A stretch of DNA of 64,000 nucleotides from Cokeromyces recurvatus (taxonomy: Eukaryota; Mucoromycota; Mucoromycetes; Mucorales; Mucoraceae): NCBI RefSeq assembly GCF_025118155.1, contig NW_026251405.1:62001-126000 (forward strand). The letters run 5' to 3'. The notes below the pieces were generated by a model. That model was given only the letters and a program-made list of their open reading frames with translations, searched no databases and was not told where the DNA came from. Numbering within the stretch: position 1 is the stretch's first letter; each line of letters starts with the position of its first letter. Positions 1 through 64,000 of the stretch are shown here, in pieces. Both the position numbers and the translations under genes were made by a program.

Positions 1-10
1 TTCTCTCTCT

Positions 11-41
<31 letters not shown>

Positions 42-55
42 GAATCTGATAACAG

Positions 56-3000
56 TAAATTCTCATAAAAGTTTAGTAGATTATAATGGATATAGTGAAG
101 CAGAGATAGAAGACATGTTTGAAAAAATGCTGGTATGCAAAATATAAATGAATTAAAAAAAAATTAATAAATATGTATTTATGTAATTTTATATACGTAT
201 ATGCATGTAGACACGAAGAGGTATTCGTGATAATGCAGCACGTTCAGTTATGTTAGACTTTTCAACTGAAAAGAAATGGTTGATGATATCCCAAGATAAG
301 CAAGCCAACTTTTCAAATTTGAATACACTGAATTCTTCATCTGCTAGTACTAATGTTGGAAATAACTCAAATAAAGAGAATCATCATCATAATTCTACTC
401 CAATAACTTCAGTAGACAAAAATTCTCCTGAGTTTTATATTGAAAAATTATCGGAACCCGATACGAAAGGTGTCACTCCACGTCTAATTGCCCATTTAGC
501 CGTAAGTTTAAGAACAATGTCTTTAAGCTGGGTGAGGAAGTTTATAGAACTGAAAGGCATACAAATTATCACAAGCGTTCTTGATGTGATCAATATAAGG
601 GATCAAAAGTAAGGGGATTTTAATTTATTTGTGTTATGAAAAAAACTGATTTTTTTTTTTTTTTTTTTTTTTGGTAGAAATGAATCGGACTTGCAGATGG
701 AAGCTGAAATTTTAAAATGCTTTAAATCATTAATTAATAATAGAGTTGAGTATTTTTTTTTTTTGTTTTTTTTTTGTTTTTTGTTTTAGTATCAGCTAGT
801 TTATTTATCTATCTATCTATTTATTTATTTATTTTTTTAGTGGGGCGCCGGAGAAGTTATTTCACATCCTCAATGCGTTTTTCGTATTGTATTATCGCTT
901 GTATCACCTCCTATTCAAACACGAAAATTAGTCTGCGAAATTTTAGCTTTTGTATGCCATGTCGATTTACCAAAGGGGCAAGATATTGTACTCAAGGGCT
1001 TAGATAAATTAAGTGAACATCTTGGTGAATTTGGTAGATTTGATGCCTGGTTAAAGTTATTAGAAGCAACATTAGATGGAAGAGGAAAGATGGGAAGCTT
1101 AGTAGGTGCAAGTGAAGATGTGAAACGATTAGCAGGAAGTGGTGCACCCGATAGTCATTTAAGTGATTTTGCTTTATCCAATATGATGTTAGTCAATTCT
1201 CTCGTTACAGTTATTGAAGATGTTGAGATTCGTGTTCATCTTCGTAATCAGTTGAATGCGAGTGGATTAGATTCGATTATGGAAAAAATGATGCAATTTA
1301 ATAACGAGCAACTTAAACGCCATATCAATATCTATAGGCAAATGTGCGAAAATGATGTGGATGAGATTATGGACATTTATAATGAAACTATGCTGACCAG
1401 TATGAATGATCCTCGTGCTTGTTTTGAACGTATTTTGGAAAGAGTAGAGGGTACTCGAAGTTATAACTTTTTCTTAAGTGCACTTCAACATCTTCTTATG
1501 GTACAAGCTCAAGGTGATATTCAGTAAGTAGGAAAAAAAATAAAAAATAAAAATTAGTGTTGCGTAAATATATTTAATAACCCCTCCCCAAAACACACAC
1601 ACACACACATTAGAGTTCGTTATTTCCAAATTATAGACAAGTTAATTACACAAGTTGTAATGGATCGAAAAGGAATTGAAAATGATAGTTTTTCAGGATC
1701 AGGTGTGGTTTGGTCAGTTGGTATGCTGATTGATAAATTTGCCGAACAAGATCAGTTAAATGCTGCCCTAAAGGAGGCGGAAGAAACAAAAAAAATGTAT
1801 GAAAAAGCTATTAAAGAGAAACAGGAACTTGAAACTGAAATTAATTTAAAAGAGGATGGTTTGATCGGTATATTGCGAGATAAAACAAACTCGCTGGAGG
1901 ATTTATTACGTATGTCACGTCATACTATATCTACCCTACAACGGAAATTGAAGGATATTCAACATGAATATGAAATGAATATTGCAGCTCTAGATCAACA
2001 ATTAAGGCAGATTTATACAAAAGCGATCGATGCTAATCGTAAAGATGGAATTGTTGAAGATGACCAAAATGGCCACTTTGTGTTAGGTAGAGAGGAAGTG
2101 ACGAAGGCATACGATCGTCTAAAAGCACAAGCCATTTTAGAAGGAAAACCAGGACAAAATGAAGAAGTAAGTAATAAACTGAAAAAGGAATAATGAAAAA
2201 AAAAACACTTGTAAAGAATAATCAGATACTTATTGTCGTATTATCAAAGGAGTATATTCCCCGAGCAGAGGGATTGTCAGATAGTTTCAAAGCATCTCTA
2301 CTAGGACAACTTAGTGGTGGACCGACTGAATTTGTTATTCCTGGAACAGCTCCTCTAATTGGATCAACTCGCCGTGTTCCTGTTTCTGGCGGAAGAAAGA
2401 ATTGGTTATCTGATGCCTCTTCAGCAGAACTTAATAATGATAATAAAGATGGCATAAAGATGAGTATCGAGCTTAAAGACCAAGTAGATCAACTTTTAAG
2501 TGAAGAATCTAATGAGATTTCAAATAACATACCAGAAGATTATTCCGATAAACCAATTAGTGCACTGGCTGCAGAATTGGAACTTAAATTGAAAAAGCAA
2601 AGCAATAAGGATAATTCAACTCTACTTTCCTCTGCTGACAAATCAACTACCACTATTAACTCCTCTGAACCTAATTTTAAGCCTTCAAAACAATTGATAC
2701 AATCAGACGAACAAAATAATGTTTCAAACGAAACTGTAAATAATCAACCACCTACTGATATACCATCACCACCACAAATATCATTATCAACATTACAATC
2801 TGAAAAATCAGAAAACCAAAATATACCATCTCCTCCCCCACCACCGCCACCACCTCCACCACCACCAACGACTAATGGAGCTATACCACCTCCACCTCCG
2901 CCACCGCCACCACCACCGCCAATGACTAATGGAACTATACCACCCCCACCTCCTCCTCCACCCCCACCACCGCCATCTTCTTTTTCAAATGGTCAAATAC

Positions 3001-4804
3001 CCCCACCACCCCCACCGCCACCTCCACCACCTGGTTCTAATGCAGTACCACCTCCACCCCCACCTCTTCCTGGAACATTGAATGCCCCAGTTGCACCTTC
3101 TGCACCAACTCGTAAAGTGATTCGTCATCAGCCTAATGTGAAGACAAGGGCACTTCAATGGACTAAACTTCAAGCCAACTTTGTGGGCAAAACAATTTGG
3201 GGATCTGATGATATTGATGAAATGGCATTAGAAGATGAACTTGATGAGTTAGGAATCTTTAATTCTATTGAAGAATTATTCGCGCAAAAGGTGATTCAAA
3301 GCAAGAAACGAGTGATAAAGGAGAAGAGACAAGAAATTCGTATCTTAGATCCTAAAAAGGCATATAATATTAACATCGCTTTACTTTCAAAATTGAAACG
3401 TTATACATTTGAAGAGGTTCGAAAAGCAATTTTAGCTGTAGAAGATGATATCCTTACAGAAAATCTTTTGATTCATTTGCAAGCTAATGTACCTACAGCA
3501 GAAGAACAAGGCAAACTGTCTGTATTTGTTAAGAGTGCCTCAGAGGAAGAGTTGGAGCAATTATCCAAACCTGACAGCTTCTGCGTTGAGGTAAATTTTA
3601 GGTGATATTATGTATGTATAAAACCAAAAGGCTTATATATATATATATATATATTTTCTCTTTTAATAGATGTTAAAAATTGATCGATATAAGGAAAGAA
3701 TAGACAATATGCTATTCCGTGCTACATTTGCAGAGAAACATCAACAGTTATCTCGAGTAAGTTTGTATTTTTTTTCCCCTTTTTTCTTAAAGAAATTATA
3801 TTGACCCAATAAGGATATATATTTAGAATATGAAATCTGTCTTGGAAGCTTCTATTGCCCTGAAAGAGTCAAAAGCATTCAAAGAGTTATTAAAGGTAAT
3901 CTGCCGAATATAAATATGTATTTAAGCACAATTATCTAAAAAAAAAAAAAAAAAAAAAAGTTCATTCTAGTTATGGGCAACTTTATGAATGGAACTACTT
4001 TTCAAGGAGGCGCTTTTGGTATTCGTATAGCAAGCATCAACAAGGTAAAAAAAAAAAAATCTTTTTAGATAAAAAAAAATAGGAAATAATCTAATATATT
4101 TCATAGTTGGTTGATACTAAAGGAACAGAGAGCAATACTACTTTACTTCATTTCTTGGTGGATTCTGTTGAATCTAAAATCCCTCGTCTTCATCATTTCT
4201 TGGATGATCTTCAAGAAAGTGGCAATGCTTGCAAAGGTATATATATATATATATATATTGTGTTATTATTTTTTTTTTAATTATTACTCTTTCTATAGTT
4301 ACGTTACAAGATATGGTTAAAGAGTATAATGAAATTCGTGTGGGTCTACAGAAATTAATACAGGAACTAGATAATCATTATCCAGAAACAGAAGATGAGG
4401 ACGAAAATACAGAAGAAGGCGACAATTATGCACAAATAATGAGAAACTTCAGAAATGAAGCGATTGAAAAGTTTGAAGAACTTGAAGTTAGATATACATC
4501 TATGGATGTAGCTTACAGAGATGTTGTAAGCTACTATGGTGAAAATCCTGATCAAATGAAGCCAGATGAATTCTTTGGCATCTTCAAGACATTTACATCA
4601 AGTTGGGAGGTAAATAATTTTAATATATAAATATCATATTTATTTATTTATTTATTTATAGCGTGCTATGAGCGATAATGTATCTGCTAAAAAGAAGCTT
4701 GAAACTATGGAAAAGGCAAGACGAGCTGAGGAAGCACGCATAGAGAAAATAAAGGCACAACGACTTCGTGGTGTTGATACCAGTGATGGTAATATAATGA
4801 TGAT

Positions 4805-4844
<40 letters not shown>

Positions 4845-5186
4845 TATATTTTCCCTAATTTTTACTTTAATGATACAGCAAATCAATTAGGAATGGATGA
4901 AGATAAGAACATCATGGATAATCTATTAGATAAATTGAGAGAAGGAAATATAGACACAAGTAGTAGACGTAATAGAAATCAAGAAAAGTCTTTAACTCCA
5001 CGTGAAAAACGAATACAGAAGAGTGAATCAATTGTAATCTTGGCTGAAAATTTACTAAAATCAATTCAATCAGATAATGAAAGCGATTCGCCTACTTTAT
5101 CTAGAGGCAGTAGTCGTTCATATACAAAAAGAAACAAAAATGAATTATCTATTGCAGCATCATCATTAGAGGAGTTTTCTGTTTAA
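56..5186 (+). CDS. Diaphanous-type formin (5' end outside window)
   Basis: Actin nucleator and elongator of the Rho-regulated formin class (Bni1/SepA/mDia type), acting at sites of polarised growth. Thirteen exons are visible: 56-132, 211-608, 678-744, 841-1523, 1614-2166, 2250-3590, 3670-3756, 3827-3895, 3961-4044, 4107-4236, 4299-4609, 4662-4788 and 4879-5186. They give about 1410 residues in one frame. Domain order: GTPase-binding/FH3 region (exons to 1523, with motif ATLDGRGKMGS), coiled coil (about 1740-2060), FH1 with four polyproline blocks separated by short TNG-type spacers (2828-3075), FH2 starting near TRALQWTKL (about 3145) and including GNFMNG, and a C-terminal DAD core MDNLLDKLREG (about 4913) followed by basic residues. 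The DBD/DAD pair implies autoinhibition released by Rho GTPase. The start codon lies upstream of the window. Family identity is secure; the orthologue name is not. Confidence 0.95.
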
Positions 5187-5469
5187 ATGTATTTTTATTC
5201 TTTTTTTTTATACCTTAATTTATACATATTCATCATATATTCTTTTTACAACATGCTTATGTATAGAGAGAGAGACTTTCTTTAATATATTAAATTTACT
5301 TAATAATAATAATAATAATAAAAAAGTAAAGCATATATATATCTTTATGTGTGTGTATGCTGATTTAACTTTGCTATAATAGTGCATTCTTCACTATTTG
5401 CAATTTACTTTTATTATGTGTAAAAAAAAAAAAAAGGGGGATAGATTTTCAATATATTAATAAATCTTC

Positions 5470-5910
5470 TTAGTCAATTTTAACATTTTGATATATTTTA
5501 CGAACAAATTGACTCGCAATCGTATGACCAACAAAACCTATAATATAATTTTATATACTTAATATTTTTTTTTCTTTTGTCTTTATTATATATTGACTTA
5601 TAGTTCGACATACCTAACATACAAAATATACCCAAACATAAAAGGGCTGTATAACCGAAATAAAAACTAGTTTGAAACATGCCTGTCATCCTAAATTAAA
5701 AAAAAAGATTACATATACACCTTCAATCCCCTCCCCTCCTAATACGTAAAGTAAATATAACTCGCTTACTTTGTCTTCATAAAAAAGTAATAGATAGAGT
5801 AAATATAGATATAACCTGCTGTAGAGGCGCATGTCATAAAACTAACCCAATGCCTTGAAAAAAGGAAATTTTTTTTGTTAGTTTATATATACATATATAT
5901 ATATATATAT

Positions 5911-5941
<31 letters not shown>

Positions 5942-7164
5942 TTTTTATATATATTTATATAGTATGTATTACCAGCGATGATCTTCAGAATTCAACAAAA
6001 AGTAAGTACTTACGATAGAAACACAAGCACTAACAATTAGCATGATAATAAAGACCAAGAACATAAATCCATAAACATAATAAATCTTATATGTCCAGAA
6101 GGAAGTAAAGATGAAATAAATTTCAATAAAGATAGAACCAAAAGGTAAAATACCACCCATGGCGACAATCATTAAAGGCTCAGCATACCATACTTTTTCA
6201 GGAATAGGTCTTGGGATTGGATTCACGCGACAAGGGAAATCTGTTTGACTGCCCCAATTACGACCGACAATTGTACCAAGTAAAGTTAAGGGGAAACATA
6301 AAAAGATCCAGAGAGCAACGATAGATAATAAAGTATAAAAAGAGATTGCTCGTGAACTCGAATAAAAGATAGCTAAAGCATTAATAAAACCACCAATGCA
6401 TGAGACAGCACCTGGCCATAAACAAGCTGTCATGACTACAGTTTTTACCCAATCTTTGCCTCCATATCTAGCATAGTATCGTGCACTCGTATATCCAGCC
6501 ACAAATGAAGTAAGAGCATACAAGAAAATAGTAGCGGTGAGAATAGTTGCACGTTCAGCATATAAATCACCTAATATAGTATACAAGATAACCACAGCTG
6601 CTAAAATGACAAGTTGAGATCCAGTACCCATCAGAGCTGACATTAACATAAGGCGAGGAGGTTGACGAAAGACATCACCATGAACTTGTTTCCAACCATA
6701 TTCGTCACCTAAATCCCGATCCTACAAAATAAAATAAAGCATATAAATATAAAGCTAGTAAGATTATATTCATTAGAGTAATCATTACAAAGTCTGTAAG
6801 GCCTTCTTCACGATCATATCTTGTAAAATCACGTTTAATAGTTCTTAAAAGAATAACTGACACAAGACCAGTCAAAAATAGCACCATCATAAATGAGCTA
6901 AAAATAGAAAGCCAATGCACCTTTTTTTTTAAAAAAAGAAGAAATAGAATTAGCATACAGTTCTTTATAAAGAAAACAAAAAAAAAACGAATCATTCTAT
7001 TACTTTATGTTCAAAGAAATCTGTCTCTAATAAACTATCAAACCGATCCTGAAATGCAACTTCTGTAGGGTTCCAATCAACTGAATATGTGAAGGTTAAT
7101 TCTAATGATTTTTGATTATATTTTAACTCGACAGGTGCAGCATGCTGTAAACTAACAGAAATAA

Positions 7165-7210
<46 letters not shown>

Positions 7211-8031
7211 CAAGAAAAAAATGTAAGTATTCTTCTATTACTCGCTGATTATAATTTATTATATTCTCTTCTTACTTGATTTTTGTTGTATTCAAATGTA
7301 AAACTCTTGTGTGTATAAACATAAAGTGGTTTAAAATGTGGATCTTGTGTAATTTGGGAATCTTCTTTACCCTCATTAACATTTCCGCCTACAACACCAT
7401 TTAACGGCAAATCGTCTATTTATCATACCCAATTAATATATTTTTTTTTTTTTTGAATTCCTCCTAATCTCCCTTATTATTTACCAATAAACATTGTATA
7501 CCAATATTGATTATCCACTGCATATCTTAATACATCGATATCTTTTGCATCAAGTACCTTTTTACAATAAGGTTGATATGAATCAGTTTCTTGTTTTTAA
7601 GAAAATAAAGTAAATTAGAAAAAAAATAATAATAATAATAATAAATATCTTTTTCTAAATATTTTACTCAAGTAGCGAATTGGAATTCCAGAATTGACAA
7701 GATCCATACCCTGAAGGGCTTCTCCTAAAGTTTCATGATGATGTTGTATAGTATGTGGGCCTTGACAAAACGGTAATTGAAAATAAGGATATGTTTCTTG
7801 TCTATTATTCAAAGGCCCAACTGTATTCATCCATACTACCACTTCATCGCCCTCTTTGTACTAATTTATAATTCAATAATTCAGACGCGATTTTTTTTTT
7901 TTAAAAAAAACATGTAAGCAACATTTTACCACATGGTCATGTTCATCTGCTATTGTCACTGTTGAAAATAGAATAAAAATGGCACATAATGCCTTTATTG
8001 TCTTTTTTCTTTCTTTTATCCAACTGAACAT
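5470..8031 (-). CDS. TM9SF3-like nonaspanin (EMP70 family)
   Basis: Nine-transmembrane endosome/Golgi protein of the EMP70/TM9SF family, implicated in membrane-protein sorting. The start at 8031 gives a short basic N-terminus, then a hydrophobic signal segment ending near TIADEHDHV. The next exon reads [25 protein letters not shown] and [11 protein letters not shown], motifs closest to animal TM9SF3. The membrane half (about 5969-6995) has the family motifs [25 protein letters not shown] and LLNSEDHRW. Three short 3' exons lead to a stop at 5470-5472. The last residues are KID, a K-x-D C-terminal signal known in this family for COPI/Golgi retention. Several introns carry long poly-T, including a run of over 40 T near 7168-7210. 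The gene converges on the formin; its start is 232 bp from the stop of the upstream DDT/WHIM gene on the same strand. Confidence 0.92.
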
Positions 8032-8263
8032 TTATATGCGTATATATATATATATATGTATATATGTGTATGTATATGTGTGTGTGTTTATATACTTGTA
8101 TACGAATAGGATAATAACAATAAAAAAAAAAAGGGATGCAGGACCAAAGAAGCAATCACTACTTTTGTATAATAATAATAATAATTTAATCTCCGCAATT
8201 GACGACAGAATCCTATTTTATTATTTTTATGCAATATGATATATATAAACAAGCCTCTATTAT

Positions 8264-9670
8264 CTATAATGTAAGATCCTGACTCACACCTTCACTTATG
8301 ACTAAGTCAGTATTGTTGTCATTCATGTGTTGTTGTCTATTACTGTTTAACCGACTACTCCATCTGATTGGTGCTTGTAAAGGCTTACAGATATCTTCAG
8401 TTGTCCTTCTTTTATTATCCTCTTCATAGTATTCATCCTCATCCTCATCCTCATCCTCATCCACTAGTTCATATACGTCATCATAATTATACCGAACTCT
8501 ATTATTTCGATCACCTCGAGATCTTAATTGAGTTGGGGTAATTGAAATTTCTACAGGTATCAGTTTTCGCATTTCAGCTCTTTCTTTACGTAATCGTTTT
8601 TGTCTTTCTTTATCTGCTATTTCATAAATGTCATCTTGAATGACTTTAACAAGTGCCTTCTCTGATTTATTTGAAGAAGAAGATAAAGAGGAAACAAATT
8701 CTTCTAATTCTTGACGATTTCTACAGACTATTTCCCATTGATTTCTTTCCTTCATATTCGCCTTTTCACGCCATATCCAACAAGATTCTAAATAAATAAA
8801 TAAATTGATTAATTTCATACTATGGGTCGGGTATATGTAAATCTGCTACTATCATTTTACCTCCAAATTGCCAATATTTACGCTTTTTACTGTCTATACC
8901 AATTGGAGAAGATCTTATAGGATTAGATTGATTTTTTGTTGTATGTTGATTATTGTGGTCAATAATGGATTTAATAGCTCGGCTATCTTGTAACTGCCAT
9001 TCTATTAGAGAGTGTAAAATGTATAACTATTTATTATAGAAGATTAGTTAAGTAAGTAACACACAACATGACTTTTTTTTTTTTTTTTTTGTGACATTTT
9101 TACTTTAAGTTCAATAGATAACGAATTAAAATTTTGCTTATTTAAAGGATTCACTTCTAAATCTATTTCAAATGATTTAATTTTATCTGCTACAATTTGG
9201 TGTAGTGAATTTTTGAATGATCTAATGTAATGAAGAAAAAAAAAAAAAAGACATGATTAGATAACAATATATATATACATATATACACATATACACATAT
9301 ACACATATACACATATACACATATACACATATACACATATACATATGCACATGCAAAGCATACTTTACTCAACATAGTTTTTGCGATTTAAAGCATTTCC
9401 AAGAGAAGCACAGATGATTTTATGTATTAATTCACTTTCTTCTTTTTGAATTTCTTCTTCTAAATCCTTTAAATTTTTTTTTTATAAGATGTGTCATCTA
9501 ATATAAGAAGAAGGGTCATTTTATACACGCACCTGAGGAGTAAACTCTGGTAGGGGATAAAAGCTAGGTTCGATTTCTTTTTGTGGATTGAAAGTAGAGG
9601 CAAAAGCATAAATGAATGCCATTTCCCATTGTTGAAATGGAGTAAATTCATATTGAGACTTTTGACACAT
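8264..9670 (-). CDS. DDT/WHIM-domain chromatin protein
   Basis: Small protein with DDT and WHIM motifs, which in known families (Itc1/ACF1, RSF1, Ioc3) dock ISWI-type remodellers and read nucleosome spacing. The N-terminal exon has a DDT-like helix block (WEMAFIYAFAST, then LPEFTPQ) and continues in ELIHKIICASLGNALNR. A spliced exon at about 9020 reads YILHSLIEWQLQDSRAIK, fitting WHIM1. About 8880-8930 reads RSSPIGIDSKKRKYWQFG, fitting WHIM2 (IG.D...R.YW). The C-terminus is basic, then acidic (a DEDEDEDE tract near 8450), and ends at 8264. The start is uncertain: ATG at 9670 works, but a lysine-rich first exon beyond the inserted transposon (ATG near 11471) with acceptor AAAG just inside the present exon is possible. 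The specific partner complex cannot be named from sequence. Confidence 0.75.
9277..9352. repeat. 8-bp microsatellite (ATACACAT)n
   Basis: About eight near-perfect tandem copies of an 8-bp ATACACAT unit inside an intron of the DDT/WHIM gene. The flanking exon edges (CATTAG acceptor near 9229 on the minus strand) show it is spliced out. Confidence 0.85.
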
Positions 9671-9719
9671 TTGAAAACAACAAAAGGAAAAATGAAATAA
9701 AATGAAATAAAATGAAGTA

Positions 9720-9744
9720 CGCTCTTTCTTAAATCACATGGAAC

Positions 9745-9780
<36 letters not shown>

Positions 9781-11399
9781 GCACATTTTTTTTTCCATTT
9801 TGGCACACTTCCTAATTCGATTTAGCACACAAACTTAATCGAGTTTGGTACAGTTTAAAAATTTTCTTAAAAAAAATGGCATCCTTTTACTTTTAATGAA
9901 AAGAAATTGTTTTTATTTTCTTTAAATTTCATATATAAGCGATGTCTCTCTCCATATTTTTTTTTGAAGACGGAAAGGGTGGTGCCATGGATGAAAATGA
10001 CCGTGAACCGGTTCAAATGGAAGTGGATGAGGAAGCGTGCCCCTTTAGACGATATCACTGACTTTGAAATGCATTCTGAAATGAAGCCGCCGGAAAGAAT
10101 AGTAAAAAGCAAAGGTCATACTCTGAATGGATTTAAAGATGATCAAACAAGGAAAAGACACCAAGGTCATGTCAAAGATCTATTTTCTTTTTTTTTCACA
10201 TTTATGAGAAAGGTTTAACTGCAGGAAAAGCTGCGAAATTAGCAAATATCCCCTTGACCAAACGGCATACAATTGGCTCCAGAAGGGATCAGCTTGAGAT
10301 ACAAAAATCTCCTGAGGATAAGGAGAAAGAGAGGAATAATGAGGAAGTTGAGAATTTTGAGAATAAATTAAAAAAAAAAAAAAAGCAGGAAGACAGAAAA
10401 TGTTGTATGAAAATCACAAGGAGTACCTTGTACAGACATTTGATGATAATCCCTCCACAATAGTAGATCAAGCATTAGATGGCTTGACTACTCAATTTGA
10501 TGGTCTGAAAGTTTCTCGGGCGACTGTTCACAAGTTCATGACAGAAGATTACGCTCTATCACAGAAAAAAAAAAGCATACTTTTATTCTACGGAAAGAAA
10601 CTCCCCTGAAAAGATCCAGCAGAGATACGAATGGGTAGTTAAATGGTCAGAGACGGATCTAGATTTTGAGAGAAACTGTGTCTTTATTGATGAAGCGGCA
10701 TTCCACATCAACATGAAAAGAAGAGTAGCTTGGTCGCAAGAAAGGCGAGAGAGCAATAGTCGAAACGCCCACAACAAGGGCACAGACAACGACGCCATTG
10801 GGGAAGGGGAGGCCATTTCACCTTTTGGTGTCATCAGTGTCAAAGTAAGGTGGCCGTATGAGGCTCCCTCAAAAATAAAACGGGAATTGCCTGGTGCATC
10901 CAAAGCTATCAAAACTACAGGTACTGTCATTGACCATTATTTTAATTTTATTGGGAGTGTTCTTGATGTTATGGATGAGCATGAAGATATCGGAAGATAC
11001 GTTATCAATCGAGGCTATGGCTGTATATATATATATATATATATCCCCCTATTCCCCAGAATTGAATCCAATAAAGTAATTCTGGTCTGTTGTCAAGAGC
11101 AAGCTCAAGAGGGAGAAACTTCTACAGAAAGAAACTCTCACTTCAAGGATTTCTGAAGCTTGTAACAGTATTCTTTATAGTGACTTGCGAGGCTTTTATC
11201 GTTATTCTGCATCCAAATGGCAGTTGTGTTTTGATAAACAGCCACTTTAATGTGATAGCATACTTTTTTGCCATGAATAAAAAAAAAAAAAAATGTGCCA
11301 TAACAAAAGTCGGCAGTTGTTCCAAACCGAAACCGAATTATAATGTATGCCAAAAAATGGTGCCATAAAAAAGTGTGCCATGTGATTTAAGAAAGAGTG
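9720..11399 (+). mobile_element. Tc1-like DNA transposon A (inactivated)
   Basis: 1680-bp element bounded by a TA duplication at 9718-9719 and 11400-11401, the hallmark of Tc1/mariner insertion. The ends are inverted: left CGCTCTTTCTTAAATCACAT, and the right end reads the same on the other strand apart from one base within the first 20. Inside the left end, hexamers GGAACA, GGCACA, GGCACA, AGCACA and GGTACA start at 9740, 9780, 9802, 9824 and 9847, a 22-23 bp repeat with one double step over a poly-T tract. The interior holds a broken transposase on the + strand. It lies 48 bp upstream of the likely start of the DDT/WHIM gene. Confidence 0.92.
9966..11250 (+). pseudogene. Broken Tc1-like transposase of element A
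   Basis: Degenerate DD34E-type transposase related to the intact one at 27297-28427. Recognisable pieces in order: N-terminal FEDGKGGAMDEN (about 9966), KPPERI (about 10084), a helix-turn-helix region FYEKGLTAGKAAKLANIPL, a linker FDDNPSTIVDQALDGL, the first catalytic Asp in FIDEAAFHINMKR (about 10683-10720) and the terminal PYSPELNPI (about 11050). Several frame changes separate the pieces. The DNAPIH segment carrying the second Asp is missing, replaced by a TA microsatellite. The codon expected for the catalytic Glu after NPI reads AAG (Lys) and is followed by TAA. The copy cannot encode an active enzyme. Confidence 0.88.
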
Positions 11400-11505
11400 T
11401 AAAATAAAATAAATAGGTTACTTTTTTTTTTTTTTTTTTCTTTTTCCTTTCTTTCTTTCTTTTTCATTGGAATGATTTAAATATCAGTTATAAATAATAG
11501 TTTTA

Positions 11506-13126
11506 TTATTCAACTAAGCTCTTTTTATCTATACTTTGTGCATTATTATGATGTCGTCCTAAAGTAAATAATAACACACAACCAATGACAAGAATGGAAC
11601 CAATTCCTTTATACATTGTAAAGCCTAATAATAGATGAGCATTAGAAGGATAACAAAAGAAATTACTTGTCATAACTTACATTGTGCAGGGTCTGTTTTA
11701 CAATACCATGAATCACTAATAACATAAACTAAAACTGCTCTTAAACCTTGCAAAATACCAGTAGCTACCTATAAAGTAGACACTATTATATAAGATATTA
11801 TATCAATTCAAAAGGATATATAGATTGGGTCTTACACTTCCTGTTCGTTCAATAAGTTCATAATAATTCCATGAATGGGTTGCATTAGCCACTATTACTA
11901 ATATATACATAAAGCATACATGTTCGATTGTAGTTGACTCCTTTATATGTATTAATTGATTAAATCGAGGTAAAGTATATATAGAAATCCAAACAAGTGA
12001 AATACATGATGTATAAACACCTGTATAAAAGCATAATCTAGCAGGTAATGGTGGAGGCCTTTGTTGTGACATAAGATAATCAGAATAAACATAAACACAG
12101 GCTAATAATGATTATTAGTATATGAGATACTACCACTACTACTACCACTACTACTACTACTACTACCAACACTACTACTACCAACACTACTACTACCAAC
12201 ACTACTACTACCAACACTACTACTACCAACACTACTACTACCAACACTACTACTACCAACACTACTACTACTACCAACACTACTTACAGTAAAAGAATGT
12301 ACCGCCTAAAGTCATTAAAGTGCCAAACATCAATAAAGATACTGGTGACTGATGATCTAAAGGGAAATTACCCATTGAACTAACAGCTAAACCAGCACTT
12401 GTACCAAATATAGAAAACCATTGTAATTTAGATAAAGATCGACTCATAAGTAACCAATTTAAAATAGCACACCAGATAACAACACTGCTATAAATAACCT
12501 GATACATCTATAATAATAAAGATGTTAAAAAGCAGTCATTTATAGACTTATTACTTACGCCACTACCAATGATTGAAAAGCCAACAGTAACGCAAAAGTT
12601 AGCAAATACATCTAATACAGACAATTTAATAACTGATTTATGTGAAATAGGTCCTTCTTCATACAATGTAATATCTTGATTGGGTATATGAGTTTCTGTA
12701 CTTGTAATATTATCATGATTTATTTGTACCTGAAAAAAAAAAGTGAATATTATTTCATTTATTTATTCATTTTTCCTTCTTACCATATTGATATGGCCTA
12801 TTTCTGCTAGTTCTTCTTCTTGATTAACTTGACTATAGCCCTTTTTTTTATTTTTTAATAAAATAGGTATAATTAAACCGACTAAAACCATGCCAAGATA
12901 TTGTGATAATTGCGCTAAATAACTGTCACCCGCTTTTTTTTTAAAAAAAAAAAAAAATAATTAATTAATTAATCTTCATAGTGAATGAACAATGTAAAAA
13001 ATTTAATAAATTACTTGCTGCTCCATGATAAAATAACCATTGAATCCCTAGAGTTGTACAAAGCCCAGATATTAAAAAAAGAACTTGGTGAAAACCAATA
13101 TACAAAGTTTCTCCATTGATCTTCAT
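11506..13126 (-). CDS. DMT/SLC35-like membrane transporter
   Basis: Multi-spanning membrane protein resembling the drug/metabolite transporter (EamA/SLC35) superfamily; substrate unknown. The start at 13126 gives MKINGETLYIGFHQ and a first hydrophobic helix. Later exons supply SVLDVFANFCVTVGFSIIGSG, QVIYSSVVIWCAILNWLLM and SLSKLQWFSIFGTSAGLAV, a spacing typical of the repeated DMT bundle. After an intron filled by a 15-bp minisatellite, exons read GTFFYSCVYVYSDYL across the splice, then RLCFYTGVYTSCISLVWI, SVATGILQGLRAVLVYVI and a final helix GIGSILVIGCVLLFTLG. The stop is at 11506-11508. The C-terminal half departs from textbook SLC35 members, so the family call is moderate and the substrate open. 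It is divergent from MSS51 across 1.9 kb. Confidence 0.65.
12126..12290. repeat. 15-bp minisatellite in intron
   Basis: Roughly seven to eight tandem copies of a 15-bp unit (CCAACACTACTACTA on the + strand) with interspersed ACT triplets. It fills an intron of the DMT-like gene: donor GTAAGT lies next to the repeat near 12290 and the acceptor TTAG is near 12107 on the minus strand. Read as protein it would give a meaningless poly-Val/Leu frame. Confidence 0.9.
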
Positions 13127-15011
13127 CTTACTTTTATTGTAAAGAAAAATAAAAGGGGAGAAGAAAAAAAAAGGGGCGGAAAAGAAAAACTAAAATAGCT
13201 AATTAAAATACAAATTGTGTATTTTTTTTTTAAAAAAAAAAAAAAAGAAAGAAATTCAAAAACCGTTGCGAGGGTATAATGTCTTTAGCATAGAAAATAA
13301 AAACAAGATCTCTTTTAAAAGAGACAGAATATGAAAAGAAAAGGAAACGGGATGATAAAGAAAATAGTCTAGACAATTATTAAATTAAATCACTACTGTC
13401 CTAAGGCTCATAAAGAGAAAGAGAATTTATCATGTACGATTTTTTTTTTTTTTTTTGAATTAATGCAAATAATATATCAGTAATATAGCTAAGGCAGAGG
13501 AAGTTTAGGGTTATTATAGAGTATCATTTTAATAAGGAAAAAGAGTAAAAAAAAAAAAAAAAAAAAAAGATCAATCAGATAAAGTAGGTATAAACAAGTA
13601 TGCTTATGTATAAAAAGCTTAAAAAAAAAGAATTATGAGTAAACGCGTATTGATACTGAATAAGAGTAAGTTGATTTATAGCTTAAAGTAATTCTTTTTT
13701 AGTGGTGTAATTTACAAGCTTTGATATACGAATGTATTCTTTTGATTTAATGAACACTTTTAATCCTCGCAAAGACCAAAAGTGTCATATTAATATATTA
13801 AGCTTGCAATGAATGAATAATTCATTTATGCTAGTTGTCTTTGGTTTTTTTTATGTATTCTTTGTAAAAATACTTGGATGATTATTGATACATTAAAAAT
13901 ATATCAACTATAGGTAAAATAATAATACTCTGTTAAAAGCATTTTTAGCTGGACATCCTAAAATAAAATTTCTAAAATTTGTATCAATCTTTGAATAGTT
14001 TCCTTAAAGAAGAAAAAGATAAAATATAGGTGAGACTAAGTGCAAGATAGCTACTAGGTTCTTTATAGAAGTTATCGTTCTTCCTTCCCTTTTCGTTAAA
14101 AGAAGAAAGAAACTAGGATAATATTATTATGATGGCCTATTGTTAATATGAACGAAAAAGATAATGTCAAATAAAATTAAATTGGATTATGTCAAAAGCT
14201 ATCCTTTTATGTTTTAAAAAAAAAATACTATCTTCAGTATTCTAAACAGACGAATATAACAAAATAAAGCATTTTATCTTTCTTTCATTAATCGTAAAAA
14301 TGTCTCTGAATATCTTTACATTTACAAATATTAAATCTTCTTGCTTATGCGTATGTTTCTTGATTTGGTTACCAATATCTGACCGGAAACTTTGTAGGCG
14401 TCTCTTCCCCTCCACTCCCCCTCTTGACATTAGGCATAAAAGTTTATTTCAGTAGTTCAAAAATATTAAAAACAAGGAATTCCATTTGATATAGTCTTTG
14501 CGGATTAAAATATAATAAATATCAATTATTTGACTATTACCCATGTTTAATAACTTATCGCACCACTAGTGTATGTAAAAGCTTTGATTGAGAAATAAAG
14601 TTTTTTTTTTAGAAGCTCTGATTAGAAGAATAAAAAGCTAATAATATAAAGAAACACACCATACTTTACTTTTTATAAAACTAAAATAACAAACCAAAAG
14701 CGTTCCAAGAAAATTAAAAAAAAACCAAGATATTATACATACCAAAAAAAAAGCGTTGTTCTGTCCTCATAGACACTTTGCCTTTAAAAAAAGGTAGAAA
14801 TAAAGATTGAGCTGTAGTAATCTTAAAAAAAAAGTTAAAAAATAAATAGGGAAATATGATTGGATAGTATACACATACTGTGTATGTATTAGAAAATTGA
14901 AAACGCCCTGCTTCTTTTTTACTTTTATGTAATAATTATTCGGGGTATAAAGCTTCACTACTCTTTACTTTTCTGTGTATATTTTTTTTTCCCTTTTAGT
15001 CTTGACTTCCA
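13127..15011. other. Intergenic, divergent promoters; no gene seen
   Basis: 1.9 kb between the divergent DMT-like and MSS51 genes. AT-rich, with poly-A/T runs (13441-13456, 13546-13568) and T(n)A(n) junctions near 13220. Open frames are short, without family motifs or plausible splice partners. It presumably holds both promoters; no specific element can be supported. Confidence 0.5.
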
Positions 15012-16518
15012 ATGAATAGAGCTTTTAAACATATAATACCTACTTCACGTCAAGTACTACAAAGCAATAACTATTATACCTCATGTTTTATTCTCTCAAA
15101 AACATTAACAAATTCAGCTAGAACTGCTATTACCAGCCAAAAAAGACTGCTTTCACAATCTATCGTTCGTCCTATTTCTTTTAAAGGAATTTTTAAAAGC
15201 AATGAAATAGAAGATAACAAAGAACTTATACTCGAAAAAGATGATTTATTTCATGTGCTTTCTAAATCACCGCTACCAGAAATGAGGGATAGAGCTGCCA
15301 TTATTAACAAGTATGGCGTATGCCCTGTTTGTTGTGAAGTACATGGAGAACAAGCACATTCCAAACATCCCGTTTTTGATTGTCCTGATTGTGGATACCC
15401 TACCCATTGTAGTGAAGAACATTATCATCAAGGAAGAGCTGCACATGAAGAAAATTGTAAAATTTTGCGGCAAGTCAATGAGGATGACCATGACTTACGT
15501 TCAGGTAGACCCATGCGTGAGTTTGAATTTCCAAGTAAGTTTTTCTTTTTCTAATGAAAAAAAAAAATAAAATAAAAATAAAATAAAATAAAAAATTAAA
15601 CGCTTGTTATTTAGGCGCACAAGGATTTGATGAAACAGTAAGCATGGAAAACTGGGATATTTTCTTTTATACTCGTAGTTTCCCTTCTATGGATTCTGAT
15701 AGATCTTTACGTCACGTCTCTAAATTATTAACTTATCCAATAACCATTGCTTCAGTTTTACATCAATCAAGTCCATATAAATATGGTGAGCATATTACTG
15801 CTGAAGGCGCAAGATCTATTGCAGGTAAACTTATAGAACTTTTTATAATTAAACTTATTTTTAATCCCATTTTTTATTAGCTTTAAGAACAATTCTGTAT
15901 CCTAAAAATCAATTAAGTAATAGTAGTCAGCAAGAACCTCGTACAGAAACCATCAATATTTATATTATAGGTGCACGAGCAGAAGCTACGTTACCTTCTC
16001 ATATATGGCTTCAAATGGCTTATCTGTTCCCTGTAACACCTTTCCATATCCATTTTGTGGGTCCTGATGCATTAGCACCTAATCAAAAGCCTTATACTAA
16101 AATGATTAACGAACGGCTTGCTTTTACCTATGATACCGCCATGTATCATGACTATCATGAAACCATTGAAAAGTTTGATCCTTATACTGACCTTTTCTTC
16201 CTATTCTCTCCTGGTATTGCTCAACCTGATTCTCGTGAAAATTGGAAACCATCAATCCAGAAGGCACTTGAAACAAAATGCCCTATCTTTATGACAGGAT
16301 ATGACGAAAATGATATGAAGAGTGACGTAGAGGCAGTCAAAGAAGACTATGAAAATGAATTTGATTGGGTTTTGAAGCCAAGTCAAAATGTCTTTCGTAG
16401 CTTAAAACGTGATGTTAATTTAATGGACATAAGACAAACCATTTTAGCGAATTATGGCATTTGGGGTATTCGTGGCAAACGATATGATGTTGTTCATGAT
16501 CCTGAAAATAATGATTAA
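15012..16518 (+). CDS. MSS51: Mss51-like mitochondrial COX1 translation factor
   Basis: Mitochondrial protein that in yeast activates COX1 mRNA translation and couples it to cytochrome oxidase assembly. Exons 15012-15534, 15615-15824 and 15881-16518 give 456 residues in frame. The N-terminus is Arg/Ser/Thr-rich with few acids, as expected for matrix import. A MYND-type zinc region follows (CPVCCEVHGEQ, DCPDCGYPTHC, then HEENCKIL). The long C-terminal domain has the family hallmarks MREFEFP (joined to SAQGFDE over intron 1), NWDIFFYTRSFPSMD, RHVSKLLTYP, LHQSSPY and HFVGPDAL. Length is close to yeast Mss51. The two Cys-Pro motifs within the zinc region are of the kind reported to bind haem in yeast, but that function is inference here. 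Confidence 0.92.
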
Positions 16519-17086
16519 AAGGAAAAAAGAAAAGAAAGAAAGAAAAAGATTATTTTGTATATATATAAAAGTATGTTAATACTCGTATCTAACAAAGATA
16601 ATAAGCTTATTTTTATTATTATTTTGTAATAATTGACAAAATAAGGCTATTGACGTGTAAAGAAGTTCATCAATAAAGTGTATATATAAAAAGAAAAGAA
16701 AACGAGTTTAAAATAGTCTAATTTAAAGTTCTTCCTTTACACGAATTTTAATTGGATAACTGAAAAAGCAGGTACAAAATCGAGAAAAAAAAAACAATGC
16801 TGTTTAGAATTTATAATTACCCTATTGTTGTTGATACCACTATTTGTAAATAACAGCTTATTATCCATACAGTAAATGGGAGATTTCTATTATATTCGTT
16901 TAACAGTGACGATCATTATTCGTAACAGTCTACTGTTTTTCCTATTTTTTTTTTTTTTTTTTTTTTAATTGTACAACATAAAACCATTTCTTTTGTTCCC
17001 CTACTTTCTTTTTCCCTCTTCTTCTTCTTATATAAAAGAGATATTAAGCTTTCATTCTATTTCTCTTCCTACGCTCATTAGTCATT
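16519..17086. other. Intergenic region upstream of RasGEF
   Basis: 568 bp between MSS51 and the RasGEF gene. It contains a CT-rich stretch and a TATATAAAAG sequence at about 17030-17039, roughly 50 bp before the RasGEF ATG, which could be a TATA element. Nothing else is recognisable. Confidence 0.45.
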
Positions 17087-17364
17087 ATGAATAATAAACA
17101 AGTCATATGTCGAGTGAGAGCGTTGTACTCTTATGAATCAAATGATCCTTCTTCATTGTCATTTAAATCAGGCTCAGTCATTGATGTACTTGCCCAATTA
17201 GATTCTGGTTGGTGGGATGGTTGGTAATGTCCCTTTTATTAATCTCATTCTCCTCATACTAATTCTATCTTATTTTATTCTTAATAGGTGTAATGGAAGA
17301 AGAGGCTGGTTTCCCAGTAATTATGTTGAAATTATAAAAGAAACAGACGAATCTGATAAATTTC

Positions 17365-17404
<40 letters not shown>

Positions 17405-20074
17405 AATTTTTTTTTTTTTTTACATGCAATTACTTGTCTAACCATACTAATTTTATAGTTATGGGAATTACAACAACAAATGAATTTAAATCAGAAGCAG
17501 CAACGTGTGACAGATACACGATTAAGTATCTATGATAATTCACCATGGATCATTCAAACGACTGAAGATGGATCTGAACAATATTATTATAATACACAAA
17601 CACAAGAAATGAGATACTCGATTCCTTCTGATTTTTATGATCATTTGAGCAATAAAATGAAAGAAACACTAGTAGATAATAATTTAACAGAATCGTACAA
17701 TAATAACGGGAATTTGCTCTCTTATGAAATGAATGAGCATTATGAACTTTCACCTCCTGTACGTCCGGTACGTGCAGTTAATCGGATGATGGTGAATGAC
17801 ACACTATACAATCAACAATCTGTGGATTATCATACAATGCCTGTACATGATAAAAACACAATAGCTTCTCCTTCCATGTCACAACAACATCTGGCCATGA
17901 AAAATGAACCATTTGAAGTCGACTTTGAGGATCATGAAAAGGTACTTGTATAATTGATTTGCATACATATAACTGATTCTTACTGTGTAATTTTTTTTTT
18001 TTTTTTTTTTTTTTGCAGCTTCCTCCAAATTGGATACGTAAAATGACTTCAAAAGGACGATATTATTACTATAACTTTAAATCAAATGAAATTACCTGGG
18101 AATTGGAGAATATTGACCCTGATACTGGCATATTGGTAATAATATATACATGTCAAGATATTTTTTTTTATATATATATCAAGTCTACTAATAAATAGTT
18201 ATTAAAGTTATCTTCATTCGCAGATTCACCAAATTATCAACAAAATTATAGTTACAGGAGCACAGATATAAATGAAGAGCAATCGGATCGTACAAGTAGT
18301 ATTTATAGTGATGAGAATTTGCCTATTTCATGGCAAAGCTTATCTTCATCTATTGCTCATGTTATTTCTAGATTAAAGGATTCCATTCGTCAAGGAGATA
18401 ATACTCATTTTGTTCAAGATGTTACCTCTATCGTTCACCGTATTCGACTTTTATTATACGTTTCTAATTGTTTAGAAAAGGAAACTTCTATTCATTTAAG
18501 ATCAAACAAACAACTTCGAAATCTTCATCGCAATTTGTTAGCTGCTCTTGCAAAGTTGGTTCTTTCAACTAAAGTCGCTTCTAGTGCTTGGTCACCGCCT
18601 GAATCACTTGGTAAATTACAATCTGATGCTGAGGATCTTTTAATTGCCGCTCGTAACTTTATTATTTATGCTCAAGAACTACAAATAGAAATTAAGGAAA
18701 ATAAGCCAACGCTTTCATCACATGATCACTTTCTTTATTGGCGTAGTACGACCATCAACAGCGATAATAATAGTAGCCTTCCCCCTTTTGTCTTGAAAAA
18801 TCCTGCAAGTCATCAAATCGACGCTACCAACGCAATTTTGGTTCTTGCTGATAATGTGCGTGGTGCGGTGAGCTCCTATATGGAAAGTATTCATAATACT
18901 TTTCTTCATTTGGAAAATGAGAATCTAAAGGATACTTTGTCTAAACTAAAAGCAAATGCTCCACTTTTGGTAGCTCAGTTTAGAAACCTGAGTCATACCA
19001 CAAGTCATTTTCTGAATGCCGTAGAAGAAATGGGTCAAAGACGAAGGAAGAGTGATGCAAATACAGATGATTGTGATACACAATTGGCCATGTTATTTCA
19101 CTCTAAGCAGCCTATCTATACTGCTATGGGGTCTCTATTTGTAATATCACAAACAATCACAAATAGTAGTTTAAATGCAAATCAAATTAAATTAGCTTAT
19201 GATCAATTGAAGCAATATGTGAATTCAATTGAAGTTGGAATACAACATGTGATTGATACATGCCAAACACTGAACGAAGTTCCTGCTAAATTAAATCATA
19301 AAATACCTGGTTGTGAGTCTATCAGAAATAATGCATCTACTCCTATACAGAGACAACATTATCATATCAATACTCTTCATAGCTCACCACGTATGAATCA
19401 CGGGAGAGCAGTAACGTCTACCAGTAGTAGTAGTAACAGATCTCCTGTTCCAACACTATCTGATACAGATAATAATGAAGTCGATATTGATAATTCATCT
19501 GAGAATTTGATTGATACAGCAAAACAGTTGGATACTGGATCCACTCTATTCACCTCTAATCATACGGGGCATCATCGCATACTGTCGGATGACATGCATA
19601 TCTTGAGTGATGATGGGAATGACGATAATGATAGTTTTCATAGTGACATGACAGCTAATAATCATACTTTACGTTTACAAAAGGAAGCAAAAATCACAAA
19701 ATTCTTTGGTGAGGATACAATTGCTGCAGCTGTCCATTATCGTGATACTCTCTTGAATTCACCTACTTTGACCCAGCATAATGATGTTCTTTCTACAGTT
19801 GCAACTCACATTACAGGAGCTTCCTCTTCTACTGGATCCAACCAATTAGCAGCCACCATCATGTCAAATAATGAAACACCTTGGTATCTTACTTCAGATA
19901 TCGATTCAAACGAAATTGTATATAGTATGGAAGGCAAAGTAAAAGGAGGAACATTACATGCACTTGTACAATATTTAACTCAACATAACCAGTTAGGTAA
20001 AAGGAATAATACAGCACAGATTATATGTATATATGTGTATACATATATTACATTATTTTACACTATTTTACTTA

Positions 20075-20105
<31 letters not shown>

Positions 20106-21457
20106 GTAGATTCCAAGTTTAATACCACGTTTTTATTAACTTACAGATCATTTTGCACTACACAGGAATTATTCAATGAATTATTTAATCGATATCAATT
20201 AACACCGCCTGAAAATTTAACTTTAGAAGAAGTGGACATATGGAAAGAAAAAAGTTAAAACTAGTGCGTTTAAGGTAAGAAAGAGAAATAAATATGTAAT
20301 AAATATTATAAATATATACACATAGATAATAAACAAATATGTCTTTTTTTTGGTTTTATGCCATTAGGGTATTTAATGTGATTAAATCTTGGTTAGAAGT
20401 ATATTACAATGAAGAAGAAGATCGACCGATATTACCTGAAATAAGCCATTTTACAGAGAATATAATCATAGAATCCATGAAATTTGGTGCTGAACAACTA
20501 ACGAAGCTTATTAAAAAGCGTTTATTAGCAGAGGATTCAAGTCAGATTCGTAAAATGAAATTAAATATACGTACTGCAGATATGCCTATACCCATCCTAC
20601 CCAAAAATATGAGGCGAATTAAACTGTTGGAGTTGGATCCACATGAATTAGCAAGACAGATGACAATCATGGATTTCCGTCTTTATAATTGCATCAAACC
20701 CGTAGAGTGTCTGGATAAGAATTGGGGGAAACCGGATACAGATCAAGACCATATAGCTGCTAACGTCAAGGCCTCTATTGAACATTCTAATCAAGTAACA
20801 GCTTGGGTGACAGATTCCATTTTGAGTAAAGAGGAAGTGAAAAAGCGGGCAAGTGTTTTGAAACATTGGATCTTTGTAGCAGAGCGTTGTCGATTGCTAA
20901 ATAACTATAATACATGCATGGCCATCCTGTCAGCCTTTGACAATGGTTCGATTGGTCGATTAAAACGTACATGGGATTTTGTTAGCGCCAGAACCCTGCA
21001 GATCTTACAAAACATTCGTCGACTCATGGGTGCAAATCGTAACTTTAGTGAATATAGAGATATCATCCACAAAGTGAATCCTCCTTGTATCCCATTCTTG
21101 GGCATCTATTTACAAGATTTAACCTTTATTGAGGATGGCAATTCAAATTTTTTGAAAAAATCAAACCATTTAATTAATTTTGCTAAGCGAATGAAGACGG
21201 CTGAAGTCATTCAGGATCTTCAGCAATATCAATCGACTCACTATATGTTAACTGCCGTCCCTGATATCCAACAGTTTATTAAAACTCACCTGCAGTCAAG
21301 TAGAGAAGAAGAGGAACTTTATAACTTGAGTTTAAAATTAGAACCAAGGTGAATTTATAATATTAAATATATGTATACATATATACTTAATTATTTCTAT
21401 TTTAGGGAACGTGGTGAAGATACAATTGCTAGAAGATTAAAAGAATCTGGATTATAA
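17087..21457 (+). CDS. Cdc25-type Ras GEF with SH3 and two WW domains (frameshift at A6 run)
   Basis: Guanine-nucleotide exchange factor that activates Ras. Exons: 17087-17223, 17288-17366, 17459-17941, 18019-18135, 18208-19996, 20110-20274, 20368-21348 and 21406-21457. Domains: SH3 (residues about 5-60, with ALYSYESND and GWWDGW/GWFPSNYVE), WW-like 1 (SPWIIQTTEDGSEQYYYN, second Trp replaced by Tyr), WW 2 (LPPNWIRKMTSKGRYYYYN with a second Trp in ITWEL), a long helical/Ser-rich middle, RasGEF-N (TFLLTYRSFCTTQELF) and catalytic CDC25 domain (LDPHELARQMT, WVTDSIL, NYNTCMAILSAF, CIPFLGIYLQDL). The exon sum is 3803 nt, one short of a multiple of three. The lost base maps to 20248-20253, six A's: the upstream frame stops at once, while the downstream frame gives KLKLVRLR and continues through a clean splice. 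This is an assembly error or a real break. It converges on the velvet gene. Confidence 0.9.
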
Positions 21458-21771
21458 TAGTTGATTTGCTTACATAATACAATAATTCAGTTCTTTTCTT
21501 TTTTTTTTTTGAAGAAAATTTAACATACATCCTCTGCATATTTATTTTTTATTTTTTTTTTTTTAATATAAAAGAAAAAAAAAAGGCATATTTAATATTT
21601 ATTCCTCATATGCATTAATAATACTTTTTTTTTGTATTGTTTTATTATTAGCTTTATACACATATAAAAAGGAATTTAGATTACAGTACGTACATCTTTT
21701 TTTCTATTTTGAAAGGAAAGCGAATACATATAATGTATATGCATATACACATTTATTTTATTTTTTTGGAA

Positions 21772-23704
21772 TTAATATTCTGGCGGTGGTTTCTGTACAG
21801 AGGATGATGGGTGGAGTTGAGAAGAAGGAATAGGTAATGAAGGTTGGTTTGAAGGAGATACAGTGGGAGGTGGAAGCGAGGGTGGTAGTGACGATTGTAT
21901 ATGTGACGGATGAGACTGTTGTTGACGCGGTAGTATAGGGAGTGAAGAAGAGGTGACGCTATATGGAAGGGGTAAAGGATAATTCAATGGATAGTAACTC
22001 GATGATGGGTGTGAGCTACCACCAGCGTAACGGAACGAGCTTAGATTAGAAGGATTTGAATGCGCTTCCTGTGAATGATGGTATAGATCGTTTTGGTATC
22101 TATAACTCATACTTCGATTTTGATATATAGGTGGTATTTCTACTGGGAAGTAATTTTGAGTTGGATGTAATAAAGTTGGCTGTCGATCCTCTAACAGAAA
22201 AAGATGCAATGCATACATGTTTGAAACTAATTACACTTATATACAAAAAAATATACATACCAGTCATTGATGTTCTTTCTCTGGAAATTGTTGCATGATT
22301 TGAAGACTCAATATTGTTTGTATTTTCCTGTCGTGAATGATAGACCGTATTTTGTATTGGGCTAATCATTAAAGGTAATGCTTCAGTATCTGGTTCTCTA
22401 GGGCTATAGGATAAATATCTTATGGGACCAGGTAAGAGATCGTTTCTATATTGTGATATAGTTGTAGTCGTAGCTGCAGTTGATGCATTCGGTAATAACT
22501 CTTTTGATATCTTTATTCTTTTTCCAATTTGAGTAAGAGACGAATGTGACGATATTGGTACTGGTAAAATAGACGTATTATCGTTAGTACTAGTAGTCAT
22601 GATATTTATAGTGTTATTGTTACTGCCTTCATTTGAGTGATCATTGGAATTATAATTACTATTATTTCTATTCCTTTCTTCTATATTATTTTTTAATTTT
22701 CTTCGTTGACGTAGTTCCTTCCTTATTCGTATTTTTAAACCTTGATCTGCAAATGATCTTGATAGGAATGTCGACTCTTCCATTCCAGGAAATCTGCCAA
22801 ATGTGTCATTTAAAAATCAATTTTACTCCAACATGTCATCTTCTATTTCGTTTACTTACTTTTTTGCAGAATAAACAAAAAATTTATTTGAAATGATTGA
22901 TCGACAATGAAATACATCTTTACCAATAATTTCAAATAGGCTTAATTTTAATCTATAACTTCCTTCCATTCGAACAGATAAATCTGGAAATACAAAAAAC
23001 CCCGCATCTGTGTTATCAATGTCTTTTAAATGATAAAGTGAAGAAACAACAGATCCAGTTGTACTCCTTGTTCTTCCATCTTTTAACAAATGTAACTCCT
23101 CGTCTAAATCTGCTGCCATTAACGAGGCATACATAAAATAGTATGGGTTTTGTAAATATGAACTGGATCACAATAATTAAAATGTTACAAATTTGTTTTT
23201 TTTTCTTTTTTTTTTTAGTTCATCGCTTAAACTTACTTTTTTTCATAAGGCGACAGTGATGGATCTATAACTTTCAACTGAACAATGGCTATATATTATA
23301 ATGAATTCAATAAGAATAAATTAGTGATGAAATGAAATAGTCTTGACAATTCAATCTATTATTTTACGTGGTGGATCAATAGGTCTCCTGTCAGCTAAAT
23401 AAATATATTTAAAAAAAAATATATATGTATATCATCAACAAATCAATCCATATGATTACATGCATGCATTCAATGTACCTTTCTCACCAATGCCACACAT
23501 GCGTGATTGCTTCGGTTGTTGTCTTAGAATTAATTGGTATTCACTGCATCAGATTAAATAGCAAAAATTGATAATGTCAATTAAATAATGTACATGTATA
23601 TAAATATATACAAAATATATAAATTATTAAAATCTTTACATTTCATGTCGATTTTCTATTCTCTGCTTCACAGTAGCAAAGTGGTAATAAACAGATTCAT
23701 CCAT
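21772..23704 (-). CDS. Velvet-domain transcription regulator
   Basis: Fungal velvet factor (VosA/VelB/Ryp family), a DNA-binding, NF-kB-like fold that governs development and secondary metabolism. The ATG at 23704 starts MDESVYYHF. Short exons then give EYQLILRQQPKQSRMCGIGEK, ADRRPIDPPR and IAIVQLKVIDP. The main velvet exon reads LQNPYYFMYASLMAADLDEE, DAGFFVFPDLSVR, SYRLKLSLFEIIG and FFVYSAKKFPGMEESTFLSR, ending SFADQGLKIRIRKE. All core velvet motifs are present. The C-terminus is a long Asn/Ser then Pro/Ser-rich tail, likely disordered, ending PPPEY. VosA and VelB cannot be told apart here. It is divergent from the KAT14-like gene with only about 320 bp between starts. Confidence 0.93.
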
Positions 23705-23815
23705 GTAGCATTAAATTGAGTCAAAGGTATTTATACAAAGAATAAATAGGAATCTGTTTTATTATAAATGTATTAAAAAAAAAAAAGCTAAATCATAGCA
23801 CAACAACAACAACAA

Positions 23816-23871
<56 letters not shown>

Positions 23872-24024
23872 TGTAAAATAATTGTATCCAATCAAATAAT
23901 TTACTATTTTTTTCATTCTTTGTTTTATTATATACTAGTTCTGTATAATACCACTTTTTTATTTCTGAGCTAATTAATATGAAGAAAAAATTTCCTTATA
24001 ATGTAATATCCTAGATTATAACTA
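23705..24024. promoter_or_regulatory. Divergent velvet/KAT14 promoter with 51-nt poly-A
   Basis: 320 bp separating two divergent starts. It contains a CAA repeat (about 23801-23817) running into an uninterrupted A run of about 51 nt (23817-23867). Long poly(dA:dT) tracts exclude nucleosomes in fungi, so a shared nucleosome-free promoter is plausible; that role is inference. Confidence 0.5.
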
Positions 24025-26621
24025 ATGAAATCCTTTTCTGTATATAAAAAAAAGAAAGTAATAATATACTTATCTTTCTATTTTATATTATAATAGTTAG
24101 AAGGTTTAACTTGGGATAATGAGCATAAACGAAATATTGAAGATAAATATTGTTATTGTGGTAAAGGAATCAAAGAGTAAGTTAAATGAAGATTTTAGTA
24201 GTGAAATAAAAATAATTAAAGCAAAATTATAAAAAAAAACACTCTCTTTATTACAAATAGAGATCAACCTATGATTCGTTGTGATAAATGCAAACAATTC
24301 TTTCATCGAGGTAATTGACATTATATACTTAAGATCAACAAGTATTGAAGACTGCTTTTTGTTTTTTGTTTTTAAAGATTGCATTAATTGTATGGTTAAA
24401 CCTTTGTTATTTGGAGATACATTTGGTGTTTTTAATTGTTCAGTATGTAATGAAGGACCAGAAACATTTCAAAGAAAAGGATTAAGCTGGATCTCTATTG
24501 TTCATTTAGTTATTTATAATTTGATAAGAAACGCACAAATAGAGGATGAGAAAAAACCCAAAAAAGACAGACGAGATCATTATTACTTTCGCTGGAAAGA
24601 AGACGTATGTGCGTTTATTGATAATTATTGGGATTATCTTATACCTGATAAGCAAAGTAAGAAATAAAGGGAGGGAAGAAAAAAAAACAAACAAACCAGA
24701 CTATATGTTGATTTGTTTATTTTAGGATCTTTAACTTGGAATAATACAATCGCAAGTGTTTTATCAACTCATAGTAATATATTTCTGTCAGGCTTGGAAA
24801 AATTTCATCAGAGTGGTAAGTTGATTATAGATGTAAATAGAGAAGAATATGTGTTTAATTGACTCCTTTTAGCTTGGTGGACACTTCACAAGATAGAACC
24901 ACCATCAAGTGAAAAGAAGTCAAAGGCAGCAGCAAAGTTAAAACCAAATTTAAAAAAACCGTTAAAAAGAACGAAAATAGAAAACGATAATTTACCGAAA
25001 CAAAAGAGACTAAAGAAAATAAAGAAAGAACAAAGAAAAGAAGAAGAAGAAGACACAGATTTATTAGACTTTAGTTCACTGTCAGAATTATCCTCTGCTA
25101 ATGAATCATCTTCAGAAACTGAGGATAAACCAACTAGAGCTTTTAAAGAAAACATGGCAAAGAAAAAAAAATCATCCAAAGAACAAAATACAAAACCAGT
25201 AGTTAAAGTAAAAGAAGAAGAGCAACCTGTTGCTTTAGCTTCATTTGGTTCACCATCTAAACTTATATCTGTAAATATGTCTCAATCTAGCATACCCTCA
25301 GTTTCCCCAAACCCTTCACTATCGCCTTCATCAACTGTACAAACATTGCATACTACTCCTAACTTATCCCCATCTGTCAGTATAACTACAGAAATTCCAA
25401 AATCTCAAGAAATACAATTAATTTCAGAATCACCTTCATTGCCTCCTCATGAAGAGTCTATACCCATTACTTCTACTCCTCAATCAGTTAAGACAAGTAC
25501 CCATACTACTTTGCAAAACTCTTCATTAGGCACCTCAGCCCTTACACCACAGGGAGAATGGTTACTTTTACAAAAGCTTGAGCGATCCTCTAAAAATTTA
25601 ACATCTGCTGCTCATCGATATAAACGTAAATTAGCTGTACGTAGATTAAAACGAAATTTAGGTATCAAACTCTTTGATATAGATCAGCATCTTGTAAATC
25701 TATTAAGAATGCCAAAACATAACTTGGAACCTATTTCTAAAGAAACTATTATCCAACCCGCATCTAATCAATACATAGAGCAGCAACAAGATGATCAACA
25801 GCAATTACTTGATAAAATCACATTTACACCTTATACATCCTCTTTTGCTTCTCGACTCTATGGTTCAATTCGTCAATGTAATACAATTACTCGAGAAGAA
25901 CCATGGCTATCATCTTGGAATGGTCGTAAATTACGTCCTTTCATAAGACGTGATTTTCAGAGTAAACCAAAACGTATGCTTTTATTAGGACAAATCAAAG
26001 CTTGTAAAGGAAAACCTATAGCTAAGGGAGAAAAAGAACCGAGTGGTATAATAGAAGGTGAAAGTATTGACTATGTTTATTTTCAGAAAGAGCATTTAGA
26101 ACAAGTAAACAGGTTATTAAGTCGATCCTTTTGGGAGGGCATTGATGTTTCAGAATCTTTGTTATTTCCAGAATTCAGTATTGTAGCACTCTATAAACGG
26201 CATGTTATTGGATGTGCTTTTATGACACCAGAGGCATATATCACTTATTTTACAGTTGATCCTGGATGGAGAAATGCTAACATAGGACAGTAAGTAGAAT
26301 ATACTGCTAACAAAATACTATAATATTTATTTATTTATTTTTTCAAGATTTATGCTATATCACTTATTTCAAACCGCGATTGGTAAAGATATAACACTTC
26401 ATGTCTTTGCAAATAATAATGCTATGGTAAAGAGAGAGAAGAAGAAATATAAATTTATTATATATGTGTGTAAACTTATTCTTTTTTTTAATAATTTACA
26501 GATTTTATATCAAAAGTTTGGATTTAAACCTGAAGAATTTATAGTCAACTTTTATGACAAATATTTACCTGCTGATAGTTCTTTCAGTAAGAATGCATTC
26601 TTTTTACGTTTAAGAAGATAA
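24025..26621 (+). CDS. KAT14/ATAC2-like acetyltransferase with PHD-like finger
   Basis: GNAT-family acetyltransferase matching KAT14 (CSRP2BP/ATAC2), a subunit of the metazoan ATAC histone acetyltransferase complex. Exons: 24025-24039, 24097-24176, 24261-24310, 24378-24656, 24726-24815, 24873-26289, 26348-26426 and 26502-26621, 709 residues in frame. The N-terminus has a PHD-like zinc finger (YCYCGKGIKE, MIRCDKCKQFFHRDCINC, CSVCNEG) and a KAT14-type block ending in AWWTLHKI. The middle is Lys-rich then Ser/Pro-rich. The C-terminal GNAT domain has FWEGIDVSESLLFPEFS, YFTVDPGWRNANIGQ (acetyl-CoA loop), DITLHVFANNNAM, ILYQKFGFKPEEF and NAFFLRLRR, nearly the animal C-terminus. The 15-nt first exon is the weakest part but is in phase. 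It is probably nuclear. Confidence 0.9.
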
Positions 26622-26909
26622 TAAAGTTTCATTTTTTGTGTTACGATTTATATACTGTACAACTTGATAACCCTTACACAAAAGTACAAGTTCTTTGTAA
26701 AAGATTAGAATATGTAAATCAGTATAATATAGATGTACATACATCTGTACAAAATAAAATCAAGTTCATGATGACAATAAGATCTTGATTTACTTGTTTT
26801 TATTATAGCATACATTTTATAATTATTCCCCTTTCTTTTTTTATAGAGGAATATCACTTAAAAATATATACTCACTAAAATGAATCGAATTGAACTAAAC
26901 AAGTATATA

Positions 26910-27045
26910 CAGTGCGTCCGCCGTCAATTGGACAATTTTTTGAAAAAGCTGGTCAAATTTTTGAATAAATTTGCCCACTTTTTTGAAACTCAATTGGTCA
27001 TTTGTTTGAAATTCATTTGGTCATTTTATTTAAATTCAATAGATC
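26910..27045 (+). repeat. Left TIR of element B, with ~22-bp internal array
   Basis: Inverted copy of 28485-28620. Within it a GGTCA-like core recurs at 26930 (GGACA), 26951, 26973 (GCCCA), 26996, 27019 and 27042 (GATCA), spacing 21-23 bp. Each core is followed by a T-rich stretch, then TTGAA or TTTAA. The array probably represents repeated transposase-binding sites (inference). Confidence 0.92.
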
Positions 27046-27296
27046 ATTTTTTTGATCATTTTATCTGAGGTATATTTTGTTACTTTTTTTTTATACCATT
27101 ATTTCGAGATTATTTTTCAAATGAGCATGAATATTTTTATGAAGATGGTGCTGGTAATCTCATTGATGAACAGGGCGAGCAAGCAAAAGCATATGTTGAA
27201 GAGAAGTCATTTCGTTTGAAAAGATTAACAGATCTACGAAAATACATTAAGAACAAGGATCTCCAATTTGAAACGATCAGTTCAGACGATACAGTC

Positions 27297-28427
27297 ATGA
27301 AAGAGGCTAGTCCAAAGAAAGAAAGACCTCTTGAGTATAACATTTATACAATGGAAGACCGTAGACGTTACTTTTATTTTTTGAAAGAAAAACTCATGAG
27401 ACCAAAAGATGCGGCCATAGCCGCAAATGTAAATTATAACACAGCGCGCAAATGGAAAAAGGCTTACGAGGATGATCCGGAAAGGAAGATTCCTATCAAA
27501 AAGACGAATCTGAATCCCAACAGACCAGTCAGTCAACTGAACGAAGCTCATAAAGTTTATCTAACCAGTTTTTTTGATGATGACTCAACTGCAACAATCC
27601 AGGACGCAGTTGAAAGCTTGACAGCCAACTTTGCTGGCTTACAAATAAAAAAAACAAGAGTAGCCGAGTTCATGAAGGAAGAATGTAATCTCAGCATCAA
27701 ACTTATTAACCGACACCCTCTTGCCAGAAACGATGATAAAAATCTTAAAGCTCGTGCTGAGTGGGTTGAGAAATTGATCAGCAATGGCGTCAATTATCTC
27801 GACAATTGTATATTTGTTGATGAGTCCGGGTTTGACATTAATATGCGTCGTAGTCGTGGTTGGTCACAGCGCGGTACGAAAGCAACTACCACAACTCCCT
27901 CCACCAAGGCTACCTCACATACTGTTCTTGGTGCAATATCAGCTAATGGTGTCGTCAATGTGAGTATGCGAGAATCTGGAAATGTTAAGAGAAGGAAAGT
28001 TGTAGGGGCCAAAAAGAGAAAGGCTCCTAAAGATAAATTAACTATTCCCAGTGGCACTACTGGCGATCATTATCTTTTGTTTCTTAACGATACTATGGAT
28101 ATTATGGATGAGTTCCCAGAAATGAAAGGATTTTTTATTGTTATGGACAATGCACCAATTCATGTTCCTGCTATAATTGACCCTGTAATTGTAAGTCGGG
28201 GCTATAAGCCATTATACCTTCCTCCCTACTCGCCCGAACTCAACCCAATAGAACAATTTTGGGCCATTCTTAAGGGAAAAGTAAAGCGAAGTAAACTTAA
28301 TGATGTTGAAACGCTTACTTCAAGAATTATTGAGGCTAGTGAAGAAGTACCTGTTGAGCATCTTCGAAATATTATTCAACATTCCATAAACCAATTTAGT
28401 AATTGCTTAAATAAGGTCCCTCTATAA
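27297..28427 (+). CDS. DD34E Tc1-like transposase of element B
   Basis: Cut-and-paste transposase. The frame is open from 27069 but its first in-frame ATG is at 27297, giving 376 residues. The upstream open part still encodes a module conserved in the other copies (YFYEDGAGNLIDEQG), so the true start may lie in an upstream exon or use another mechanism. Domains: helix-turn-helix (RPKDAAIAANVNYNTARKWK), linker with FFDDDSTATIQDAVESL, catalytic Asp in IFVDESGFDINMRR, second Asp in FIVMDNAPIH and Glu in PYSPELNPIEQFW. There are 34 residues between the second Asp and the Glu. All three catalytic residues are present, with no stop or frameshift. Confidence 0.9.
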   Translation: MKEASPKKERPLEYNIYTMEDRRRYFYFLKEKLMRPKDAAIAANVNYNTARKWKKAYEDDPERKIPIKKTNLNPNRPVSQLNEAHKVYLTSFFDDDSTATIQDAVESLTANFAGLQIKKTRVAEFMKEECNLSIKLINRHPLARNDDKNLKARAEWVEKLISNGVNYLDNCIFVDESGFDINMRRSRGWSQRGTKATTTTPSTKATSHTVLGAISANGVVNVSMRESGNVKRRKVVGAKKRKAPKDKLTIPSGTTGDHYLLFLNDTMDIMDEFPEMKGFFIVMDNAPIHVPAIIDPVIVSRGYKPLYLPPYSPELNPIEQFWAILKGKVKRSKLNDVETLTSRIIEASEEVPVEHLRNIIQHSINQFSNCLNKVPL

Positions 28428-28484
28428 CTTTCCCTTAACATTATATAAAGTATAATAATTTTCAAAAAAAAAAAAAAAAAAAAA

Positions 28485-28620
28485 GATCAATTGAATTTAA
28501 ATAAAATGACCAAATGAATTTCAAACAAATGACCAATTGAGTTTCAAAAAAGTGGGCAAATTTATTCAAAAATTTGACCAGCTTTTTCAAAAAATTGTCC
28601 AATTGACGGCGGACGCACTG
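28485..28620 (-). repeat. Right TIR of element B
   Basis: Reverse-complement partner of 26910-27045, one mismatch over 136 bp (TTGATC here against TAGATC on the left). It is preceded by a poly-A run at 28465-28484. Confidence 0.92.
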
Positions 28621-28790
28621 TAAGAATGGAAAGAAGCGATTATATACACATATATATTTGTATATATGTATATGTGTATGGATACACAAAGGGGATGTAA
28701 TCTCATAGGGCCATATCGTTCATTTTGAGCTTATCTTTTCTATATTGCTTTAATGACCTTTTTTTTTTTTAATCGTCTTTATTTGTTATA

Positions 28791-28946
28791 CAGCCAGTAC
28801 GATGGATATTGTCACCAATTAGCAAATATTTACCGACAGTTGAGAAATAATTGTCGCAAAAGAAATTTCAATTTGTCGTTTTTATTTTTGTTGATTGTCG
28901 TTTTAGGGAAAAGCGTATTGTCGCATCAGATTAGCTTAAATTGTCG
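28791..28946 (+). repeat. Left end of element C with TTGTC array
   Basis: TTGTC occurs at 28809, 28851, 28873, 28895, 28918 and 28941. The missing position near 28830 holds a diverged copy (ACCGACAG); at the right end the matching position still reads TTGTCGG. The spacing is therefore 21-23 bp over seven sites. Confidence 0.85.
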
Positions 28947-29004
28947 TAGTGTTTTCCTCTTCTTGAGCTCTTCTTTTTGTTTAATACATTTTTTTGTTTT
29001 TAGT

Positions 29005-29660
29005 TTGAGTTGTGGAGAGGTCTTTTCTATTACGAAGATGGGCACGATAACCTGTACGACAAGAAGGGTATGATAGTTTATGATCCAATGGAGGGTGTTC
29101 TAACTGAGGTAACCCAATCCTAATGTGGTTCTTGAAAGACTAACCGATCAAAGCACTTGGAGAAAATTAAAACCACCTGAGAAGATTGCTGTAGAAAACA
29201 TAGTTAAAGTAATGCTAATTAAGCCGGCAAAGAATACAGAAAGTACCGTGACAGGCAACGAGATGACTTTATTGATAGAATGATTGAAAGTGCTCAAGAA
29301 AGAGGCCTAGCTACCCAGTTCGCTAGAGAACTTGGGATCGAACCATGTGTGGCTCAAAGATGATGGAAAATGTACAGAGAAACGGGAGAAGTGCCTTACA
29401 AAAAGTCTTCTATAAGTTCTGGTCCTCAGTCTTCTTTCACCAACGATCACAACAAATTTTTGAGGAATCTAGTGGGCGATGAACCCCTTCTAGATTGATA
29501 TGGATGAAATAATGAGGGAGGTTAGCTGAACAATTCGAAAATTTTAGCATCTCAAAATCTCAACTCAATAATTACCTTCAGTCTTTACATATATAACTAT
29601 ACTCAATGATCAATACCCAAAGAAAATTCTCCTTGGAGAAAATTGTGTTGAAAAAAATTG
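29005..29660 (+). pseudogene. Decayed transposase of element C
   Basis: Fragments in changing frames with many stops. They include an N-terminal YYEDGHDNLYDKKG (about 29015), KLKPPEKIAVEN (about 29170), a helix-turn-helix-like RMIESAQERGLATQFARELG (about 29275) with MYRETGEVPYKKSS, and NDHNKFLRNLVGDEP (about 29440). The order matches the N-terminal half of the element B transposase; no catalytic DDE half is recognisable. Non-functional. Confidence 0.8.
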
Positions 29661-31989
29661 TGTTGACAAAAAAATCACTAGTTGGAAAACCAAAGTTAGT
29701 TTGTTTCCAGATAGAATAATGAGTACTTATGATAGCAAGGCTTGAAACAACTTCAAGTTATACCCTAAAGATGAACAGTCTTTTGTACAGCAATTAGATT
29801 ATGAATGCTCTTTATGAATGTTGGCTAGTTTTAGTCTTATTCTGGTAGTTTACATTCTAGTGATGCTGAATTTATTTAACCACACATAACTTACCTTGAG
29901 AGGAAAGAAATCTTAGGGAAAATATACAATAATCTTTTTAATATTTATACACTGTGCTGCTATAGTCTTTCACCACTTTTTTCATATACGCTTAATTATT
30001 AAATAATATTAGAGAAGCAACTTTATTATAAAACGATTTTTATTAATTTTTTTTTTTTCATTTTTGTTAATATTATAAAAAAAGATGCTTTTCTTAGTTC
30101 TCAGATCTCTTTAAAAGAGACTTGATACTAACAGGATTAACCACGAGAAGGTGAAAGCATATCTAATCCCAAAAATAATATTACAACCCATACAAATTGA
30201 TACAGGCTGTAATTTTTTCTTCTCCCTCTAAATTTCTACTTGAAAGATAAACGTCCAGTTTCAACTAGTAGACACTTGGCAAAGTCCAACCTGGCCCAAG
30301 CCTTGCTAGAAGAAAAAGATAGGATTCCTCACTTCCTACCCCAATAAAAAATACAGTTGGATGTAAGTTTCACTGGAAGCCGGGCTAAACATTCTGACCT
30401 GTAGCGTGGCGAAGTGGAAGGAATCCAGATATATGAAGTGCACGACCTGACTATTGTTTACCTGAGAATGTCCCTTCTTTGACCCCTAGCATCTACTTTT
30501 GACTTAACAGTAAATACAAGTTGGGATTCTTCAACTAAATAAATAGATGAAAAAACCACGGTCAGAAACGTAAGCTGTGCATCCTTATCTATTTTTATTT
30601 TATAAACAGCAACTAGATAAAAATAAAAAGAAGGAAAAACCTCCAAAAAGAAAAACAGAAAAACTAAACCTTGAGATAAGCCCTTTCAATGGTGCAGACA
30701 AAGAGTACGCTAATCTCCCTAAAAAAGGAACAGGTTTACAATTTCCAACCCCAAGTATCCTTTTTATTTCCCTCCTCCTTTGGAAATAAATCAAACTTGA
30801 GCAGTCAAAATTCGATAAGGTCCCATCAATTATCTAAGGTTGCAATAACCCAAGGTGAAGGCGGATATGCATGTAGTAACCAAAAGAGAGTCTAGGCCCT
30901 CCCCTTTAGCCATGTTATAAACGGACAGTTCTACAAACTCAAGTAAGCCAAGCTATGTGACTTGAGCACACTTCATAACCCTGACAATGTCTACCCGTAG
31001 TTTCAAGTAAAAATAAAGAAGAATAGGAAAAATAAAAAAAGCTAAAGAAAAAGAAGAAGAAGAAAAGGGAAAAAAACAAAAAATGTACTTTTTTTTTATA
31101 GTAAAATTCAGGAGAAAAAAAATAAACAAAAAGAAGGAGAAGTTATTAAAGTTAAATTTTAGCGTATTTTTTTTGTTTTTAATTTACTTTGCGATAAATC
31201 TTCTCTCCTGCCTTTCTCCTTTTCTTTTTTTTCTCTTTTCTTTTTAATACTTTAGAGATAAGTTTTGCCTTTTATTTGAATGTAGTAAAGCATTACTGCC
31301 TTCTTTGAAAGTAAGCAAGAAAGTAAGAAAGTAAGAAAAAAAAAAGAAGATGTTTGTTTACTTTTTTTATATGTATTTATATTCATGTGAATATATTGAG
31401 CATTCTTGTAAAGAAATTAAGCCAAAACTAGTCAAATTCAGTTACACGACAGAGCATGATGTTCATAGATAAGCTATCAATAATATAAAAAATGGTATTT
31501 TATACAACAGTTTTATTTTTATTTTTAGACACACACACAATCTAGACGCTTTTTTTTCTTACAATTAGTTTTACAAGATGTTCTCTTTTAGCTTTGTTGT
31601 AGAATGCTTTTTTTTTCAATTGTACAAGATACTCTTGGCGGTTCATGCATTTTAAGTAGTTAAGCTGTAAGCTTTCTTATTACTGTATTATGGCAATTGA
31701 GCTCTTTTTTATGATGATCGTGATAACAAGGCTTTTTAGATTTTGATCAGTTTGAAAGGAATAATGGCTTTGAAGAGAAGAAAGAGATAGAGTTTCAAAG
31801 AGTGTACAAAAGATAATACGATGAAAAAAAAAAAAGATATGATATTTTTTATTTCATATTCAGGCTTATAATTTGTCCTGTATTATGTAATTCATCTTTT
31901 ATAATATTGCTTATGCTTATATCCAGAGCTTGTTCTCTAATAAAATTATATAAAGAGCCTCTCTAAAAAATTTCAATAAAATTACAAAA

Positions 31990-32063
31990 AACCTTTGCGA
32001 CAATTATTTCTTAACTGCCGACAAATATTTGTTAATTGGCGACAATATCCATCGTATTGGCTG
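31990..32063 (-). repeat. Right terminal inverted repeat of element C
   Basis: Pairs with 28791-28862 in inverse orientation. Read on the minus strand, TTGTC occurs at distances 19, 40 and 61 from the end, i.e. every 21 bp. Confidence 0.88.
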
Positions 32064-32065
32064 TA

Positions 32066-33839
32066 TAGTAAAATAGTTAAATTATATAATTGTTTGTAGC
32101 CTAAATATTCCTGCTATATTGGCTTTTAAAAATATCTATGTGTATCCTTTTTTTTTTCTTCAGCTGTACACAGTTTTCATTTTTATTTTTATACAAATAG
32201 GTTCGGTAAGTTTAATTTATCTGTCTACTATGAGAGATACAAAGCATTTTAGTTGGTATATTCTATATTCAATTTTATTGTATATATACAAGTATCTTAA
32301 TTATCATGTTCTTTGCTGTATCTCATCATATACATAACACTATTGATTGCTATAGGAGGTTATATCGAGGAAAAAGATGAAAAAGAGAACGTTATACTAA
32401 AAGTATTTACTAAGATATAATATTAGTCTGTCTCCAATCTATATCTTGGGAGCTATACATCTGCCCTTGATTTAACAAAATCTATTGGGATTACGATAAG
32501 AGCCCTCTATTTTTTCTTTATCTATTACTTCAAAATACTAGAAAACAGACGTTGGTAACTTTAATTAAGCGTATTACTGAGCATTTACTTTATTAATGAG
32601 CAGTTGAACACAAATTAAATAATTAACTATTGCTAACTTGATATAGCTTAGATGATGGTAGACAGTGATATCAAATGTTTTTTTTTCTTAACTTATTGTA
32701 TTTATTCTATTTTATTACTATGCTATTTTTCATTAAAGGCATTGACTATTTTATTACTAGAAGTGGGAGAGAAGAAAACAACAACAACTATAAGATGTGA
32801 CTGTAAAAGGTACTTGTATTCCCACTGCAAAGAAGAGATGTTTTAAGGACCTTACAATACTTATTTATTTAAACTATTTTATTTATTAAAATGTAACATA
32901 AAAAGCCATATGCTATATTGCTTATATAAAAAATTATATGTGTACAAAAATCGATTTTTTTAAATTATTTATGCTTCATCCTAAAGACTTGGAAAAGACT
33001 AGACTATTTGCATCTGTAACAATTAATAACAATTTTAATTATGATAATAACATGGCCGATACAAAATACTACGGTCAATAATATACTTACTTCAAATAAC
33101 AATCAGAGTATTACTTTAATATGAGTTTTTTACTGCTTTTATTTTTATTTTTTATTTTTATTTATTTATTTTTTTTTTTTTTTAATTGGAGCTATGAATG
33201 AAAACTTGAACGGTCTATTAACTTTAGTTATTATTCGATATCTTTAATACTATTTATACAAGGAGTGAACAAAGGGCAATTTTGCTTAGAGTTTCTATGC
33301 TCACTGAATAAAGATACTGATTTATGGTACAATTCACTTCATTTTACTAGATTTAACTATTTAATTGATTTAGCTTGAATTATATTTTCCCTGAAAGTTA
33401 AGACTACTATAACCTCGTGACATGTAAAAAAAAAAAGAAAAAAAAAACTAATTTGTAACCATTAGAAACAGGCAAATTATATATCCATCAAATGTATACA
33501 ACTGATGAAATTTTATTATTGTTGTTTGCAATAGTTCTTTCATTCCTAATGTTTTCTAACAAATGAAGAAGACTTATTATTAATGAATACTATCATAAAA
33601 TTGCTCATTTATTAAAAGAAGATAATTTAATCTAAAACTCGTCTTCCCTGGTACAAACACGAAGTTTTCTTATTTGAAAGATTCCCATTACAAATATAAC
33701 AGTATCTCAAATAAAATAAAGTTATTCTTGTTTTCTTTTTATATTATTTTAAAGAGGCATCAGTGTTTAGATATATAAAGTAAAATAAAATAATTGATTT
33801 TTATTTGTATATTCTGATTTTAAAAACTCTTGGCGCTAC

Positions 33840-33884
<45 letters not shown>

Positions 33885-35798
33885 AAATAGATATAAAAAA
33901 AGATTATCGAATAAATGTAAATTTATTTACAGACTAAGGCAATTGATAAGTTAGCTTGACCTTATCTCTTTGAAAAAAAAATACCAATTTTAGCATTGGT
34001 ATTTTTAAAGTTCTGTAATCTTTTCTTTAAGGAACCTTATTTTGATCCTTTATCTTTTCAATGAATATCTGATCAAGAAGAGAATATGGAAAATAACGAT
34101 GAAAATATTTCAATACGCAATTTTGATGAGATAGTATGCATGAAGATCTCATCAATATAGATTTGTTGTTTCTATCTCTAACATCAGCAAATAATGAGTA
34201 GCAGTTAAGAAAAGGCCTTACTTTATAAACTTTAAAATATTGCTTATAAATCATAATTAATCAGGTAAAGGGAAACATTATCACTTTACATAATAATTCT
34301 TCTAGCTTTTAAGTAGAGAATCTATTCAACTTGGTATTTAATTTAATTCCTATTATTTCTAAAAAGACTAAAATAATTAAACCATTTCTTTGTCGGCTTT
34401 GTAGTGAAAAAGACTTCCCTTTTATATATAAAAAATAATATATTCTCTACTATCTCCTCTCTCTATTTGACTTTGAATTCCCTATCTTCTTTGTCAAGTT
34501 ATCTGACAAGAACTACTATGTTTCGGTAAAAAAAAATTCTTGTTATGAATGACTTGTAATAATTAAATACTTTTAAAAACAAAACTTATTAGAGACTATT
34601 GCTAATATGATTTGTTTTATTACAGTTTTTTTTTTTTTTTTTTTTGTTATGCAGATGTCATTTCTGCTTAGTTGCTCTTAGTAAGCTTACGATCCTTATT
34701 GATAATCGTATTTTTTTTGAAGTATATTTTTTAACTAAACTTAGGGTTTATTTTATTTTTTGTTCTTAATGAGCTTTATTGCTTCAACTTTAGGACTATA
34801 AGTTGTTATGAAGACTGTAAAAGCTTCCTTTGTGTATTTAAATTCTTATCAGTTGCATTATTCACACTTCATAATTATTACTAATGATGACGCTTATTAT
34901 TAAGAATGCTTAAGTTAACTTTCATAGTACCTAAAAAAAAAATAAGAGAGAGATTAATTGTAGTTTATTCACATATTTCTCACAATCATAATATATTTTT
35001 TTTCTGGAATTAATAATTCTACTAGAGATAAAAAAAAACATTGTTCTCTTTCTTTCTTCATATCTTTTAACCTTATTTTCAATAAATTCTTTTTTTTTGT
35101 TCTCCTCTCCCTAACAACCCTGAGATTAGAGCACCAATTAAATACGTTTGTTTTATATTAGGATATCAAAATAAAATGCATAAACTGGTTTTCCAGCATA
35201 TTTCTATAATTTGATTGGTTGCACAGTTATAAAAACTACTAATATTACCAAAAATATATATTTTTATATTTTTGTCACCTGCGAAATAAATCCTTATCTA
35301 AACATATAAAGGTTTTACAAGTACACGAGTAACAGTTTTAAATGAACAAATTTGGACGAGCATTTCCTTTTTTGTACACTTATACTCAGATATAATTAAA
35401 TTGAGATAAATAATTTATACATTTGAAGCATATTTCTATAACTGACAATAAAAACACAAATGTCTTCCGTAAATATGGAGCATATGAAATATGACATATT
35501 TGAAACAAAAAAAAAAAAAAAAAAAAAAGAGAGAGATAAGTTCCTTACATACTTCCTTATTAAATTTAATAAAGTTTGAGATTAATGTTGAATCTACTCT
35601 CATATTTTGATTTTATATAAATAGATAATATATTTTTTTGAGATCTTGTTATTTCTTTAACGCTTTTTTTTTGTGCATCTTCTTTTTTTTAATATTTTTA
35701 TATATAAATCAATTCTTAATAACATATAAATACATACATACATACATACCCATATAAATAAATTTAATTCATTGTAATAAATAGAGTAATATTATATT
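32066..35798. other. 3.7-kb gene-poor block
   Basis: No frame shows family motifs or joins across plausible introns. The sequence is AT-rich with poly-T/A runs (33841-33883, 35507-35528) and short AT repeats. The last few hundred bases presumably include the OPT promoter; a CATA repeat lies at about 35731-35750. No tRNA or rRNA was recognised by eye. Confidence 0.5.
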
Positions 35799-38141
35799 AT
35801 GGAAGAAACTAGTATAACCTCTCTTGAAAAAAGAGGGGATTTCAGTAACAATGGAAATTTTACAACATCAGAAGGACTTGTCACCACAGAAAAAGTAGAT
35901 GATTTTCTTAGCCAAACTCATGAAGAAGATTCATATGAAGATATAGAGAAATCATCTGGAGTATATGTTGAAGATGAAGAAGATTCTCCTATCGAAGAAG
36001 TTCGCGCTGTAGTATCAAAGTAAGCAGAGTCATATATATACCATAAATATCAAATAAGCTAACATTTATTATTATTTTAATAATATAGTAAAGATGATCC
36101 AACACTTCCTGTTTATACCTTCCGTATGTGGTTTTTAGGTGTTATTTTCACTTGTGTAATCAGTTTTATCAATCAATTCTTTTGGTTCAGAAAAAATGCT
36201 TTATCTGTAGGTTCTTTTGTCATCCAATTGATTTCCTTTCCTATAGGAAAACTTCTCGAAAAGGTTATCCCTAAATCAAGATTTTTCAATCCTGGACCAT
36301 TCAACATAAAAGAACATATTTTAATCACCACCATGGCTGGTACCTCTGCTTCTACTGCTTATGCTGTAGACATCTTCACAATTCAACGTCTTTTCTATGG
36401 CCAAAACCTTGGTTGGGGTGGCGGTCTTTTGTTGATCATGACAACTCAATTTATTGGTTATGGTTTGGCCGGTATACTTCGTCCTTATTTAGTATATCCC
36501 TCTGCCATGGTTTGGCCTGGTAACTTGGCTAGTATCTCTCTTTTCCGTTCCTTTCATGAACCCGCTAATAACTGGTCTGGTCCTAGTCGTATGAAATGGT
36601 TCATTTATTGCTTCATTGGTATGTTTATTTACTACTGGCTTCCTGGTTACTTTTTCCAAATCTTGACCTTCTTCTCATGGGTTTGCTGGATTAGACCCTC
36701 AAGTGTTGTATTGTCTCAAATTACTGGATCTTATAGTGGTCTTGGCGTTTTAGCCGTGTCCTTCGATTGGGCTACTATTACTTCTTATCTCGGTTCACCT
36801 AACATTGTTCCCCTCTTTGCTATTTTGAACATTGGCTTTGGTTTTGTGATGGTTGCTTGGATTATTATGCCCATCTTGTATTATACTGATGTTTGGGAAG
36901 CCAAGAAGTTCCCTATTCTTACCCCTACCCTTTACAACAATGAGGGTGAAGTATGGGACAACTCATTAGTTTTGAACAGCGATAGATTCTTAGATCCTGA
37001 GCTCTATGAAAAATATGGTCCTCTTCGTATGTCTACTTTCTTTGCTCTTGCTTATGGTATCAGTTTCGCTGGTATTACGAGTGTTATTGTACATACTATC
37101 CTGTATCACGGCAAAGAAATTATTGAGCAATGGAAGAAGTCCCGTAATCAAGAAGATGAAGATATTCATCACAAATTGATGCGTGTTTATCCTGAAGTTC
37201 CTCAATGGTGGTATATTACTGTCTTTATCCTCTCCTTTGGTGCTTCATTTGGTCTTATCTATCACTGGCCCATCGGTCTCCCCTGGTGGGGCCTTATTCT
37301 TGCACTCGCTATTTCAATGATCTTCGTGCTTCCAATCGGTATCATTACCGCCATTACAAATCAGACACCGGGTATTAATGTGATTACTGAATTTATCATT
37401 GGTTTTGCACTTCCTGGTCATCCTATTGCTAATGTCACCTTCAAGACTTATGGTTATATCTCTATGATTCAATGTCTTACCTTTGTCAGCGATTTAAAGC
37501 TTGGCCACTATACCAAGATTCCCCCAAGGGCCATGTTCTGGGTACAAACTATTGGTACTGCTATCGCTGGTGTTATTAACTTGGGCACTGCTATCTGGCT
37601 TATGGATTCTGTTGATAATATCTGTACTGTTAAAGCATACCCTTTCACTTGTCCTAGCGCTCGTACCTTCTATTCAGCTTCTATTATCTGGGGTACCATT
37701 GGTCCTGCCAGAATGTTTGGTATTGGATCCATGTATAGCTCCATGCTCTGGTTCTTTATCATCGGTCTCTTCATTCCTATTCCTTTCTGGTTGTATTCAA
37801 GAAAATATCCTAACAGTTGGGTCCGATATGTTCACTGGCCATTGATCTTTGGTTCCATCGGTATGATGCCTCCTGCTGTTCCTCTCAATTTCTCCATGTG
37901 GTTCCTTGCTGGTGTCTTCTTTATGTACTATCTTCGTAAATATCATAGAGACTGGTGGACAAAGTACAATTACATTACATCCGCCGCCTTTAATTCCGGT
38001 GTTGCCATTTGTGGTATTGTCATCTTTGGTGTTTCAGAAGGTACCAACTGGCAAGCTAATTGGTGGGGTAATGGTGGTATTGGCGGTTCATTTGATAACT
38101 GTCCATTATCAGCTGGTAACTACTCAGGCATCGTTACTTAG
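35799..38141 (+). CDS. OPT-family oligopeptide transporter
   Basis: Proton-coupled oligopeptide/metal-chelate transporter of the plasma membrane. Exons 35799-36019 and 36089-38141 give 757 residues, typical for fungal OPTs. A hydrophilic acidic N-terminus (about 80 residues) precedes many membrane helices. Family motifs: NPGPFNIKEH, QFIGYGLAG, RPYLVYPSAMVWPGNL, SWVCWIRPSS, NQTPGINVITEFIIGF and, near the C-terminus, PNSWVRYVHWPLIFG and MPPAVPLNFSMWFLAG, then NYITSAAFNSGVAI. The codon use is richer in C-ending codons than most neighbours, suggesting strong expression. It converges with the coiled-coil gene, stops 234 bp apart. Transported substrate unknown. Confidence 0.95.
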
Positions 38142-38375
38142 AAGAAAAAAAAAAGAAAACAAGAAAAAAAAAATTTCCCCCTCCTCCCTTTTTTTTTTTC
38201 ACTGTACAGTTATGTATCATATTTTGTAATTTTATTTATTTTCTTTTTCTTTTCCTTTTCCTTTTTTTCCTTTTCTTTATATACATATTACCATTATTGA
38301 ATATTTAATAATATATTGATTTATAAATAAATAAATAAATAATATTTATTGAAGTACATTATTTATTAAATTAAA

Positions 38376-40045
38376 TCAAGCAGCAACAATAGGCGGCCAA
38401 ACATATTTAGAATTATTTCGTAATTTGGATATACTACCATCACTACTATTACCAGTAATTACAGGAGGGATGGGTTGACTGTTATTATTTATGTTACTGC
38501 TGTTTAAACTATCCAATTTATTTTGTTGCAAATGAGAATTATTATTTTTGTCGTAATTGATCAAGCTCCTTATCTCTGCTTGTTGTCCCTGTAACATAAC
38601 GGATACCCGTTTCTGATAGGATTGTTTTAGACTAGCGACTTGAACTGAATGATTATGCTGTGATTGCTCAAACTCGACTAAAATCTTATCCAACTCATTA
38701 TTCACATTTGACTTGGCTTGCGATTCTGCTTGTTTTAATCGTTTGCTGAGTTCATTTGTTTGTCTTTGATATTTCAATTGAAGCTGATTCAAGTTATGCA
38801 AGTGTTCCTGTTCTAAAGCCCTTGTAGCATTTTCATGTGTCCCTTTTAACTCTTTTAATAATTTTTCATGTTCCTGTAAAACTTTATCTTTTTCTGCAAT
38901 CACTTTAGCATGTGATTTTAATATTGATTCGTGTTTTTGTTTTTGAGTCTTAATAAAAAAATATATACATATATAAATGTATAAATATTTAGAATAAAAA
39001 GAAAAAAAAAAGAAAAGAAACCACTTTACCTTGAGTTGTTGATTTAATTCATCAAGTCTTTGAATCAATAAACGATCATTCTCAAGATCCATTGTTAAAC
39101 GATTTAATCTCTTTTGTTTTTCTTGTTCATTTGATACAAGTTGTATTTTAGGCTTTCGATCTCTTCGATTTAACTCTGCGCGAAGTTCAACTAACTCACC
39201 TTCCTTTTCAGTTAATCTTTCTGTAACAATCTTATTCTGTAAAAAAAAAAAGAAAAAAGAAAATGAAAATGAATAAATTCAGCATATATGTATTTATAAA
39301 TTTCAATTGAACAAGTGATTAAAACTTGTTAATTTGTAAGATAACTAACGGTTTCTTTCAACTCTTCCAGTTGAGCTACTACTTGCTCTAATGCAGGTTT
39401 GATTAATTCTGCTCGTTCTGTTTCCCATTGAAATTTCAGTTCTTCTATTTCAACTTGCTTTTCTTGTAGAAGCCTATCCTTTTCTTCTAATAGTTGCTTA
39501 TAACAAGTCTCATCGATAATTTCCTCTTTTTTTTAAGCTTTGTTTCCATAAAAGAACAGGCGACATTATTATCTGATACTACTACAAAGCTATCATCTTT
39601 ATTATTGTTCTCTTTTAAAACATCTTCTTTCTCTGTTAATGCTGCGACTAATGCTATTTCTTTGTTTTGTTCCGGATATCTTGTACCATCTGTCACTCTT
39701 ATTGAAGTTTGATAGGTATGTATTGTATTTTTTAATTGTTCAATTTCTTTTACTTGTTTGTTAATGATATCCAAATATTCCATATTCTATATATAAAAGA
39801 AGAGAGTATGTGAATAACAAATAAAAGCAAAGATATTATAAAATCTCACTTTAGATTTTAATTCACTGTATTCTTCTTGTAATTGAAAAGTGCATATAGA
39901 TTCTTCTGGTTGTTGTTTTTTTGGGCTCTGATTTGTGAATAGAGTTAAAATTGACTCACCTTGGTGAGATAGTGTTGATTTATCATCCGTTATATAAGAC
40001 GTTTGATGTTCATGACTACGACTATTTTGCTTTTTTCTTGAGCCT
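38376..40045 (-). CDS. Coiled-coil protein of unknown function
   Basis: Several exons on the minus strand joined by short introns; the 5' end is not resolved. From the N-terminal side: a Ser/Gln-rich exon (about 40045-39850, ending in LQEEYSELKSK), MEYLDIINKQVKEIEQLK (39783), a long heptad-rich stretch (LLEEKDRLLQEKQVEIEELK, then TERLTEKEGELVELRAELNR), MDLENDRLLIQRLDELNQQ (39092 on) and LKSHAKVIAEKDKVLQEH. A conserved-looking block EFEQSQHNHSVQVASLKQSY follows, then an Asn-rich tail ending YVWPPIVAA. Almost the whole protein is predicted coiled coil by its heptads. I recognise no named family; a cytoskeletal, spindle-pole or trafficking role would be a guess. The start may lie upstream of 40045. 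Confidence 0.7.
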
Positions 40046-41305
40046 AAACAAAACATAATTTAAAGAGAGAAAGAAAGTTTATTGACAGGGAAAAAAAAGA
40101 GAGAGAAAGAAAGAAAGAAAGAAATAAAAGATGTATATTTATATATACATTAGGAGGAAAAAAAAAATTGAACTCGTTTAGCTTTAACAAATGGAAAATC
40201 GAACTCTCCTTTTCTTTTTTTTTATCTTGGCTTATAACCACCCCCTCCTTTTTTTTTCTTTTAACTATACACATAGAACTTGATAATCAAAGTTTTTTTG
40301 TCTTTGTCTCCTTATAAAGTGTTCATAGTTTTAACTGTATAATATTCAGAATAAGCAGTTCAACATGTATATCTTTATTTCTCGGATTTATTTATTTAGG
40401 AGTCTACATTACAAGTAATTATCAAAAATAAAGGAGAAGGAAAGAAAGAAAGAAAAAAAAAGAAAGATAAATATTACATAGAAATTTTACAGGTAGATAT
40501 CATCCATGTTTACATTGTTTATTCTTTGGTTAAATATTGAACGTAAATTCATTATAAGAAATTATCCTTTATTTACTCATCCTTCATTATTGACTTGCTT
40601 TCACTACTTTTATGACTGAAAAAGATGATAGATAAGAAGCAAATATACATACATACATACATATGAATGGAGTCTTTCAGCAAATCTTAATCTTACTAAA
40701 AAAAAATGAAAGAATAACTACCATTTACTGCTAGATGATATTGCAGAAGTCATTGTTCATTTTATTGATAATGTCTTGATCAATTTCATTTTGTTTGGTC
40801 CTATTGTCTCTTTAAACAAAATCTATGTTTTTATTTTTATTTTTTTTTATTTTTTTAGCACTCACAAAATCCTTATTCAAATAAGTTGATATTGAGTTAT
40901 ATTTAAGTATGAATAACCAGAAGATAACAACAGTCTTATATTACAGGTTATACAGTAATAAAATACATTCTTCAGTCTATACAGTACCATTCTATCACTA
41001 GATTCAAGCTATGAAATATACAATGTTCTATTCTCTTCCCCTTTCTCTCTCTATCTCACTCTTCTTTTTTTTTTTTAACTTTTTTTTTTACCTTGTGTGT
41101 CTGCTCCTTTTCCCCTCAAAATAAAAGCTATCTTTATTGTATACTATTACTAAATCTAAATTGCTCCTGGATAAAGTTATCCGTGCTTAATTAAACTCTA
41201 ATAATACAAATTTAAAAGAAAATTACATGCAGTATATTCTATATTATTATCTTTGATTTAATACATATCTAAGGTAAAGTTCATCAATAAAGTGAGCATG
41301 TCTAA

Positions 41306-41338
<33 letters not shown>

Positions 41339-41356
41339 AAGAAGGAAAGGAAGAGA
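40046..41356. other. Intergenic, no gene recognised
   Basis: 1.3 kb upstream of the coiled-coil gene and downstream of the hydrolase-phosphatase gene. It contains GAAA repeats (40104-40122), a CATA repeat (about 40645-40664) and poly-A (41307-41336). An undetected first exon of the coiled-coil gene may lie near 40150-40270. Nothing else is supported. Confidence 0.45.
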
Positions 41357-41394
41357 TTAGCCTAAACGTATGTATCTATATATTTCCCTATTGC

Positions 41395-41429
<35 letters not shown>

Positions 41430-43490
41430 TATACATATACATATACATATACATATATATATATACCTTATTCCAGGAGGCCTCACTTCTTTGAAATATC
41501 GAAGCGCATCAGGAACAGAAACACCTAACTTTTCAATCATAAAGCAACAAATAAAAAATCCTGTCCGATTAAATCCATAATGACAGTGTACTGCAATTTG
41601 AGCATCTGGTATTTTTGTCCAACAAGAAGAAGCTATTTCTATAAATTTTGCAACTTCTTCTCTTGTTGGAGGAATTTTAGAAACAGTCTTAAATTTGATA
41701 TATTCTATTCTTGAATGTTCAAAATCACTAGCCCTATAAGGTGGTGTATCATTAGAGATATCAATAATAAATCGTATCTCTGGATATTTGGCTAATAAAG
41801 CAGAAGGACAATGTGAACTATCTGTCTGTCGCATTACTTTCATTGCTCTAAATAAAGAAGGTCCAATAGGTGTTTCTGTAATATTCGCCACTCCTGCCCA
41901 CTTTAACGTAACATTTGGGTCAATTTTTTCCCTTTTTTTTTTTCTTTTCTTATCATCAATATACATACCTTTGCATAGTTCTTTAAATCCCATTTATTTT
42001 CACCCTTTGTTTTGTGTAAAATTTGCCAGGCGCCGCTTAAGGTATTTAATCCACAATTTTTAATCAAAAAGTCAGATATGACAGGATTTACGAGCTCTGG
42101 ATAAACAACCATAGGTACATGTCCAACATCAGGAATCACATAAGGAACTGGAACACGTATATTATCAAGTTGTGATACATTATCCCATTGATTTTCATCC
42201 GGATCTAATCCAAGTAAATGATTACGAATGATATTCATTTCTGTTGGAGGCGTTACTCTATCCTGTCCACCACCTATTAACAATACACCTATTTTAATCT
42301 TTTCATATATAGTTCGACTAGGAAAACTGGCACCTCTCACATATCTTTTATAAACTGGCGTTTTACTTTGAAGATTCCATCGTAATTGACTAATTATAAT
42401 TGAAGTAAGTAGTAGTAGTAGTAATAGTAGTAATAGTAGTAGTCATCATCAATAATACAGCTCTTTTCTTTTCTCTTCTTTTTAATCATAAATACATGAT
42501 TATACCTTTTACGAATTTCTAGATCCGTAAGTTCAGTGCCTAAGAAGCGATCTACACTTTTTGAATATAATCCTCCCTTTCTATCTGCTGTTCGAGCACA
42601 ATTAAAAATCCAATTAGGTATCCATCTTAATTTCTTTTGATTTCTTTTCTGAGTATCTTTAATATGGTCTTTAGGTGCTATTAATATTAAACCTTTTAAA
42701 CTTGATTGAATTTCAGGAGATGAAGCAACAAATGAAGCAATTGAACAGCCATAAGAATGTGCAATAATTACAGTAGATGGATATTGATAACGTTCTAATA
42801 AAAGAAGTTTTACATCTTCCACTAATGAAGCTGTTGTATAAGATTCCCAACTAATAAATATAAATATAAATCAATTTTCAGTTTGTTTTTCTATTTATTA
42901 TTATTATTCTTACTCTTTTGTCACTTCACTTTTGCCACAGCCTAATAAATCTATAGCAAGTACATGTGCGGTATGTGAAAAGTATTCTATTTGACATTTC
43001 CATTGCGACACCTTTTTTTTTTTTTTTTTTTTTTTTTTCACCAAAAAATAAAATAAAATAAAACTAAATACACATGACATTATCATAATAAACCTGATTT
43101 ATACCTGTCCGCCTAAACCGTGTATAAATACAATTAAAGGAACTTTGCTGCCTAATTCATGAATTATATGAACAATTCGAAGTTTATGTCCATTAATTTC
43201 AATATATTGGGTATTATTTGCAATAATATCCGGTTCAGCTAATTATAAATAAGATGAAAAAAAATAAATAAACATGAAATGAGCTTTATGAATATTTTCT
43301 TACGTTGTTTTAATAATTCATGTTCTAATAAAGCTTCTTCTATATTTCTTTTGCATATTAAAAAATAAAATCTTTCTGATAAAGAAAATCTTCTATCATG
43401 GTATAAGTAATAAACACTAAAAGCAGCTATAAATATTACTCCAAAAATGGCTGTTCCACCTGTTATTAGTGAATTTGTCATTAAAAACAT
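41357..43490 (-). CDS. Alpha/beta-hydrolase fused to dual-specificity phosphatase
   Basis: Two enzymes in one chain. The start at 43490 gives an N-terminal membrane anchor (ITGGTAIFGVIFIAAFSVYY). The hydrolase half shows the oxyanion-loop motif PLIVFIHGLGG, HVLAIDLLGCGKS, the nucleophile elbow AHSYGCS (G-x-S-x-G-like), acid-loop GGGQDRVTPP and the catalytic His in PDVGHVPM. A 68-nt intron (41901-41968, acceptor AAAG) joins it in frame to the phosphatase half, WAGVANITETPIGPSLF, with the P-loop VHCHYGFNRTG (Cys-x5-Arg) and VRPPGIR. A last short exon ends at 41357. An intron near 42414-42507 contains a TAC triplet repeat. Similar fusions exist in fungi. The phosphatase may act on a nucleotide, RNA or protein; lipid or ester substrates for the hydrolase are open. 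Confidence 0.85.
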
Positions 43491-43646
43491 TTAATGAAAA
43501 AAAAAAAGAAAAAGAAAAATGTATATAAAAATAAAATAAAAATAAACAATAAAAAAAAAACTACAGACACCCATAAAATAAGCCTTAGAAAAAATTGTTC
43601 ATTATGCATTTTTTTTTATTTTGTTTTTTTATTCATTTTTTATAAT

Positions 43647-44631
43647 ATGGTAAAAAAGAAGGGTAATGGCATTAACAAAGAAGAAGGTAATTACTAAAGG
43701 AAAAAAAAGAAAGAAGTTTATACTAAATATACATACATGTATATATATAAAGAAACTGCTGTTTTACAATACTTGAAAAGGACAAATAGACCTTACAGTG
43801 CAAGTAAAAAGAATCACGTTGAATTAAAGTCATACAAGCTAAACAATATATACATTTATATTATAGCTGATATATTCAATAATTTACATTCAAAGTATTC
43901 AAAAGGAGTTATTACCAAGGTACTCGACAAGTTAATTGAAGATGACTTGGTCTTGTCAAAAACATATGGGAAAAGTATAATCTATTCTATTAAACAAGAT
44001 ATTGAAAACATACCTGGTCAAGAAGAACAAGAATTAATAGATAAATCAATAAATGAATTCACACAAAAATATGAAGATCTTTCAATGGAGAATAAAAGGC
44101 TTGATCAAAGTAAAATGATTATTACGTAATAATAATAATATAACCACTTTTTATTTTTATATTATTAGCATTGTCAGACATAAAAAGTACGCCTACAACA
44201 TCAGAAGCAAGATTATTAATAGAGAAACTTCAAAAAGAGGTTCGATTTTTATGTGATGAATAAGAACGAAATTTTGAAAGAATTAACGTTATAAATAGAA
44301 TGAATTATTAAAAGAAAAACTATACAAATTAAAGAACGGTACAGTTTTAATATCTCCAGAAAAACGAAAACGTACAAATGATGAATATGAAAGCAATAGA
44401 AATTTATGGAAAAAGAGACGTGCGATGGTAAAAAAAGAAGTGTTTTTGACACGCTTTCATTTTAATCACTTTATTTTTTTTTAACGTGGTTTATAGTTTC
44501 GTGATATATTTTCTGCTGTGACTGAACATTTTCCAGGCAAACCAAACGAATTGAAGGAAGAACTTGGTATAGAAGATGATCCAATACCGTTGGAAAAGGA
44601 TCCACTTGAAATTGCACAACATCAAAAATAA
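43647..44631 (+). CDS. HOP2: Hop2 (PSMC3IP) homologous-pairing protein
   Basis: Meiotic recombination factor that with Mnd1 stimulates Dmc1/Rad51 strand exchange. Exons 43647-43686, 43753-43803, 43867-44109, 44169-44239, 44299-44427 and 44497-44631 give 222 residues, the usual length. The N-terminal winged helix reads ETAVLQYLKRTNRPYSATDI, FNNLHSKYSKGVITKVLDKL and KTYGKSIIYSIKQ. The middle is a leucine-zipper coiled coil (LSDIKSTPTTSEARLLIEKL), and the C-terminus contains KKRRAMFRDIFSAVTEHF and ELGIEDD, all characteristic. Every junction is in phase, including the odd-looking donor GTTCGA at 44240. Its presence suggests a Dmc1-type meiotic pathway in this fungus. Confidence 0.92.
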
Positions 44632-44753
44632 TATCTGTATACACTTTTTTTTTCTTTTTTTTTTTTAAAACTCCTCATCAGCTTTTTTATTTTTTATTTT
44701 TTTTACCCTGGCTTCATAAGAATACAATATTCTTCTTTGTATATAATAAAACC

Positions 44754-45171
44754 ATGTCAACAAAAGAAATCCAAACACTATATCGTTCTTTTTTAAAAGT
44801 AATGCAAAAATGGCCAGTTGATAAAGTGAGACCTAAACGCGATTTAAAACAAATCATGTCAAATAGAATAGAAGAAACATTTAGAAAACCTCTTTTGAAT
44901 AAAGATCAATTAGACATGACTCAAGCTAAAAGAGAATTAGCAGCATTAGAAAGATTATTAAATAATGAGTTTAAAGAAAGGGTAAACATAAGCATGAAGA
45001 AAAAGCCTTTTTCTTTTTTTTTTCTTAACGTAATTTATTTGTTAGTTTCCATTATCAGAGAAAATATTATCACCTGCTAGTAATCCAAAGTATTATTCCC
45101 GATTAATAGCTTCCCTTAATGCAAATAAGGATGGAAGTAAGAGTTTCTTGGCAAAATTACTTGGTCAATGA
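44754..45171 (+). CDS. UQCC2/Cbp6-like complex III assembly factor
   Basis: Small mitochondrial protein; exons 44754-44981 and 45046-45171 give 117 residues. It reads TLYRSFLKVMQKWPVDKVRP and RDLKQIMSNRIEETFRKP, matching the UQCC2/Cbp6 pattern (RFLK...WPVD....RDL...R...FR). Later FPLSEKILSPASNPKYYSRL fits the family's C-terminal helix region. In yeast and man this protein binds newly made cytochrome b with Cbp3/UQCC1. The LYR at the start could instead suggest an LYR-motif protein, but the WPVD block favours UQCC2. It lies 122 bp downstream of HOP2, same strand. Confidence 0.72.
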
Positions 45172-45567
45172 GGTGAAAATTAAGCTTGAAATAAAAAATG
45201 AATGCATGTACATAGTATTTAAACTTGATAAAAATAAAAAAATCTATGCGGAGAAAAAGTTTTACTTCTCTTTCCCCCTTTCCCCACATACTTTATTTTT
45301 TTTTTCTGTTTGACAGGGATTATTTTGATATTGTTAACTTGATCTGTAAATATACTTTTATTGACTCTCTCCGTACATGTAGGAGTATTTTTAGAGTTCT
45401 AACAAAAGCTACATGTATAAATAAAATAAAATAAAATAAAGAAAAATTCCAAAAATTATGAAAAAAAAATACATGTATTTATGATTAGCCACTGTTCCTT
45501 TCTTTCCTTATTTTTTTTCCCTTCTTTTTTTTTTTCTTTTTCTTTCTCTCTCTCTCTCTTTAAATTA

Positions 45568-47277
45568 ATGATGAACAAGAGACAGAAAATTGATAATAGT
45601 TTTAAAGACAAGTTTCATAAAGGACTTTTTGAAGATGAGTCCATAGCGTCTATTGAAAAGGCATTCAAAGAGTCTAAGCCTTATCTTCATTGCAAGATCA
45701 ATACACTCATTGACGATGGGTTGTTAAGAAAAGTGCGTAAAGAGATACTTTCCAACTTGCATTTTACCTTAAAAGAAACAGATATTTATAAGGTATAAAT
45801 AGTAATAATAAATACTTGTATAATATATAAATATTCACGATTTTTTTTTTTTTTTTTTTTGTAATATGGATAATGACAGGTAAATCAAACGGGTGACTTG
45901 GCTAATCTTGATGGCCTTTCTAAAGGTGAATTAAGACAACTTTCCAATTTATTTGAACTTCGAAATGCTATCTATTCTTATGAGTTTCGTCATTTTATTT
46001 CTCAAGTAACAGGCTGTGGTCCACTTTCAGGTAGTAAAATGGATATGAGTATCAATTCATATCAAAGAGGCTGTCATTTATTAAACCATGATGATGTCAT
46101 TGGTACTCGTCGTGTCTCTTATATTCTTTATTTAACCGATCCTGAAGATCCATGGCAACCTAAAGATGGAGGAGCACTTGAACTTTATCCTGTGATTGAG
46201 AAGGGAATCCCTGCCACTGAGCCTACAGTCATCATCCCTCCTCAATGGAATCAATTTGTCATGTTTACCGTTCAACCTGGACACTCATTTCATTCAGTAG
46301 AAGAAGTCGTTGGTTCAGGGAATCGTCTTAGTATCTCTGGTTGGTTCCATATTCCTCAGGAAGGTGAAATAGGATATAAAGCAACTTCAGTAGAAGAATT
46401 AGATAATGCTGCAAAATCATCTCTAGAACAGCTACAAGAAGAACAGGACTCAAGTGAGCATTTTGAAAAGTATCAAGTAGAAAATCCTCAAGAAGAAGAA
46501 ATCGTTGGATTGACAGAGGATGTATTGGTCGAGCTTGCAGAATGGATGAATCCTCATTATTTAGATTTAGAGATTATATCTCAAATCTCTGAACGCTTTT
46601 TAGATGAGTCTGCGGTACAATGTAAACAAATATTAAATGAATCTACTTTGGCTAAATTGATAGCTGTGACGACAAAGATGGATCAAGAGGATGAGTTATC
46701 AGAAAGGAGAGAACATAAGATAGCAGCACATGGTACAGGTGTTAGAGAAGGACAATGGTCAATACAGGGACCACCTCATCGTAAAAGATATATGATAAAT
46801 AAGAGTACAAATACGAACGAAGATATCTTTGCTTACTTGAAAGAACGATTTGAATCTGAATCGTTTAGATTATGGTTATCTGCCGTCACTCAAATTTTAC
46901 CTGTAGGTTATCGTGGTCAAGCACGTCGATTCCGTCCAGGACATGATTATACATTAGCTACAACAAATACAAGAGGACAAGGTGTATTAGATGTTACCCT
47001 CTGTCACGTTAATAAACCCAATTCATGGGAAGATGGTGATATAGGAGGATATGAATGCTATATGGCACCTCATGATGATGAAGAGGATCCTGCTACTTAT
47101 AAAGCAGCCGATGAAGATGGTGCTTTATTAACCTTACCCGCTGGACAAAATGAATTGTCACTTGTATTGAGAGATGAAGGTGTGATGCGATTTATTAAAT
47201 ATGTGAGTGCAATTGCTCCTGGATCTCGTTGGGATCTTGCTTACGAATATGATTTACCTGAGGAAGAAGAAGAATAA
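45568..47277 (+). CDS. Tpa1/Ofd1-type prolyl hydroxylase (2-oxoglutarate dioxygenase)
   Basis: Fe(II)/2-oxoglutarate dioxygenase matching Tpa1/Ofd1/OGFOD1, which hydroxylates a proline of ribosomal protein uS12 and, in fission yeast, links oxygen to Sre1 turnover. Exons 45568-45792 and 45880-47277 give 540 residues. The start is the first ATG after a CT-rich leader. The N-terminal catalytic domain has the iron ligands in HLLNHDDVIGTRR (H-x-D) and the His of PGHSFHSVEEV, with Arg of RLSISGWFH for 2-oxoglutarate. The second, non-catalytic domain ends with YRGQARRFRPGHDYTLA and MRFIKYVSAIAPGSRWDLAY. Acidic C-terminus EEEEE. Complete, no odd residues. Confidence 0.93.
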
Positions 47278-47805
47278 AATATCAATCATGTTCTTCTCTT
47301 TATAGTGTACATATAAAACTACTTTTGATATCTGAATATATGTATAGATATTAGAGCAAATAAAGCATTGAAAAGGAGTGAGTTAGATAGATAGATAAAA
47401 AAAAAAAAGAAGCAAACTACCAAAGAGTAAATCTTTATTTATTCTACTTTATGCATCTAATAGATGATAATAAATGATACATCAGTAAGATATACGTATG
47501 AATATGAAAAATGTAGTATATATTAGTAAACTATGAAAAGTAACAACACTGTTGGTATATAGCAGAAGACTTCACTATTTACATTGTGTTTTAATAATCT
47601 ATCACATTATTATTATAGTCATGAATACGCTATTATTATAATATACATTATTACGTGAATTTGACGTAAATAAAGACAATTCACGTATTATGTACAGTCC
47701 AAATAAAGTATATGTAGTCAATTATAGTTCTACTTTTAAATGACAGTACCAGCAGCTTTAACATTAAAGTTAAACATTATGTATGAAATATAATAAACAG
47801 TATTC

Positions 47806-47844
<39 letters not shown>

Positions 47845-48557
47845 GTAATAATGAGCTGTAAATATAATCAGTGAAACTTGTTTTTTATGATTACTATTCA
47901 AGGTATTTTCTTGACACTTTAATATGCGATTGACTGGATAAACTATTTATCCTTTTTGATTTACTGATACAACAGTCAATCATCAGGCATTATATAAAAA
48001 GGAGGAAACCAGTTATTACGTCTATATAAACTATATTTAATTATATTACGCTTTACTGATATAATATAATCGCATCATTTTACTACCTTTTTAATTTTAA
48101 TTCTATCGCGTTTTTTTTTTTCTTTTTAGATAATTAAGCGTTTGACATCGGAGATACATGAAGAAGATATTCTTCCTTGTTTTAAAATTAAAAACTTTTT
48201 TTTTGTTTGACAGAAACTATATATATTTTGTAAACGATGTATTTTACAACAGCATACTTTTATTCGAGGTAATAATAGTAACATAGAATATCTTGGGCAA
48301 GTACAATCCTTGTTTAAAATTACCGATTTTGTCATATTATTGCTTGAAAGTAAATAAAAAAAAAAGAAAAAAAAATAAAGAAGAATCGATGATATTCAGT
48401 TTCAGTAAAGTTATTAACAACAGCAACGGCAACATGACATCCGTGTTTTTTTTAAAAAAAAAATAAATATATAAATGATAACATGTGTATATAATTTTTT
48501 TTTTGGCTTTTTTCATCACTTTTTCTTTTCAAAGGAAAAAAAAATAGAATAATAATA
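47278..48557. other. Intergenic, no gene recognised
   Basis: 1.3 kb between the dioxygenase and phospholipase genes. Notable pieces: a perfect inverted repeat ACGTGAATT...AATTCACGT with a short loop (about 47654-47688), and a T(n)A(n) dyad of 12 T followed by over 20 A (about 47807-47843). No coding motif was found. Confidence 0.45.
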
Positions 48558-50098
48558 ATGTATAAAGTCACTTCATTACTTGTATTAGCACTTGGTGCTT
48601 TTACAACTACTGTCATGAGCTTAAATGTCACTAATATTAAGGACTGTCCTGCTCTTACGCCGCGTACATCACCCACAAGTGTACATGATCTTCGTCCCGA
48701 TGATATTAAAGTGGTCGGTGCGCTTGGAGACAGGTTGAGTTACAATGAAAAAATAAACTATGAATAACTAAACACACTAATTTATAATATATAGTATTAC
48801 TGCTGGTTATGGTATAATGGGTTATAATTATTCACTTCCTCCTTTAATTGCTACCCTTGAATCTTATTATGAATATAGAGGTCTTAGTTACAGCATTGGT
48901 GGCGATGAAAATGCTCTTACTATTCCCAATTATGTCAAACATTATCAGCCTAATGTGACTGGTTATTCAACTGATAGACATATTGTCGAATATTGTAATG
49001 GTAAAGTATATGATGTTAGTTCCTATTATTGATCTATCAATAACCATTTTTCCTTTTATCTTATAGCTTTTGAGTGCGTTGGTATTTGTAAGTTGCTGTG
49101 CCTTTTTTTCTTTTCTTTTACATGTAACTAATACAGTATTATATATACACACACATATATATATATATAGATCAACCTCATGATGATCAACTTAATGCTG
49201 CTCAGAGTGGTGCTATTGCTATGAATTTAGAACATGAATTAAATTATTTAATTGCACGTAAGTCGTAAAAATACAAGCACTTCATTTCAAACTTAATAAC
49301 AAATAACACTATATAAAAGGCTTACGAACAATGAAGGGTATTAACTTTCAAAATGATTGGAAAATGATTAATATTCAGATTGGTAGCAATGATATGTGTG
49401 GTGCCTGTAATAGTTCCTATATGGATGAAGTAACACCTGAAAAATATGGAAACTATGTGGCAAGTGCTATTGAGACCATCCAAGCTAAAATTCCTAATGT
49501 ATTAGTCAACTTGATCGGTACCTTTAATGTATCTGAAGTATTTCCTCTTACTGCTGGACAATCTTATTGCCAGAGAAGAGGTCAAAATTCTTCTACAGAA
49601 GGCAATATTCATTCATGCTCATGTGGTGGAACTCCTGAAGGTTTAGAATTAATGAGCAATCTCTCAAAAGGTAAGAGTTACCAAATATAGTTAACTCTCT
49701 CTCTCTTTATTTAAATATATAATGATAATGTTTCTAGCTTACAATGAAAAACTTTATAATATTTATGAGAAATACCAACAAAATAAGATGGATAATTTCA
49801 CAGTAGTTTATCAACAAAGTAACATTAATATTTCCGGTTTTCCTATTAACTTTTTCAGGTAAAGTATTCTATAAAAAGATAGAAATTTAAGCTTTTGTAT
49901 AATTAATCTATGTGTATTTTTTTTTTTTCAAGTGATCTCGACTGTTTCCATCCTAGTTTAATGGGGCATCAATGGGTTTCCAAGATTATTTGGAACCAAT
50001 TATTTACAAAGCAAGATATGAAGCCTCGTATCTTTAATTTTAATGTGAATGAGACCATCTATTGTCCTATCGACTCGGATAGAATCGCTACAAACTAA
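48558..50098 (+). CDS. Secreted GDSL phospholipase B-like lipase
   Basis: GDSL/SGNH hydrolase of the phospholipase B1 type, likely secreted. Exons 48558-48733, 48795-49000, 49171-49257, 49320-49670, 49738-49858 and 49933-50098 give 368 residues. N-terminal signal peptide VTSLLVLALGAFTTTVMS. Block I GDSITAGYG is assembled across intron 1. Later come QIGSNDMCGAC (block III Asn) and the catalytic DLDCFHPS (D-x-x-H). Additional family motifs: AAQSGAIAMNLEHEL and LVNLIGTFNVSEVF. Many N-x-S/T sites support passage through the ER. Intron 2 uses donor GTAAAG at 49001; the adjacent GTATAT would break the frame. Confidence 0.9.
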
Positions 50099-50365
50099 CT
50101 TTAATAATATAACACATATTAATCTATGTAAAACAAGATCGAACGCATTGTTACATTTAACACAAAATAAAATGTAGATAAACCTATTAGAACCACTGCA
50201 TTCGTTAAACATGAAATGTATATATTAATAAACTATGCACGTTTTTTTAGCTCGATCACTTTTATCTTAGTCTTTGTTACAATGATTTACATTGTGTTCC
50301 TGTACATTTATTCATTTTTTCCCAAATAAATATTTTTTTTTTGACTTTTTAAAACTCAGTCATCT

Positions 50366-50401
<36 letters not shown>

Positions 50402-50573
50402 ACACTGAAACACAATCGAAAAAAATTAGAAAAAAAAATAAAAAAAAATAAAGTACAGTGTGTGCCTTAAAAAAAAACTCTTTTGCATTATTAATACAAA
50501 ATAAGAAAAAAGTTACAAATAAGTAAAAAAAAAGCATTTATTTCATACAAAGTAAGAAGAGAGTACAAAAAAA
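50099..50573. other. Intergenic spacer with poly-T
   Basis: 475 bp between the lipase and DPH3. It contains a poly-T run of about 30 nt (50370-50400) and A-rich stretches; AATAAA-type polyadenylation sequences occur after the lipase stop. No gene. Confidence 0.4.
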
Positions 50574-50952
50574 ATGAATTCATTTTATGACGAGGTACAT
50601 TTATGCAAAAAAAAAAGAAAGCTCGGAAATAATATTGACTAATTTCGACATTGTGTAGATCGAGATTGAAGACATGGACTATAATGAAGAGGAAGACATC
50701 TATACTTATCCATGTCCTTGTGGTGACAAATTCATTATTTCAACAGTAAGTTCAATCCTATATTATGTATTCCTTTTAAATATGACTAATAAAAAATTGA
50801 AATATTAGGATGAATTAATTGATGGTGTTGACGTTGCACAATGTCCTTCTTGTTCATTAATTATTAAGGTTATTTATGATCCTGATGACTTTATTGACGA
50901 AAATGACGAAGGAACGTCCTTTGAAATAAACTCTATTCCTATTGCTGTTTAA
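50574..50952 (+). CDS. DPH3: DPH3/KTI11 CSL zinc-finger protein
   Basis: Small electron-transfer protein used by Dph1/Dph2 for diphthamide on eEF2 and by Elongator for tRNA wobble modification. Exons 50574-50594, 50659-50745 and 50809-50952 give 83 residues, the normal size. The first exon is only 21 nt (MNSFYDE) and joins to [20 protein letters not shown], reproducing the conserved Y-D-E-I-E-I-E-D start of yeast Kti11. Zinc ligands: CPCGDKF and [12 protein letters not shown] (C-x-C...C-x2-C). Cytosolic. Confidence 0.95.
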
Positions 50953-51216
50953 TGTTACTTACAATAAATAAATTATATATCTTTGTATATCGTTCAATTT
51001 AGCGTAAGATTCCCTATTATATGGTTATACAAATCAATTAGTCTATTTTACTTTATTTTTATTAAGAAAATATCGAACATCTTCAAACATATATAAATAA
51101 GACTTCTTGTCTGTATCAAGTTTTTTTTTTATTATTATCTTTTTTTAACAAATCCTTTCCCTTCCCTTTTTTATCGACTTATTTGACATAAGTTACTTAT
51201 TTATTTAATTAAAACA

Positions 51217-52857
51217 ATGGTTAAAAGCGCATTTATTCTCTTTGCTATCTCCTGCTTAACTGCAATCTCTACTGCTGCTCCTGTAGACACTAAAACTTCT
51301 GCTTTAGTCCCCAATGGCAACTATATTATTCAATTAAACAAGGAAACTTGTATCAAGCACTGTAAGTATATATACATATATGAATTGAATGACCCTAATG
51401 TCTATATCTAAATATATCTAATAAACATAGTCGTCCCTAAATTCATGGATGGTGTATTGGATCTCTTCACTAAGCACCATAATTTAACCAATGTCGAAAA
51501 GAGAGGTAATCGTATTGTTCGTCGTGACACTGGTGATGAACAAGTCAATATCTTTGATGCCTACGACATCGGAGGTTCCTTCAAGGGTATTGGTGTCAAG
51601 CTTGAACATGTTGACCTTGTTAAGAGTTTGTTATCTGTATTCAACCAAGATATCATTAATATTGTACCTGACATGGATGTCAAGTTTAATTTGCCCAGTA
51701 TGAAGGCTTCATCCTCAAAGCGTCTTGATAGAAGAGAGGCTCTTACTCGTGTTGGTAATTTTAATTATGATCATTATGATCATGATGAGAACTGTCCTTT
51801 AGGTACTAAGAAGAAGGTTGCTCCTATCTCTGCTGCTAAGCCTAACGCTAATGTCACTGCTTCCGCTACCTATTCTTCTCAATCCAATCCTGAATGGAAT
51901 TTGGCTCGTGTCTCCCAACATACTCGTGACTATACTAAACCCTACGTTTATGATTCAACTGCTGGGTAATTTTTTTGTTATATTATCTAATATGTTTGTA
52001 TATATCACTAACCTTCCCTTCTCTCTTTCTCTCTCTCTTTCCCCCCTCTTTTTTTAACATATATATATAGCTCTGGAAGCTATGTTTACGTTGTTGATGA
52101 TGGTATGCATACTACTCACACTGATTTTGGAAACCGTGCTACTTGGGGTTATACCGCTTATAGTGGTATTTCACGTCTCGGTGGAGGTCATGGTACACAC
52201 GTCTCTGGTATCATTGGTGGCACTACCTATGGTGTCGCTAAGAAGACCAACTTGATCGCTGTTCAAGTCTTGGATGAAGATGGTAGTGGTGCCATTTCCG
52301 CCATCTTATCTGGTCTTCAATGGGTTACTAACAATGCTGCCGCTCGTAAGGGTAAGGCTGTTATCAACATGTCTCTTGGTATGGAAACCGATGGAAACTT
52401 TACCGGTGTCTTGAAGACCTTTACTGATGCTCTCTCTGCTGTTGTTGATGCTGGTATCCCCATTATCGCTGCTGCTGGTAACTCTAATACGGATACTTGT
52501 AAAACTTTGCCTGCTGGTAACAGTGATGTCTTTGCTGTTGCTTCCTCTAACAAGAATGATTACTTGTCAACTTTCAGTTGTTGGGGAACCTGTGTTCAAA
52601 TCATCGCCCCCGGTGAGAGTATCAAGAGTACTTACATTAGCTCTACTACCTCTACTACCACTATGTCTGGTACCTCTATGGCCTCTCCTCATGTTGCTGG
52701 TGTCGCTGCCTTGTTGTTGCCTACCCTCTCTAACCCTACCCCTGCCAATCTTTACGCTAAACTTACTTCAATTGCTACCAAGAACGCTATCACTTCTGCT
52801 CTCAAGGGCACCCCTAACCTCTTGTTGTTCAATGGTCAACAATTAAACTCTGATTAA
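51217..52857 (+). CDS. Secreted subtilisin-like serine protease (S8A, proteinase K type)
   Basis: Secreted endopeptidase. Exons 51217-51361, 51431-51965 and 52071-52857 give 488 residues. A signal peptide (SAFILFAISCLTAISTAA) precedes an inhibitor-like propeptide (GNYIIQLNK, PDMDVKF). The mature domain begins near NPEWNLARVSQH. The catalytic triad is visible: Asp in YVYVVDDGMHTTH, His in GGGHGTHVSGIIGG and Ser in MSGTSMASPHVAGVAA; the oxyanion Asn is in AAAGNSN. The usual VDTG is VDDG here. The mature region is rich in C-ending codons, as in highly expressed genes. Confidence 0.95.
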
Positions 52858-53192
52858 ATTCTACCTTTCCCTCTCTTATTTTGATATGCTAGTGTAACAT
52901 AAAATGCTGTACGACTATTAATATCTTTTCTAATAAATAAATCAGCAACATACATTGAGTGTTGCTTGTTTAATTTATTTTCCTAATCCAATAATGATAC
53001 CCATTAGTATATGTATATAATAATGATATGAATACTTTATTGATATAATACAAATCACCGAAAGAAAAAAAGAAAGAAAGAAAAAGGGCATACAACAAGT
53101 GTTTATATATATACAAATACATATTGATATACTGAATAGTCTAGCTTTGCACTTTTCGCTGATAATCGTCTACAATCTCCCTACCTCCATTA

Positions 53193-53233
<41 letters not shown>

Positions 53234-53235
53234 CT

Positions 53236-54424
53236 TTTTTTATTAATCCATATATCCACGACATGATAATTTCCAAACGTTTCTCTAAAGATTCAGTTTC
53301 AAGTAAATAGTATCTTTCCCCTATTACTGATAGGTGAGACGATAGCAGCCCACCAACATAAAAAATAACTGCATTATGTACAGAAGGTAAAGGACCATGC
53401 CGAACTTGTACGGATTCTTTACCAGGTAGGACCTAAAAAAAAAGCCCCTTCCATCATACAACTAAAAGAAATGGATGGAAGACCATGAACAAGTTTGCTA
53501 ATGAAAATTCATGTATTTGGACAGCTAAGGTATATTCCTTTGAAGATATGGGTAGTAGTAATGATGATGATGTTGTTGTTGTTGTAGATGTTTTTTTTTT
53601 CATCAGCATGAAAAAGTGGTAATATTCTTATTACTATTAGTATGCAATACAATGGAGTCAAATGACTTGCTAGTATTATTTCCTCTTTTCTTCTGAGTAA
53701 CGCTATTTCAGAAGATTTTTGTTCCTTTTATAATCTTATTATGCCTTCTTCATTGATATTCTTTAGAAATGAAAAGGGATTTAAAGAAAACAAGTCGAGT
53801 TTAGTTTTGCTGTAAAGAAGAAGATAGGGATCTGTACCCTTTGTGATGGTAAAATGAGGGTAGGGGGGGGAGGAGGAGGAAATCAGTAAGGTAGATAGAG
53901 GTATCCTTGTAAATGTATGCGTCAACATCCAAAAATGGAATGGTTTCGTTAAAAGTAGGAGGATAGTTGTTGAAGGCTGTTGAGTGTATGTTGTGGCGGT
54001 TGGAGTATACAACAGGAGGCTGTTGTTGAGTAAACTGATAGCCAGGCAATCGTTTTTTGATATTTCTTGCAAGTTATCATTTGATTATCTGTGTAGCAGC
54101 AAGCACCCATTTGCAATAGGGTATGTCCACAATGATTCGTAATAGGAAAAATAAAGTCCATGATGTTTATCCATTGAACATGTCAAGATATCTGCCATCA
54201 TTTCTTCCTTTTCTCTTTTTATAAAGTTTGTTAACTATACCGTTCAAGGATAAATCAGGACCAAATAAATGGCTTTCCTTCTTACATTCCTTCAGTGGAC
54301 AAACAAAGGATATTTGTTGAAATAATGGAGGTAAACATATTAAATATACTGTACATCCACAAGATAAAGTAATTGGGTTTAGTAATGGATTATGACAGAC
54401 TGAACAATTCAATGATACACTCAT
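53236..54424 (-). pseudogene. Eroded RING/LON-domain gene
   Basis: Pieces of a RING-LON protein (LONRF type, the class that includes the carotenoid repressor CrgA of Mucor). The first exon (54424-54167) starts NCSVCHNPLLNPITLSCGC and continues CPLKECKKESHLFGPDLS. The expected CGH-x-x-C is CGCTVY, so two zinc ligands are lost. In a different frame a second finger-like part reads PITNHCGHTLLQMGACC (about 54145), then LARNIKKRLPGYQFTQQQPP in a third frame. Near the 3' side a clean splice acceptor leads to VRHGPLPSVHNAVIFYVGG and LEKRLEIIMSWIYGL (53430-53240), which fits the end of a LON N-terminal domain. The middle of LON is not recognisable and no single set of introns restored a frame by eye. 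Pseudogene or very divergent gene. Confidence 0.55.
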
Positions 54425-55518
54425 TTTTATTTTCTAACAGAGAGAGAGAGAGGGAAAGGGAGGGGGGGAGAAATAAAAACAGTTTCAAGTGCTATAATAA
54501 AGTGTTGATCAAACTATTATCAGGATCAATAATGTAAGCATTAATTCTCAATTTTCATTACTATAATAACATTATTTGAACTTCAAGTTACGATTTTATT
54601 TTATCTTATTTTATTTTTTTTTCAAATAGAATACAAAGTATCAATCCAGAAGAAGAAGACAAAGTAGTAAAAGTTAAAAAAAGAAAGAAAGAAGAGACAA
54701 AAGCATTGTGGAAATTCATTAAGTTCACTTTCGAGTCTATTTAGTTCCCTTTGTATAGTTTGATGATAAAGTATATTATTTTTTTTTAAAAAAAAAGGAT
54801 AGATATCCTATGCAGAAAATTTGGATGTAGATAAAAGGAATTTATTGAAAGTATATTCTATGTAAATCACTTTAATACATTATCTGGAAATAAACTAAAA
54901 GTTTGTAACTACTCTAATAGTAAATAAATAACTAAACCTTTAGTAGGCTTATTACAACTCGCATTGTCAATAATATGCTAAGTTACTAAAAAAAAACATA
55001 TATGTATTTCTTTAAGAGTGCCACCACAATCCTTCTAAGAATATATCTCAGACTCTATTCAAGAATAGAATGAAGATTTTTAAAGCATTTAATTGGGAAA
55101 TTGTCATAGTAAAATAGGTGTGAGATGAGGGCGTCTGCTTTTAGGAAGTCAAATATCTAAAGATGTATTATAAGTTTATGGCTCGAAATACTACTACTCT
55201 AAGCTATTAATTAAAGCAGTATTCTATTATCTCTGGAAACATCAGGGACTATCAATTTATTATATCAACTTTGGCGATCTTGATATGTTCTACACCACCT
55301 TGTGTTTGATAAGAAGGGCCTCAAAAAGAATTTATAAATTAAAAATGTCATAGGCTTCGATAAATAATCTATTTACAAAAATTAGTTTGTTTCATCAAAA
55401 TAGGAATTTAAAAATGAAGGGCTGCTACAGCCGTTAATTATTATTATTTTCAATATTGCTTTTTTTTTTATAGTTGTCTTCCTCTCCTCCTCCCCCCTTT
55501 TTTTTCGTATATTAAGAG
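54425..55518. other. Intergenic, divergent; no gene recognised
   Basis: 1.1 kb between the RING-LON remnant and the DUF218 gene, which point away from each other. GA-rich tract at 54438-54470, a T(n)A(n) dyad near 54780, otherwise featureless AT-rich DNA. Confidence 0.4.
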
Positions 55519-56756
55519 ATGAGTAGTAACAAAAAAAGAAAAGCAATATTACCTTTACATATCGATACAACATCATTCACTGCAGTACAATCACAAAACA
55601 GCATATACAATTTTTGGAGGAGATTAAACAAAAGACAATTTCCAGTTTTCATCCTATTGACTATTCTCTTTTTTAGTTTATTTTTAAATTTAATTCAGTA
55701 TAATCAACAATCTTTACCACGTAATGATTTATTAGTTTTACATGACTCACTACCACCAGTGCCATTAACAGCATATCATCATGCTGTCATCATTGCTGGT
55801 CATGCTATATATAAAGGGCCATCTAACATTGATGGTATAACAAATGATGACAACTGGGTTTTAGAATCATATCAACAAGGAGGACAAGTTCAGACATATA
55901 TTGAGCACATTAAAAAAGGTATTGATATACTGAAAGAAGATTCCAATGCAGTTTTGATATTCTCAGGGTAAGCATTCAAAAAAAAAAAAAAAAAAAAAAA
56001 ATACAATAAATAAAGGATTACAGAATTTTGTATAATTAAAAAAAAAAAACACACACTTTTAGGGGCGAAACACGACCAACTGCAGGACCACGATCAGAAT
56101 CTTTCTCATATTGGCAAATTGCACAAATACTTTTAGATGATGATAGTGATATTCCAATAGAATTAAAATCAGGCTTGAGTGAACGAATGTTAACCGAGGA
56201 ATTTGCAAAAGACTCTCATGAAAATTTATTATTCTCCATTTGCCGTTTTGCAGAGATGACAAGCAATTATCCAAAACAGATTACTGTAGTTGGCTTTGAA
56301 TTCAAAAGAAAACGCTTTGAGGACATTCATAGACATTCTATCAGATATCCAATTGAACAGTAAATATAATAGAGATGAAGGAAATAACAATAGATATACG
56401 ACAACTAAAAAAAAAAACACACATCTTTTTTGTAAAGGTTTCACTATATAGGTATAGATCCCAAAGACGAAGATCCTTCTCGAGAAGAAGGCGAATTAGT
56501 GAATTCATTAAGACCATTTGAAAAAGATTTATATGGCTGTCATGGTAGTTTAAAACAAAAGAAGGCACTTCGAAATCCATATCGTCAAAGGTAATTATAT
56601 ATTCATAGTTAATAACGAGATTTAGTTCTAAAATTATTATTATTATTTGTAAGACATGCATATGGGGTTTCTTGCCCAGTTCTAGCTCCACTCTTAAATT
56701 ATTGTCCTTCTAATAATGAACTTTATACTGGTCCATTACCTTGGATACTCCATTAA
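55519..56756 (+). CDS. DUF218 (YdcF-like) membrane-anchored protein
   Basis: Exons 55519-55967, 56063-56359, 56438-56590 and 56654-56756 give 333 residues. One N-terminal transmembrane helix (FPVFILLTILFFSLFLNLIQ) follows a basic cytosolic tail, so a type II topology is likely. The DUF218-like core reads AVIIAGHAIYKG, HIKKGIDILKEDSNAVLIFS, GGETRPTAGPRSES, FAKDSHENLLFSICRFAE and ITVVGFEFKRKRFEDIHR, then HYIGIDPKDEDPS. The G-G-x-T-R and E-x-x-S-x-D/H-N motifs are typical of this family. Bacterial members are linked to envelope or vancomycin-sensitivity phenotypes; the fungal function is unknown. Confidence 0.82.
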
Positions 56757-57002
56757 TTTATAATTTTCCTGTAGATATGCATATACAGTTCAACAAGTTA
56801 CATTACATAATATTATCAATAGATTTAATACTAAGTCATTATTATGCATTTTAGCATAAAATTATTTATCTACTACTAATAATTTTGGGTTATTTTTTTT
56901 TTTTTTTTTTTTTTATAAAGCTACTCTTATTTATTTATTTTGTTTTTTTATTTTTCTTTTTTATTTATTTTTAGTCACAAGGTTAATTCAAATAAATAAA
57001 AT

Positions 57003-58942
57003 ATGGGAGCAATCCTAAGTTGTATTGCATTACCCTCTTTAACGGCAGTTGGAACATGGATTACAGGCTGCTTTTCTGCCGCAGCATGTTCATTAGCCTG
57101 TAAAAGGTAAACAACATGCTCCATTCTTTTTCAACATGACATTAATTTATTTAATAATGTTAGTTGTAATTGTAACAATTCAATAGCTACTCGAATTGGT
57201 TATGCTGTAAGTATGAGAGAGAGGGAGAGCATCTAATGATTTGTAGAATATTTTTTAACCAGATTTTACTTGATAGATTATTTTCTTGTTCAACTCAATT
57301 GCAAGTATTGACTCATTTTTAGAAAAAAAAAATTGCTCATTAAAATTGATATAAATTTCATACTTTAGCTTGCATGGCTTATGCTATCCAATTGGGCGAT
57401 TAAGCAACTAGAACATCTTACACTTGATTACATGAAGTTTGACTGTGCAGAAGGAAGTTGTTATGGTGTTATAGGTGTAAGTATTTAATTATAGGAGAGA
57501 AATAATAATTTTTAGTAACATACAATTTATATAGGTTCATCGAGTCTCTTTTGCACTTGTATTATTCCATGCTATTTTAGGTTGTTTATTAATAGGTGTT
57601 CATGATAGTCGACAAAAAAGAGCAGCGATTCAAAATGGCTGGTGGGGACCAAAGATACTTGCTTGGATTATTCTCTTAGTGATCTCGTTTTTTATCCCTA
57701 GTGGGTTCTTTATGGGATGGGGTAATTATGTCGCATTATTTGGAGCTGCTATTTTTATTCTTTTTGGACTTGTTTTACTCGTTGATTTTGCTCATAGTTG
57801 GACAGAACGATGTATGGAAAATTATGAATATCAAGAATCTAATATATGGAAATATATATTAATTATTGGGACTTTATTGATGTTTGCTGGTGCTATTACT
57901 TTGACGGGTATCATGTATGGTTTCTTTGCTACAAACGGATGCTCTTTAAATCAATTCTTTGTGACATTAAATTTGATACTCTGTGTGTTTGTAACATTAT
58001 TATGTATTTCACCTCGTATTCAAGAAGGTAATCCTAGATCCGGACTTTCACAAGCGTCTATTGTTGTTATCTATTGTACATATCTAGTTCTCTCTGCTGT
58101 TGCGAATGAACCTAATGATAAAGAATGTAATCCTTTACGTAGATCGATTGGCCCTCAAACAACTTCCATTGTTCTAGGAGCTATCTTTACTTTCTTGGCT
58201 GTTGCCTACTCTACAAGTCGTGCTGCGACTCAAGATGGTGCATTGATTAGTAGATCATCAGGTAGACCAAGACTTGATGACTATGAACCGTTGGATACAT
58301 CAAGTGCTGTACCATTAATGGCAAATCAAGTAGAAGCAGGTGTCCAACGTATGAATACACAAAATGCTCGTGAACATTTAATTGCTGCTGTAGAAGCTGG
58401 GTAAAAAAAAAAAAAAAGATAGTATATATATATGTATATATTCATGATTGCAGCAATTAATCCATTTTGTAGTGCTTTACCTCGATCAGTATTATATGAA
58501 GAAGAAAATGAGGATGATTCAGATAGTAATATTGATGACAAAGATGATGAAAGATATGGATCTTTATATAATTATGCTTTCTTTCATTTTGTATTCGCCA
58601 TTGCTGCTATGTATGTCTCGATGGTATTGACAAACTGGTAAGAAAAAAATAGAAGGAGAAAGAGAAGAATGCAAGATTAATTATTTTATATTAGGAACAC
58701 GATTCAATTTAATGATGGAGTAGGACATGATGGAGGAGATTTGGTTAGAATTGGACAAAGTTACACTGCAGTATGGGTTAAAATTGTTTCAGGTTGGATC
58801 TGTCATTTAATCTACATTTGGTCTTTAGTTGCACCAGTGTTAATGCCTGAAAACTTTGCGGTATGTAAAGAATGATTATGATATGTTTATATGCCTATTC
58901 TTCAACTAAACAATTTATTTGTTCACATAATAGGATTATTAA
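57003..58942 (+). CDS. Serinc/TMS1-family membrane protein
   Basis: Multi-pass membrane protein of the Serinc/Tms1 family, proposed lipid scramblase or serine-lipid carrier. Exons 57003-57106, 57164-57206, 57277-57300, 57369-57476, 57535-58400, 58473-58637, 58695-58860 and 58934-58942 give 494 residues. Hallmarks: MGAILSCIALPSL, CFSAAACSLACKSCNCNNS, RIGYAIIFLFNSILAWLML, KFDCAEGSCYGVIGVHRVSF, HAILGCLLIGVHDSRQKRAA, IPSGFFMGWG and C-terminal VWVKIVSGWICHLIYIWSL. The 24-nt third exon is followed by an intron beginning GCAAGT (GC-AG), the only choice that keeps frame and motif. The last exon is 9 nt (Asp-Tyr-stop). About ten membrane helices. Confidence 0.93.
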
Positions 58943-59322
58943 AAGGTTAAATACTATAGTGTATAATATATGATGAACGAGTTATTTAAAAAATAAAATA
59001 AAATAAAACAGTATTAATTGAATTGTATATAAATTAAAGAGAATGCTATATTTGTTATCATAAAGAGAGAGAAGTATAAGCTGATATAATAGATAAAAAA
59101 AACGAAATATGCTCAAGATAAGATATCATGTAATTAAATCAAATGATGAAACGACATGTTCATTTACACGGGTAATAACTGGAAGAAGCTGATTCTAAAA
59201 GTTTGTTCAATTGGGAGTTGTTTATAATAAGAGTTTCTACATCATCACCATACAAGTTTAGTATGGATTGGAGTATTTTGATTACTCCACCTTCTGACTT
59301 GCACTTTTGAATTTGATTTTCG

Positions 59323-59389
<67 letters not shown>

Positions 59390-59629
59390 TCTTAGATAAT
59401 ATTATTTTTTAGCGCTCGAATACTCTAACAATGAATGTTGTATAATGAACATTATGCTGTGACGTACAATACACTAGTTTTATTTGAATAACTTCTTTAT
59501 TATGTAATAATTGATGGTTTATTTTTATTAACTTGGTTGTAAATACGACTACAATCATAACAACCATCTCCGGCAACGAACAATCAAAAAATATAAAAAA
59601 TAGTTCACAAAAAGATTCTAAATTATACA
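58943..59629. other. Intergenic with 62-nt poly-T run
   Basis: Spacer between the Serinc gene and the transposase remnant. It contains an unbroken T run at 59326-59387 (62 nt), the longest in the window. The terminal repeats of the neighbouring remnant could not be found. Confidence 0.5.
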
Positions 59630-60290
59630 TGAAGATGGTAAAGGAAACCTTCACAATGAAGAAGGCGAACGAGTTGCAGTTCTTGAGATGGAAGTTGATG
59701 AATTAGAATATCCTCTTGAGGATGTTACTAATTACGACATGTATTTGGACTTGAAGCCACCTGAAAAAACCTGCCAAGATTGAACAAGATTAGGAACAAG
59801 TGGTTACGAAGGACGAAGAAAAAAAAAAAGATAATAATGGAAATAAAAGAACATACCGAACTTATAAGCCTGAGGTCAAAAACTACTTTTTTACCTTATT
59901 TATGAGAAAGGGATGAGTGTACGTGCCGCTGCTGAGGAAATAAAAGTGCCTTAAAGTACGGCACAAACTTGGAAAAAGAAAGCCGAGCTTGCTGGGGATG
60001 AAGAAATGAGCCTGAGACAAACTGGAAGTGGTAGAAAAACTGGTAGACCTCCTGTTCTTACAGAGGAGCATAAACAGTTTTTGACCAATTTCATTGACGA
60101 AAAGCCATCTTCTGTATTGGAAGAAATGATAGAAGGTCTCACTAGTCAATTCCCCGGTATTGAAATAAAAAAATCAGCAGTTCATGATTTTGTAACCAAA
60201 AAATGCAATATCACCCTTAAGCGAGTTCATTTCCACTCAGTAGAAAGGAATAGTCCTGAAAAAACTGAGGAGCGGTACCACTGGGTCTTG
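59630..60290 (+). pseudogene. Tc1-like transposase remnant D
   Basis: N-terminal half of a transposase like those of elements A and B. It reads HEDGKGNLHNEEGERV (about 59630), LEDVTNYDMYLDLKPPEK (about 59718), a helix-turn-helix part YEKGMSVRAAAEEIKVP (about 59902) and AQTWKKKAELAGDEE. It continues GRPPVLTEEHKQFLTNFIDE and ERNSPEKTEERYHWV (about 60246-60286). A stop follows the HTH and frame changes occur in poly-A. Similarity ends abruptly at about 60286, before the first catalytic Asp. No terminal repeats or TA duplication were found; it is a truncated relic. Confidence 0.85.
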
Positions 60291-60600
60291 GTTCTTTCAT
60301 TAAAAAGAGCTGCTTTACATTTTGATTTTAATACATGAGATTTCATACTTTCTCTAGTCAAGTGTTCTTTATTACAGAAAGCGCATTCTAAATGATCGTT
60401 TTTTCTTTCTATTACAGCTTTTTCATAAATTCCTGAAAAACAAGAGTCAACAATTGTAGATTCGAATCTAAATTGAACGTAAATTCAACTGTTGCAGTGA
60501 TAGTGCATTTTTTACAATGCCTTTCAAATTCATGCCTTTTGAGGGCGTCATTGGTATTGAAGTTTTCTTCACAATCGTTGCATGTTAACAACGAGGGAGA
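60284..60600 (-). pseudogene. C2H2 zinc-finger gene fragment
   Basis: Minus-strand reading gives two finger-like units: LTCNDCEENFNTNDALKRHE with FERHC (about 60583-60510), and LECAFCNKEHLTRESMKSHV with LKSKC (about 60390-60313). A change of frame is needed between them near 60460-60480, and the gap is too short for an intron. No start codon or partner exons are evident. It starts where transposase remnant D stops. It could be a broken host gene or a piece carried by a mobile element. Confidence 0.5.
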
Positions 60601-61029
60601 TAAAAAAAAAAAGAAAAAATAAAATGGACCCGACTGTTGTATTCATACAACAATCCTGCTTAAAAACATAAATATTATATACACAGTCTTAATTGTAAGA
60701 AAGATATATAATAAAAAAGAATAAAAACAAGAAAGTAAAGTGATAAAGAATATATAAGGATAATCGGTAATGAGAATAGTCAAAAAGAATCTCAAGTTTT
60801 ATGAATATTTAAACACGCAACATTTATCCTTATTCTTTATAAAATGGAAAAAAGGAATAACTGGTAAATGGTTCATAACATTTACTAATTAACGTATTGT
60901 ATTTAGTGCTAAGAGCGATTGATCAATCTATTATACAATTACTGGTATTTCTTAAGACATTATGTGCATAATAACTGTGACTGGAATAACTATAGAAAAC
61001 ATGAAGCATGATATGATATGTGATTGGTC
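60601..61029. other. Spacer upstream of the LINE ORF1
   Basis: 429 bp of AT-rich DNA. It may include the 5' untranslated region of the retrotransposon, since non-LTR elements carry an internal promoter there, but no boundary or target duplication can be identified. Confidence 0.35.
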
Positions 61030-62496
61030 ATGGTTCCTCCGCTACAAAACACTTCTGGGACGTTGCCTCCAGACAACGTTACCACTTTATCAAATTCTAA
61101 CTCTTTGTCTCCTCTTTCTGAGACTAACAACACCCCCTCAACTATTCGTAGCTATGCTTCAGTCACTGCAACTTCATCTCGAGACTCTCGTTTGGATTCT
61201 AAAAAACCCTCAAAATCCATGCCTCCTCACCCCAGAAAAGAGTTGTCGCTTTTTCGCTCCACTGAAATTGAGAATTGTTCCAACGATTCCTCCAAGCGTC
61301 TTGTTCACCTTACGGGTACTACTGAACATTCCGTGTTTTATCATATTCCTAAGCACCTTTCATCCTTGAGATCAGCCCTGGCCTTAGAACTAAGCCATAA
61401 ATTCCCCCTTGGAGTCGGTCTCGGATTAACTTTAACCGAAGACTCTACAGGCACCAATATGGAATTTACTTTAGCTTCAAAAGGCGATTGTGAGTCAGCC
61501 ATTGCTTCACCTATCAACGTTGGAGATACGTTTTTCCATGCCTCTCCTGCAGTTCATCCAGATCGAGCTCTACTACGTATCAATTTGACCAAACTTCCCA
61601 TCTGGACTTTAGATAAGCTTCGCAACAGTCTTCTAAACAATTTATCACGATATGGTATCGTCCGTGAGATTGTCATTTATTTGGATGATTGGTCTGGATC
61701 ATGGCCCACAGGTAACGGTCATGTCTACATGGAACGTCCTAGTAATGCCAATAAAACTCATGACGTTTTGACTTATAACATTCCACTTGAAGGAGAAAAT
61801 ACCTTTTGTCTCGGCACCTGGACAAACATGGGCAAACACTGTGTATACTGTAAAGGTAGCGATCATTACCGTAAAGATTGCACTAAAGCACCCTCCGAAA
61901 AACGTCGTTGTTATCAATGTGGTAACGTAGGTCACATTGCAAGGAATTGTTTCCGAACTAAAACAGACAATACCACATCGAGTAAGCGTCGTCGAGAAGT
62001 CAATGTTCAAACCCGACCTGCTAGTATCATAGTTCCTCATGCATCCTCAGAAGATCAATCTCCTCCCTGTCCTGATTCTAAAAACTTAGAATCCGTTGAC
62101 GATGTCCCTCTCATCGTTTCTTCCATTGGTGCAACGAGTCCACCAACTAGTCCTACTATTGAGGATGATACTGTTTCACCTCTTTTCGATCCACAAACGG
62201 AGAATGCTAACTCTGAGATAAACACTTCTAGACTCAATCCTCGACCTACTCGGTCAACGGCAGGTACAAATTCTACACTGGCGGATTATTTGACAAATCT
62301 TCCTAATGAGAAGCGTTGTAAATGTGGCGGTACTGACCATCAGAAAACGAACAGTAAAAAGTGTCCTCTTAACAAAAAGAATCAAGATAGTCACAATATT
62401 GATCTTAACGAGAATTTGATTGCCATCACTCCTGTAGATACTTCTAGCGTAGAATCGGACAGTTTGGGTGGTTCCAATGCTATGGAGGAAGATTAA
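61030..62496 (+). CDS. LINE ORF1, zinc-knuckle nucleic-acid-binding protein
   Basis: 488 residues from the first ATG after an in-frame stop at 61021. Ser/Thr-rich N-terminus, a central folded part (LSHKFPLGVGLGLTL, LTKLPIWTLDKLRNSLLNNL), then two adjacent CCHC knuckles, CVYCKGSDHYRKDC and CYQCGNVGHIARNC (about 61840-61950). Near the C-terminus a third Cys/His unit, CKCGGTDHQKTNSKKC. Such gag-like proteins coat the element RNA. The frame is uninterrupted, consistent with a recent copy. Confidence 0.9.
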   Translation: MVPPLQNTSGTLPPDNVTTLSNSNSLSPLSETNNTPSTIRSYASVTATSSRDSRLDSKKPSKSMPPHPRKELSLFRSTEIENCSNDSSKRLVHLTGTTEHSVFYHIPKHLSSLRSALALELSHKFPLGVGLGLTLTEDSTGTNMEFTLASKGDCESAIASPINVGDTFFHASPAVHPDRALLRINLTKLPIWTLDKLRNSLLNNLSRYGIVREIVIYLDDWSGSWPTGNGHVYMERPSNANKTHDVLTYNIPLEGENTFCLGTWTNMGKHCVYCKGSDHYRKDCTKAPSEKRRCYQCGNVGHIARNCFRTKTDNTTSSKRRREVNVQTRPASIIVPHASSEDQSPPCPDSKNLESVDDVPLIVSSIGATSPPTSPTIEDDTVSPLFDPQTENANSEINTSRLNPRPTRSTAGTNSTLADYLTNLPNEKRCKCGGTDHQKTNSKKCPLNKKNQDSHNIDLNENLIAITPVDTSSVESDSLGGSNAMEED

Positions 62497-62591
62497 TCCC
62501 TTTCCTCTATACATATTTCCCACTACTGCTTGCTTATACTTACTCAACGTCTTTCCTTTTACTGAATCTATACTTATACCTTTATTACATT

Positions 62592-64000
62592 ATGAATAAT
62601 CAATCTACAACTTCCTATAACTTAAGCGATTCCTCCCCGGCGCTTAATACTCAATCTCAATTCTTATCTCCTACCCTGAAAATCGGCACCCTCAATTGCC
62701 GAGGTCTACGAAAAACTTCTGACCCTTCCATCAGTAGTCAATTCATTCGATATTTACGTACTTTACCCTTTGATATCTTAGCTCTACAAGAAACTCATGC
62801 ATCCTCGTCTGATATTGGTGACTTGTTTCACAACCAATTTCTAGCAACAAGTAGTTATTGGTCTCAATATTGCGGCTTGGTGTGTCTATCACCTCTCCTT
62901 AACTTGTCTGACCCAATGTGGGATAATGACCAACGAACACTGACAGTCAAAATCACTCACACGCAGACTCTTTTCGATCCTCTTTTTGTTACGGTCTTAT
63001 ACGCTCCTGCTGATTACACTCAACGACAGTCGTACTTAGACCCAATCCTGCTCAATCCTAACAATACTTTTGAGACTATACCCTCTCGTCACATTGTTTT
63101 AGGAGATTTTAACTACTCATATAATGCTAATATTTCCTCCCATAATTTTCTGAACGCTCCTTCATCATGGTTAAATTATTTGGATAAATATTATACAGAT
63201 TCAATTCTGGCTACTGATCAATTTCATCAGACTACTTTTCACCGTGGCTCCTCCAGCTCATGTATTGATTATATTTTTGTTAGCCATGATCTATCTCGTT
63301 CCTGTCTTCCTCCGACGGCGTTATACATCCAACCTGCCTGGTCCGATCACATGCTCCTGTCTCTGACACTTCAATTGGAGCCTCCCCTTCCGTCAAATAA
63401 TTCGTCCGCTCCATCATATCAAACTGGAAAAGGACTATGGCGTGCTCATCCTCGATTAGCTTCTTCCAAAACTTTTCGTCGCATCCTCGCATCTGCCATT
63501 TCAAAAACTATCGCAAATTTTCCTTTCGGTCTGAGTGCACAATATAAATGGGATGCAATAAAAGCAACGGTGAAAAAGGTATCACAAAATTATTCACGTA
63601 AACAAGCTTATTCTCTTTCGACAGCCGAAGAGGTTTTACAAAATAAGCGTTCTGTTCTCCGTAAACAACTTTTACGTGAACCTACTAGACAAGCCTCACT
63701 ATCCCCTCAATTAAGTGCTGTTGAACATCAATTAGCCTCGATCCAACAACATCGTGTTGATACTCTAGCTCTGCGCTCCGGTCTTCAATGGCGGGAAAAA
63801 GGTGAATTGTCCGCTGGCTACCTCAAAAGGACGGTAGCCCAACGACAACAAAAAACTTTATTTAAGGCTATTCGGCACCCTAGATCCTCTGTCTTGTGTA
63901 CTACACGCTCCGATATGCTTAATGCGGCTCAATCCTTTTATGCTGATCTTTATTCTCCTGATCCTGTAAATGATGATGCCATTAATGAATTACTCGGTTC
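62592..64000 (+). CDS. LINE ORF2, endonuclease part (truncated by window)
   Basis: Open from ATG 62592 to the window edge (469 full codons) without a stop. The N-terminal endonuclease/exonuclease/phosphatase domain has the expected motifs in order: IGTLNCRGLR, ILALQETHAS, VTVLYAPADYTQ, HIVLGDFNYSYN, SCIDYIFVSHDL and AWSDHMLLSLTL. All predicted catalytic Asn, Glu, Asp and His residues of this domain are present. The following Gln/Arg/Leu-rich helical linker (about 63440-63990) normally precedes reverse transcriptase. It would nick target DNA for target-primed reverse transcription. It starts 96 bp after the ORF1 stop. Confidence 0.92.
   Translation, partial: MNNQSTTSYNLSDSSPALNTQSQFLSPTLKIGTLNCRGLRKTSDPSISSQFIRYLRTLPFDILALQETHASSSDIGDLFHNQFLATSSYWSQYCGLVCLSPLLNLSDPMWDNDQRTLTVKITHTQTLFDPLFVTVLYAPADYTQRQSYLDPILLNPNNTFETIPSRHIVLGDFNYSYNANISSHNFLNAPSSWLNYLDKYYTDSILATDQFHQTTFHRGSSSSCIDYIFVSHDLSRSCLPPTALYIQPAWSDHMLLSLTLQLEPPLPSNNSSAPSYQTGKGLWRAHPRLASSKTFRRILASAISKTIANFPFGLSAQYKWDAIKATVKKVSQNYSRKQAYSLSTAEEVLQNKRSVLRKQLLREPTRQASLSPQLSAVEHQLASIQQHRVDTLALRSGLQWREKGELSAGYLKRTVAQRQQKTLFKAIRHPRSSVLCTTRSDMLNAAQSFYADLYSPDPVNDDAINELLG

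Follow-up and report, generated by a model that had tools for sequence, protein, structure and literature searches.

Regularly spaced core arrays at the ends of Tc1/mariner-like elements in Cokeromyces recurvatus

Tc1/mariner-like transposons of the Mucorales fungus Cokeromyces recurvatus carry, at many of their ends, direct arrays of a short core repeated about every 22 bp. By analogy with the TnsB ends of Tn7/CAST, we consider it likely that these putative transposase-binding cores load several transposases on each end. Few transposon groups have been studied as thoroughly as Tc1/mariner; the solved Mos1 transpososomes pair two simple ends, and for the best-known relatives one to three transposase sites per end have been described. 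A literature search, with most subscription journals outside it, returned no description of such arrays in Tc1/mariner, and the array-ended elements are probably a new variant of this superfamily. A clade with evenly spaced sites offers natural variation for probing the roles of extra sites in occupancy, end pairing and self-repression. A register that stays fixed while the cores change also bears on how one protein geometry can outlast large changes in the recognition sequence. Near-identical recent copies of one family, B, make the system accessible to experiment, and the arrays flag such elements after their genes have decayed, as in family C.

Arrays in the window and their copies

The window, a stretch of 64,000 nucleotides, holds elements A, B and C, whose coordinates are given in Table 1. 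Direct reading gives the 5' cores of B as GGACA (26930), GGTCA (26951), GCCCA (26973), GGTCA (26996 and 27019) and GATCA (27042), and those of A as GGAACA (9740), GGCACA (9780 and 9802), AGCACA (9824) and GGTACA (9846). In C, TTGTC starts at 28809, 28851, 28873, 28895, 28918 and 28941. An earlier note on this DNA had listed these cores, and its positions are all confirmed by reading except that of the last core of A, which it had placed at 9847. The note had put one further C site, at 28830, in brackets. This second site is degenerate in the window copy (TTTACC from 28829), and all 15 aligned relatives have a repeat-like sequence there, reading T, any base, T or C, then GT, with an exact GTC in 12 of the 15.

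Table 1. Elements A, B and C in the window, with their arrays and the transposase frame of B
Feature	Coordinates	Strand	Description
Element A	9720..11399	+	TA-flanked; transposase interrupted by stops and frame changes
A 5' array	9740..9851	+	five GGCACA-like cores; a T run separates the first core from the rest
Element B	26910..28620	+	1711 bp; TA flanks at 26908-26909 and 28621-28622; inverted repeat of 161 nt, 95%
B 5' array	26930..27046	+	six GGTCA-like cores; starts 21-23 bp apart
B transposase ORF	27216..28427	+	DDE_3 (Pfam), DD34E
B 3' array	28484..28603	-	six cores; inverted copy of the B 5' array
Element C	28791..32063	+	decayed copy; inverted repeat of 79 nt, 89%; TA-flanked
C 5' array	28808..28946	+	seven TTGTC cores, the second one degenerate
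C 3' array	31997..32046	-	three cores; 44 nt (two units) short against five other 3' arms

Periodicity was measured as the mean autocorrelation at lags 21-23 and compared with 1000 dinucleotide shuffles, with a p floor of 0.001. Both ends of B lie at this floor, and p is 0.004 and 0.001 for the 5' and 3' ends of C and 0.009 for the 5' end of A. The maximum over lags 12-60 stands out for B (0.001 at both ends) and for the 5' end of A (0.04), and it does not for C (0.34 and 0.12) or for the 3' end of A (0.89). A chain test that tolerates variation in spacing reaches its floor at both ends of B, at both ends of C and at the 5' end of A. A lag scan of the window, which is a ranking and not a significance test, gives 23 peaks above the cut-off; lags 22-23 appear only at the two B ends, and the 3' end of C is present at lag 21. 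An array at the 3' end of A was considered and is rejected, with p = 0.28 against dinucleotide shuffles at lags 21-23 and p = 0.16 in the chain test. The earlier note had suggested a multimer on each end and would have been refuted by autocorrelation no stronger than in shuffled AT-rich sequence; the period exceeds that of shuffled sequence at the two B ends, the two C ends and the 5' end of A, and the 3' end of A is the exception. The 22-bp arrays at the 5' end of A and at the ends of B and C are confirmed as real.

The array-bearing element B has moved recently, because six copies are nearly identical: of 1716 columns, 3 vary and a further 11 hold gaps. Each of the six is bordered by TA on either side, and the sequence beyond differs from copy to copy. 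The TA duplication is also found in 4 of 4 copies of family E and in 4 of 5 copies of family D; for the fifth, a search with the exact tip word did not place the end. One B copy, at C1:940946-942657, sits between two short opposite-orientation matches to the B array (region C1:939447-944139), as if it had landed inside an older element whose ends resemble its own.

In family C, no DDE_3 gene can be recognised in the window copy, and DDE_3 matches adjoin other genome copies of the same end family. There are 46 end matches in the genome, from which 20 stretches were taken and 15 rows aligned with the 5' arm; four of these rows (L084, L085, L087 and L090) run into 3'-arm sequence. Units are lost whole and in phase: one 22-nt unit is absent from the 5' arm in 4 of the 15 rows, and the 44 nt missing from the window's 3' arm are present in all five other 3' arms. 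Since the number of units in the array varies, either these copies could move without a set number of sites or the loss came afterwards.

Ends of other families in the host genome

The survey covered one genome (28 Mb), that of C. recurvatus, in which a search gave at least 184 DDE_3 matches and at least 109 matches to the B protein. Families were chosen when both ends were given by the inverted-repeat finder or by the window, and the period was ignored in choosing. The first set comprises 14 families and 28 ends, with approximate boundaries for I and M. Six ends from families U, W and O, which also have inverted repeats, bring it to 17 families and 34 ends. The ends of N, P, Q, R, S and T were read by eye, and together with V these families stand outside every count. 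In the chain test, successive 8-nt words had to lie 19-24 bp apart, and comparison with 100 shuffles gave a floor of p = 0.0099.

In the 14-family set, 19 of the 28 ends reach the floor: both ends of B, C, D, E, F, G, H and I, plus A5, K3 and Lf5. Among the six added ends, U3 and O3 do so, the other four giving p = 0.08-0.47. The total is therefore 21 of 34 ends, with at least one such end in 13 of the 17 families and arrays at both ends in eight. The remaining 13 ends, among them all those of M, B2 and W, miss the floor at 19-24 bp; for A3, K5, M5, M3 and the two B2 ends p is 0.16 or more, and J5, J3 and Lf3 lie off the floor at p = 0.03-0.04. At other spacings (13-18, 25-30, 31-36 and 37-42 bp) the floor is reached by 0, 1, 1 and 0 of the 34 ends, the two being A3 (25-30 bp) and G5 (31-36 bp), with none from U, W or O. 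In the control drawn from the window, one of 51 segments outside A, B and C is at the floor (1/61). Six bacterial IS630 elements, used as a second control, have 0 of 12 ends at 0.0099, their lowest p being 0.0198.

The spacing of scored sites averages 22.4 bp (SD 1.2, n = 94 intervals), as obtained from iterated core models that allowed 19-25 bp, in which the chains of A3 and Lf3 are doubtful. Wherever the tip is well defined, some 18-21 bp separate the TA from the start of the first core, in families with unlike cores too; the offsets of A5, C5, C3 and H were adjusted by hand for a cut start, and I is without a clear tip. Many ends hold more than three repeats at a spacing of 20-24 bp, and a few, namely the 3' end of the window's C and those of family K, hold three or fewer. 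There are about six unlike core classes, across which spacing and register are constant. By eye the cores are GGTCA in B, CGTGCA-like in D, E, F and H, TTGTCG in C, GTCGCA in J and K, AATRAGA in G and Lf, and GGGACA in I.

Core columns carry more information than spacer columns in all six families measured, in a comparison where the register of some cores was off by one base. The values are 1.08 versus 0.19 bits in C, 0.90 versus 0.66 in B and 0.69 versus 0.53 in D, the excess in D and B being slight. Between units of the same rank in D, E, F and H (39 pairs), identity is 0.606 in cores, where chance gives 0.266, and 0.535 in spacers, where chance gives 0.431. As a share of what is possible, the excess over chance amounts to 46% in cores and 18% in spacers.

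A spacing of nearly equal length, about two helical turns, common to elements with different cores had been read from the window in the earlier note, and the chain test and the 22.4-bp mean bear it out. Other copies devoid of periodic cores would also have refuted the note. Periodic cores do recur elsewhere in the host genome, as the 21 floor-level ends attest, though not at every end, and the pattern withstands both of the checks that the note had named. The note's description of A, B and C as three unrelated families has to be given up, because their transposases are homologous DDE_3 proteins.

The transposases and their place among known systems

DDE_3 is found by Pfam in 47 of 47 aligned relatives of the B transposase. 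Among the best 120 of 475 matches, the nearest named relative is from Mucor saturninus (76% identity), and further relatives come from Rhizopus, Parasitella, Circinella, Backusella and Absidia. The catalytic triad D233, D342 and E377 is near-invariant, with 34 residues between the last two (DD34E), in a protein of about 435 residues. The predicted structure (pLDDT 74.7, pTM 0.55) has three-helix units at residues 77-117 and 141-186, ahead of the catalytic domain; Pfam matches to helix-turn-helix families are weak there, with HTH_23 and HTH_28 each in 24 of the 47 aligned proteins at E up to 0.1. The best solved matches in Foldseek are paired-end complexes of Mos1, aligned over the whole of Mos1 with E values from 7.6e-11, followed lower in the list by SETMAR and Sleeping Beauty. 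A search with sequence profiles puts Sleeping Beauty alone below 0.001 (2.4e-8). The DDE_3 domain with its DD34E triad, the TA duplication and the two helix-turn-helix units place these elements in Tc1/mariner (IS630-Tc1-mariner). The transposase is not of the TnsB/MuA type: it is DDE_3 by Pfam, and TnsB comes only at rank 40 in Foldseek (E 1.3e-3), against 7.6e-11 for Mos1.

A tree of the catalytic region, rooted on three bacterial IS630 rows as outgroup and including several rows stitched from broken frames, recovers the groups D/E/N/A/F/H (support 97), O/R/S/C (99), J/K (100), G/Lf (95) and B/B2/T/U (99), with a poorly supported branching order at depth. Element A, with its GGCACA core, falls in the clade of the CGTGCA-like D, E, F and H. 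The clades differ in their cores and have arrays alike, and the layout is therefore common to clades with unlike cores.

Many aligned Mucorales relatives share an N-terminal motif, FxxEDGxGNxxDExG, at about residues 7-22 of the B protein. In B itself the motif lies in 27123-27215, ahead of the annotated ORF and in its frame, which stays open from about 27123; ATG, GTG and TTG are all missing from this frame before the motif. The idea that arrays require the motif was dropped, since no match turned up in G, Lf, I, P or Q, and of these G, I and Lf (5' end) have floor-level arrays. In these five families the motif may be encoded in exons outside the sequence read, and the stretch available for C, K, S and V may be too short to include it. 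A basic loop (KRRKVVGAKKRK-like) is seen in most aligned relatives at about residues 285-300, between the first and second catalytic aspartates.

Mos1, the best solved structural match to the B transposase, belongs to the mariner elements, which have one site per end and a short inverted repeat. The Tc1-like elements of the IR/DR type (Sleeping Beauty, Minos, Paris, S and Bari) resemble those described here in their TA duplication, in a DDE transposase with two helix-turn-helix units and in their direct repeats. However, IR/DR elements have two or three repeats within long inverted repeats, whereas many ends here have more, and the IR/DR repeats lie far apart rather than every 22 bp. The pattern of two or three direct repeats per end does not hold for these elements. 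Gel shift and one-hybrid experiments show that the direct repeats of Bari1 bind its transposase (PMC3828361).

Bacterial IS630 elements share the DDE_3 transposase and the TA flanks, but the six compared are only 930-1037 bp long and lack a floor-level array at all 12 ends. By eye, three of these 12 ends carry a single GAGGTAC at +22 to +28, where the first core sits in the fungal elements. The array may thus have arisen by multiplication of a single ancestral core.

In number and spacing, the putative binding cores agree with the sites of Tn7/CAST, whose ends are unequal and hold several 22-bp TnsB sites each (PMC9371665). Tn7/CAST differs in its transposase family and target duplication, and the ShCAST sites are unevenly spaced. 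Galileo, of the P superfamily, presents a similar idea in a different superfamily: repeats in its long inverted repeats contain several sites for the transposase domain, and higher-order multimers have been proposed (PMC3688188). Tc1 elements of Mucor and Rhizopus are tabulated with the DD37E TRT group in PMC5630946, some with the values 211-216, apparently the length of the inverted repeat. These and TRT are Tc1-like, with transposases of up to 343 residues, compared with about 435 here, and DrTRT is DD37E, compared with DD34E here. The excerpts read from PMC5630946 contain no array for the Mucor and Rhizopus elements, and those from PMC4495683 nothing bearing on end arrays.

Proposed loading of several transposases and other readings

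An array-bearing end consists of a short tip (the TA and roughly 16-20 bp) and, inward of it, direct copies of the family's own core every 20-23 bp. In the proposed mechanism, the transposase encoded by the element would recognise each core with one of its two helix-turn-helix units. One transposase would fit about 22 bp, so that several molecules could line up from a fixed start at intervals of about two helical turns. Cleavage would fall to the molecule closest to the tip, and the others would raise occupancy and specificity and help to pair the ends; gene-side molecules may in addition keep the promoter repressed, making self-repression possible. The core would change with the transposase clade, and the size of the protein would set the spacing.

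A more specific picture is offered tentatively, as something possible that we would not yet expect to hold in full. This Mucorales Tc1-like clade may build its transpososome on a transposase-coated end, with three to eight subunits in head-to-tail order, the first at a fixed place and the others following at steps of 22-23 bp. Such an arrangement would be TnsB-like but separately evolved within Tc1/mariner, with core specificity drifting and protein geometry fixing the spacing.

The gene-side array extends almost to the gene start, and in seven of the eight families with arrays at both ends the gene side has more scored cores (E is a tie), in counts that are rough because weak tail sites are uncertain. 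Both features would fit arrays that are mainly regulatory, with the transposase or a host factor binding there to control the promoter of the transposase gene and the extra sites having no role in transposition; Hsmar1 is regulated via competition for binding sites (PMC3687335). Yet the arrays are not confined to the promoter side, because in eight families the far end is also at floor level, in the same register to the tip, and we regard a mainly regulatory role as unlikely. The whole-unit losses in C are what functionless tandem repeats, gaining and losing units by slippage or unequal recombination, would leave behind. Slippage alone does not predict a single period, however, and spacing and tip register are alike at both ends in clades with unlike cores, which are themselves better kept than the spacers; neutral repeats are thus a distinctly improbable explanation.

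Matches of A and T carry the period as strongly as those of G and C (median z 3.3 versus 2.9 across the 19 floor-level ends), and DNA bending may therefore contribute. It is very improbable, though, that bending or phased A/T tracts account for the period in place of protein recognition of the cores, given that G/C matches alone are periodic (z of at least 2 in 17 of the 19 ends) and that the best-kept columns are mostly core columns bearing G or C. Loading of several transposases on each end remains the reading that we prefer.

Two minor observations concern the far side of the window. At 59590-60340 lies a broken remnant of a D-type transposase, consisting of an ORF (60006-60338) and an upstream frame with HEDGKGN; it has no Pfam score at 0.001, and about one array unit (AATAGTTCACAAAAAG) remains in front of it. 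Further on, at 61024-62496, an ORF of 490 aa with a CCHC zinc knuckle is perhaps the first ORF of a retroelement.
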